NCBI GenBank assembly: GCA_013178165.1 | Contig: JABLXG010000029.1 | Span: forward strand, 1 to 41,860 | Direction: 5' to 3' | DNA length: 41,860 nt | Source of the DNA: Anaerolineae bacterium | GTDB taxonomy: Bacteria > Chloroflexota > Anaerolineae > Aggregatilineales > Ch27 | Part shown: in pieces, positions 1 to 41,860 of the stretch | How the letters are laid out: every line of letters starts with the position of its first letter | Position numbering within the stretch: position 1 is the stretch's first letter | Notes under the pieces: generated by a model | Database searches by the model: none | The model's input: the letters and a program-made list of their open reading frames with translations, nothing else | What the model was told of the DNA's origin: nothing | Made by a program: the position numbers and the translations under genes

Positions 1-65
1 TCCACTCGGGGATCGGGCAGGTCCCGAAAACTGATGAGTAAGCTGATCGGGTTTTCGTCTGACAT
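1..65 (-). CDS. ISAs1-family transposase, N-terminal fragment
   Basis: Only the first 21 codons are inside the window. They contain LLISFRDLPDPRV, which matches the N-terminal motif (hydrophobic stretch, then D-x-PDPR) of ISAs1-family DDE transposases. The start ATG at 65-63 is preceded by AGGAGG with seven to eight bases between, a strong ribosome site. The protein would cut and paste the element at its terminal repeats. The gene is partial because the window ends, so its integrity cannot be judged. A C-terminal fragment of the same family is present at 41756-41860 in the same orientation. Confidence 0.75.
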   Translation of the reverse strand, partial: MSDENPISLLISFRDLPDPRV

Positions 66-127
66 AGTGCCTCCTGGTTAGAGGCATCCTATTATTCCCT
101 ATCAGCACTTTTGATGCGATTGCCCTG
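1..127 (-). mobile_element. Left end of an ISAs1-like insertion sequence (runs off the window)
   Basis: Read on the minus strand from 127 downwards, the element begins CAGGGCAATCGCAT and leads, through an AT-richer stretch and an AGGAGG ribosome site, into a transposase start at 65. The 13-mer AGGGCAATCGCAT recurs at 41735-41747, next to the C-terminal end of a similar transposase, which identifies it as the terminal inverted repeat. The family call rests on the transposase N-terminus; the rest of the element lies outside the window. Confidence 0.75.
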
Positions 128-183
128 CATCAAAAGTACTGGCAGGGAATAATAGGATGCCTCTAACCAGAAGACACTATGTC
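61..183. repeat. 57-bp inverted repeat (two IS left ends head to head)
   Basis: Arms 61-117 and 127-183 are reverse complements over 57 bp with five mismatches, separated by 9 bases. Each arm carries the leader of the ISAs1-like transposase including the start codon (ATGTC at both outer ends). In a minus-strand transcript four of the five mismatches would be G-U wobbles. The left arm has a good AGGAGG ribosome site, while the right arm has AGAAGA at the same place. The simplest reading is an intact IS end joined to an older, inverted copy of the same end. Confidence 0.8.
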
Positions 184-217
184 AAATGTACAGATTAGCC
201 ACACCCTCCAGCTATGA
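127..217 (+). pseudogene. Decayed second IS left end with a broken transposase start
   Basis: From GCATCAAAAG at 127 onwards the plus strand repeats the IS leader found on the minus strand at 117-61, but it lacks the outermost ten bases of the terminal repeat. Its ATG at 179-181 opens a frame of only 12 codons (beginning MSNVQISHTL), stopping at 215-217. Similarity to the intact transposase is lost after the first few residues. I infer a truncated, inactive remnant into which, or against which, the newer copy inserted. Confidence 0.5.
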
Positions 218-241
218 GTCGCCCCACTGCCCCGAGCCGTA

Positions 242-247
242 TACAAT
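242..247 (+). promoter_or_regulatory. -10 box TACAAT upstream of the 292 gene
   Basis: TACAAT (within TATACAATC) lies 44 bases before the start at 292 and matches the TAnnAT boxes seen before many other genes in the window. No convincing -35 hexamer is visible at 17-18 bases, so only the -10 box is claimed. Confidence 0.4.
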
Positions 248-291
248 CACTGGCGGGAACCCGTCTTCTCCGCCACCAGGAGCGATCGGCA

Positions 292-1869
292 ATGCCTGCC
301 CTCTCCGGCGAGCGGCCGCTCAGGGCCAGCGGCACGGTCACGCTGACCATGATCGTCAACCTCAAGCGCTTCGTCAGGCGCGGCGCCGCCCCCGACGACA
401 GCGCCCTGGAACACTTTGAGCAGGTGCGCGGCACAGAACGCTTCGCCGCTTACCTGCGGGCGCTGCCCGATCATATGCGTTCGCCCTTCGTCCGCGACAC
501 GGACGAGGACGCCCTGATCGACGCTGCACATCAGATGCGCATCTTTCGCGGCTATGTCGTCTCGCAGTACTTCTTCCCCACCTACCGCCTGGACGAAGAC
601 TCTTTCCTACACCTCCCCGATCGGCTGGAAGGCGACGCGGTGCTGATTGAGACCTTTCCACAGTGGGATTACCAGGTGACGCTGACACGCAACGGCTTCG
701 CTGTCGTGCGCATGATCCGGCACTTTGTGGATACGCCACTCTCGGTCATCGCCGCCGAGATCCAGCGCGTGGAGCGGGCGCGCGGCGGCGAGCTGGAATA
801 TGCCGAGTCGCGCTCAAGCTGGCGCATCGCCATGGATGTCACAGCGGCGCTGGTACAGGCGATGGGCGGTTGCATGACACTCAGCGGCGAGCACAACGAG
901 CCGATCCACCTGCCCCTGGACCCGGAACAGCGGCGTGGCCGCCTGCCCCTGCATGACCGCTACACCACCATCCAGCTCGATCATGTCCACCGGGGCGGGG
1001 AGACCATCCCGCCGGAGGTCTTCGCCACTGACTACAGCTCGTTTGCGCTGGGTATGACCCGCCTGGCGACCGTCCTGCACGGCGGTGCTGCCCAGGATAT
1101 GCGCCAGCGGCGGGCGGTCACCCCGGCTGATCTATTCAATCTCTCCCCCTGGGTGGGCGATCTATGCCTGGTGACCAACGACTCGTTGCTGATCTACAGC
1201 CCGCCCCCCGCCGACCCCACTACTGACCCGGACGGCTACACCCGCCCGCAGTTCTGGCGTGGCGTGGCCCGCGGCGTCGAGTGGCTGGTCAACCTCAAGA
1301 CGGAATGGCAGTTGATCGAACGGCAGAGCACCGAGCTACTGAGTACAATCTCTAACCTGACTACCCGTGTGAATGACGGCCTGCTGGACGATGAAGACAA
1401 GCGTCGTCTGCGCGCCCTGGCCCAGGGCGTCTCCCGCGCCTTCAACATCCTGCCGGAAGTGCGCTACGCCCTGGTGCCCTCAACCCTCTCGCACGCCCCT
1501 GACGCGGTGCTGATCTACGGGCATGTGCTGGAGCAACTGGGCGTGCACCGCGTCGCCGAGCATGTGGACACCAACATGGCCGAGCTAAGCTCCTTCCTGA
1601 CTTACTACAGCAGCACCCAGTTGCAGTTTGAGAGCCGCCAGCAGGAAGAGGCGGAAAACCGCACCGGCCTGACCATCTCGATCATGCTGATCCTGCTCTC
1701 GCTGGTATCGGTGCCTTCCCTGGTCAAAGATGCCAGCGAGATTCACTGGGAAGCGCTGGCCGCGTTGCCGCCCCTGCAGCAAATTGTGCTGGTCGGGCTG
1801 GCCGCGCTGCCGATCCTGCTACTGGTGATCACGGCCCTGTATGTCGTGCGGCGACTCCGCCGGCGCTAA
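292..1869 (+). CDS. Hypothetical protein with two C-terminal membrane segments
   Basis: A 525-residue protein of no family I recognise. About 460 residues of predicted soluble sequence, mixed alpha/beta with many aromatic and charged residues, are followed by two hydrophobic segments near the C-terminus (around TGLTISIMLILLSLVSVP and IVLVGLAALPILLLVITALY) and a basic tail VRRLRRR. This gives a two-helix hairpin anchor with the bulk of the protein on one side of the membrane. A charged, Gln/Glu-rich stretch just before the first helix could be a coiled coil. The layout recalls CorA-like channels, but no GMN motif is present and I do not make that call. Start: ATG 292 is preceded by AGGAG (278-282) with nine bases between; an in-frame ATG at 349 is an alternative. 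It appears to be transcribed alone. Confidence 0.75.
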   Translation: MPALSGERPLRASGTVTLTMIVNLKRFVRRGAAPDDSALEHFEQVRGTERFAAYLRALPDHMRSPFVRDTDEDALIDAAHQMRIFRGYVVSQYFFPTYRLDEDSFLHLPDRLEGDAVLIETFPQWDYQVTLTRNGFAVVRMIRHFVDTPLSVIAAEIQRVERARGGELEYAESRSSWRIAMDVTAALVQAMGGCMTLSGEHNEPIHLPLDPEQRRGRLPLHDRYTTIQLDHVHRGGETIPPEVFATDYSSFALGMTRLATVLHGGAAQDMRQRRAVTPADLFNLSPWVGDLCLVTNDSLLIYSPPPADPTTDPDGYTRPQFWRGVARGVEWLVNLKTEWQLIERQSTELLSTISNLTTRVNDGLLDDEDKRRLRALAQGVSRAFNILPEVRYALVPSTLSHAPDAVLIYGHVLEQLGVHRVAEHVDTNMAELSSFLTYYSSTQLQFESRQQEEAENRTGLTISIMLILLSLVSVPSLVKDASEIHWEALAALPPLQQIVLVGLAALPILLLVITALYVVRRLRRR

Positions 1870-1883
1870 GCGGCCTGCCGCTG

Positions 1884-1913
1884 TAGACGGCGGGCGAGCA
1901 ACCGTTGTAGAAT
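1884..1913 (+). promoter_or_regulatory. Promoter TAGACG-N18-TAGAAT
   Basis: A -35-like TAGACG (1884-1889) and a -10 TAGAAT (1908-1913) are 18 bases apart and sit 39 bases ahead of the start at 1953. The -10 box is good and the -35 is weak. Confidence 0.4.
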
Positions 1914-1952
1914 CGGTCACAGATGCCATCTAGCCTGAAGGGGAGCACACCT

Positions 1953-2432
1953 ATGGCCGGCCTGACATCCCATCAGATGGCCGAGCTTGCTGCGCTGCGC
2001 ACTGCGCTGGCGGCAGGCGATTACGAGATGGCTGCCGCCTCGTTTGAGTTGCTGGTCGGCATGGGCACCCCACCCCTCGACCTGCTCGATGCCCTGGGGG
2101 AGGGGCTATGGTCGGGCGACGACGACGAGGAGATCGGCGGCGAGGACTTGCTGGAACAGGTATTGCCGATGCTCGACGAGCGGGCCATTCCGGCCCTGGC
2201 AACCTACTTCATGGAGGAAGACGGGCCGGATCTGCTGGTGGATATGGTGGGTGAGCGGCTGGCCGAATTCACCGAGGCGGAACAACTGCAGGCTCTGCGG
2301 GCCGCCCTGCGCGAAGGGCGCGAGGACCTCGACGAACGCCTGCTGGAGGGCATCACTGAATACCTGGGCGAACTGGCGGTGGACAGCCCCGACGCCAGGG
2401 CCTTGCTGGAGGAACTGGGGCTGAATGACTGA
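1953..2432 (+). CDS. Small acidic helical protein of unknown function
   Basis: A 159-residue, strongly acidic, Leu/Ala-rich protein with no signal peptide or membrane segment. The sequence reads as a series of short amphipathic helices (for example LLEQVLPMLDERAIPALAT and AEQLQALRAALREGREDLD), suggesting a helical-repeat, HEAT-like fold, but I do not recognise a family. ATG 1953 is chosen because AAGGGGAG (1938-1945) precedes it at a proper distance; an in-frame ATG at 1923 has no such site. The lipoprotein gene starts 19 bases after its stop, so the two are probably co-transcribed. Function is unknown. Confidence 0.7.
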   Translation: MAGLTSHQMAELAALRTALAAGDYEMAAASFELLVGMGTPPLDLLDALGEGLWSGDDDEEIGGEDLLEQVLPMLDERAIPALATYFMEEDGPDLLVDMVGERLAEFTEAEQLQALRAALREGREDLDERLLEGITEYLGELAVDSPDARALLEELGLND

Positions 2433-2451
2433 CCCTCCGAAGGGAAGCGTC

Positions 2452-3348
2452 ATGCGGCTTCGAGATCGAATGCTGGCGGCGGTGCTGCTGGCGGTAGGGC
2501 TGGCGGCCTGCCGTCCTACTGCGCCGGGACCGCTTTCCGAAACGCTGATCGCCCCCCGCCAGCTGGCTACCGTGATCATCTCCCCCACACCGGTGCGGAC
2601 GCTGGTCGTCCCGCCGACGCCTACGCCCGTGCCCAGCGCCACGCGCACGCCCGTCCCGCCGACGCTCACGCCCAGCCCGACGCCCTACGTCGGCGTCTTC
2701 CTGGGCGATGGTTCCGTGCCGCTGATCCTGCCGACAGCGTCGCTGGCCGCGCTGGTGGAGATCACGCTGCTGCCGCCGACTCCGCTGGGTGGCGCGCTGC
2801 CGCCTACATACGCTATTCCCACCATGCCGGGCATGGCGGTTGCCGCTGGCGGGCCATGCAGCGCGGAAGTGGCCGCTCCCTTTGCGGCAGCGATCGCCGC
2901 CCGGCCAGAGGTGGGGGCGGCGCTGGGTTGCCCGCTTGGCCCGCCCGAGACGATCTTCATGGCTCATCAGCCCTTTGAGCAGGGGGTGATGTTCTGGTGG
3001 TCGACAGGGGAAATCTACGCGCTGTCGCTGCAGCCGGTTAGCGGAGTCGCCAACCCCTTCTGGCGGGTGGCCGACCAGTGGCAGGAGGGTATGCCACAGG
3101 ATGATCCGAGCATGACCGTCCCCGCCGGGTTGCTACAGCCAATCCGGGGCTTCGGGCTGGCCTGGCGCACCAATGCCCAGATCCGCACCGCCCTGGGCTG
3201 GGCCGTCAGCAATGAGAGCGGCTACACAGGGATGTTTCAGCGCTTCAGCGGCGGGGCGATCTTCACCGCGCCGGAAAACGCCGTCTACATCCTGATCGGG
3301 GATGGCGCGCCCGGCAGCGCCAGCCGCTACTTCGGCCCGCTGTACTGA
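2452..3348 (+). CDS. Lipoprotein with Thr/Pro linker and LGFP-like repeats
   Basis: A 298-residue protein with a lipoprotein signal: basic MRLRDR, a hydrophobic core and the lipobox LAAC with Cys20 as the lipidation site. A proline/threonine linker (PPTPTPVPSATRTPVPPTLT) follows, as is common in Chloroflexota surface proteins. The C-terminal half holds two similar blocks, around ALGCPLGPPET...FEQGVMFWW and ALGWAVSNES...FQRFSGGAIF. The pattern of ALG, then F-x-x-G, then an aromatic recalls LGFP cell-wall-binding repeats; this resemblance is my reading, not a search result. Start ATG 2452 has GAAGGGA ahead of it; an earlier in-frame ATG at 2425 would bury the signal peptide. It probably acts on the outside of the cell, and its ligand is unknown. 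Confidence 0.75.
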   Translation: MRLRDRMLAAVLLAVGLAACRPTAPGPLSETLIAPRQLATVIISPTPVRTLVVPPTPTPVPSATRTPVPPTLTPSPTPYVGVFLGDGSVPLILPTASLAALVEITLLPPTPLGGALPPTYAIPTMPGMAVAAGGPCSAEVAAPFAAAIAARPEVGAALGCPLGPPETIFMAHQPFEQGVMFWWSTGEIYALSLQPVSGVANPFWRVADQWQEGMPQDDPSMTVPAGLLQPIRGFGLAWRTNAQIRTALGWAVSNESGYTGMFQRFSGGAIFTAPENAVYILIGDGAPGSASRYFGPLY

Positions 3349-3370
3349 CACGCTACAGCTGAAAAACCGC

Positions 3371-3505
3371 TTACAGCAACACGAGGAGCCAGCCCGGCGC
3401 CAAGGACGCGGCCTCTCCCTGGGCCAGCCCCACTGCCAGAATGGTGGCCAGCAGCAGCAGAACCACGCCAAGCGCCACCAGCAGACGATAACGCAGATCA
3501 GCCAT
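3371..3505 (-). CDS. Possible single-pass membrane microprotein
   Basis: A 44-residue frame starting MADLRYRLLVALGV, with one strong membrane segment of leucine, valine and alanine and short polar ends. It lies downstream of the LacI-type gene on the same strand, 86 bases after its stop. The ribosome site is weak (GGAAGCGGG well upstream). Hydrophobic composition in GC-rich DNA can arise by chance, so this is only a candidate. If real, it would be a small inner-membrane protein, perhaps co-transcribed with the repressor. Confidence 0.35.
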   Translation of the reverse strand: MADLRYRLLVALGVVLLLLATILAVGLAQGEAASLAPGWLLVLL

Positions 3506-3591
3506 ACGTTGAATTCCCGCTTCCTTCGCGGCGCAAAACCAGGGCAGGATTATCCACACACTCGGCGCAGATGCAAGGGCCAGAATCCGCC

Positions 3592-4665
3592 TCAGGCGCG
3601 CGGCGCGGCACTTGAGTCGCGCACGACCAGCTGGATGGGCAGCACAACCGAGGCCGGCTGGCTATCCGCGTAGTCATCGTGGGTGGCCAGCATGCGCAGG
3701 GCGTAGAGACCAAAGCTCTCTTTGGGGACGTGCACAGTCGTCAGGGCGGGGCGGCACATCGCCGCCAGGCCGATGTTATCCACGCTGACCACCGACACAT
3801 CGCCCGGCACGGCCAGCCCCAGGTCGTACAGCCCGGCGATCACCCCCAGTGCCACCTCGTCGCTGGCGGCGAAAATCCCCGTCGGCGGCTCCGGCAGGGC
3901 CATCAGCCCCTGTGCGGCGCTGTAGCCATCTTCCGGCAGGTTGAACAGGCCATCGTGACGTACATACGCCGGGTCGGTGGGCAGGCTGTGCGCCAGCAGC
4001 ACCTGGCGGTAGCCATCGACACGCTCGTCCACACCGCCGGCGTAGGCGATCCGCCGGTGGCCCAGCGCCACCAGATGGCCAACGGCCAGACGGGCTGCCT
4101 CCGCCCGGTCAAAGAGCACCGCCGGGAAGTCGCCGCTGACCACCTCCAGGCTGACGATGTTGTGCACCCGCTCACGGATGCGCCCCAGCAGCGCGCGGGC
4201 GCGGTCATCCTGCACGGCGTGGTAAGGCGCACACAGAATCAGGCCGGAGACGACCTCCGGATGGATGTTCTGGTTGAAGATGACCGGGTTGAGCAGTTCG
4301 TTGAAAAAGGTCAGGTAGGCGATCTGCTGGTTCTGGCGGTGGGCGGCAGCGTAAATGCCAGCCACCACCGAAGCGAAATAGGGGCGTTCCAGGAGCTGAC
4401 TGGTACCACCCATGATGATCCCGATCCGGTCGACAGCGCGACGGGCCGGATGGCGCTTGAGACGCTGAGCGTCCAGGTTGGGGCGGTAACCCAGTTCCTC
4501 AATGGCCTGCAGCACCCGCGCCCGTGTCGCCGGGGAGACGATGCGCGGGCCGTTGTTGACCACGTAGGAGACCACCGCGCGGGAAACCCCCGCCCGCGCT
4601 GCTACATCCTTCTGGGTCACCTGGCGTTTCTCACCTGGTTGTGTAGGTTCCTGAGGCACGCTCAT
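3592..4665 (-). CDS. LacI-family transcriptional repressor
   Basis: A 357-residue regulator. The N-terminal helix-turn-helix reads VTQKDVAARAGVSRAVVSYV, followed by the hinge region with LGYRPNLDAQ, and then the periplasmic-binding-protein-like sensor domain ending in a Q-x-V-V-R-D-S segment, all typical of LacI/GalR. Its ligand is likely a sugar or sugar derivative. It is divergent from the sugar ABC transporter at 5093-8762, and a palindrome at 4798-4817 just downstream of the transporter promoter is its probable operator. Start ATG 4665 has GGGAGG directly ahead; an upstream in-frame ATG at 4692 lacks a site. The sugar cannot be deduced from sequence. Confidence 0.92.
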   Translation of the reverse strand: MSVPQEPTQPGEKRQVTQKDVAARAGVSRAVVSYVVNNGPRIVSPATRARVLQAIEELGYRPNLDAQRLKRHPARRAVDRIGIIMGGTSQLLERPYFASVVAGIYAAAHRQNQQIAYLTFFNELLNPVIFNQNIHPEVVSGLILCAPYHAVQDDRARALLGRIRERVHNIVSLEVVSGDFPAVLFDRAEAARLAVGHLVALGHRRIAYAGGVDERVDGYRQVLLAHSLPTDPAYVRHDGLFNLPEDGYSAAQGLMALPEPPTGIFAASDEVALGVIAGLYDLGLAVPGDVSVVSVDNIGLAAMCRPALTTVHVPKESFGLYALRMLATHDDYADSQPASVVLPIQLVVRDSSAAPRA

Positions 4666-4755
4666 GTCCTCCCGCCCGGCCAATCCGCACACGACAGATC
4701 ATTCGGGCACTTTGCCCAATAACTTCCCGCCAATGCGAAAGCGAAACTGTAGTGC

Positions 4756-4784
4756 TTGACAGCAGATCGAACCCGTTTTATATT
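4756..4784 (+). promoter_or_regulatory. Strong promoter TTGACA-N17-TATATT of the sugar transporter operon
   Basis: A perfect -35 TTGACA (4756-4761) and -10 TATATT (4779-4784) are separated by exactly 17 bases, placing the RNA start near 4791. It is by far the most AT-rich promoter in the window and faces the binding-protein gene about 300 bases downstream. Confidence 0.8.
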
Positions 4785-4797
4785 GTACTATGATTAT

Positions 4798-4817
4798 ACA
4801 TGTGCGTCTACACGTGT
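4798..4817. promoter_or_regulatory. Candidate LacI-type operator
   Basis: ACATGTG-N6-CACGTGT is an inverted repeat with one mismatch in seven pairs per arm, centred about 16 bases downstream of the predicted RNA start. That position would let a bound repressor block RNA polymerase. The right half contains ACACGTGT, a perfect 8-bp palindrome with the central CG usual for LacI/GalR operators. Assignment to the adjacent regulator is inference from position. Confidence 0.55.
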
Positions 4818-5092
4818 TGATCCATCCGCAAACGCCGAGCTGCCCCGTACCTCGAACCGCATTTGTGCGCAGCATACAAAAAGAGGGTTGGCGCTGGCAA
4901 ATTAGTTTTTTCGTTTGATTAATGAACCGCCAGGCGCTGCCTGAAGGAGGTGAACCGCTCCCCTGACGCCGGTCATCCGTTCCGCTGGATTTACGGACGC
5001 CACCGCAGGGCGTCTCCCCGGCCCTGAGCGCCGCCGGGACGCCTCACGCGCTGATTAAATGTTCGGAGCGTTACCAGAAGGAGAAGAATACG
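4818..5092 (+). other. Long structured 5' leader of the transporter mRNA
   Basis: About 275 bases separate the operator from the first gene. Two hairpins are visible: GCGCTGGC (4891-4898) with GCCAGGCGC (4929-4937), enclosing an AT-rich loop; and a GC-rich stem pairing 5009-5022 with 5033-5043. A strong ribosome-site-like AAGGAGGTG (4944-4952) follows the first hairpin, and a 25-codon GTG frame (beginning MNRSPDAGHP) could start there. There is no poly-U after either stem. I see no known riboswitch. Confidence 0.4.
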
Positions 5093-6361
5093 ATGTCCCG
5101 TCTATCCCGTTTTGGCGTACTGCTGACCGTTGTCCTCCTGGTCAGCCTGGTTGCCCCGGTCTTTGCCCAGGGCGGCCCCACCTACATTACCTACAACTCC
5201 TACAACGGCGACCCCATCCCGCGCGCCTTCGATGAAAAGATCGTCGGCATGTGGAATGAGGCGCACCCCGAAATGCCAGTCGAGCACTCGATCGTCGCCC
5301 ATGAGGACTTCAAGCAGGCCATCCGCGCTTACCTGACCGCCGACCCGGCCCCCGATGTGCTGACCTGGTTCGCGGGCAACCGCGCCCAGTTCTTCATCGA
5401 CAAGGGCCTGATCGCCGACATCAGCGCCCTGTGGACCGACTACGGCTTCGCCGAGAGCTACGCCCCCGGCTTCACCGCCCTGGCCACGGTAGGCGACAAG
5501 CAGTACTTCCTGCCGACCTCGTACTACTGGTGGGCGGTATACTATCGCCCCTCGCTCTTTGAGCAGGCCGGGATCACCAAGGTGCCGGAGACCTGGGACG
5601 AGTTCCTGGGCGCCTGCGATACGCTGAACGCCGCTGGCATCACCCCGATCACCATCGGCGCCCGCTTCCGCTGGCCGGCTGCCGCCTGGTTTGACTACCT
5701 GAACATGCGCGTCAATGGCCCGGAATTCCACATCAACCTGATGCTGCTCAAGGAATCCTACACCGACGAGCGCGTCAAGGCCGTCTTTGAGAAGTGGAAC
5801 GAGCTGTTCGAGCACAACTGCTTCATCGAGGACCCCGCCGCTTACGACTGGCAGGAAGCCATCGACCCGATGGTTCAGGGCCAGGCCGCCATGTACCTGA
5901 TGGGCCAGTTCATCAAGGACTCCTATCCGGATGACATGGAGGACGACCTGGACTTCTTCCGCTTCCCGATCATCAATCCTGACGTGCCGGTAGGTGAGGA
6001 CGCCCCGACAGACGGCTTCTTCATGTCCGCCAACGCCCGCAACCTGCAGGGCGGCCTGGAGTTCATGGCCTTCCTCGGCTCGCAGGAAGTTCAGCAGATG
6101 GCCTTTGAAGAGCTGGGCCGCCTGCCCACCCGCATTGACGTGGATATCTCCGGCGCCCCGGCGGATGTCCAGAAGGGCATCCAGCTGATCCAGACGGCGG
6201 ATTACGTCGCCCAGTTCTACGACCGCGATACCACCCCGCCGATGGCGGAAGCCGGCATGGACGCCTTCATGCGCTTCTGGGACGATCCAACCAGCGTCGA
6301 CCAGTTGCTGGAAGAGCTGGAGGCCGAGCGCCTGCGTAACGTGGAAGAAGCGGGCGGCTAA
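5093..6361 (+). CDS. Sugar ABC transporter substrate-binding protein
   Basis: A 422-residue extracytoplasmic binding protein of the family 1 (MalE/UgpB-like) type. The signal peptide runs MSRLSRFGVLLTVVLLVSLV and cleavage is likely after VFA; there is no lipobox cysteine, unlike many homologues. Family marks are the NxWNxxHP-like helix (VGMWNEAHPEMPVEHS), the PDVLTWFAGN strand, the tryptophan-rich PTSYYWWAVYYR segment with KVPETWDEF, and a late GFFMSANARN hinge strand. It would capture a sugar or oligosaccharide outside the membrane and deliver it to the two permeases downstream. ATG 5093 follows AGAAGGAGA. It is the first gene of the operon; a hairpin after its stop probably raises its mRNA level over the permeases. 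Confidence 0.93.
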   Translation: MSRLSRFGVLLTVVLLVSLVAPVFAQGGPTYITYNSYNGDPIPRAFDEKIVGMWNEAHPEMPVEHSIVAHEDFKQAIRAYLTADPAPDVLTWFAGNRAQFFIDKGLIADISALWTDYGFAESYAPGFTALATVGDKQYFLPTSYYWWAVYYRPSLFEQAGITKVPETWDEFLGACDTLNAAGITPITIGARFRWPAAAWFDYLNMRVNGPEFHINLMLLKESYTDERVKAVFEKWNELFEHNCFIEDPAAYDWQEAIDPMVQGQAAMYLMGQFIKDSYPDDMEDDLDFFRFPIINPDVPVGEDAPTDGFFMSANARNLQGGLEFMAFLGSQEVQQMAFEELGRLPTRIDVDISGAPADVQKGIQLIQTADYVAQFYDRDTTPPMAEAGMDAFMRFWDDPTSVDQLLEELEAERLRNVEEAGG

Positions 6362-6428
6362 CACTGCCCCCTACTGCGCGTGCCCGGTGCGGTGAAGCTA
6401 CCGCCGCGCCGGGCGACTCGCTGCCCAT

Positions 6429-6461
6429 GCTGCCGGGGTGTGCTGGCCATGCCCCGGCAGC
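6429..6461 (+). promoter_or_regulatory. Intercistronic hairpin between binding protein and permease
   Basis: GCTGCCGGGG (6429-6438) and CCCCGGCAGC (6452-6461) form a perfect 10-bp stem with a 13-base loop. No run of T follows, so it is not a classical terminator. Such stems between binding-protein and permease genes usually protect the upstream mRNA from 3' decay and raise the ratio of binding protein to permease; that role is inferred here. Confidence 0.6.
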
Positions 6462-6506
6462 GCGCCATCCTGCCCGGTGAACTGGCCCGGCCACAAGGGA
6501 GGCCCT

Positions 6507-7883
6507 ATGGCTGCGATAACCGATTACCGCATCCGCGAGGACACAGCGAGCGATGTTTCTGGCGCGAACTTCATCGGCCTGCTGTGTTCGGCCCTGTTGT
6601 TCATCGCCTTCATCTTCATGCCCTGGCACGGCACCAAGATCGTCGATAACGCAGCCAAGCTGATGGCCGACCTGCTCTCCGGCGTGCCTGGGACGCAGAT
6701 CACCCTGGCGGTGGCGATCCTGCCCATCGCTTCGATCGCCGGTGTGGCGCTGGCCCTGTGGGGCGTCCTGCAGCCGGAACGGGGCCGCCTGGCCGCCCTG
6801 ATGACGCTGATCCTGGGCGTGCTGGTGCTGGTCTACTGCCTGGCAACGCTCTTCTTCCCCACCGGGTCACTGGACATGGCGGCTGTCGGCGGGGCAGGGT
6901 TCTGGACGACGCTGATCGTGGCGCTGGGGATGATCGCCCAGTACGCGATCACCCTGCCCGCCCTGCGCCGGCAGGTGGGGCTGGAAGTAGTGCGTCCGGC
7001 CCGGCGGCGGCTACCGGCCATCCCGCCGAAATGGGTGCCGTACATGTTCCTGCTGCCGCCGCTGCTGTTATACCTGGTATGGATCATCGCTCCGACCTTC
7101 GCCACGTTCTGGCTGAGCCTGACCAACTGGGACGGCGTTTCCACGCCGGGCTATGTGGGACTGTCCAACTTTGAGCGGCTGTTCAGCATCGACCGGACCT
7201 TCCGCGAGGCGCTGGTCAACAACGTGCGCTGGTTGGCGATCTTCATCACCGTGCCAACGACGATGGGGCTGGGCCTGGCCCTGATCTTTAACACAGAGAT
7301 GAAGGGCGGGCGCTTCTACAAGGTCAGCTTCTATTCCCCCCTGGTGCTTTCCTTCGCCGTGATCGGGCTGGTGTGGGCCTGGCTGTACAACCCGCGCCTG
7401 GGATTGATCAACGCCCTGCTGGGCAGCCTGGGGGTACCCGATCTGCCCGGCTGGCTGGGCGACCGCGAACTGGCGATCTGGTGCGTGATTGCGGCGGCGG
7501 TCTGGCGGCAGGTCGGCTATGTGATGATCCTCTACCTGGCCGGGTTGAAGAATATCGATCCCAGCCTGGTAGAAGCCGCCATTGTCGACGGCGCGGACCG
7601 CTGGAACCTGTTCCGGCGGGTGGTGCTGCCGCTGCTGGCCCCGGTGACGACCGTGGTGATCGTGATCTCGATCATCGATTCGCTGCGCGCCTTTGACCTG
7701 GTGGCGATCATGACCCGCGGCGGGCAGAGCACGCAGGTGCTGGCCAACTTCATGTACATGGAGGCCTTCAACAACTATCGGATGGGCTACGCCGGTGCGA
7801 TCGCCGTCGTCCTGTTCGGGATCAGCATGGTCTTCATCGGATTCTACCTGTCACGCATCGTCAAAGACGAGCTGGAATACTAG
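6507..7883 (+). CDS. Sugar ABC transporter permease (MalF type) with a four-helix N-terminal extension
   Basis: A 458-residue inner-membrane permease. The last 290 residues form a normal MalF/UgpA-type permease: first helix at VPYMFLLPPLLLYLVWIIAP, the TLSNWD-like motif LTNWDG, and the EAA loop that docks the ATPase (EAAIVDGADRWNLFRRVVLPLL). The first 165 residues are extra and hold about four more hydrophobic segments (around GLLCSALLFIAFIFM, LAVAILPIASIAGVALAL, MTLILGVLVLVYCLATLF and TLIVALGMIAQYAITL). ATG 6507 is set by AAGGGAGG just upstream. Ten bases separate its stop from the next permease. No ATPase gene is in the operon, so a shared MsmX-like ATPase elsewhere is expected. Confidence 0.92.
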   Translation: MAAITDYRIREDTASDVSGANFIGLLCSALLFIAFIFMPWHGTKIVDNAAKLMADLLSGVPGTQITLAVAILPIASIAGVALALWGVLQPERGRLAALMTLILGVLVLVYCLATLFFPTGSLDMAAVGGAGFWTTLIVALGMIAQYAITLPALRRQVGLEVVRPARRRLPAIPPKWVPYMFLLPPLLLYLVWIIAPTFATFWLSLTNWDGVSTPGYVGLSNFERLFSIDRTFREALVNNVRWLAIFITVPTTMGLGLALIFNTEMKGGRFYKVSFYSPLVLSFAVIGLVWAWLYNPRLGLINALLGSLGVPDLPGWLGDRELAIWCVIAAAVWRQVGYVMILYLAGLKNIDPSLVEAAIVDGADRWNLFRRVVLPLLAPVTTVVIVISIIDSLRAFDLVAIMTRGGQSTQVLANFMYMEAFNNYRMGYAGAIAVVLFGISMVFIGFYLSRIVKDELEY

Positions 7884-7892
7884 GAGGCCGCC

Positions 7893-8762
7893 ATGACCAC
7901 CCTGGCCCAAACCCGCCGGGTCACCGGCGCGACCATGACCCGCCAGCAAATCGGCGCCGCGCTGAAGTACATCAGCCTGACCGCCCTGACCCTGCTATGG
8001 CTGCTGCCGATCTTCGCCGCGCTGGTCACGTCCTTCCGCACAATGGACGACATCTCGATCAACGGCTTCTGGAGTATCCCCGGCGTCCTGACCTTCCAGA
8101 ATTTCCAGCGCGCCTGGACCGATGCCCAGGTCAATAAATACCTGCTCAACAGCTTCATCATCACCATCCCGTCGCTGTTCGGGATGATGTTCCTGTCGTC
8201 GATGAGCGCCTACGCCCTGGCCCGTTTCAAGTTCCGGGGCAACCTGTTCTTCTATTTCATGTATGTGGCCGGGACGTTGTTGCCCTTCCAGATTCTGCTG
8301 CTGCCGGTCTTCCGGCTGACCAACGCGCTGGGCCTCTATAACACTTACGGCGCGCTGATCCTGATCCACACCGCTTTCCAGCTTGGCTTTTGCACGTTCG
8401 TGCTGCGCAACTTCATGCGCACCGTGCCGGGCGAAATTCTGGACGCGGCACGGGTGGATGGCTGTGGCGAGTTCCGTATCTACTGGCAGATCATGCTGCC
8501 GCTGACACTCCCAGCGCTGGCAGCGCTGGGTACACTGGAATTCACCTGGGTGTTCAACGACTACCTGTGGGCGATCATCCTGGTGCAGTCCGATTCACTG
8601 CGCCCGGTGACAGCCGGCCTGGCCACGCTGCGCGGGCAGTACAACACCGACTGGCCGGTGATCACCGCCGGGGCGCTGCTGGCGACGTTGCCGACGCTGT
8701 TCGTATTTATCTTCCTGCAGCGTTACTTCATCCAGGGCCTGACACTGGGTTCGGGCAAGTAA
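7893..8762 (+). CDS. Sugar ABC transporter permease (MalG type)
   Basis: A 289-residue inner-membrane permease with six predicted helices, partner of the preceding gene. The SFRTMDDI loop after helix one, the SMSAYALARFKFRG motif, and the EAA loop EILDAARVDGCGEFRIYWQIMLP are typical of the MalG/UgpE family. TAGGAGG lies just upstream of ATG 7893, overlapping the stop of the upstream gene. With the binding protein and the MalF-type subunit it would form the membrane channel of a sugar importer. It is the last gene of the operon, followed by a clear terminator at 8784-8813. Confidence 0.94.
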   Translation: MTTLAQTRRVTGATMTRQQIGAALKYISLTALTLLWLLPIFAALVTSFRTMDDISINGFWSIPGVLTFQNFQRAWTDAQVNKYLLNSFIITIPSLFGMMFLSSMSAYALARFKFRGNLFFYFMYVAGTLLPFQILLLPVFRLTNALGLYNTYGALILIHTAFQLGFCTFVLRNFMRTVPGEILDAARVDGCGEFRIYWQIMLPLTLPALAALGTLEFTWVFNDYLWAIILVQSDSLRPVTAGLATLRGQYNTDWPVITAGALLATLPTLFVFIFLQRYFIQGLTLGSGK

Positions 8763-8783
8763 CGCCAACCACCGCACGTCCTC

Positions 8784-8813
8784 GCCCCGGCCTGCTTGGC
8801 CGGGGCTTTTTTT
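8784..8813 (+). terminator. Rho-independent terminator of the transporter operon
   Basis: GCCCCGGCC (8784-8792), loop TGCTT, GGCCGGGGC (8798-8806), then seven T (8807-8813): a textbook intrinsic terminator 22 bases after the last permease gene. Confidence 0.92.
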
Positions 8814-8874
8814 GCGCCAGGGTATGGAACGCCGTGCTATACTGGAATCAGCATACAACCGGAGTTGACCCGCG

Positions 8875-9408
8875 ATGAAGCCATGCCCACAGTGCCACCA
8901 GATGAACCTCGATCAGGCCCGTTTCTGCGCGGGCTGCGGGGTGGAACTGGAACGGGAGTGCTATACCTGCCACCGGATTGTCCCGGCGGATGCCCGCTAC
9001 TGCCCGTACTGCGGCACACCGGTGCTAACCGCGCCGCCGACCCCCTGGCTGGAACGGGTGATCAACCCGGAAGCCCGCCTGGGACTGTTCGCCGTGACGC
9101 GCGGCCTGGGTGTGACGCTGATCCTGCTGGCTACCGTGACCGTGTTCCTCACCCCGCCGCCGCGGATGATCGACGATGCCCTGTTGCTGGCCAGCGGCGC
9201 GGCGATGCTGGTCATCTCCGAGCTTTTGCGCCAGGGGCGCAAGCCCAAACCACCCGACGATGACGGCGGGGATACGCTGCGCCAGCCGGACCTCCCGCCG
9301 CCGGATGGCCTGCGGCTCTCTGAGCCGGAAACGCCGGAGGAGATAGCGGAACTGATCAGCCGCCACAAGCTACCGCCAGGGGGGATGCAGGGGCCGTTCC
9401 TCAACTGA
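8875..9408 (+). CDS. Double zinc-ribbon membrane protein
   Basis: A 177-residue protein. The N-terminus holds two zinc ribbons: Cys4/Cys7 with Cys18/Cys21, and Cys29/Cys32 with Cys43/Cys46 (CPQC, CAGC, CYTC, CPYC). Two hydrophobic segments follow (around VTLILLATVTVFLTP and LLLASGAAMLVISELL), then a proline- and acid-rich cytoplasmic tail. This layout fits a membrane-anchored scaffold or regulator, but no catalytic domain is visible and function is unknown. A -10 box TATACT is at 8838-8843, so it has its own promoter after the transporter terminator. ATG 8875 follows CGGAG. It converges on the ArsR-type gene with only 19 bases between the stops. Confidence 0.75.
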   Translation: MKPCPQCHQMNLDQARFCAGCGVELERECYTCHRIVPADARYCPYCGTPVLTAPPTPWLERVINPEARLGLFAVTRGLGVTLILLATVTVFLTPPPRMIDDALLLASGAAMLVISELLRQGRKPKPPDDDGGDTLRQPDLPPPDGLRLSEPETPEEIAELISRHKLPPGGMQGPFLN

Positions 9409-9427
9409 TTTGCAGCAGGCAGAAATT

Positions 9428-9772
9428 CTATGGATGCCGCACGTGGGCCAGGCTGCGGTCGAGCAGATCGCGGACGTGCTCGTCATCCAGGCGGTAGTAG
9501 ACCTGCCGCCCGCGCCGTTCCCGCCGCACCAGCCGCCACTCGCGCAGTGTGCGCAACTGGTGGGAAACCGCCGATTGCTCCATACCCAGCAGAACGGTCA
9601 GATCGTTGACGCACAACTCGGCATCAGCCAGGGCGGTGATCAGCCGCACGCGGGTGGGATCGGCCAGCGCCTTGAACAGGTTGGCGATCCGGACGGCTGT
9701 CTCGCCGTCGACCAGGGTCGCTCTGGCGCGGGTCTGCGGGGTAAGGGAAGAAACCTCTTGAGGATGGGGCAC
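9428..9772 (-). CDS. ArsR/SmtB-family metal-sensing repressor (alpha-5 zinc site)
   Basis: A 114-residue winged-helix repressor. The DNA-reading part is LTVLLGMEQSAVSHQLRTLR with the wing RRGRQVYYRL. The C-terminal helix has Asp97-x-His99-x10-His110-x2-His113, exactly the spacing of the alpha-5 Zn(II)/Co(II) site of SmtB/CzrA. The alpha-3 site is incomplete (ELCVND with one Cys), so arsenic or cadmium sensing is less likely. It should leave DNA when zinc is high. No metal pump lies next to it, so its target may be itself or distant genes. Start: GTG 9772 is favoured, ten bases after AGGAG; GTG 9781 is nearly on top of that site. Confidence 0.88.
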   Translation of the reverse strand: MPHPQEVSSLTPQTRARATLVDGETAVRIANLFKALADPTRVRLITALADAELCVNDLTVLLGMEQSAVSHQLRTLREWRLVRRERRGRQVYYRLDDEHVRDLLDRSLAHVRHP

Positions 9773-9780
9773 GGCACACA

Positions 9781-9824
9781 CACTCCTGCTTTCAACGGTA
9801 GCAGATGTGCCGAAGGGCTGTCAA
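9781..9824 (-). promoter_or_regulatory. Promoter and overlapping operator of the ArsR-type gene
   Basis: On the minus strand TTGACA (9824-9819), 18 bases, then TACCGT (9800-9795). An inverted repeat, CACATCTGCT-N9-AGCAGGAGTG (arms 9809-9800 and 9790-9781, eight of ten pairs matching), overlaps the -10 and the ribosome site. Autorepression by the metal sensor is the natural inference. Confidence 0.6.
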
Positions 9825-9952
9825 TGGTCGCCGGAGGCCCGGAGAGAGACCGGGAGGCCGGGAAACGGGACGCCGCTTCCCTCCGCCTTGACCCATCGCC
9901 TCGCGCCGCACAGAACCAGGCCTCCGGCGCCATAGCCCGCACCGTAACGCCC

Positions 9953-11206
9953 TCAGGTACGGTAGTGGCCGTTGATCGAGACGTAATCGTGACTCAGGTC
10001 GCACGTCCACACGGTGCAGGCCGCCGCGCCCAGGCCCAGGTCGAGCCGCGCGCTGACCTCCGGCGCCGCCATGATCGCAGCAGCGGCATCCTCGCTGTAG
10101 GCGGTTGGGCTGCCATCCGCCACCAGTTGCAGGCCGTCAGCGCAATCACTCTCACCTGGCGCGATCCACAGGGCCAGCCGGCCAGCATCCAGCGGCACAC
10201 CGGCGCGCCCCGCCGCCGCCAGGATGCGCCCCCAGTTAGCGTCCCCCCCGTAGAAGGCCGTCTTGACCAGCGGCGATGTAGCAATGGCCATGGCCACCTG
10301 CCGCGCCGTGTCTTCATCCGGTGCGCCGCAGACGTGCAGGGTGATGAAGCGCGTCGCGCCCTCGCCATCCATGACGATATCCCTGGCCAGTTCGGTGCAG
10401 ACCGCCACCAGCGCCGCCTGGAAAGCGGCCAGACCATCCCCGGCGGCGATGGTCACGCCGCTGGCCCCGTTGGCCAGGGCCAGCACAGTATCGTTCGTGC
10501 TCATGTCGCCATCGACGACGATCCGGTTGAAGCTGACCCGGCTGGCGGCGCTCAGGGCAGCCTGCAGCGTGGCAGGAGCCAGCGCGGCGTCGGTGGCGAT
10601 CACGGCCAGCATGGTCGCCATGTTGGGGGCGATCATGCCCGCACCCTTGGCGATCGCGGCGATCGTGTAGTCCCCCTCCGGCGTCTGAACCTGGACGCTG
10701 ACCGTCTTGGGCACGGTATCCGTGGTCAGGATCGCGTCGGCGGCAGCGGCCCAGCCATCCGGGGCCAGGTTCCCGGCCAGGGCGCTTATACCCGCTGCGA
10801 TCTTGTCCATTGGCAGGGGCACGCCAATCACGCCAGTGGAGAGCACGAAGACATCCTCCGCCCGGCAGCCCAACGCCGCGGCAACCAGCGCCGCGCTCTC
10901 CGCAGCGTCGGTCAGGCCCTGCGCGCCGGTGCAGGCGTTAGCGACGCCCGAATTGACAACCACCGCTCGCATCCCGGCAGGGTTGGCCGCCAGGCGGGCC
11001 TGGTCAAGGAGCACGGGCGCGGCCTTGACCTGGTTGGTGGTGAAGACGCCCGCCGCCGCGCAGGGAGTCGCGCTGACGATCAGGGCCATGTCGCGCCGCC
11101 CGGACTTGCGGATGCCCGCCGGGACACCGGCGACGGTGAAACCGCGCACGGGCGCGATGATCGTTTCGACGGTGCTGATCGCGTAATCGGTCATCGTCAG
11201 GGTCAT
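9953..11206 (-). CDS. argJ: Bifunctional glutamate N-acetyltransferase / ornithine acetyltransferase
   Basis: A 417-residue enzyme that moves the acetyl group from N-acetylornithine to glutamate, and in bifunctional forms also acetylates glutamate with acetyl-CoA, closing the acetyl cycle of arginine synthesis. The self-cleavage and nucleophile motif KGAGMIAPNMATML is present, with Thr198 as the N-terminal nucleophile of the beta chain. Other family marks are FTTNQVKAAP, NSGVANACTG, STGVIG, DGDMSTNDT and the C-terminal DLSHDYVSINGHY. It is the last gene of the argCBDJ operon, 142 bases after argD, with a palindromic repeat in the gap. ATG 11206 is preceded by AGGAG at 12 bases; Met5 is an alternative. 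Whether it is mono- or bifunctional cannot be told from sequence. Confidence 0.95.
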   Translation of the reverse strand: MTLTMTDYAISTVETIIAPVRGFTVAGVPAGIRKSGRRDMALIVSATPCAAAGVFTTNQVKAAPVLLDQARLAANPAGMRAVVVNSGVANACTGAQGLTDAAESAALVAAALGCRAEDVFVLSTGVIGVPLPMDKIAAGISALAGNLAPDGWAAAADAILTTDTVPKTVSVQVQTPEGDYTIAAIAKGAGMIAPNMATMLAVIATDAALAPATLQAALSAASRVSFNRIVVDGDMSTNDTVLALANGASGVTIAAGDGLAAFQAALVAVCTELARDIVMDGEGATRFITLHVCGAPDEDTARQVAMAIATSPLVKTAFYGGDANWGRILAAAGRAGVPLDAGRLALWIAPGESDCADGLQLVADGSPTAYSEDAAAAIMAAPEVSARLDLGLGAAACTVWTCDLSHDYVSINGHYRT

Positions 11207-11285
11207 CGGTTGTCGGTTCTCCTCATCATCACGACCGGAGGGTCGCTTTCAATTTATTACTGATGTGTAGCTTCATCTTTGCTTC

Positions 11286-11334
11286 ACCCCTGGCCCCTCT
11301 CCATTTGATGGAGAGGGGAAAAGAGGCCGGGGGT
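11286..11334. repeat. Imperfect palindrome between argD and argJ
   Basis: CCCCTCTCCAT (11294-11304), loop TTG, ATGGAGAGGGG (11308-11318) is a perfect 11-bp stem; flanking ACCCCTGGCC and GGCCGGGGGT extend the symmetry. It resembles dispersed intergenic palindromes that are repeated in many bacterial genomes. A related block, GGAAAAAGAGGCCGG, is at 36331-36345. It may act as a processing or decay barrier between argD and argJ. Confidence 0.6.
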
Positions 11335-11348
11335 AAGGAGCGAGGCTG

Positions 11349-12542
11349 CTATCCTCGCAGGATCGCATCCAGCTTCTCCAGCGCTTCGTCCACGTGTGCC
11401 TGCTCCAGGATCAGCGGCGGCACCAGCCGCAGCACGTTCGGCCCGGCGCTGACCATGATCAGGCCGTGCGCATATCCCGCGCTGACCACCTCCGCTGCTG
11501 GAACGGTCAACTCGACGCCGATCATCAGCCCGCGCCCGCGCACCTCGACAATCTGCGGGGCGTGCAGGGCCGCCAGCCCATCCCGCAGGGCTGCGCCCAT
11601 CGCTTCCACATGGCGCAGAAAAGCCGGATCGCTGATCCGTTCCAGCACGACCCTGGCGGCGCTGGCGACCAGCGGCCCGCCGCCGAACGTGCTACCGTGA
11701 TCGCCAACCTCGATGACAGCGGCGATCCGGTCGCTGATCAGCGCCGCGCCGATCGGCAGGCCGCCCGCCAGTGGCTTGGCCAGAGTCATGATGTCGGGCG
11801 TCACACCGGAAGCCTGATGCGCCCACAGCATCCCGGTGCGGCCCATGCCACACTGCACCTCGTCGAAGATCAGGATGGCGTCGTGGGCATCACACAGAGC
11901 GCGCAGGCCCTGCAGGAATTCCGGCGTTGCCACGTGGACTCCGCCCTCACCCTGCACCGGCTCGACGATCACGGCGCAGGTATCCGGCCCGATAATCCCG
12001 GCGGCGGCTTCCAGATCGTTGAACGGCGCGATCGTCACGTCTGGCAGCAGTGGGCGGAACGGGTCCTGGTATCTGGCGCGCGGCGTGACGGACAGCGCCC
12101 CGATCGTGCGCCCGTGAAAGCCATTTTCAAAGGCCACCAGGCCGGTCTTGCCTGTGGCGGGATGCCTGGCGTAGATCCATTTGCGGGCCAGCTTGATCGC
12201 GGCTTCATTGGCTTCCGCGCCGGAGTTGCAGAAGAAGACCTTCCCGGCGAAGCTCAGCGCGCACAGCCGGGCCGCCAGTTCCGCCTGGGGAGCAGTCAGG
12301 TACAGGTTGGAGACATGAATCAGCTGCGCCGCCTGCTGGCTGATGGCGGCGACCAGTGCTGGGTCGCCATAGCCCAGCGCGTTGACCGCGATTCCGGCGG
12401 CCAGGTCCAGGTAGCAGTGGCCCTCAGAGTCATAAAGGTAGACGCCTTCTCCGTGAGTCAACACGAAGGGGGCGCGGGCATAGGTGTGCAGGACACATTG
12501 CGCATCCAGGTCAAGGACGGCAGGCATAGCGGTCAGGGTCAT
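11349..12542 (-). CDS. argD: Acetylornithine aminotransferase
   Basis: A 397-residue class III PLP aminotransferase converting N-acetylglutamate semialdehyde to N-acetylornithine with glutamate as amino donor. Visible marks: FFCNSGAEANEAAIKLARK (PLP phosphate binding), FENGFHGRTIGALS, IVEPVQGEGG, the LIFDEVQCGMGRTG segment with the PLP-binding Asp, and the Schiff-base Lys256 in TLAKPLAGGLPIGA. Its length is normal for ArgD. Its position between argB and argJ in an arginine operon supports ArgD over other ornithine aminotransferases. ATG 12542 follows GGAGA at eight bases; argB ends 29 bases upstream. Confidence 0.96.
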   Translation of the reverse strand: MTLTAMPAVLDLDAQCVLHTYARAPFVLTHGEGVYLYDSEGHCYLDLAAGIAVNALGYGDPALVAAISQQAAQLIHVSNLYLTAPQAELAARLCALSFAGKVFFCNSGAEANEAAIKLARKWIYARHPATGKTGLVAFENGFHGRTIGALSVTPRARYQDPFRPLLPDVTIAPFNDLEAAAGIIGPDTCAVIVEPVQGEGGVHVATPEFLQGLRALCDAHDAILIFDEVQCGMGRTGMLWAHQASGVTPDIMTLAKPLAGGLPIGAALISDRIAAVIEVGDHGSTFGGGPLVASAARVVLERISDPAFLRHVEAMGAALRDGLAALHAPQIVEVRGRGLMIGVELTVPAAEVVSAGYAHGLIMVSAGPNVLRLVPPLILEQAHVDEALEKLDAILRG

Positions 12543-12571
12543 GCGTAATTCTCCATGAAAGCGGCCTGCCG

Positions 12572-13429
12572 CTAACGGGCGGCGGCGCTGGCGGACGCGG
12601 CATCATATGCGCTGGCAGCTGCTGCCGCCAGCGGCGAGGCATCGCTGTGGAAAACCGTCCCGCCGCCGCTTTGCAACCCGGCCAGATCGGTGATCACCGC
12701 CTGCGGGATGCCCAGGGCGACAGCGTGCAGGGCGGTCTGCACCTTGGGGATCATGCCACCGCTGATCACGCCGCTGGCGATCAGGGCCTGGGCCTGCGCC
12801 AAGCTGAGAGAGGGTTGCGGGCGGCCATCAACCAGCACGGCGCTGACATTGGTCAGGAAGACTATCCGCGCCGCGCCGATAGCTTCGGCGATGGCCGCGG
12901 CGGCGTGGTCGGCGTTGACGTTGTACGCCCCGCCATCCTCGCCCAGGGCCAGCGGCGCGATGACCGGCGTGACGTCCGCCGCCAGCAGCCCCAGCAGGAC
13001 ATCCGCCCGTACGGCAGTAATTGTCCCCACACGACCCAGGTCGCCGCCGGGATGCTGGAGTCTGACTCCGCGCAACAGGCCGCGATCCGTCCCGCTAAGG
13101 CCCTGTGCCTCAACGCCCGCTGCGATAAGCTGGCGCACCAGCCGTTTGTTGACGCCCCCGCAGAGCACCATTTCCACCACGGCCAGCGTAGCCTCGTCAG
13201 TCACACGCAGGCCGTCTACCCACTGCGGCACAATGCCAAGCGCTGCCTGAAGCTGCCCGATCTCCTTGCCGCCGCCATGCACGATCACCGCCGGGCGGTC
13301 AAGGGCAGCCACGTAAGCAGCCAGGTCGCGGAGGAAGTCCGGGTTATCGATGTCGTTGCCGCCGATCTTGAGCAGGACCGGCGGAGCAGCAAAAGGGGAA
13401 GGCGGGGTTGAAAGGGTGGTTGTAGACAT
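12572..13429 (-). CDS. argB: Acetylglutamate kinase
   Basis: A 285-residue amino-acid-kinase-fold enzyme that phosphorylates N-acetylglutamate. Marks: the N-terminal KIGGN loop, VIVHGGGKEI, VDGLRVTDEATLAVVEMVL (acetylglutamate binding), YNVNADHAAAAIA, FLTNVSAVL and the GGMIPKV lysine motif. A low-complexity Ser/Thr/Pro N-terminus (about 17 residues) and a short Ala-rich C-terminus are added to the core. This may be the committed, feedback-controlled step; the N-terminal helix typical of arginine-inhibited hexameric forms is not obvious. It lies 40 bases after argC and 29 bases before argD. Confidence 0.95.
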   Translation of the reverse strand: MSTTTLSTPPSPFAAPPVLLKIGGNDIDNPDFLRDLAAYVAALDRPAVIVHGGGKEIGQLQAALGIVPQWVDGLRVTDEATLAVVEMVLCGGVNKRLVRQLIAAGVEAQGLSGTDRGLLRGVRLQHPGGDLGRVGTITAVRADVLLGLLAADVTPVIAPLALGEDGGAYNVNADHAAAAIAEAIGAARIVFLTNVSAVLVDGRPQPSLSLAQAQALIASGVISGGMIPKVQTALHAVALGIPQAVITDLAGLQSGGGTVFHSDASPLAAAAASAYDAASASAAAR

Positions 13430-13469
13430 GGCGGTAGTCTCCTTCTCCTGGATGGGCTGTGATCGCGGG

Positions 13470-14489
13470 TCAGAGCAGACCGGTCGTTTCCGGCAGGCCG
13501 AACATCAGGTTGAAGTTCTGCACGGCCTGGCTGGAAGCGCCTTTGAGCAGGTTGTCAATCACGGAGACGATCACGACATGCGTGGCGGTTACCGGCGTGA
13601 CAGAAATTGCGCAGATGTTCAGCCGCTGGGCGTGGCGCAGCGTGGCCAGCTGCCCCGCCGGGAGGATGTTCACCAGCGGCTCGGCGGCATAGGTCTCCTC
13701 GTAGAGGCTCTGCAGGCTCGCCGGTGGCCAGGGCGCGGCCAGGGTGACGTAGATCGTCGCCAGCAGCCCCCGGTCTACCGGTAGCAGGTGCGGGGAGAAG
13801 ATCAGCGGCCCGGCCTGGCCGTCCAGCCTGGCGATCTCCTGCTCGATCTCGCCCGTGTGACGGTGGACGCGCCCGATGTTGTACGGGGAGAAGTTGCCAA
13901 ACACCTCCACAAAGTGGGTGCTGGCTTTGGGCGTCCGCCCGGCGCCAGAAACGCCCGACTTGGCATCGACGATGATCGGCGCGCCAGGGGCCAGGGCATG
14001 GGCCGCCAGCAGCGGGTAGAGGCCCAGCAGGGTGGCGGTCGGGTAGCAGCCGGGGTTGGCCACCACCTGCGCCCCAGCGATGGCCGCCCGGTAAATCTCC
14101 GGCAGACCGTAGGGGATGGGCAGCAGCTCCGGGTTGGGATGGGCCGCGCCGTACCACAGCTCAAACGCTTCCGCCGTGTCCAACCGCAGGTCAGCGGAAA
14201 GGTCGATCACCCTGATTCCAGCGGCCTTCGCCCGCGCGGCAACCGGCGCAGAAGCGGTATGCGGCAGGGCCAGGAATACCGCGTCCACGCTGGCCGGGTC
14301 CGCCGCCTCATGAGGGAGATAGGTCAGGGTTGTGCCGGGAACCGGCTGTCCGGCGTCCTGGCTCGAAGTGGCAAAGACCAGCCGGACGGCGGGGTGAGCG
14401 GCCAGCAGCCGGATCAGTTCCGCGCCAGTGTAGCCAGCCGCGCCATAAACGCCAACAGTGATAAAGGGACGGGTTGTCGATTCGGTCAT
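13470..14489 (-). CDS. argC: N-acetyl-gamma-glutamyl-phosphate reductase
   Basis: A 339-residue NADPH-dependent reductase making N-acetylglutamate semialdehyde. The Rossmann motif is VYGAAGYTGAELIRLL; the catalytic Cys148 is in NPGCYPTA; HLLPVDRG carries the catalytic His; KSGVSGAGRTP is the substrate loop. It is the first structural gene of the argCBDJ operon and lies behind a leader-peptide attenuator (14517-14663). The terminator hairpin ends about 30 bases before its start. The ribosome site is weak or distant (AGGAG at about 15 bases, AGCAGG adjacent). Confidence 0.96.
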   Translation of the reverse strand: MTESTTRPFITVGVYGAAGYTGAELIRLLAAHPAVRLVFATSSQDAGQPVPGTTLTYLPHEAADPASVDAVFLALPHTASAPVAARAKAAGIRVIDLSADLRLDTAEAFELWYGAAHPNPELLPIPYGLPEIYRAAIAGAQVVANPGCYPTATLLGLYPLLAAHALAPGAPIIVDAKSGVSGAGRTPKASTHFVEVFGNFSPYNIGRVHRHTGEIEQEIARLDGQAGPLIFSPHLLPVDRGLLATIYVTLAAPWPPASLQSLYEETYAAEPLVNILPAGQLATLRHAQRLNICAISVTPVTATHVVIVSVIDNLLKGASSQAVQNFNLMFGLPETTGLL

Positions 14490-14516
14490 CCTGCTTGCGA
14501 GCCACTCCTGTCAAAC

Positions 14517-14542
14517 AAAAATCCCCCCGGTCTGGGGGGATT
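14517..14542 (-). terminator. Attenuator terminator of the arg operon
   Basis: On the minus strand AATCCCCCC (14542-14534), loop AGACC, GGGGGGATT (14528-14520), then TTTTTG. Nine pairs with a T run make a strong intrinsic terminator located between the leader peptide and argC. A terminator ahead of the first gene only makes sense if it is conditional. Confidence 0.9.
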
Positions 14543-14607
14543 GAGGGTCGTTTGCCGGGTGTACCGTTCCCAGGCGACACTATCCCTGCCAGACCGGGTT
14601 GGTCTGG
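14526..14607 (-). promoter_or_regulatory. Arginine attenuator: alternative RNA pairings
   Basis: Segment 1, CCAGACC (14607-14601), lies directly after the last Arg codon of the leader peptide. Segment 2, CCCGGTCTGG (14598-14589), can pair either with segment 1 (seven pairs) or with segment 3, CCAGACCGGG (14535-14526), over ten pairs. Segment 3 is also the loop and stem of the terminator. When arginine is scarce, a ribosome stalled at the Arg codons would cover segment 1, leave segment 2 free to take segment 3, and stop the terminator from forming. The complementarity is seen directly; the mechanism is inferred from his/trp/leu-type attenuators. Confidence 0.8.
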
Positions 14608-14663
14608 GGACGACGGCGCGGACGGCGCAGTTCGACCACCGGGATAGCGATCAGCAGGGTCAT
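14580..14663 (-). CDS. Arginine-rich leader peptide of the arg operon
   Basis: A 27-codon frame beginning MTLLIAIPVVEL and continuing RRPRRRPQTNPVWQG. Five of six consecutive codons (13, 14, 16, 17, 18) encode arginine: CGC CGT CCG CGC CGT CGT. A GGAG lies 11 bases before the ATG, and the peptide ends 38 bases before the terminator. Its start is about 30 bases after the predicted RNA start. The peptide probably has no function of its own: translation through the Arg codons measures charged tRNA-Arg. CGN clusters do occur by chance in GC-rich DNA, but the match of codon positions with the alternative RNA pairings is hard to explain otherwise. Confidence 0.78.
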   Translation of the reverse strand: MTLLIAIPVVELRRPRRRPQTNPVWQG

Positions 14664-14701
14664 CCGGGCAGATACTCCGCAACGAAAAAGATGATGCCTA
14701 C

Positions 14702-14730
14702 AGGGTAGCAGCCTGCCGGGAGCGCGTCAA
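14702..14730 (-). promoter_or_regulatory. Promoter of the arg operon, TTGACG-N17-TACCCT
   Basis: On the minus strand TTGACG (14730-14725), 17 bases, TACCCT (14707-14702), with RNA start near 14695. The leader peptide begins about 30 bases downstream. No obvious ArgR box overlaps it, consistent with control by attenuation. Confidence 0.7.
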
Positions 14731-15282
14731 GAAACCCGGAAAAGTTCGGTTATCCCGCCGAAAATCGGCCCGCCTGGTTGTGCAGGTCGTCCAAGAGGCG
14801 GGCTGGAGGGGGCAGCCAGCGGCAGCATTCCCATGAATCGGTTCGGGGAGCACCTTCGCAACTGCTACTACTTTAGTCCTATAGGGATAGTCAGTTTCTT
14901 GACAGACAATAATAAATGTGTTTTGCTGAGATCAAGAGGTTCCATTCGCCGGGATCGGTCCAGACCGCGCTCATAGGGCGACATCGCCGCTGCCATCGGA
15001 GCCTGCCGCTATGTGTGATGGAGTGCCTACCGGCACAATTGCCCCGTTTTTCCCCTACAAGGCGGGCACACCTGTGTGCCCTGCGCCGACTTCCGTTCGC
15101 AGGTTATCTGATACGCCAGTCTGTGCTGTGGATGAATCGCTTTAATAGGGCTTGCAGGGTTGTAGCTGATTGCCTGGCGGTGCCGCCGTGCACTGTTCAC
15201 AGGTGATCGGCGCGGGGCAGCAGCCTCCCACCCTGCCAATCCCGGCCACTGGCAACCAACCACAACTTCAGGAGAACAGACC
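14731..15282. other. Long intergenic region between divergent arg and DUF2589 operons
   Basis: About 550 bases without a convincing gene. An AT-richer island (14868-14925) contains TTGACA at 14899-14904 but no matching -10. The palindrome at 15064-15081 is listed separately. A frame of 96 codons at 14916-15206 has the His/Arg/Cys-rich composition of non-coding DNA. CAGGAG precedes the first DUF2589 gene at nine bases. Its promoter is not clear; TTTAATAGGG near 15140 is a candidate -10 area. Confidence 0.4.
15064..15081. promoter_or_regulatory. 18-bp perfect palindrome, candidate operator
   Basis: GGGCACAC-CT-GTGTGCCC has eight perfect pairs around a two-base centre, about 200 bases upstream of the DUF2589 gene cluster. 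The size and symmetry are those of a dimeric repressor site. No poly-T follows. Which regulator binds is unknown. Confidence 0.45.
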
Positions 15283-15891
15283 ATGCCAAGAGCAGTGACC
15301 GAACTCAGGCAAATCCCCTTCGGGTATCTGATCGGCGCACCATTGAAGGCGGCGGTGGAAGCGCAGGCGCTGGCGGCCCGCACCACGGTAGAGTTCATCG
15401 AGAAGGTCGGCTTTAAGGAACAGGATAGCGACATCGGCTCGATCTTCAACGACCTCACCCAGGACGCCAACACCGGCGAGATTCGCAACATCACCTTCAC
15501 CTACAAGAAACTGGATGAAGATGGCGTCGTCAAGACCGTTGAGTTGACCGTACCGATCCTGTCGATTGTCCCCATCCCCTTCATCCGCCTGGATGACATC
15601 ACCATTGACTTCACCGCCAAGCTGACCGATACCATCGCCAGCACCACCAAGAGCGACTTCAAATTCTCCACTGATGCCAAGGGCAAGTTCAAGGCCTGGT
15701 GGTCGCCGGTCAGCATGGAGTTCCGCACCTCCGTTTCCTACCAGAATACGCGGGAGAGCGCGTCCAAGTACGTGCGCGAATACACCATGAATGTCAAGGT
15801 GCACGCCGTGCAGGACAGCCTGCCTGCCGGCCTGGAGCGCGTGCTGGACATTCTGGAGCAATCGATCAAGGAGAAGCCGCCGTCATCATAG
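15283..15891 (+). CDS. DUF2589-family protein
   Basis: A 202-residue protein that I recognise as DUF2589-like. An N-terminal amphipathic helix region (IPFGYLIGAPLKAAVEAQAL, then AARTTVEFIEKVGF) is followed by beta strands, NITFTYKKLD, and the core PILSIVPIPFIRLDDITIDF, then a Ser/Thr/Lys-rich middle, more strands (SVSYQNTRES, YTMNVKVHAV) and a final helix, LERVLDILEQSIKE. There is no signal peptide. Biochemical function is unknown. It opens a four-gene set; the fourth gene (17183) is a paralogue with the same order of elements. ATG 15283 follows CAGGAG. Confidence 0.8.
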   Translation: MPRAVTELRQIPFGYLIGAPLKAAVEAQALAARTTVEFIEKVGFKEQDSDIGSIFNDLTQDANTGEIRNITFTYKKLDEDGVVKTVELTVPILSIVPIPFIRLDDITIDFTAKLTDTIASTTKSDFKFSTDAKGKFKAWWSPVSMEFRTSVSYQNTRESASKYVREYTMNVKVHAVQDSLPAGLERVLDILEQSIKEKPPSS

Positions 15892-15972
15892 GCCGGCTTG
15901 AGCGGGCCGGGATCGCCAGGGGTGTGCCGCGCCGGGGCTGCCTGGCTGCGGCCCGGCTGACAGGAGGAGCTG

Positions 15973-16326
15973 ATGAGCGCTCAGGCGCTGCCGGAGGGAC
16001 TCAGTGCGCTGGCGGCTTTTGTCCTCAAGACGGTGGAAGACCTGCGGGCCATGACCGGCGCGCAGGCCGCCGCAGCGGAACTGGCCGACGTGCGCATCCG
16101 CGAGATCACCTTCTCCATCCCCTACGATCCCGGCCCCGGCGCGGCAGCGTTGAGTGCCGCTGAACTCCCGTCGTTGACACTCCAGCCGGCCATCCCTGTC
16201 CTGCGTCTGCCGCAGGCGGTGGAGCTGCTCAAGCTGCTGCCTGCCCATGTGGTCTTTGAGCGGGCCAGGCTGATCCAGGTTCCAGAGCAACGCCTGGCCC
16301 GGCTGGAGATCACCATTCGCCTTTAA
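15973..16326 (+). CDS. Small protein of the DUF2589 cluster
   Basis: A 117-residue protein with an N-terminal helix (LSALAAFVLKTVEDLRAM) and then strands VRIREITFSIPY and SLTLQPAIPVLRL. The ITFSIPY and proline-rich strand pattern faintly echoes the ITFTYKK...VPIPFIRL core of the neighbouring DUF2589 proteins, so it may be a short divergent relative. AGGAGGAG just before ATG 15973 is the strongest ribosome site in the cluster, suggesting high expression. It is 81 bases after the first gene and 43 before the next. Function is unknown. Confidence 0.7.
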   Translation: MSAQALPEGLSALAAFVLKTVEDLRAMTGAQAAAAELADVRIREITFSIPYDPGPGAAALSAAELPSLTLQPAIPVLRLPQAVELLKLLPAHVVFERARLIQVPEQRLARLEITIRL

Positions 16327-16369
16327 GAGCCGTTGAACCGGGCTGCCGTACCGGCGCCCTGGAGGGATT

Positions 16370-17140
16370 ATGGCAGAACTCACACAGGTGCTGGGGACCA
16401 TCCTCAAAGATGTGGCCCACTCACGGGTGATCAGTGACGCCTTCTCCCGCGACATCAGCGTTGACTACGCCAAAGACCCCATTCTGGTGAGCTTCCCGGT
16501 GCCCCGCGTGGAGATCCGCGAGGCATCCATCCAGCTCAAGTTTGCCGTCAACGCCGTGCAGCAGGGGGAAGTCGATCGCGAGGGCATCACCAGGGATCGC
16601 CTGTCATCGCTGGCCAGCGCCCTCAGCCAGCGCGTCTACCAGGGCCTGGTCCTGGACAGCCCACAACGCGATCAATTGCTGGCCATGCTGGAAGAAAAAG
16701 GGCTGGACCTGCCCGCCCTGCTCGCCACCCAGATCACGCAACTCACCACGAAACAATTCCCGCTGGTCCTGGCGGCGGTGCAGGGCAAACCGCAGGAACT
16801 GGTTCGCCAGTTAGAAGCCGCCCTGCAGGAAAGTGTGCGCAACAACGAGGCACTGTGGGCCATCCTTAAGAAGAGTGCCCGCGTGCAGGACCTGCGCGAG
16901 CGCATCAGCGCCGCCGTCACCCCCGCCGTGACAGGGTTTGTGACTGAGGTTAGCCAGGCCATTGACTCAGCCGGGCGGGAGGGGCTGCGCGTGGACGTAG
17001 CAGTGACCCGCAACGAACTGGCCGATACACCTGAAAGCGTGCTTTCCTTTGTCAGCATCGTGACCGAAATCCGCAACTACGCGTGGACACAGGTGGGCGG
17101 CACAGAAGAACAGCCCATCTGGCGCCTGCAGGCCGAATAG
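16370..17140 (+). CDS. Third protein of the DUF2589 cluster, DUF2589-like strand plus helical domain
   Basis: A 256-residue soluble protein of unknown function. The segment ILVSFPVPRVEIREASIQLKF (about residues 38-58) has the same spacing of prolines and alternating hydrophobics as PILSIVPIPFIRLDDITIDF in the DUF2589 proteins. A long helical middle follows (SLASALSQRVYQG through LRERISAAVT), then strands (LRVDVAVTRNEL, VLSFVSIVTEIRNYAW). The shared strand suggests all proteins of this cluster use a related beta fold and may assemble with each other. ATG 16370 follows GGAGGG. Confidence 0.72.
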   Translation: MAELTQVLGTILKDVAHSRVISDAFSRDISVDYAKDPILVSFPVPRVEIREASIQLKFAVNAVQQGEVDREGITRDRLSSLASALSQRVYQGLVLDSPQRDQLLAMLEEKGLDLPALLATQITQLTTKQFPLVLAAVQGKPQELVRQLEAALQESVRNNEALWAILKKSARVQDLRERISAAVTPAVTGFVTEVSQAIDSAGREGLRVDVAVTRNELADTPESVLSFVSIVTEIRNYAWTQVGGTEEQPIWRLQAE

Positions 17141-17182
17141 CGGGCGCGCACCGACCCTTTTCAGGAGAGAGGCGGCACATCT

Positions 17183-17797
17183 ATGGCAGGTACAGTCCAG
17201 GGAATCCGGTCTTTACCCTTAGCCGATCTGATCGGCGCGACCCTGGTGGCGATCGTCCAGGCCGATACCGAAGCCGCCAGGGCCACGCTGGATTTCATCG
17301 AGACGGTCGGTTTTGTCCCACCCGCCCAGGAGCAAACCGCTGAAGGTGGCATCGCCGCCGGCAATCTGCGCATGGCGGAGTTCCGCTATAAGAAGCTGGA
17401 CGAAAACAACGAGGTGGCGGAATTCGTGGCGACCGTGCCGGTGCTGGCTCTGGTCCCCATCCCGGCGCTGCAGGTCAAAGACGCCCGCTTCAAGCTCGCC
17501 GCCCAGATCACGGACATCAGCCAGGAGAAACCGGCGGCAACCCCGGCGCCAGCCCCAGCAACGCCGATGGCGCTGGCAGCAACGAACGTCGCTGCCATCA
17601 GCCGTCTGCAGCCGCTGCGGTACCAGCTGCTGGCCAAGCCTGCCGCTGCTTCCGGCGCCAAGGAACAGGAAGTCCGAGGCACCTTCCACATCGAACTGGA
17701 GGTGACCATGGGCCAGGCGGATTTGCCGCTGGGGATGGAAAAGCTGTTCAACCTGATGGATCAGGCCATTCAGGATCACAAGCCAGCTGAGAAATAA
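17183..17797 (+). CDS. DUF2589-family protein, second paralogue
   Basis: A 204-residue paralogue of the 15283 protein: LPLADLIGATLVAIVQADTE with AARATLDFIETVGF, then AEFRYKKLDENNEV and the core PVLALVPIPALQVKDARFKL, ending with a helix (GMEKLFNLMDQAIQDH). The middle, Ser/Thr/Lys-rich in the first copy, is here a Pro/Ala linker (PAATPAPAPATPMALAA), so the exposed region has diverged while the framework is kept. CAGGAGAG precedes ATG 17183. It ends the four-gene set; a long inverted repeat follows. Two paralogues flanking two other genes suggests a hetero-oligomeric structure, which is inference. Confidence 0.8.
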   Translation: MAGTVQGIRSLPLADLIGATLVAIVQADTEAARATLDFIETVGFVPPAQEQTAEGGIAAGNLRMAEFRYKKLDENNEVAEFVATVPVLALVPIPALQVKDARFKLAAQITDISQEKPAATPAPAPATPMALAATNVAAISRLQPLRYQLLAKPAAASGAKEQEVRGTFHIELEVTMGQADLPLGMEKLFNLMDQAIQDHKPAEK

Positions 17798-17808
17798 GCG
17801 GGCGCGCC

Positions 17809-17880
17809 CCGGTAATAGACCCGGCGTCCGCGAGTCGCCCCGGCAGGGTGGCCCGCCCAGGATGGCGGGTCTATTATTGG
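17809..17880. repeat. 15-bp inverted repeat after the DUF2589 genes
   Basis: CCGGTAATAGACCCG (17809-17823) pairs with CGGGTCTATTATTGG (17866-17880), all 15 positions if two G-U pairs are allowed, with a GC-rich 42-base loop. It sits between the last DUF2589 gene and the winged-helix gene. No T run follows. It could be a processing or partial-termination structure, or a binding site. Confidence 0.6.
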
Positions 17881-17916
17881 CGACAGCGCCCCTTTCCACC
17901 CGCCGAGGATGAGTTT

Positions 17917-18537
17917 ATGTCCGACAAACGCATGAGCGCCCGTGAGGTCCGCCAGACGGCCCGCCTGCTGGAGAAATCCCTCAAATCCACCGCCGACGGG
18001 CTGGACATGCTGCTCAAGTCACTGGAACGCGGAGGGCTGGGGGCGGCGGTCGGGCCCTACCAGCAACTGGGGCGTGTCCTGATCCAGCAGCGGCTGTGGG
18101 CGCTCGATTACCGGCGCGATGAACTCAAGCCGCTGTGGAAGGCGATCGCTGCCAAAGCGGCAGCCATCCATGCCCTGTTGGCGCCGTTTGCCGCGGTGAT
18201 GGGCGAATTGAAGGACATCGATCGCATTACGGCGGGCGGGAGTGTTGCCGAAGCCCCCGCGCCGGCCCCCCCGCCAGCCCCGGACGCCCTGACCGGCCAG
18301 GTGATCGACCTGCTGGTGGCGGAACTGGCCGTATCGGGCGTGCGGCTGGCCGGGGCGCTCGATTGCCTGCCAGAGGAACGCCGCCAGCGGCTACGGCGGC
18401 TGGCGCAGGCGGGTATGCTGGAGGAACACGGCTGGGGCCGGGGGCGCAGCTATCGCCTGACTCCTGCGGCGCGGCAGGCGCTGGCCGAACGGCTGGCGGC
18501 GCTCCTGCCACCGGACGAGGGCGGCGGAGGGCGTTAA
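17917..18537 (+). CDS. Winged-helix-like protein with helical N-terminus
   Basis: A 206-residue protein. The first 100 residues are helical (EVRQTARLLEKSLKSTADGLDML...), then a Pro/Ala linker (APAPAPPPAPDA), then about 85 residues that read as a winged helix: QVIDLLVAELAVSGVRL, ERRQRLRRLAQAGML, GRGRSYRLTPAARQAL. The RGRSYRLT segment looks like the wing and LTPAARQAL like the last helix. It may be a DNA-binding regulator of the cluster, with the palindrome at 15064-15081 a possible target; that link is speculation. ATG 17917 follows GAGGA. Its stop overlaps the stop of the convergent kinase-like gene by four bases (TTAA, 18534-18537). Confidence 0.65.
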   Translation: MSDKRMSAREVRQTARLLEKSLKSTADGLDMLLKSLERGGLGAAVGPYQQLGRVLIQQRLWALDYRRDELKPLWKAIAAKAAAIHALLAPFAAVMGELKDIDRITAGGSVAEAPAPAPPPAPDALTGQVIDLLVAELAVSGVRLAGALDCLPEERRQRLRRLAQAGMLEEHGWGRGRSYRLTPAARQALAERLAALLPPDEGGGGR

Positions 18538-19061
18538 CCTGCCGCGGCTTCCCGCAGCCCGGCCAGCCAGCGCGCCGCCTCCTCCACGGAGAGGGCGGTA
18601 TTATCCAGCCGCCAGTCGTATTCCTGGAGCTGCGTCTGCTGCTTGTAAAGCAGAGCAGCCTCGGACTCGGTGATGGTTGGTCCCCGTGAGCGCAGGCGGC
18701 GCAATGACTCTTCCCATGTCGGCAGCAGCAGCGCGATTTTGAAGTCCTGCCCGGCCAGCAACTCGCGGTAGTAACGGGCCAGGGCGTCGCCAACCACATC
18801 GCAGATCACGACCTCATATCCTTCTACCACAAACGACCCGGCCAGCAGGCAGCAGTGTTTGATTCCCAGCCGATGCTGGGCCTGGGCGGGCGAGTCCGGC
18901 GGGTCAGTCGGCCAGGGGGCCAGATGCGGGTTGCGCAGCATCCAGCGCACCAGATCGCCATCGATGACGGCGCAGCGCTGCCGGAACTGCGTGGCGTAAA
19001 CGTGGGCGATGGCGTTCTTGCCGGCAGCAGCCGGCCCTGTCAGTAACGTGATCGGCGGCAT
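18534..19061 (-). CDS. P-loop kinase-like protein
   Basis: A 175-residue protein of the small nucleotide/metabolite kinase type. The Walker A is GPAAAGKN (residues 9-16), followed by DGDLVRWMLR in the position of an acceptor-site strand, VICDVVGD as the likely Walker B region, and RLRSRGPTITESE as a lid-like arginine segment. The Walker A ends in Asn instead of Ser/Thr, which is unusual for an active kinase because that residue holds magnesium. The substrate is unknown. ATG 19061 with AAAGGGA upstream is chosen; GTG 19082 is possible and would overlap the glycosyltransferase stop. Probably co-transcribed with the gene upstream (19075-20328). Confidence 0.7.
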   Translation of the reverse strand: MPPITLLTGPAAAGKNAIAHVYATQFRQRCAVIDGDLVRWMLRNPHLAPWPTDPPDSPAQAQHRLGIKHCCLLAGSFVVEGYEVVICDVVGDALARYYRELLAGQDFKIALLLPTWEESLRRLRSRGPTITESEAALLYKQQTQLQEYDWRLDNTALSVEEAARWLAGLREAAAG

Positions 19062-19074
19062 GAGATAATCCCTT

Positions 19075-20328
19075 TCAGTCACGCCTGTTCAGGTAGGCAG
19101 TGATGATCTCCACTGCCCGCGCTACACCGTCCTCGGCGCGGATGCGCGCCCCCAGCGCCGCAGCGCGCTGCCGCATGGGCGCATGTTCCACCGCCACGCG
19201 GATGGCGTAGGCTAGCTTTCTGGCGGTCAGGGCGCGGCGCGGGATCGGCTCCGGGCTGACGCCGAGTGCCAGAACGCGCCCGGCCCAGTATGCCTGATCC
19301 GCCGCGAAGGGCACGATCACCGTCGGGACACCGGCCCGCAGCGCGGCGGCGGTCGTCCCCGCCCCGCCGTGATGCACCACTGCCGCCATGCGTGGGAACA
19401 GCCAGTCATGGGGTGCAGCGTCGATGCGCAGGATGGAGTCCGGCAGGTCGGTACGACCCAGCCCGCCCCACCCGCCCAGCAGCACCGCCCGCTGCCCGGC
19501 CCGCGCCAGCGCCTCCAGCACGATCGCGGTCACGGTGTCCATATCGCGGCTGATCATGCTGCCGAACCCCACATAGACCGGCGGCGGCCCATCCGCCAGG
19601 AAAGCGGTCAGATCGTCCGGCGGCGTCCAACCTGCGCCCTCATCGGTCAGCCAGAAGCCGGTCATGTGGGCGTGATTCGGCCAGTCCGCCGGGTGGGGGA
19701 TCACCTGCGGGCTACAACCGATCAGGGTCAACGGCGGTGCAGGGGAGTCAAAGGGCCAGCCGTACAGCGGCGGTAGATCGGGGTAACGTCGTTGCAGGAT
19801 GCGGTAAGACAGCCGGTTGCTGCCCCAGAACAGGGCCGTATACAGGCGGTGGGTGAGGCGGTTGGCCGCCGCCGTGAAGACCGGCAGCCGCGGGAAAAGC
19901 AGCGCCGGGAATTCCCCGGTGGGCACAAACAGCGGGTACAGCTGGGCGAAGATCTCCGGGATGCCGCGCTCCACGGCGATCTGGTGGCCAGCCACCGTCA
20001 GCAGGAAGCTGTAGAGGACCGCGTCGGCGTCAGCGCAGGCTTCCCGGCACTGCGCCAGTACCTGCCGTCCCAGCGGGAAGGCATATTCGATCACGGCCTG
20101 CATCGTCCGTAGCGGGTTCAGCCCGGCGACGTCCACCAGCCGCTGGCTCAGGACGGCGGGGTCCCCGGCCAGCGGGGCGAAATCCAGCCCGTAAGCAGCG
20201 ACAAAACCGGCGAAGCCCTCCGGCGCGGCCAGCCGGACGCGGTAGCCGGCCCGCTGCAGGCCCAGCCCCAGCGCCACATAGGGCTGCACATCCCCCCGCG
20301 AGCCATAGGTCAGTATGGTGATACGCAT
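19075..20328 (-). CDS. Glycosyltransferase family 1 (UDP-glycosyltransferase / MGT type)
   Basis: A 417-residue GT-B enzyme that transfers a sugar from a nucleotide sugar to a lipid, sterol or natural product. The N-terminal Rossmann start MRITILTYGSRGDVQPYVAL is typical of sterol-glucosyltransferase and macrolide-type enzymes. The donor-binding half has PVYVGFGSMISRD, the HHGGAGTTAAALRAGVPTV motif and PFAADQAYWA. It lacks membrane segments and is likely cytosolic, acting at the membrane face. ATG 20328 follows AGAGGGA. On the far side a secreted-protein gene diverges. The acceptor cannot be told. Confidence 0.9.
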   Translation of the reverse strand: MRITILTYGSRGDVQPYVALGLGLQRAGYRVRLAAPEGFAGFVAAYGLDFAPLAGDPAVLSQRLVDVAGLNPLRTMQAVIEYAFPLGRQVLAQCREACADADAVLYSFLLTVAGHQIAVERGIPEIFAQLYPLFVPTGEFPALLFPRLPVFTAAANRLTHRLYTALFWGSNRLSYRILQRRYPDLPPLYGWPFDSPAPPLTLIGCSPQVIPHPADWPNHAHMTGFWLTDEGAGWTPPDDLTAFLADGPPPVYVGFGSMISRDMDTVTAIVLEALARAGQRAVLLGGWGGLGRTDLPDSILRIDAAPHDWLFPRMAAVVHHGGAGTTAAALRAGVPTVIVPFAADQAYWAGRVLALGVSPEPIPRRALTARKLAYAIRVAVEHAPMRQRAAALGARIRAEDGVARAVEIITAYLNRRD

Positions 20329-20484
20329 TGGCGCGATCCCTCTCGCTCCGTCAGGGGCGGTGTGATAGGATGATAGCGCGGTCAGAAACGGCCACACGGC
20401 GCGGAGGAAACAGCCGTGCTTGCGGTATATAAAACAGCCGTCCTGCGATTATAGCAGGGCATGCGGGTTCAGGAGGGAAATGGC

Positions 20485-21264
20485 ATGGCGCAACGCCTGG
20501 CAATCCTGGTGACGGTGGCAGTCCTGCTGGCGGGCGGCGGATGGCCCGCCCTGGCCCAGGGCGGGGATGGCGAGCGACTCCCCTGTACAGCGGCAGAGGT
20601 GGAACCGGTCAGCCATCTGGTGATCGCCATGATCGACTCGCTGGGCCAGGGCGGCCTGAGCGTCGAAGATCAACTCCGCTGGCGGGCGGAGATCGCCGCG
20701 CTCGACGTCACCGACTGCGCCGGGATGCGCGACGCACTGCTGCAGCTCCATCTGGCCGCCGATGAACTCCTGATCGGCGCGCTGTTGCTGGAGCGGGCCG
20801 CCAACCCCAGCAGCGACTCCGCCGTCACCGACACCGCCGCGCTGGCGATCAACAACGGCCTGACTGCCCTGGTCGGGATGCGCTTCGCCCTGCGCAACAC
20901 GGACGCGCCCGCCATCAACCCGGCTGATGCCAGTCTGGACGATCTGGACGGTGAAGCGGTGCTGGCGGCATTCCGCGCGGCAGGGCTGCCGGTCGGCGAG
21001 GTCACCCACCCGGATGCACCCGCTTCCGCCATGCTGACCGAGCAGATCGACTTCCACCTGGCCGGGCTACCGGAGGGCGAGGGTGGGCAAATCCTGGTCT
21101 TTGCCAGCGCCGCCGAGCGGGATTCCTGGCTGGCTGACCTGCTCAGCGAGGAGTCCGAGCCGGGCTACCTGTACCTGCACCGTAACGTGATCGTCCGCCT
21201 CAGCCCGGCGCTGGATGGCGCGACCGCCCGGCAGTTCCGCACCGCCCTGCGGGGGATCGAGTAA
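20485..21264 (+). CDS. Secreted protein of unknown function
   Basis: A 259-residue protein with a signal peptide (MAQRLAILVTVAVLLAGGG, likely cleaved after ALA before QGG). The mature part is acidic and mostly helical, with two cysteines early (PCTAAE and TDCAGM) that could form a disulphide, and a C-terminal strand region (LYLHRNVIVRLSPAL). I recognise no family. ATG 20485 is chosen because AGGAGGG lies seven bases upstream; an in-frame ATG at 20461 would place that site inside the gene. Confidence 0.72.
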   Translation: MAQRLAILVTVAVLLAGGGWPALAQGGDGERLPCTAAEVEPVSHLVIAMIDSLGQGGLSVEDQLRWRAEIAALDVTDCAGMRDALLQLHLAADELLIGALLLERAANPSSDSAVTDTAALAINNGLTALVGMRFALRNTDAPAINPADASLDDLDGEAVLAAFRAAGLPVGEVTHPDAPASAMLTEQIDFHLAGLPEGEGGQILVFASAAERDSWLADLLSEESEPGYLYLHRNVIVRLSPALDGATARQFRTALRGIE

Positions 21265-21277
21265 GCTTCGCAGGCTC

Positions 21278-21306
21278 TTGGCCGCACCCTGCGGCGCGTC
21301 TATACT
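21278..21306 (+). promoter_or_regulatory. Promoter TTGGCC-N17-TATACT
   Basis: -35-like TTGGCC (21278-21283) and -10 TATACT (21301-21306) with 17 bases between, about 40 bases ahead of the membrane glycosyltransferase gene. Confidence 0.55.
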
Positions 21307-21347
21307 CATCGTCAGGCGCCTTCTGATTTACCGCGTGCTGGACGACG

Positions 21348-23936
21348 ATGATGAAACTTCTTTCTCCCAATCGGCTGATCGTGATTCTGGCGGCGCTGAT
21401 AGCGCTGGGGAGCGCCCTGGCCCTGCTGAGCGCGGGCGCCCTGGACGCGGAAGGGACGCGCACCCTGGCCCTCGACGACTCTTACATCCACCTGCAGTAC
21501 GGCTGGCAGGCGGCGCAGGGCCGCTGGCTGCAGTACAACGATGGGGAAGCGCCCTCCAGCGGGGCCACCAGCTTGCTTTACCTGCTGCTGCTGGCGGGCG
21601 GCTTTGCCCTGGGCATCAGCCGGACGGCTATGCCGGAGGTGCTGATCGGGCTGGGGCTGGCGCTGTACCCGCTGGCGGCGGCCCTGCTGGCCGATCTGAC
21701 CCGCCGGGCGGTTGAGGCGCTGTACGCCCGGCGCGGCCCGCTGGACGATAGCCCGCCGCCGTACTTCCCGCCGTGGAGCGCCGGGTTGCTGGCCGGACTG
21801 ATCTTTGGCAGCAGCGGCTGGATGGCCTGGGCCTACCTGAGCGGCATGGAGACCGGCCTGCTGCTCACCCTGATCGCCGGGACGCTGTGGGCCTTTCAGG
21901 CCGGGCGCGTGCGGCTGACGGCGCTGCTGGGGGCGCTGGCCGTGTTGACCCGCCCGGAAGTCGTCCTGCTGGCCGGGCTATTGCTGCTGGCTCAGGCGAT
22001 CCTGGACCCGGCGGAGACCAATGACCGGCGGAGGCGCTTCCTGTGGGGTTGCATCCCGGTCAGCGCGGTGATGATCGCCCCGCTGTTCTACCTGGCCGTA
22101 ACCGGCTCGCCTTCCTCCAGCGGCCTGCTGGCCAAGTCGTGGCTCACCCTGCAGCCCTTTTACCCCGATCGGGTGCTGTTAACCATCCTCGGCACGGCGC
22201 TGGATCTGCTGCTGCGTGTGCTCAATCTGCCCGCCCCGGATGGGCTATGGCATGCCTTCCCGCTGGCGCTGGCCTTCGGGCTGGTAGGGGGGCTGGCCCT
22301 GGCGGCGCGGGGCCGGGTGCGGGAAAAGCGGCTGGCGCTGGCCGCGCTCGGCTGGGTGATCGTCGGCGCGGCGGCCACCGCCACGCTACAACCTGCCACC
22401 TGGCACCACTACCGCTACCAGATGCCGCTGTATCCGGCGCTGGTCGTCCTGCTGAGCGCCGGGCTGGCTGCCCTGGCCAATGAGATCGCCCTGCGCCTGG
22501 CGGGGCGCGGCCTGCCAGGCCGGGCGGTGACTGTCGTGGGGCTGCTGATCGTCGCCGTGTGGAGCCTGGTCACGCTGGCCGACTTCCGCGCCCAGTACGC
22601 CCTGGACACGGCCACGACCGCCCGCCAGCAAATGGTCCTGGCCGACTGGCTGCGGGCCAACACGCCGGAGGACGCCGTCATCGCTGTGCACGACGTAGGC
22701 GTGATGCGCTACCGGGGGGAACGCCAGACCTATGACGTGGTCGGCCTGACCACCGCCGGGATGGCCGCCGTCGCCCGTCACGGGCCGGGCGCGATCTACG
22801 AACGGCTGGAGGTGGCTCAGCCAGATTACTACGCCGTCTATCCGGGGGCCGCGCCGCCCTATTACGGGATCGACGTTGCGCCCACGCTGCTTGGCGAGGA
22901 AATGTTCCGGGTGGCGCTGGACGACTGGTCGCCCTATACCAGTGCCCAGGATACCCAGGTCGTCACCCGGCCCGACTGGTCGGGCGTTCCTCTGGCGGCA
23001 GCGCCTCAACAGCCGCATCTGCTGGAACAGCTGGACGGCTGGTCGCTGACCGACACGCTGGACGTGGCTGACCTGGATAGCGAAGCCGCCCACGACTACG
23101 CCTGGTGGCATACCGCCCGGCCGGAAGGCTTCCTGACCCTGCCGCTGGTGATGGCCTACCATGATGCGCCAGGTCTGACCGTGACCGACGCCGCGCGGAT
23201 TCTGACCGGCGGGGAGTCCTTCACCGTCCGCACGCCGCAGACCGGCGAATGGGCGCTGCTCGTCGCCCGTCTGCACCAGACGCATGACATGACCGTGCGT
23301 GTGTACGTCAACGATGCCGACGCCGGGCTGTGGAAGCTGCCAGCACTGCCCGGCGAATGGCTGGAAAGCGCCTTCCTGATCCGGGCCGATCTGGTGCGCG
23401 GCCCGCAGACACCAATCCGGCTAGTGATCGAGGACGCCCCGCCGGAGGCCCGCCTGAGCGCCGCTCACTTCTGGCTGTACCAAGGCGAGCCGCAGCTCTT
23501 GCCGCCCCCGCCAGGGACAATCAGCGGCGCGGCCTTCGCCGATGTTGTGCGCCTGCGCGGCTATGACCTGCCGGGCAGGGTCTATGCGCCGGGTGAAACG
23601 CTGTCGCTGACGCTGTACTGGGAGGCCATCACACCCCACCGCGCCGATCACCGTGTGTTCGCTCACCTGATCGACCCGGAGAACGACACCGCTGCAGGCA
23701 TCCTGGCCCAGGCGGACGGCGCGCCACGCGGCGGGACGTATCCCTTCTGGGTATGGGCGGAGCGCGAGGCCGTCAGCGACACCATCACGCTGACCATCCC
23801 GCCGGACGCCCGCGCCGGCGAGTACCTGTTGCTGGTGGGCATCTATGACGGCGCAACACTGGAACGGCTGCCGATCATCGGTGGGGACGACTTCGGCGCC
23901 AGCCGCCTGATCCTGGGGCCGATCACCATCCGCTAA
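21348..23936 (+). CDS. Membrane glycosyltransferase-like protein (GT-C type)
   Basis: An 862-residue protein. Roughly residues 1-420 hold about ten membrane helices. The first extracytoplasmic loop carries LDDSYIHLQYGWQAAQGRWL, the Asp-Asp motif region of GT-C/PMT-like enzymes, followed by GEAPSSGATSLLYLLLL, a hallmark of this group. The last 450 residues are outside the membrane: a region with VIAVHDVGVMRYRGERQTYD, then beta-sandwich-like parts, ending in a domain with VRLRGYDLPGRVYAPGETLS and LYWEAI...VFAHLID that recurs in such proteins. It probably transfers a sugar from a polyprenyl carrier to surface glycans or proteins. ATG 21348 lacks a good ribosome site; ATG 21351 is equally possible. 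Confidence 0.8.
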   Translation: MMKLLSPNRLIVILAALIALGSALALLSAGALDAEGTRTLALDDSYIHLQYGWQAAQGRWLQYNDGEAPSSGATSLLYLLLLAGGFALGISRTAMPEVLIGLGLALYPLAAALLADLTRRAVEALYARRGPLDDSPPPYFPPWSAGLLAGLIFGSSGWMAWAYLSGMETGLLLTLIAGTLWAFQAGRVRLTALLGALAVLTRPEVVLLAGLLLLAQAILDPAETNDRRRRFLWGCIPVSAVMIAPLFYLAVTGSPSSSGLLAKSWLTLQPFYPDRVLLTILGTALDLLLRVLNLPAPDGLWHAFPLALAFGLVGGLALAARGRVREKRLALAALGWVIVGAAATATLQPATWHHYRYQMPLYPALVVLLSAGLAALANEIALRLAGRGLPGRAVTVVGLLIVAVWSLVTLADFRAQYALDTATTARQQMVLADWLRANTPEDAVIAVHDVGVMRYRGERQTYDVVGLTTAGMAAVARHGPGAIYERLEVAQPDYYAVYPGAAPPYYGIDVAPTLLGEEMFRVALDDWSPYTSAQDTQVVTRPDWSGVPLAAAPQQPHLLEQLDGWSLTDTLDVADLDSEAAHDYAWWHTARPEGFLTLPLVMAYHDAPGLTVTDAARILTGGESFTVRTPQTGEWALLVARLHQTHDMTVRVYVNDADAGLWKLPALPGEWLESAFLIRADLVRGPQTPIRLVIEDAPPEARLSAAHFWLYQGEPQLLPPPPGTISGAAFADVVRLRGYDLPGRVYAPGETLSLTLYWEAITPHRADHRVFAHLIDPENDTAAGILAQADGAPRGGTYPFWVWAEREAVSDTITLTIPPDARAGEYLLLVGIYDGATLERLPIIGGDDFGASRLILGPITIR

Positions 23937-23940
23937 GCAG

Positions 23941-23981
23941 CAACAAAACGCAGCGGCGGAGCCTTTGTGCCCCGCCGCTGC
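23941..23981 (-). terminator. Terminator between convergent genes
   Basis: GCAGCGGCGG (23950-23959) and CCGCCGCTGC (23972-23981) form a 10-bp stem. Read on the minus strand it is followed by GTTTTGTTG, so it ends the cytidylate-kinase-like transcript; on the plus strand there is no T run, so its effect there is weaker. Confidence 0.7.
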
Positions 23982-23995
23982 CGGACCCGCTGTCC

Positions 23996-24679
23996 TCAGG
24001 CCGCCTTTGAGCCAGGTTGTTCGACCTGCTGGCCCAGGTGCTGCGCCGCGTTCACAATCACCTGCGCCGCCAGATCCAGGTCACAACGTCCCGTGTTGAT
24101 CACCAGATGGTAGAGTTGTGGGTCATCCCAGGCAACATGGAAGAAGCGATCCAGGTACTGCGCTGCGGCCAGGTCACGCTGGTCAATCAACGACCGCGCC
24201 TCCACCGGCGAAAGATGTTCCTTTTCCCGGATGCGCGCCAGCCGCCACTCCAGCGGCGCCTGAATGCGCACATGCAACACGCCGGGCTTGTCGGCCAGGA
24301 TCGCCTGGCTGCCGCGGCCCACGATGACCATATTGTCCCGCGCGTAGGCCGCATTCACCGCCGCCCGTACCAGGGCGATGCACTGTTCCTCATCCAGCTG
24401 GACGATGCTGATCTCCGTGGCGCCGGCGGTGCCCCGCGTCCGTTCGGAGACTTCGGCCACGACCCGCTGGCGCGGCCCGAACAGGCTGGCGAAGAAGCTA
24501 CGCGCCCGGTAATGTTCCTCGGAAAAGTCGACCGCTTCATCCCGCGATAGGCCGACTTCCACGGCCACCTGTTGCAACAGACGTTTATCCAGCAACCGGT
24601 ATCCCAGCAAGTTACAGACTTGCTCAGCGATTTCATCCCCGCCGCTCCCGTACTGGCGGGAAATCGTGATGACTGCCAT
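23996..24679 (-). CDS. Cytidylate-kinase-like family protein
   Basis: A 227-residue P-loop protein of the cytidylate-kinase-2 type. It opens with AVITISRQYGSGGDEIAEQV, where ISRQYGSGG is the diagnostic phosphate-binding loop, then YRLLDKRLLQQVA, MVIVGRGSQAIL and VLHVRIQAPLEWRLARI. These proteins are thought to phosphorylate a nucleotide or related substrate, but the substrate of this subgroup is not established. ATG 24679 follows AAGGGGG. A TACAAT box is present on the minus strand near 24814, and the gene borders the DnaA-box region, so it reads away from the candidate origin. Confidence 0.88.
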   Translation of the reverse strand: MAVITISRQYGSGGDEIAEQVCNLLGYRLLDKRLLQQVAVEVGLSRDEAVDFSEEHYRARSFFASLFGPRQRVVAEVSERTRGTAGATEISIVQLDEEQCIALVRAAVNAAYARDNMVIVGRGSQAILADKPGVLHVRIQAPLEWRLARIREKEHLSPVEARSLIDQRDLAAAQYLDRFFHVAWDDPQLYHLVINTGRCDLDLAAQVIVNAAQHLGQQVEQPGSKAA

Positions 24680-24844
24680 CGTGCTTGCCCCCTTGAACCA
24701 CTGTTAACGGCCGGCGTGATGCCTTTCGGCGGCGGAATCGATATGGCTCTCAGCGGGCGGCATGGGGTCCAGGGAAACCGCGTTGTATAACCCATCTATG
24801 TTTATTGTACAGCCATATTCACACAGGATAGCAGAACGGTTTCT

Positions 24845-25405
24845 TTACCCTGCCTTGAGGGGGTTTCCCAAATATCGCAAGGGCATTTCACCATCATATC
24901 GCAATGTTAAAAAATCGTGAAACAGGTTATCCACAGGCCGGTTGAAGATGAGAAAATTTAACATTGCCCGCCGCCCTAACGACCACCCCCACATCTGGCG
25001 ATCACCCCCCTGCTGACCGGCCAGGACTCCCGCATATAAAGCTTTTCGAAAATCTGTTCGAGAGCGATTCGATTCCCCACCGGTGGGCAATTGTGGATAA
25101 CCGCCGGGAATCTGGGGATAAACCCGGAAAGCTGTGGAAAAGTTAAGGCGCCTGATTCACCCGCCAGCCAGCGCTGGCAGCGAATAAGCCGCCACCCCCA
25201 ACCGCTGGCATCGCACAAACGTGCGGCTTCTGGCAACGTTGCGCCTGTGGAAAAGCGCCTGAATCATCCACATTGCCTGCTGTGGATATGTGGACAAGCC
25301 TGGCCCGCACCGACAGGATCGCCACTGCTGCTCACCCCCACTGCTGGGGGGACATGAGCTGTCTATCGCCTCCTGTCCACATATCCACAGGGCCTGCTAT
25401 GATGA
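24845..25405. other. Candidate chromosome replication origin (DnaA-box cluster)
   Basis: Two perfect TTATCCACA boxes lie at 24927-24935 (+) and 25092-25100 (-). One-mismatch boxes are at 25113-25121, 25133-25141, 25246-25254 (all -), 25264-25272 (+), 25281-25289 (-), 25289-25297 (-, TTGTCCACA, the form used by high-GC actinobacteria) and 25381-25389 (+). That is nine boxes within 465 bases and no gene. AT-richer stretches near 24870-24960 and 25030-25080, the former including the first box, could be the unwinding element. dnaA, dnaN or gyrA are not nearby, so origin activity is inferred from the boxes alone; a DnaA-controlled promoter region is the alternative. Confidence 0.7.
25398..25403 (+). 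promoter_or_regulatory. -10 box TATGAT of the histidine kinase gene
   Basis: TATGAT lies eight bases after the last DnaA-like box (25381-25389), which would overlap the -10/-35 spacer; a -35 is not clear. DnaA binding could therefore affect this promoter. The start codon is 125 bases downstream. Confidence 0.4.
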
Positions 25406-25527
25406 CTGAATGACTCTGATCCGGCTGGGGATAGCTGAGGTGTGGGGGCAATTGCCCCGCGCCGGGAATTCAAGTACGATGATCACCACCATCTGGCGTT
25501 ATCCGGAGAGAGGACAGCGCCCTCCTT

Positions 25528-26796
25528 ATGGCAACACATGAATCGCCTGAGGTGCTACGCCAGCGAGTCGACACACTGACCCGACTGGTGCAGGTCAGCC
25601 TGGTGCTCAATTCCACACTGGCGCTCGACCCGCTGTTACGCTTTATCATGGATTCGGCCAGTGCGCTGGTCGACGCTGAAGCAGCGTCGATTCTGCTGCT
25701 GGATAGCGATACGCATCATCTGGTCTTTGCCGCCAGCAGCAGCGCCGGCTCGCAGGGGCTAATCGGCCAGCCGGTCCCGCAGGAAGGCAGCATCGCCGGT
25801 CAGGTCCTCCGGGAAAACCGCCCGCTGGCGATCAACGATGTCCGCCGCGATCCGCGCCATTACCGCCGGATGGACGAGATCACGCAGTTTGAGACGCGCT
25901 CCGTGCTGGGTGTGCCCATGCTGATCAAGGAGCGTCCGATCGGCGTACTGGAGGCGGTCAACAAACGGGTTGGCCCCTGGACAGTGCAGGATCGCACCAC
26001 GCTGACCATCCTGGCCTCTCAGGCCGCCGTTGCCATTGAAAATGCCCGGCTGGTCAGCGCCCTGCAGAAGGCCAACCAGGAACTCTCCCGGCTGGATACA
26101 CTCAAGAATCAATTCATTGCTATTGCCAGCCATGAACTGCGCACGCCGCTGGGCATCATCCTGGGTTATGCCTCATTCCTCAAAGAGGAAGCGCAGGGCG
26201 CCGTCAGCGCCCACGCCGAGGCCGTCTTCCGCGGTGCGCTACAACTGCGGGCGGTCATTGAGCAACTCACCAACCTGGGTTACCTCAAGCAACATGGCGG
26301 GGTAGAGTTGGTGCGGGCCTGGACGCCGCTGGCTGACCTGCTCCACGCCGCTGAGCAGGATATCGCTTCCCTGGCGGAAGCCAAGCGGCACCGCTTGAAC
26401 GTGCTGATCCCGGCGGATGCGCCAGCGCTGTACGTGGATGCTGTGCGGGTTCAATCAGCGCTGGGCAACCTGCTGAATAACGCTGTCAAGTTCACCCCTG
26501 AGGGCGGGACGATCACCCTGCGAGCAGAGGTTAAACCGTCTGAGGTGTGGGTCATCATCAGCGACAATGGTATTGGCTTCCCTCCTGACCAGCGCGAAAA
26601 GATCTTCGAGGAGTTCTACCAGGTTGAAGATCACCTCACCCGGCACTATGGCGGGATCGGCCTGGGGCTGGCCATCGCCAGGGCGCTGATCGAGGCGCAC
26701 GGTGGGCGCATCTGGGCGGAAAGCGCTGGGCCGGGCCAGGGCGCTACCTTCACCTTCTGCCTGCCGCTGGACGCCGACCTGCCACCATTGCGGTAG
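25528..26796 (+). CDS. Cytosolic GAF-domain sensor histidine kinase
   Basis: A 422-residue kinase without membrane segments. A GAF domain occupies about residues 25-175 (LLRFIMDSASALVDAEAASI ... VAIENARLV). The dimerisation helix has SHELRTPLGIILGY with phospho-acceptor His202. The catalytic domain has the N box NLLNNAVKFTP, G1 DNGIGFPP, an F-type box FEEFYQV and G2 GIGLGLAIA, so all catalytic motifs are intact. It should sense a small ligand or redox cue and phosphorylate a response regulator, but none is adjacent, making it an orphan. It lies directly beside the DnaA-box cluster and reads away from it. Confidence 0.92.
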   Translation: MATHESPEVLRQRVDTLTRLVQVSLVLNSTLALDPLLRFIMDSASALVDAEAASILLLDSDTHHLVFAASSSAGSQGLIGQPVPQEGSIAGQVLRENRPLAINDVRRDPRHYRRMDEITQFETRSVLGVPMLIKERPIGVLEAVNKRVGPWTVQDRTTLTILASQAAVAIENARLVSALQKANQELSRLDTLKNQFIAIASHELRTPLGIILGYASFLKEEAQGAVSAHAEAVFRGALQLRAVIEQLTNLGYLKQHGGVELVRAWTPLADLLHAAEQDIASLAEAKRHRLNVLIPADAPALYVDAVRVQSALGNLLNNAVKFTPEGGTITLRAEVKPSEVWVIISDNGIGFPPDQREKIFEEFYQVEDHLTRHYGGIGLGLAIARALIEAHGGRIWAESAGPGQGATFTFCLPLDADLPPLR

Positions 26797-27022
26797 CGCC
26801 GCGCCAGGCATGGGGGGGGGCGGCAGGATGACCGGTAGCCCCGGCATGGATCAGCTTCCGGCTATTGCTCATGTAACGCTTGTCTCCTGCCATGTGCCGC
26901 TTTTCCCCCGGCCTCCTGGCTTCCTGCCTGAGGAGTCGCTTGCGCAAAGCCCGGCGATAGGGCAAAGTCTGGCAAAAACGCATTGGAGACAGTCAGACAC
27001 CGCGGGGGAGAGTTAAGCCAGG

Positions 27023-27697
27023 ATGCTGGAAGCGTTGATCTTCGATTTTGACGGTCTGATGGTTGATACGGAAAGCACCGTCCTGCAAAGCTGGGCGGAG
27101 GTTTACCGCGAGCACGGCTTTGAACTGCCGCTGGACGAGTGGATCCGCAGCATCGGCGCGGATTACGGCCCGGAAACGTTTGACCCGTGCCTCGATCTGG
27201 AGGCGCGGCTGGGGCGTCCGCTGGACTGGCAGGCGATCCAGGCGCGCCGCTACGCCCGCGAGCTGGCCCTGGCCAGCCAGCAACCGGCCCTGCCGGGCGT
27301 CGTCGCCCTGCTGGATGACGCGCAGGCGCACGGCCTGCGCCTGGCGGTGGCTTCCAGTTCTTCGCACCGCTGGGTTGATGGCCACCTGCGGCGGCTGGGG
27401 CTGTTTGATCGGTTCCAGGCGATTGTTTGCGCCGACGACGTCGCCCGGACCAAGCCCGCGCCCGATCTGTTCCTGAAGGCGGTTGACCTGCTGGGCGTCC
27501 CAGCGCACAGCGTGGTCGTGTTGGAGGATTCGGCCAATGGCGTGATCGCGGCGCGGGCAGCAGGGTTGTTCTGTGTGGTTGTGCCGACCGAACTGACCCG
27601 CCGCCTGGACCTTTCCGCAGCCAGTATGCGCGTCCAGTCACTGGCCGAATTGAGCGTGGATCTGCTGGATCGCGCCCTGCGCAACAATCATCAGTAG
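27023..27697 (+). CDS. HAD-superfamily phosphatase (beta-phosphoglucomutase-like)
   Basis: A 224-residue HAD-IA hydrolase. Motif I is FDFDGLMVDTES, with the nucleophile Asp8 and acid/base Asp10; motif II is the VASSSSHRW serine; motif III the Lys in RTKPAPDLF; motif IV EDSANG. The cap domain after motif I is the helical type of the beta-phosphoglucomutase/phosphatase subgroup. It probably dephosphorylates a sugar phosphate or similar metabolite. A GGGGGAGAG lies upstream of ATG 27023, and the next gene starts 12 bases after its stop, so they form an operon with the two hydrolases. Confidence 0.92.
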   Translation: MLEALIFDFDGLMVDTESTVLQSWAEVYREHGFELPLDEWIRSIGADYGPETFDPCLDLEARLGRPLDWQAIQARRYARELALASQQPALPGVVALLDDAQAHGLRLAVASSSSHRWVDGHLRRLGLFDRFQAIVCADDVARTKPAPDLFLKAVDLLGVPAHSVVVLEDSANGVIAARAAGLFCVVVPTELTRRLDLSAASMRVQSLAELSVDLLDRALRNNHQ

Positions 27698-27709
27698 GGA
27701 GGATGACCT

Positions 27710-28381
27710 GTGACCGAAGTAGCGGAAGCTTTTGAGATGACGATCGCCCGCCAGATACGCCTGCCGTACCTGTTAACCCTGCCAGAGGGCTACCGGGAGG
27801 ATGGCGAGCGCTGGCCGGTGATCCTGTTTTTGCACGGTGCGGGGGAGCGCGGCACTGACCTGGAGCGTGTCCGCATTCATGGCATCCCGAAAGTGGTTGC
27901 CGCACGACCCGATTTGCCGTTCATCACCGTTTCGCCGCAATGCCCGGAAAACCAGTGGTGGCCGGACTTTCTGGAAGCGCTGATCGGGCTGCTGGATGAG
28001 GTGCTGGGCCGCTACCACGCCGATCCCGATCGCGTCTATTTGACCGGTTTGAGCCTGGGCGGTTTTGGATCATGGCACCTGGCCAGCACCTACCCGGATC
28101 GCTTCGCCGCGGTCGCCCCGATCTGCGGCGGCGCGTTATGGGTGCACGGCTTCCCGCAGCGGGTGTGCGCCCTGCGCGACGTGCCGGTGTGGGCTTTTCA
28201 TGGCGGCAGTGATGACGTTGTGCCGCTGGTGACTTCGCAGCAACTGGTCGATACGCTGCGGGAATGCGGGGGGAACGTGACTTTCACCGTCTACCCTGAT
28301 GTTGGCCATGATTCCTGGACACAAACGTACGACAGCCCTGCCCTGTACGAGTGGTTCCTGGCCCAGCGGCGCGGCAGCTGA
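27710..28381 (+). CDS. Alpha/beta-hydrolase (esterase/phospholipase-like)
   Basis: A 223-residue serine hydrolase. LFLHGAGERGTD forms the oxyanion strand, GLSLGGFGSW the nucleophile elbow with Ser115, HGGSDDVVP supplies the acid (Asp168 or Asp169), and VGHDSW the catalytic His200. The pattern is that of predicted peptidase/esterase proteins with a GLSLGG(F/Y) elbow. There is no signal peptide. The start is GTG 27710, following GGGAGG at seven bases. It is three bases upstream of a second alpha/beta-hydrolase that has lost its triad. The substrate is unknown. Confidence 0.9.
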   Translation: MTEVAEAFEMTIARQIRLPYLLTLPEGYREDGERWPVILFLHGAGERGTDLERVRIHGIPKVVAARPDLPFITVSPQCPENQWWPDFLEALIGLLDEVLGRYHADPDRVYLTGLSLGGFGSWHLASTYPDRFAAVAPICGGALWVHGFPQRVCALRDVPVWAFHGGSDDVVPLVTSQQLVDTLRECGGNVTFTVYPDVGHDSWTQTYDSPALYEWFLAQRRGS

Positions 28382-28384
28382 ACG

Positions 28385-29131
28385 ATGAGATTGTGGGAAG
28401 GCTGGGTCAGGCATGGCCCGCTGGCGCTGCACTTCCTGACCGGCGTACCTTCCCTGGCGGAAGGGCACGGCACACCGCTGCTGATTGTCCCAGCCCTGGC
28501 GGAAGCCGCGGAAGATTACGCCGATCTGCTCCAGGCGCTGGCCCCCCGGCCCTGCTTCGCCCTCAGCCTGCGCGGGCGAGGGCAGAGCAGCGCGCCCACG
28601 CACGGCTATACCCTGGCCGACCATGTCAGCGATCTGGAAGCTTTTGTGGCCGCCCTGGAGCCACCCCCGTTCTGCCTGCTTGGGTGCGGGCATGGCGTCG
28701 TCTACGCCCTGGCCTATGCCGCCCGCTGGCCGGATCGGTTGGCCGGGCTGATCGTGGGCGACCATCCGGCCAGCCAGCCGGCCCTGCCGCCGGGCTGGGT
28801 GGAGGATTTCCTGGGTTCAACCTGGCGGAACCTGCCGGTTTCCGAGCGGATGATGTGCCATGTGGTGGAAGGGTTGCAGCGGGAGGCGGAGGAAGTCTCC
28901 CTGTGGGAGGCGCTGCCGGGCATCACCTGCCCGGCCCTGATCCTGTATGGCGGGCAGCCGGGCGCGGGGCTGGCCCTGCCGGAGGTCGAACGGTACCTGC
29001 AGCTGCTGCCTGATGCGCGGGTGTGGCGTCTGCCGGAGAGCGGCGGTTGCCTGTGGGAGCCAGATTACGCGCAGGCGGTGCTGGCGATCGGCGCCTTTCT
29101 GCATCGGCTGGATGAAGCCGGGCGGTCATGA
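28385..29131 (+). CDS. Alpha/beta-hydrolase fold protein lacking the catalytic triad
   Basis: A 248-residue protein with the alpha/beta-hydrolase framework: PLLIVPALAEAAEDYADLL, CFALSLRGRGQSS, LADHVSDLEAFVAAL, and the late strand PALILYGGQPGAG. At the nucleophile elbow, where G-x-S-x-G is expected, it has GCGHG, with Gly in place of Ser. The acid turn, usually G-x-x-D, is GGQP, and the catalytic His position (usually GAGH or SGH) is ESGG. All three triad positions appear replaced, so it is probably a non-catalytic relative, perhaps a binding partner of the active hydrolase just upstream. The frame is intact, arguing against simple decay. Confidence 0.8.
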   Translation: MRLWEGWVRHGPLALHFLTGVPSLAEGHGTPLLIVPALAEAAEDYADLLQALAPRPCFALSLRGRGQSSAPTHGYTLADHVSDLEAFVAALEPPPFCLLGCGHGVVYALAYAARWPDRLAGLIVGDHPASQPALPPGWVEDFLGSTWRNLPVSERMMCHVVEGLQREAEEVSLWEALPGITCPALILYGGQPGAGLALPEVERYLQLLPDARVWRLPESGGCLWEPDYAQAVLAIGAFLHRLDEAGRS

Positions 29132-29215
29132 CTGCCCCGACTGGTGGACAAAAGGAGGGCAGGCGAGGGAAGCCCGACGCCTGCACTCCTGGCGTTCATG
29201 GTCTGCGCTGATCGG

Positions 29216-30205
29216 CTAGGATGTTGGGCTCGGGGTGGTCAGGGCGGGGACCATCAGCTGTTGTAGCAGGTAAGAGATCTGAACGCGGCTCATGCCTTCC
29301 AGCTGGGTATCGCCAGCGGCGGAAGCATAATCAGCGGCCAGCTGGAAGCTGGTGACCGCCTCCTGCAGCTTGCCCATGTTCTGGTAGGCGACGCCTTGCA
29401 GATAGTAGGCGACCGCTTTCTGCGGCTCGCGGGCCAGGATGACCTGCAGATCTTCCAGGGCACGGGCGGGCTGGAAGGTGCGCAGGTAGACCTCAGCCCG
29501 CATGATCAGGAAGTTCGATTCGTCCTCAGCCAGCCGCTTGGCCGCGCCGTAGGCCTGTTCCGCTGACTCTGTCTGGCCGAGTTGCTCATAGTATGCGCCT
29601 TCCATGATCAACAGGTAAGGGTCATCGGGCACGGCAGTCTGGGCGATCTGGATCTCCTGGATCGCCCCGGCGTAGTCGCCCTGTTCGGCCAGCACGCCGG
29701 CAGCGTCGATGCGCAGGGCGCGCTCCCGTACGGCAGGATCGGGGGCCAGGAAAGCCTGGTAGAGGATAGCCGCCAGGATCACGACAGCCACCACGATTGC
29801 CGCGATGCGCAACACCTGCTTGAGCCGGGCGCGGCGCTGTTCCGCCACAATGCGCTCGATATGCCACCACCAGTGATCTTCCGGAACCTCTGCCGGGCGG
29901 ATGGCCGCCAGCGCCGCCGCGCCGCCAACAGCATTCAAAAAAACAGCCGCCTTGCGCTCCAGCCGGGCGTACAGGGATTGCAGGCGCACCTCTTCCGCCA
30001 GGAAATCGCCGCCCTTGCCCTTAAGTTCGGCCAGTTGCACCGTCGCTTCGTCCAGCAGAAGCGGGATGCGCCGCGCCTCCTCAGGGCTGCTGCGCCCCAG
30101 AATCCCGACCTGTCTTTCCAGTTCGTCCAGTGTTTCCCGGAGCCGATCGACAGCTGTAAGGGGTCGATGCCGATTGGCTTCTCTTGATAATGTGGTCTTA
30201 GTCAT
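29216..30205 (-). CDS. Membrane-anchored TPR protein
   Basis: A 329-residue protein. An N-terminal cytosolic part with coiled-coil character (VDRLRETLDELERQV) leads to one membrane helix (IAAIVVAVVILAAILYQAFL). The outer part has four or more tetratricopeptide repeats (GDYAGAIQEIQIAQTAVPDD, GQTESAEQAYGAAKRL, FQPARALEDLQVILAREP, GKLQEAVTSFQLAADY). It most likely acts as a scaffold for protein assembly at the membrane; partners are unknown. ATG 30205 has AGGGA nine bases upstream; an in-frame ATG at 30235 lacks a site. Confidence 0.8.
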   Translation of the reverse strand: MTKTTLSREANRHRPLTAVDRLRETLDELERQVGILGRSSPEEARRIPLLLDEATVQLAELKGKGGDFLAEEVRLQSLYARLERKAAVFLNAVGGAAALAAIRPAEVPEDHWWWHIERIVAEQRRARLKQVLRIAAIVVAVVILAAILYQAFLAPDPAVRERALRIDAAGVLAEQGDYAGAIQEIQIAQTAVPDDPYLLIMEGAYYEQLGQTESAEQAYGAAKRLAEDESNFLIMRAEVYLRTFQPARALEDLQVILAREPQKAVAYYLQGVAYQNMGKLQEAVTSFQLAADYASAAGDTQLEGMSRVQISYLLQQLMVPALTTPSPTS

Positions 30206-30434
30206 CGCTGTTTTCCCTGTAAGGTGCCCCGTCACCAGCTATGGTCAAGCGAGTTGGAAGAAGAAGTCGCCCCCAGGCGCGGAACCTTTGGACCAGCCGT
30301 ATCGCCTGATGCGGTGAATATCCTCAGATCGGCAGTGTTAGCGCGGTGATCGTCAGAATCAGGCAACCCGTCACCTGCGAATCGCCCATACGTCGCGTGT
30401 TTCTCCGGGCCTCTGAGTGGCAGGATTGGCCGGG

Positions 30435-31223
30435 CTAAGGGAGCCACTGCGCCACATCTGCGCCGTAACAAACGTCTTCCACCTGCCAGACCGCCCAGGC
30501 GTAGCCCTGATCGACCCAGATTGTCTCGGCTACCAGCGGCATCTGCACCCCGCTGAGAGTTCCCCAGCGGCGGATGGCATTGCGCCAGCCGGTGAATGGT
30601 GCGCCCGCCGCCCGCTGCCGCATCCCGAAGCATTCCGTGGGCAGGCCCGTCGCCGGGTCAAAAGTGAAGAGCAGGCTATCCTCCTCTTCACCAAAGGGGA
30701 AGTGCAGCCGCGCCGAGTTTGCGTCAACGGCTTCCCAGCGCACAGCAGGATCGGCGTAGGCGAAGGGCAGCCAGATCATCTCCGCCCACAGGCCCATGTT
30801 TGCTGCTCGATTGACTGCCGGATCGTCGTCGATAACCCGCCCCAACAGGTTGAAGTGTGACCGCCCCCGGTTGTAGTTCTCCTCCACCCGCCCGACCGGG
30901 AAGCCAAACCACGTGATCTCAATGGTATGATGGTAACCCTGCCCGACAGCGTAGTAGAAGCGGAAGCGCGCCGGGAGCCGCAGCGGGCTAAAGCGCAGGC
31001 GGATCCGGCCTGTGAGGATGGCCGTCCGGTAGCCTGGGAGCTGCCCCCCCAGGACGGTGCGCAGGTAACGTGCGACCGGGGCAGGCAGGTCAGCCGGCAG
31101 ATCGCCACTGCTGACCGCTGCTGCGGGCAATGTCACCGACGGGAAGGGACGCGGTCGGACAAGGAAGCCCAGTCCGCCCAGCCCCAGCAGCGCCAGCAAG
31201 CCGACCACAAAACCAGCCGTCAT
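30435..31223 (-). CDS. Conserved hypothetical protein (DUF6544/DUF6920-like)
   Basis: A 262-residue protein with an N-terminal membrane anchor or signal (MTAGFVVGLLALLGLGGLGF) and a beta-rich body. The segment LPAPVARYLRTVLG followed by a G-R-I-R-L strand resembles proteins of the DUF6544/DUF6920 group, whose function is unknown. AEMIWLPFAYADPAVRWEAV and LFTFDPATGLPTECFGMRQR look like paired lipoprotein-type beta strands, so lipid or hydrophobic ligand binding is possible. AAGGAG lies seven bases before ATG 31223, and a promoter is present at 31258-31286. Confidence 0.7.
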   Translation of the reverse strand: MTAGFVVGLLALLGLGGLGFLVRPRPFPSVTLPAAAVSSGDLPADLPAPVARYLRTVLGGQLPGYRTAILTGRIRLRFSPLRLPARFRFYYAVGQGYHHTIEITWFGFPVGRVEENYNRGRSHFNLLGRVIDDDPAVNRAANMGLWAEMIWLPFAYADPAVRWEAVDANSARLHFPFGEEEDSLLFTFDPATGLPTECFGMRQRAAGAPFTGWRNAIRRWGTLSGVQMPLVAETIWVDQGYAWAVWQVEDVCYGADVAQWLP

Positions 31224-31257
31224 TAATCTCTCCTTCTCTCCCTGCCATACACCTGCT

Positions 31258-31286
31258 ATTGTAGATCAGCCCGGCGGCAAGCCAAA
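31258..31286 (-). promoter_or_regulatory. Promoter TTTGGC-N17-TACAAT
   Basis: On the minus strand TTTGGC (31286-31281), 17 bases, TACAAT (31263-31258), 34 bases upstream of the start at 31223. It is divergent from the purB TACAAT box at 31329-31334. Confidence 0.55.
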
Positions 31287-31328
31287 GGAAAAGCGGGGAT
31301 GTTTCTGCCGCTGACTGCCGCCTTAGCA

Positions 31329-31334
31329 TACAAT
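31329..31334 (+). promoter_or_regulatory. -10 box TACAAT of purB
   Basis: TACAAT, 38 bases before the purB start. No clear -35 at the usual distance. Confidence 0.4.
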
Positions 31335-31372
31335 CAGGATGGAATCGGTATCGTGTGTCTGGGAGGTGCGCC

Positions 31373-32764
31373 GTGTGCCCCGATCCGCTGTTCGCCCTGT
31401 CACCGCTGGATGGCCGCTACGCCGAGGCCGTCGAGCCGCTGCGCACCTGCTTTTCTGAATTCGCCCTGATCCGTGCCCGGCTGCAGGTGGAAATCGCGTA
31501 TTTTATCGCCCTGACTACCCACCCCGATGTGACCTTTCTCCGCCCGCTGACCGAGGCTGAGACCGGCTTCCTGCATGATCTTGTGGCAGCCTTTGACGTG
31601 GTGGAAGCCGCCCGCGTTAAGCAGATCGAAGCTGTCACCCGCCATGACGTCAAGGCCGTTGAAATCTACCTGCGCGAGAAGCTGGGCGGAACATCGCTGG
31701 AGGCGCTGCGCGAGGGCATTCACTTTGGCCTGACTTCGGAGGATGTCTCCAACCTGGCCTATGGATTGCTGATCCGGCAGGGGCTGGAGACGGTGCTGCT
31801 CCCCGCGCTGGCGGAAATTGAGGCTGTGCTGGCGGCGCGGGCCGCCGCCTACGCTGCCCTACCGTTGCTGGCCCGCACGCACGGCCAGCCGGCCAGCCCG
31901 ACCACGCTGGGCAAAGAGATCGGCGTCTTTGCCGCCCGGCTGCGCGGCCAGCGGCAGGCGCTGGCCGGGCTGGTCGCCGCGTTGCCGGGCAAGCTCAATG
32001 GGGCGACGGGCAACTTCAACGCTCATGTCGCCGCCTGCCCGGACGTGGACTGGATCGCCTTCAGCCGCGATTTTGTGGCTTCCCTGGGGTTGCGCCCCAA
32101 CCTGATCACCACCCAGATCGAGCCAGGCGACGATCTGGTCGCCGTGCTGAACGCCCTGGCCCGCTGCAACCGCATCCTGCTCGACTTCTGCCAGGATGTC
32201 TGGCGCTACATCAGCGATGGTTTCTTTGTCCAGCGAGCAGTGGTGGGCGAGGTCGGCTCCTCGACCATGCCGCACAAAGTCAACCCGATTCAGTTCGAGA
32301 ACGCGGAGGGCAACCTGGAAGTGGCCGACGCCCTGCTAAGCCTGTTCGCCCGGCGGTTGCCGGTCTCCCGCCTGCAGCGCGATCTTTCCAACAGCACGCT
32401 GATGCGCAACCTGGGCGTGGCCGCCGCCCATAGTCTGCTGGCCTACCGGGGAATCCTGGCCGGGTTGGAGCGACTCGCCCCGGATGAGGCGGCCCTGCGG
32501 GCGGCGCTGGCCGCGCACCCGGAGGTGATCACCGAGGCGCTGCAGACCATCCTGCGCCGGGAAGGATTGGCCGACGCCTACGACCGGTTGAAAGCCTTCA
32601 GCCGGGGGGCGACGCTGAGCCGCGAGGCGATTGCCGCGTTTGTGGCCGATCTGGATGTGGCGGAGCCAGTGAAAGCGGAATTGCTGCGCCTGTCGCCGGA
32701 GAATTATATCGGCCTGGCGGAGGCGCTGGCCCGCCTGGCAGCGGCCCACACCCCGCCGCCGTAG
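31373..32764 (+). CDS. purB: Adenylosuccinate lyase
   Basis: A 463-residue lyase that splits adenylosuccinate to AMP and SAICAR to AICAR, both with release of fumarate. It opens with FALSPLDGRYAEAVEPL, as PurB proteins do, and has TRHDVKAVEIYLREKL with the catalytic His, LARTHGQPASPTTLGKE with a second His, and the fumarase-superfamily signature GSSTMPHKVNPIQFENAEGN with the mobile-loop serine. Length and motif order match the long E. coli-like PurB. The start is GTG 31373, six bases after GGGAGG; GTG 31355 is less likely. It converges on a purA-like gene. Confidence 0.96.
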   Translation: MCPDPLFALSPLDGRYAEAVEPLRTCFSEFALIRARLQVEIAYFIALTTHPDVTFLRPLTEAETGFLHDLVAAFDVVEAARVKQIEAVTRHDVKAVEIYLREKLGGTSLEALREGIHFGLTSEDVSNLAYGLLIRQGLETVLLPALAEIEAVLAARAAAYAALPLLARTHGQPASPTTLGKEIGVFAARLRGQRQALAGLVAALPGKLNGATGNFNAHVAACPDVDWIAFSRDFVASLGLRPNLITTQIEPGDDLVAVLNALARCNRILLDFCQDVWRYISDGFFVQRAVVGEVGSSTMPHKVNPIQFENAEGNLEVADALLSLFARRLPVSRLQRDLSNSTLMRNLGVAAAHSLLAYRGILAGLERLAPDEAALRAALAAHPEVITEALQTILRREGLADAYDRLKAFSRGATLSREAIAAFVADLDVAEPVKAELLRLSPENYIGLAEALARLAAAHTPPP

Positions 32765-32873
32765 CCCCGCAAGTGAGGCCAGGAGACCGGATCGAGACGG
32801 CGTGTCCATCTGGCGCAACCCGGTTATCGCGCCGGAATCATCCCTCCTGGCGCCGCTTTTCGCGCCAACGCCC

Positions 32874-34343
32874 TCAGCCCTCCTCCGGCAGCCAGGAGAC
32901 AATCGCGTCGCGCTGCGGCCCGGTCGTGCCAAAGAGCGGCGTCATCTCCAGCGCCCGGCTGAGGAAGGCGATGTATTGCAGGGCCGCCGGGGGCAGATCG
33001 GTGATGCGCGTGACGCCCTGGATGGCCGCGCCATCCCAGCTTGGCAGCTCGATGTAAACCGGTCGCACGCCGTTGAGATAGAGCTGATCCGGCCGGTAGC
33101 CAGCCCGGCGACCGGCCGCATCGGTGTAGTGGGTGCAGACCCGGATCGGCGTGTCGGGATAAGCGATATCCAGGTGGGTCAACACCAGGTAATTGGCTCC
33201 GCTGACGTGGCCGAAGAAGCGCAGGCAGGGCAGGTCGATGTAGGCGATGTCGCGCGGGCGGCGGGTCGTCGCCCCGTATTCATTGGCGTCCTCGCGGATG
33301 CGATCGGCCAGCGCGGCGTCCATCGCCGTCGGCAGACGGCGCCGCCCCACGCTGGAGGTGTAGGTTGCCTTGATCGTGGCCATCCGTACAGCGATCTGAG
33401 CCGGATGCACCAGTCCTTCGGTGGAGGGCAGGATGCCCCCGATCGTCGGGTCGGAGGAGGTTACATCCGGGTACACGCCGTAGCGCGGGTCCAGCCCGAC
33501 GCCCTGCGCCCCCTCGAAGATGAAGGGCACCGCCGGATCGGCCCATTGCTCCCGGATGAAGTCGTAGGCATTGCCTGCATATGGCAGCAGGATCGATCGC
33601 TGGGCGCCCAGCCGATCCAGAAAGACAAAGCGCGAACCGACGGCGACCGGCTCGCTGTTCAGCCGGGGTACTTCCATCTTGGCTATGTTGGCGTCCAGCC
33701 CGCGCACCAGCGCCGCATAGAGGTCGTAGTGGCGGCCCAGCCGATCGCGCCAGTCATCCGCTGCCAGGTCGCGGATGCGCACCGGGTGGCGTAGCAGCAC
33801 GTCGGCGTAGGCCGGGGAGATGCCGCGCCCGGTGGAGCCGCGCCCGCCTTCTGCCCACTGGCGTAGCGCGCCTTCCAGAGCGCGGTGCGTATCCAGTGAA
33901 AGGACGGCCATCTCGTCGATCACCAGCCGCGCCGGGACCTCCCCCAGCAGTCCGCGCACTTCCTGAATCTCGGCCAGCACATCGCCGGGATGGATGACCA
34001 TGCCTTTGCCCAGCACGACCGTTGCGCCGGGGAACAGCACGCCGGATGGCAGCTGGTGCAGCGCCAACCGCCGCCCCTCGACGACAACCGTATGCCCGGC
34101 GTTGGCCCCGCCGTTCCAGCGGTAAACTACGCCGCGCCCCCCGCGCCCGATCAACAGGGCGCAGACCTCATCTACCACCCGGCCCTTGCCCTCATCCCCG
34201 AACGCGCCGCCCTCGATGGCGATGCTGTTGGGGCGGACTCCGGGGGCAACGGCGGTCAGCGGGTTGACGGCCAGCGGGCGGTCGACGCCGAAGCGTTCCC
34301 CACGGGTATAGACGGCTTCCAGGAGTGCGGAGAAATCGTTCAT
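32874..34343 (-). CDS. Divergent adenylosuccinate synthetase-like protein
   Basis: A 489-residue PurA-fold protein with about 40 extra N-terminal residues. Kept: GDEGKGRVVD (P-loop with catalytic Asp), GGANAGHTVVV (catalytic His), STGRGISPAY, FEGAQGVGLDPRYG, VTSSDPT and TTGPQR. Changed: the signature QWGDEGKG is AFGDEGKG; the GIGPxYxxK motif is GISPAYADV without the Lys; the guanine-recognition TKLD is THLD; and the GxGPFPTE loop reads GRRRLPTAMD. It is also longer than the usual 430 residues. It most likely still joins aspartate to IMP or a related base, but donor or substrate choice may differ. Convergent with purB, 109 bases apart. A TACAAT box on the minus strand lies at 34421-34416. I leave the symbol open. 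Confidence 0.82.
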   Translation of the reverse strand: MNDFSALLEAVYTRGERFGVDRPLAVNPLTAVAPGVRPNSIAIEGGAFGDEGKGRVVDEVCALLIGRGGRGVVYRWNGGANAGHTVVVEGRRLALHQLPSGVLFPGATVVLGKGMVIHPGDVLAEIQEVRGLLGEVPARLVIDEMAVLSLDTHRALEGALRQWAEGGRGSTGRGISPAYADVLLRHPVRIRDLAADDWRDRLGRHYDLYAALVRGLDANIAKMEVPRLNSEPVAVGSRFVFLDRLGAQRSILLPYAGNAYDFIREQWADPAVPFIFEGAQGVGLDPRYGVYPDVTSSDPTIGGILPSTEGLVHPAQIAVRMATIKATYTSSVGRRRLPTAMDAALADRIREDANEYGATTRRPRDIAYIDLPCLRFFGHVSGANYLVLTHLDIAYPDTPIRVCTHYTDAAGRRAGYRPDQLYLNGVRPVYIELPSWDGAAIQGVTRITDLPPAALQYIAFLSRALEMTPLFGTTGPQRDAIVSWLPEEG

Positions 34344-34475
34344 GGCGATAAGCCTCATTTTGCGCCTGTGACAGGGGCGGCAGGCATGCGCCCTGCGCTC
34401 AACAGATTGGCGTCTATTGTAGCGCGGCGCTGGAGCGATCAAGCTTCTTCCGGCGGCGCTGGCATCGCAGCGGCG

Positions 34476-36224
34476 CTATGTACCGCCGGCGCGTGCGCTT
34501 TCCTTGACCCGGCGGGCCAGCATCAGGATGTCGTGGGCGCTCTGGCGGGCGGAGTCAGTCCCCGCGCCGAGCATCTCGGCCAGTTCTTCCACGCGGGTCT
34601 TTTCATCGAGCACGTCGGTACGCGTGACCGTGCGGCCGTTGACCTCCCCTTTGCTGACGCGGAAGTGCGTATCGGCAAATCCGGCCAGCTGGGCCAGGTG
34701 GGTGACGACCAGCACCTGGTGCGTTTCGGCCAGGCCCCATAGCTTCTGCCCGACCACCGCGCCGATGCGCCCGCCGATGCCCTGGTCGATCTCGTCGAAG
34801 ATCAGCGTTGGGGTGTGGTCGACTCGCCCCAGCACGCTCTTAAGGGCCAGCATGATCCGCGCTGTCTCGCCGCCGCTGGCTACCTTCTGTAGCGGGCGCA
34901 GCGGCTCGCCGGGGTTGGCCGAAAGCATGAATTCCACCCGGTCAACGCCGGTGGCGTCAAAGGCCAGCCGCTCCCGGCCCACATAGGCCCCGTTTTCCGG
35001 GTCGGGCGTCTGGGTGATGCTGACTCCGAAGCGCGCCCCTCCCATACGCAGGTCGGCCAGTTCGCGCTCGATGCTCCGCGCCAGGCGCTCGCCGGCCTGC
35101 CGCCGCCCCTCTGAGAGCCGGCCGGCCAGTTCGCCGATGCTGTGCAGGAGGTCGGTTTCCGCGGCGCGCAATTCCGCCAGCCGTTCCTCGCTGTGCTCGA
35201 TGGCGTTCAGTTCGGCGGCGGCCCGTTCGGCGTAGTCCAGGGCGGCGGCGATGGTGCCGCCATACTTGCGCTTGATGCGGTTAATCGCTTCCAGCCGTTC
35301 CTCTAGTTCGTTGATGCGGGTCGGGCTGTATTCCACGCTCTCCCGGTAGTGGCGCATAGCCTCGCCCAGTTCTTCCGCTTCCACGCTCAGGCGTTCAGCC
35401 CATTCCGCCTGTTCGGCCTGGGCGGGGTCGATGGCGGCCAGCTTGGCCAGCGCGGCGGCGGCCTGCTGGAGCAGGTCGGTGGCGGCGGGAGAATCCGGCT
35501 CCCCGCCGAGCAGGAGGGCATAGGCCCGGTCGGAAAGTTCGGCCAGCCGTTCGCTGTTGGCCAGGCGGTTGCGTTCCGCGCGGATTTCATCTTCTTCTTC
35601 CGGTGTGGGGTTGACCGCCCGGATTTCCTCAAGCTGGTAGGTCAGCAGGTCAACGCGGCGGGCTAGCTCGGCCTCATCGCGCAGCAGGGAAGCGATCTCC
35701 GCCCGGATGCCGCGCAGACGGCTGACCAGTTCGCCCAGCGCCTCGCGCGGCTCTTCCAGGTCGGCATAACGGTCAAGCAGGTAGAGGTGCTCGCGCTGGC
35801 GTAGCAGGGAAAGGTGCTCGCTCTGGCCATGAATATCGACGAGCAGGTCGCCCACCTCCCGCAGGACTTCCAGCCTGACAGTCACACCGTTGACACGGGC
35901 GGCACTGCGGCCGTTGGTGCGGATTTCGCGGGCCAGGGTGAGCACGGCGGGGTCGTCGCCCTGCAGGTCGTTCTCCGCCAGCAGCGGGGCCAGGATCGCC
36001 TGCAGCGGCGGCGGGATGATGAACACGCCTTCCACCAGGGCGCGCTCCGTCCCGGCACGGATCATGCCGGGGTCGGCCCGTTCGCCCAGCAGCAAGCTCA
36101 TGGCGTCGATGATGATCGATTTGCCTGCGCCGGTTTCGCCGGTGATCACGTTGAAATCCGGCGCGAAGGTGATCGTCAGGTCATCGATGATGGCGAAGTT
36201 TTGGATGCGTAGTTCTTCCAGCAT
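34476..36224 (-). CDS. recN: DNA repair protein RecN
   Basis: A 582-residue SMC-like ATPase for double-strand-break repair. It opens with MLEELRIQNFAIIDDLTI, followed by Walker A GETGAGKS (residues 29-36, Lys35). Long coiled-coil stretches in the middle (RLEVLREVGDLLVD; EDEIRAERNRLANSERLAEL) are split by a short hinge. The C-terminal half has the signature ASGGETARIMLALK and Walker B TLIFDEIDQGIGGR, then VTHLAQLAGFADTHFRV. Length is usual. ATG 36224 follows AGGGA. A TAGAAT box on the minus strand is at 36294-36289. No LexA box is seen in front of it, unlike recN in many bacteria. Confidence 0.96.
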   Translation of the reverse strand: MLEELRIQNFAIIDDLTITFAPDFNVITGETGAGKSIIIDAMSLLLGERADPGMIRAGTERALVEGVFIIPPPLQAILAPLLAENDLQGDDPAVLTLAREIRTNGRSAARVNGVTVRLEVLREVGDLLVDIHGQSEHLSLLRQREHLYLLDRYADLEEPREALGELVSRLRGIRAEIASLLRDEAELARRVDLLTYQLEEIRAVNPTPEEEDEIRAERNRLANSERLAELSDRAYALLLGGEPDSPAATDLLQQAAAALAKLAAIDPAQAEQAEWAERLSVEAEELGEAMRHYRESVEYSPTRINELEERLEAINRIKRKYGGTIAAALDYAERAAAELNAIEHSEERLAELRAAETDLLHSIGELAGRLSEGRRQAGERLARSIERELADLRMGGARFGVSITQTPDPENGAYVGRERLAFDATGVDRVEFMLSANPGEPLRPLQKVASGGETARIMLALKSVLGRVDHTPTLIFDEIDQGIGGRIGAVVGQKLWGLAETHQVLVVTHLAQLAGFADTHFRVSKGEVNGRTVTRTDVLDEKTRVEELAEMLGAGTDSARQSAHDILMLARRVKESARAGGT

Positions 36225-36400
36225 GATTGTCCCTGCGTGCGGCGGCACGCCTGTCAACGCAAATCTGTTCTAAAGTCAACCCGCCCCGATTCTACACCTT
36301 CCCCGCCGATTCGTCGTTAGGGTGGCCGGTGGAAAAAGAGGCCGGAGGCCAGGCACACGGGAAGCCGGAGAAATCGCTGGCTTTCCCGCCTGCGCGCGGT

Positions 36401-36430
36401 TTGACAGAAGAGGCCGCTGCTGTGTACCAT
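36401..36430 (+). promoter_or_regulatory. Promoter TTGACA-N18-TACCAT
   Basis: A perfect -35 TTGACA (36401-36406) and a -10 TACCAT (36425-36430) with 18 bases between, 34 bases ahead of the Yip1-type gene; it probably drives the four-gene ABC cluster to 41346. Confidence 0.7.
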
Positions 36431-36464
36431 CGAAAGCGTACTCAAGCGTCTGCCAGGCGCCCAC

Positions 36465-37250
36465 ATGACCTTACCCGGAACCCCTGACCCGATCCACAAC
36501 AACTTCACTGCTGGCGCACGCACGCCCCGCACTTACGCGGATTACCGCAGCGCCCGGCGGCGAAGCGTATGGCAGCAGATCGGCGCTGTCTTGCTCAGCC
36601 CTGGTGCGTTCTTCCGGGCGCTCCCACCCCTGGGCAAGACACGCCAGTGGCTCTGGGTGGCCCTGCTCATCCTGTTGCTGACGGGCGTCAGCGCCGTGCA
36701 GCAGCAGGGTGGCGCGGCCACAGCGGAAAGCGGGCCGGTTGCCGTGCCCGGCGCGGTCGAACTCAGCGGTGATACCGGCGGCGCGGATGTCTCCGCCCGC
36801 TGGACCGCCGCCCTGATCGCCGCCAGCGGCTTGATCGTGACCTGGCTGCTGCAGGCGCTTATCCTGGGGGAAGCGTCTTTGCTAGCCGGTAGTGCCCCGT
36901 CCTTCAGCCAGAATCTGCATATTGTCATCTGGGCCAGTGTGCCGCTGGGGCTGATGGCTGCGCTGCAGATCATCTACATGCTGGCCGGGGGCACGATCGG
37001 CCAGCCCGGTCTGGCCGGTCTGGTGGCGGTGCTGCCGGGCTACGCCGACCTGCCGGCGCTGCTGCGGGCCATCCTGACGGCGCTGGCGGCGCGCCTGACG
37101 CTATTCTGGCTGTGGGGGCTGGCCCTGACCTACCTGGGCCTGCGTCACGCCCTGGGTGTGCCGCGCTGGGCTGCCGCCGTGAGCGTCGGTTTGTGGGTGG
37201 GGCTGGCCATCCTGGCGCCGGTAGTTATGGGCGCGTTGACCGGCGGGTGA
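36465..37250 (+). CDS. Yip1-domain membrane protein
   Basis: A 261-residue membrane protein with about five hydrophobic segments (LWVALLILLLTGVSAV, AALIAASGLIVTWLLQALI, IVIWASVPLGLMAALQIIYM, LTLFWLWGLALTYLGL, AAAVSVGLWVGLAILAPVVM). The order (LLSPGAFFRAL near the N-terminus, a proline before the third helix, then a glycine-rich final helix) matches Yip1-domain proteins, frequently found next to ABC exporters in Chloroflexota. The role is unknown, perhaps assisting assembly or energising of the exporter. Four bases separate its stop from the ATPase start, so it is in the same operon. Confidence 0.8.
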   Translation: MTLPGTPDPIHNNFTAGARTPRTYADYRSARRRSVWQQIGAVLLSPGAFFRALPPLGKTRQWLWVALLILLLTGVSAVQQQGGAATAESGPVAVPGAVELSGDTGGADVSARWTAALIAASGLIVTWLLQALILGEASLLAGSAPSFSQNLHIVIWASVPLGLMAALQIIYMLAGGTIGQPGLAGLVAVLPGYADLPALLRAILTALAARLTLFWLWGLALTYLGLRHALGVPRWAAAVSVGLWVGLAILAPVVMGALTGG

Positions 37251-37254
37251 GCGC

Positions 37255-37986
37255 ATGGCCGAGCAGGAAGCCGCTAGGCCGATCATCATCGCCTGCCGTA
37301 ACGTGCAGAAGACTTTCTACCTGGGCGAACGAGCTGTCCCGGCCATCAAACGGGTCAGCCTGGCGATTCGGGCCGGGGAGTTTGTGGGCATCATGGGACC
37401 CAGTGGTTCCGGCAAGAGCACGCTGCTCCACCTGCTGGGCGGCCTGGATCGAGCCACCGCCGGGACGATCCGGGTGGCCGGGCGGCGGCTGGAGGACCTG
37501 AGCAGCGATGAACTGGCGCGCTTCCGGCGGGAGACGATCGGTTTTGTCTTCCAGACCTTTCACCTGGTGCCGTCCATGACCGCGCTGGATAATGTCGCCC
37601 TGCCGGGCGTCTTTGCCGGGATGCCGCGTGACGCCCGCGAGGAGCGAGCCTGGCGGCTGCTGCGGGCGATGGGCCTCACCCACCGCGCCGATCACCGGCC
37701 GGGGCAACTTTCCGGCGGGCAGCAGCAGCGCGTGGCCATCGCGCGGGCGCTGTTCAACGATCCGCCGATCGTGCTGGCTGACGAACCAACCGGCGCGCTG
37801 GACAGCCGCACCGGGCGGCGGGTTATGGGCCTGCTGCGCCATCTGTGCGATCGGTGGGGCAAAACCATCCTGGTGGTGACGCACGACCCGGTTGTGGCCG
37901 GGCACGCTGATCGTATACTGAGTTTGCAGGATGGCTACCTGATCGGCGACCACGCCCCTGAAACGGCGGAAGAGTCCGATGCGTAA
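37255..37986 (+). CDS. ABC transporter ATP-binding protein (MacB/LolD type)
   Basis: A 243-residue ATPase. Walker A is GPSGSGKS (residues 48-55, Lys54); Q-loop FVFQTFHLVPSMTALDNV; signature LSGGQQQR (152-159); Walker B IVLADEPTGALDS; switch His210 in VVTHD. FHLVPSMTALDNVALP is the usual MacB/LolD/FtsE subgroup sequence, so it should drive a mechanotransmission permease (40054-41346). Its last eight bases overlap the start of the CARDB surface protein, so translation is coupled. Confidence 0.95.
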   Translation: MAEQEAARPIIIACRNVQKTFYLGERAVPAIKRVSLAIRAGEFVGIMGPSGSGKSTLLHLLGGLDRATAGTIRVAGRRLEDLSSDELARFRRETIGFVFQTFHLVPSMTALDNVALPGVFAGMPRDAREERAWRLLRAMGLTHRADHRPGQLSGGQQQRVAIARALFNDPPIVLADEPTGALDSRTGRRVMGLLRHLCDRWGKTILVVTHDPVVAGHADRILSLQDGYLIGDHAPETAEESDA

Positions 37987-40039
37987 GACCTCATTCTTCC
38001 TGTTCATGCTGGCCGCGCTTGTGGCCGTGGGGCCGGGGGGTGCGACCGGGCGCGCCGCGCTGCAGATCACCGATACCCCTACGCTGACCGAGACGCCGAC
38101 GGCCACGCCGACCGCCACCCCCACCGCTACCCCAACGGCCACCGCCACGCCGACGTTGACACCCACCCCGGCACTGATCATCAGCGGGTCAGAGCCGGCG
38201 CTGCTCCCTGCCGGGGTGGACGCCACCCTGTCGATCTTCGGGGCCAATTTCACGCCGCAAAGCATGGTGCGGCTGGTGGGCTTTGGCCTGCTGGAAGTCA
38301 CGTTCATCAACAGCGGGGCGCTGACCGCCGCGCTGCCCAAGGTCATCCCGCCGGGGACGTATGGCGTGGAAGTCAGCGATCCGGACAATGGGCGGGCGAC
38401 CTCGCCGGATACGCTGACCATCGCGCCGCCGCCGACTACACCGCCGCCCACCGAGCGCCCCACGCCCACGCTGCCCCCGCCCACGCCGATCCCCGGCGAG
38501 CCATCGCTGATCATCCGTTCCTACAGCGCCCTGCCGCCGAGCGTCCTGCCCGGCGGGACGGTGACAGTGGTCATGGACATCTATAACCGGGGCAACCGCG
38601 CCGCCCAGGGGGTGTCGGTGGCGGTAGATGGGGGCGGCGACTTTGTGCCGCTCAGCAGCCAGACCAGCGTGATCCTGCCCGATATCGGCCCCGGTGGCAG
38701 TGTCAGCGCCACGCTGAGCGCCGTCGCCCGGACGAGCGCCGCCGCTGGCATCGCCAGCCTGCCCCTGGCCTTCGCTTATCGCGATGGCGAAGGGCGTTCC
38801 TACACCGGCACGGCGACGCTCAGCGTCACCGTCGAGGCGCTGGTCGAAGCGCCTCAGATCACCCTGGCCAGCTATGCCGTTGCGCCCGATCCGGCCAGCC
38901 CTGGCGAGCCGGTGACGATCACTGTGACGATCGCCAACAGCGGCAATGAAGCCGCCGAGCAGGTGTTGTTGCGCGTGCCGACCGGCGAAGGCGTGCTGCT
39001 GGCCGGGCCGCAGGGCGATACCTTCCCGCTGGGGACGCTCCTGCCGGGAGCCAGCCGCCGCCTGGAGCTGCCGCTGGTGGTCAGCGCCAGCGCCACACCA
39101 GGGCCACAGGCCCAGTCGGTGGTCATCACCTATCTGCAGGGCGGGGAACAGCAACAGGCGACCGGCAGCCTGACCGTGACTGTTGGCGAAAAACGCGCCC
39201 AGGCGCCTTTGCTGTTGCTGCGTTCCTATGAAACCGGCCAGGAAGTGCTCCAGCCCGGCGACCGCTTCACCCTGCGCCTGACGCTGGAAAATGTTGGTGC
39301 GGCCCCGGCCAACGATCTGATGGTGTTCTTCAGTGCGGCGGATGGCGGCAACGGTACGCCGCTAACCACCTTTGCCCCGCAGGGCGCTGGCGGCGTGATT
39401 TACGTGGGCACGCTCGGCGCGGATGGCAGCCAGATCACCCTGAGCCATGATTTCGTCGTCGATGGTACGCTCAACAGTGGCATCTACGGCCTGCCGATCC
39501 GCCTGCGCTACCTGAAGCCGGATGGGTCCGAGGGGGAGGATTTTCTGCAGGCCAGCCTGGTTGTAGTCAAGCTGCCGCGCCTGCAGATCACCCCTGTCGA
39601 GGAACCACCCGATCAGGTCATGGTTGGGGAGCCTTTCCCGGTCGCAGTGACGATCATTAACATCGGAGCGCAGGACGTCAACCTGACCTTCGCCCGTTTT
39701 TCCGCTGAAAACGGCCAGGTTACCGCCGGGGAGGAAACCTTCCTGGGGCCGCTACGTGTCCTGGACGATACCTCGGCGGAGGCGACGATCCTGCCAGTTG
39801 CTGAGGGGCCGCTGACCGTCACCCTGACCCTCTACTATCTGGACGATCTCAACCGCGAACGGACGCTCACCCGTACGTTTGAGACCCAGGTGATGGCCCG
39901 CCCAACGCCTGTCCCGCCGCCGCAGGCGGGCGGTAGCGGGCTGGAATTCCTCCCGCTGCCGGAGGAAGTTGCGCCGCCCGCGCCGAACGGCGATCTGCTG
40001 GGGCGGTTGCTGCTGGGTCTGCTGGGGCTGGGGAGCTAG
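37979..40039 (+). CDS. Secreted surface protein with IPT/TIG and CARDB-like domains
   Basis: A 686-residue exported protein. A signal peptide (MRKTSFFLFMLAALVAVGPG) leads to a Thr/Pro/Ala repeat linker (DNA 38085-38170) and an IPT/TIG-like domain (ISGSEPALLPAGVDATLSIF). A second Pro/Thr linker follows, then about four CARDB-type beta-sandwich domains, each with a V/I-T-V-x-N-x-G-xx-A motif (MDIYNRGNRAAQG, VTIANSGNEAAEQ, LTLENVGAAPAND, VTIINIGAQDVN). The C-terminus has a short hydrophobic stretch (LLGRLLLGLLGLG) too weak to be sure of as an anchor. Lying between ATPase and permease of one ABC system, it may be the exporter's extracytoplasmic partner; that is inferred from position. Confidence 0.88.
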   Translation: MRKTSFFLFMLAALVAVGPGGATGRAALQITDTPTLTETPTATPTATPTATPTATATPTLTPTPALIISGSEPALLPAGVDATLSIFGANFTPQSMVRLVGFGLLEVTFINSGALTAALPKVIPPGTYGVEVSDPDNGRATSPDTLTIAPPPTTPPPTERPTPTLPPPTPIPGEPSLIIRSYSALPPSVLPGGTVTVVMDIYNRGNRAAQGVSVAVDGGGDFVPLSSQTSVILPDIGPGGSVSATLSAVARTSAAAGIASLPLAFAYRDGEGRSYTGTATLSVTVEALVEAPQITLASYAVAPDPASPGEPVTITVTIANSGNEAAEQVLLRVPTGEGVLLAGPQGDTFPLGTLLPGASRRLELPLVVSASATPGPQAQSVVITYLQGGEQQQATGSLTVTVGEKRAQAPLLLLRSYETGQEVLQPGDRFTLRLTLENVGAAPANDLMVFFSAADGGNGTPLTTFAPQGAGGVIYVGTLGADGSQITLSHDFVVDGTLNSGIYGLPIRLRYLKPDGSEGEDFLQASLVVVKLPRLQITPVEEPPDQVMVGEPFPVAVTIINIGAQDVNLTFARFSAENGQVTAGEETFLGPLRVLDDTSAEATILPVAEGPLTVTLTLYYLDDLNRERTLTRTFETQVMARPTPVPPPQAGGSGLEFLPLPEEVAPPAPNGDLLGRLLLGLLGLGS

Positions 40040-40053
40040 AAAGCGGGCTGGCG

Positions 40054-41346
40054 ATGCTCCTGGAGCTGTTCCGGCTGGCCTTCGGCAACCTGTTGCGGGC
40101 GCGCGGGCGCCTGATCATGACCGCCAGCGGCGTGCTGGTCGGGACGACCGCCGTCGTGTTGCTGTTGGCCCTGACCTTCGGGCTGCAGGAGGCGGCGGAA
40201 GCGGGCATCGGTAGCGCCGCTTCGCTGACCGAGATTCAGGTCTACCCCGGCTTCAGTGCTCGCCTGGAAGAGTCCAGGGAGCCAGCCATGCTTCAGCTTG
40301 ACGATGAGGCGGTCGCCCGGATCGCCACCCTGGATGGCGTGGCCGCCGTTGTCCCCCTGCTTTCCGTGCAGACCCAAATTGCGCTGGCCAGCGGCAAGTA
40401 CCGCTATTACGGCCAGTTTGTGGGCGTACCGCCGGAGGCAGCTCCTTACCTGGGCCTGCGCGTGGCGCAGGGGACTTTTTCCCTGGGGCCGGGCGAGGCG
40501 CTGGTGGGAGCCAGCGTCAGCAGTTTCTTTGTCGATCCCAACGCGCAGACCTGGGAGCCGGTGGAAGTGGATGTCCTGGCCGAAGGGCTGAAGATGCGCG
40601 TCTATTCCAGTGTGGAGGGGCGCGAGCAGGCGTTTGATGTCACCGTCAGCGGCGTGCTGCGCCCCGGCTCCGGCAGCTTTGACGGCACGGTATTCCTGCC
40701 GCTGGAGGACGTGATCGCTCTCAACGAATGGAGTTCCGGCAACCGGCTTGACCCGGAAGAACGGCGCTACGACTACCTGCTGGTACGGGCCACCAGCCGG
40801 GAAACCACCAGGGCCGTCAGCGAGGCCATCCGCGAGCTGGGTTACGGCACGGGCGGCGTGGGCGAGTTTCTGGATCAACTCAACAACTTCTTCACGACCA
40901 TGCGCCTGATGCTGGGCGGGATCGGCGGTGTGGCCCTGGTGGTGGCGGCGTTCGGCGTGGCCAATACGATGATGATGGCCATCCTGGAACGCACCCGCGA
41001 GATCGGGGTGATGAAGGCGCTTGGCGCACGCGACCGCGACGTATTGCTGATCTTCCTGATCGAAGCCATGCTGGTCGGGCTGAGCGGCGGTCTGGCCGGG
41101 CTGGGCGCGGCCTACGCCCTGCAAAACGCGATCAACGGGGCGCTCGCCGCCATGCCGCAGGGCCAGGGTGGCCCCGGCTTTTTGCCCTTCGACCTCTCGC
41201 AGGTGGGCAACCGGTTGATCGTCATCCCGCCGGAACTGGCGCTGTTCGCCGTGCTGCTGGCCGTGCTGGTGGGGCTGGGGGCGGGGGCGTTGCCTGCGGT
41301 GCGGGCGGCGCGGTTGCCGCCGGTTGTCGCCCTGCAGCAGGAATGA
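40054..41346 (+). CDS. ABC transporter permease (FtsX/MacB family)
   Basis: A 430-residue permease. The first helix (LIMTASGVLVGTTAVVLLLAL) is followed by a large periplasmic MacB core domain of about 220 residues, then three helices (GIGGVALVVAAFGVANTMMM, LIEAMLVGLSGGLAGLGAAY, LALFAVLLAVLVGLGAGALP). The loop ERTREIGVMKALGARDRDV is the FtsX-type ATPase-coupling motif. Such permeases usually work as dimers by mechanotransmission. It is the last gene of the Yip1-ATPase-surface protein-permease operon, 14 bases after the surface protein. Confidence 0.94.
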   Translation: MLLELFRLAFGNLLRARGRLIMTASGVLVGTTAVVLLLALTFGLQEAAEAGIGSAASLTEIQVYPGFSARLEESREPAMLQLDDEAVARIATLDGVAAVVPLLSVQTQIALASGKYRYYGQFVGVPPEAAPYLGLRVAQGTFSLGPGEALVGASVSSFFVDPNAQTWEPVEVDVLAEGLKMRVYSSVEGREQAFDVTVSGVLRPGSGSFDGTVFLPLEDVIALNEWSSGNRLDPEERRYDYLLVRATSRETTRAVSEAIRELGYGTGGVGEFLDQLNNFFTTMRLMLGGIGGVALVVAAFGVANTMMMAILERTREIGVMKALGARDRDVLLIFLIEAMLVGLSGGLAGLGAAYALQNAINGALAAMPQGQGGPGFLPFDLSQVGNRLIVIPPELALFAVLLAVLVGLGAGALPAVRAARLPPVVALQQE

Positions 41347-41414
41347 CCGGCGTCTATTTTTCATCCAACAGCAGAATCAACCTTTTTCTAACCTTATTAT
41401 AACCGTGACCTGCA

Positions 41415-41443
41415 TAGACAGAACATTTGTTCCATGTTAGGAT
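41415..41443 (+). promoter_or_regulatory. Promoter with a LexA box in its spacer
   Basis: TAGACA (41415-41420), 17 bases, TAGGAT (41438-41443). The spacer starts with GAACATTTGTTC (41421-41432), a perfect match to the Gram-positive-type SOS box GAAC-N4-GTTC. A repressor bound there would block the promoter directly. It drives the LexA-like gene at 41491. Confidence 0.75.
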
Positions 41444-41490
41444 GCCGTTTGAGCAACGGTCAACGGTACAGGGAAGAAAGGAAGGGATGG

Positions 41491-41712
41491 ATGGAAACCA
41501 CACTGGCCATCTTCAAGTTTATTCGCCAGTACCTGGCGACTCATCCCTGGTCGCCTACGCTGCGTGAGATTGCCGAGGGGTGCGGGTTGGCCTGGCCATC
41601 ATCGGTCGTCCGCCACCTGGATCACCTCCAGGCCTGGGACCTGATTGTCCGTGAGCCAGGCAAAGCGCGCAGCATCGGCCTGACGGAGAAAGGCAAAACC
41701 TTTCAGATCTGA
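41491..41712 (+). CDS. Stand-alone LexA DNA-binding domain
   Basis: A 73-residue protein consisting only of the LexA N-terminal winged helix: FKFIRQYLATHPWSPTLREI, AEGCGLAWPSSVVRHLDHLQ, then DLIVREPGKARSIGLT. The S24 peptidase half, with the Ala-Gly cleavage site and the Ser/Lys dyad, is missing, so it could not self-cleave upon DNA damage. A LexA box in its own promoter indicates SOS control. It may compete with full LexA, or be the stump of a lexA gene cut by the IS whose end lies 22 bases after its stop. ATG 41491 follows AAGGAAGGGA. Confidence 0.8.
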   Translation: METTLAIFKFIRQYLATHPWSPTLREIAEGCGLAWPSSVVRHLDHLQAWDLIVREPGKARSIGLTEKGKTFQI

Positions 41713-41733
41713 TCGCTGGCAGGCCCGGCGTGG

Positions 41734-41860
41734 TAGGGCAATCGCATGTGCTTCTCTAATCTGGGCATAGCACGCGGAATAGATAGTCATTGTCCCAGCC
41801 GGCCATCTTGCGTTTGGCCGCGATACCCACTTTGACGGATTTATCCTGTTTGAGCAGGTT
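41734..41860 (-). mobile_element. Right end of an ISAs1-like insertion sequence (runs off the window)
   Basis: AGGGCAATCGCAT at 41735-41747 matches, in inverted orientation, the outer end of the IS at the left edge of the window (126-114). It sits 9 bases after the transposase stop (41756), at the border of the element. Together with the left copy it shows two IS copies in the same orientation, 41.6 kb apart, or one repeated element at which assembly stopped. Confidence 0.75.
41756..41860 (-). CDS. ISAs1-family transposase, C-terminal fragment
   Basis: The last 34 codons are in the window: NLLKQDKSVKVGIAAKRKMA then GWDNDYLFRVLCPD and a stop. The NLL-x-x-(D/E)-K-S, (K/R)-x-G-I-x-x-K-R and A-G-W-D-N-D-Y-L pattern is the C-terminal signature of ISAs1-type transposases. 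The remainder lies outside the window. Confidence 0.8.
   Translation of the reverse strand, partial: NLLKQDKSVKVGIAAKRKMAGWDNDYLFRVLCPD

Follow-up and report, generated by a model that had tools for sequence, protein, structure and literature searches.

Attenuation is a textbook mechanism for the control of amino acid biosynthesis, as is, for arginine synthesis, repression by the protein ArgR. The attenuators of the trp, his, leu, thr, ilv and phe operons, described in Proteobacteria and Actinobacteria, combine clustered codons for the end product in a leader ORF, four segments whose pairings (1 to 4) are mutually exclusive, and an intrinsic terminator before the operon, all of which are found in the leader discussed here. 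In fungi, the arginine attenuator peptide is a leader peptide on an arginine gene whose nascent chain is arrested by free arginine, which is a form of eukaryotic translation control. Two bacterial leaders are known to report on arginine by other routes: in the speF leader of Salmonella the ribosome does so by pausing on two adjacent Arg codons of orf34 (PMC6386406), and the rbfL leader peptide of Staphylococcus aureus, which contains Arg codons, senses arginine shortage (PMC13009471). Furthermore, a comparative study assigned attenuators to his, thr and phe genes and T-boxes to arginine genes (PMC1262725), and a terminator survey added the Firmicutes to the Proteobacteria and Actinobacteria, previously the only groups in which leader-peptide systems were known (PMC2965389).

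The window, i.e., the whole stretch of 41,860 nt that was analyzed, is contig 29 of a 4.19-Mb genome that is 98.6% complete. Judged by argC, its nearest records are a Chloroflexi MAG (96% argC identity) and then two MAGs of the Aggregatilineales, an order in the class Anaerolineae of the phylum Chloroflexota. The gene names argCBDJ of the preliminary description were borne out by NCBIfam for four genes on the minus strand: argC (N-acetyl-gamma-glutamyl-phosphate reductase, 13470-14489, TIGR01850), argB (acetylglutamate kinase, 12572-13429, TIGR00761), argD (acetylornithine transaminase, 11349-12542, TIGR00707) and argJ (ornithine/glutamate N-acetyltransferase, 9953-11206, TIGR00120 and NF003802). 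The next gene upstream of the argC leader is divergent and starts at 15283 on the plus strand; thus, the terminator located between them belongs to the argC transcript and does not end an upstream one. The divergent cluster that adjoins the arg operon contains two DUF2589 (PF11655) proteins (15283-15891 and 17183-17797, both on the plus strand) and, between them, a 256-aa protein that matches nothing in Pfam.

The leader of argCBDJ is very probably an arginine-specific attenuator of transcription that acts through the ribosome, similar in type to those of trp and his. All of its elements are on the minus strand. The promoter TTGACG-N17-TACCCT that had been proposed is located at 14730-14702, with the -35 box at 14730-14725, a 17-nt spacer and the -10 box at 14707-14702; the latter is weak, with 3 of 6 positions matching the consensus, and is preceded by TGC (TG element). 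Many relatives have layouts of the form TTGAC-N17-TA(C/A)(C/A)(C/A)T, 20-42 nt ahead of the leader ATG. A possible Shine-Dalgarno sequence, GGAG (14675-14678), which is also present in the sister genome (L031), precedes the leader ORF (14580-14663), whose 27 codons run from the ATG at 14663 to the TAG at 14580 and encode MTLLIAIPVVELRRPRRRPQTNPVWQG; Arg-rich ORFs are likewise placed in relatives. This is the 27-residue peptide of the preliminary description, and its run CGC CGT CCG CGC CGT CGT (14610-14627) does contain five Arg codons in six, a density attained by about 1% of shuffled upstream sequences.

Segment 1, CCAGACC (14601-14607), had been placed immediately after the last Arg codon; the segment is present, but 2 nt after that codon. 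It is defined by sequence and pairing energies and lies where a ribosome of assumed footprint size, stalled on the last Arg codon, is expected to cover it. Segment 2, CCCGGTCTGG (14589-14598), is separated by 11 nt from the last Arg codon and has both of the alternative partners that had been claimed, because it pairs either with segment 1 (7 bp) or with segment 3 (10 bp). Segment 3, CCAGACCGGG (14526-14535), overlaps the 5' arm of the terminator, its loop and the start of its 3' arm. The intrinsic terminator formed by segments 3 and 4 (14513-14542), with a 9-bp stem, a 5-nt loop and a U-rich tail, was recovered both from the sequence and by an independent terminator scan; its stem-loop AATCCCCCC-AGACC-GGGGGGATT occupies 14542-14520, six of its 9 bp being G-C as previously noted, and its T-rich tail, TTTTTGTTT, spans 14521-14513. 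The 1:2 hairpin has a computed energy of -11.2 kcal/mol, the 2:3 pairing, modeled as a hairpin, one of -20.1 kcal/mol, and the terminator one of -16.2 kcal/mol; the folding of the window leader relative to shuffles has a z of -2.5.

From these elements the following course of events may be proposed. RNA polymerase would start a few nucleotides after 14702, with a ribosome trailing on the leader ORF. When tRNA-Arg charged for CGU and CGC is scarce, the ribosome would stall on the last Arg codons and cover segment 1; segment 2 would then pair with segment 3 once this is made, so that the terminator is blocked and argCBDJ is transcribed. With ample arginine, the ribosome would reach the stop codon, where in the window genome it would cover segment 2; upon its release, 1:2 would form, 3:4 would pair, and transcription would end before argC. 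Leader translation, stalling, termination and the response to arginine are thus the predicted steps of the control.

The spacing of the elements is consistent with such a ribosome. Segment 2 starts 9-27 nt (median 13) past the last Arg codon across loci, and the leading edge of a ribosome is expected 10-12 nt beyond its A-site codon, so that, for a standard footprint, segment 2 would fall just outside the stalled ribosome and segment 1 beneath it. When the leaders were folded as truncated at the point where segment 3 has just been made, again with a standard footprint assumed, at least 5 antiterminator (2:3) pairs formed at 37 of 38 loci with the ribosome at the last Arg codon, versus 10 of 38 with the ribosome at the stop codon. 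Equilibrium folding with the full terminator and a stalled ribosome switches the window sequence to the antiterminator, whereas in many relatives the terminator outcompetes it, and therefore the switch in those relatives must be kinetic. The leaders of three families (f2, f7 and f8; e.g., L005, L028 and L040) have their stop codon 36-51 nt past the Arg run; a ribosome at this stop leaves segment 2 uncovered, unlike in the window genome, and the basal control in these families may thus differ from that of the window genome.

The comparison of related argC upstream regions, which had been suggested as a check, was carried out on 84 regions from about 31 Anaerolineae families, i.e., 80 regions spread over the class and four loci of the window's family. 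A strong terminator is found in the argC leader of 77 of the 84, mostly behind an Arg-rich leader ORF, versus 12 of 40 regions from other Chloroflexota classes. Most sampled members of the class thus carry an Arg-type leader in front of arginine genes, and relatives that lack the Arg run or the alternative pairing, which would have spoken against the proposal, are not the rule: both are conserved across the class. In the same order and in distant Anaerolineae and Ardenticatenia, the leader peptides contain runs such as RRPRRRP, RRRSRRP, PRRERRSRP, PRRSRRTTS and LPRRIRRSQ; a hairpin and a terminator that ends in a U tail lie downstream. Among the ORFs examined at planctomycete, proteobacterial and Bacteroidetes argC loci, Arg-rich ones are merely scattered.

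Codon enrichment was scored in ORFs whose end lies directly ahead of the terminator, with shuffles that preserve dinucleotides as the reference. All 35 families (34 of the class and that of Herpetosiphon) have more Arg codons than the shuffles, by a mean of 1.90 per 8 codons (Wilcoxon p ~1e-7). Pro comes second, with a mean excess of 0.75, because CCN codons stand between the Arg codons. Shuffle tests on single loci are often nonsignificant, mostly where the Arg run has shortened to 2-3 codons; since these p-values are too weak in many lineages, they were dropped as an argument. Two features of the argC leaders lie outside this general layout. At four loci (L026, L027, L029 and L066), some 80-130 nt separate the terminator from the conserved portion of argC, a gene that may encode an N-terminal extension there, and at five others (L005, L006, L008, L034 and L036) the 1:2 hairpin is followed, within the leader ORF, by GATTTTTG or GATTTTCG, which looks like an additional weak terminator or a site of pausing.

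Further support for the antiterminator was provided by a swap test, in which the summed complementarity of segment 2 with its own terminator 5' arm is compared with that of re-paired partners. The own partners reach 819, versus a maximum of 696 in 20,000 permutations (38 loci); when each of 35 families is represented by a single locus, all 5,000 permutations stay below the observed value in each of five draws. The 2:3 helix is altered on both sides between lineages, as in GGTCTGG/CCAGACC, GGTCCGG/CCGGACC and GAGGTC/GACCTC, and also in GAGGTTCG/CGAACCTC and TGAGGTTCG/CGAACCTCA. These statistics cover 2:3, and the 1:2 pairing is seen in individual sequences. Applied to a MAFFT alignment, RNAalifold gives a consensus of 4 terminator pairs only, since the positions of the alternative helices shift from lineage to lineage, and for this reason the swap tests replaced column-wise covariation. 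With Arg runs, alternative pairing and terminator conserved and co-varying throughout the class, the arginine-type attenuation first read from a single leader is upheld as far as sequence can tell.

The choice of codons provides information about what is sensed. At 30 loci, every Arg codon of the runs is CGU (74) or CGC (65), i.e., 139 of 139, with no CGG, CGA, AGA or AGG, whereas CGY accounts for 99 of 192 Arg codons (51%) in 8 genes of the window; the Fisher p of 3e-28 for this difference overstates independence, since the loci are related. At the same time, CGU and CGC swap freely between genomes, and this restriction combined with free interchange suggests that what is sensed is the charging of tRNA rather than the peptide. 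The leader codon bias also agrees with a theory in which the codons of an attenuator are selected according to how sensitive their isoacceptor is (PMC1183508). In eight leaders from other families (L047, L048, L049, L054, L160, L161, L178 and L208), AGG codons occur, often as AGGAGC or AGGAGG, which are Shine-Dalgarno-like; a different tRNA may have come to serve as the sensor in these families, or internal Shine-Dalgarno-like pausing may help.

The same data bear on the possibility that the leader peptide itself senses free arginine as a nascent chain and arrests the ribosome, like its fungal counterpart. A conserved Arg-rich leader peptide would be expected in that case and is present, but such a sensor needs likeness along the peptide, and outside the Arg run the leader peptides of relatives are unlike one another. 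Moreover, the codons are held to CGU and CGC though synonyms would preserve the peptide, and a stall at high arginine would favor the antiterminator, which is the wrong sign for a biosynthetic operon, so that this explanation is very unlikely.

The switch might instead be driven by tRNA, as in a T-box, or by an RNA or protein that binds arginine, the ORF being incidental. T-boxes do control arginine genes in some bacteria (PMC1262725), but no Rfam family reaches its gathering score in the window and no T-box is recognizable there by covariance model. In addition, the entire switch consists of the leader ORF and 40-60 nt beyond it, and the Arg codon enrichment would be left unexplained; an incidental ORF is therefore highly improbable. 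The only Rfam match in the window, Phe_leader (RF01859), is below threshold (22.2 bits, E 0.15; gathering score 55) and was rejected.

Attenuation by a translating ribosome is also predicted for other arginine operons. In the window genome, a second Arg attenuator precedes argG-argH on the minus strand (L211, 500-300; G000:C1, about 193700-193900; genes named by NCBIfam), with the leader peptide MNIAWVNSSVSRLRRRIRRLHIGLAENFGVC, the segment TTGGTCTGG and the terminator CGTCCCCAGACCAAAGCAAGAGGTCTGGGGACG followed by TTTTCG; it differs from that of argC in both leader peptide and hairpin sequence. argG leaders with Arg runs and terminators are also present in three other genomes (G005, G012 and G018), and the OTC-family (argF-like) genes of the window genome, which were checked as well, have no Arg attenuator. 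A covariance model built from 24 leaders, weak in structure, matched 15 of 298 class genomes at one site each, 14 before argC and one before a lone argD; because all 15 sites precede arg genes, a genome-wide sequence search landed on arginine genes only. The argD site, with the leader peptide MNFVNQLPRRFRRRQITRSGFWG, is on the minus strand of a genome from another order of the class (G168; L124, 1650-1500). The model misses most diverged class members and the argG copy, and owing to this insensitivity the prevalence was taken from the directly fetched argC upstream regions. The simpler pattern GGTCTGG-N45-75-CCAGACC occurs at 7 places in the genome, versus 9 for a reversed control, so that the motif by itself is uninformative, and only the places at argC and argG make sense. 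Overall, the genes after the predicted attenuators make arginine: argC, argB, argD, argJ, argG and argH by NCBIfam, and argD in G168.

A chance combination of a constitutive terminator or RNA-stability hairpin with an accidental Arg-rich ORF is hardly credible, for although GC-rich DNA yields many CGN codons and some lineages have few Arg codons, the conservation across families makes a chance origin untenable, and the co-variation in the swap test, the codon restriction, the separate copies before argG and argD and the divergent upstream gene all stand against it.

ArgR, which the preliminary description mentioned as the usual regulator, is absent from the window genome and, as a full-length protein, from the sampled class. 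Neither of its domains (PF01316 and PF02863) was found in the window genome, with E. coli, B. subtilis and other controls positive. Three matches in 298 class genomes barely pass the PF01316 cut-off (positions 24-68/70, in 112-aa ORFs), and these are presumably other winged-helix proteins rather than full ArgR. In the phylum, ArgR-domain matches above the cut-off occur in 27 of 151 genomes, none of them from the class, and several are no more than a few kb away from argC. Among the 40 argC regions from other Chloroflexota classes, clear attenuators are found solely in one family (f82), a member of which (G422) is Herpetosiphon aurantiacus DSM 785, its second contig being 100% identical to plasmid CP000876.1. 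The leader of this species contains CGG CTG CGT CGT CCC CGT, with GAGGTTCGG facing CCGAACCTC.

The find thus appears larger than first noted, i.e., a regulon for arginine attenuation that is conserved within a class in which no ArgR is recognizable. It is reasonably probable that this regulon (argCBDJ, argGH and in places argD) is class-wide and constitutes the main arginine control of Anaerolineae and Herpetosiphon, that it replaced ArgR within Chloroflexota, or the reverse, and that its sensor responds to a single isoacceptor family (CGU/CGC), AGG codons having been adopted instead in some lineages. A codon-run sensor on several arg transcripts in a class of environmental bacteria, where relatives in the phylum retain the repressor, seems a natural regulator replacement. 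Arginine would join the list of sensed amino acids, the several sequence solutions to one switch are test material for attenuation theory (e.g., why only CGU and CGC), and Herpetosiphon aurantiacus DSM 785 is a cultured organism in which arginine attenuation can be tested.

In the open-access literature searched, RNA control of arg genes means T-boxes, and the open-access full texts yielded no account of arginine biosynthesis being controlled by transcription attenuation through a leader peptide, although an earlier prediction is possible. ArgR regulation concerns the same genes and the same physiological logic, but it depends on a DNA-binding protein, which was not found here. The fungal arginine attenuator peptide differs in that its stalling has the opposite sign to that of the window leader. 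The Salmonella orf34 differs in its target, an ornithine decarboxylase, and in acting through Rho, masking of the RBS and RNase G, with no intrinsic terminator (PMC6386406), and rbfL of S. aureus acts on the initiation of rbf translation, with expression lowered by starvation and no terminator switch (PMC13009471). Unlike the trp, his, leu, thr, ilv and phe attenuators, the leaders described here respond, by prediction, to arginine, belong to Chloroflexota and precede two arg operons of a genome without ArgR. To judge by sequence, the mechanism is of a known kind, and what is new about it is the amino acid sensed and the group of bacteria that has it.
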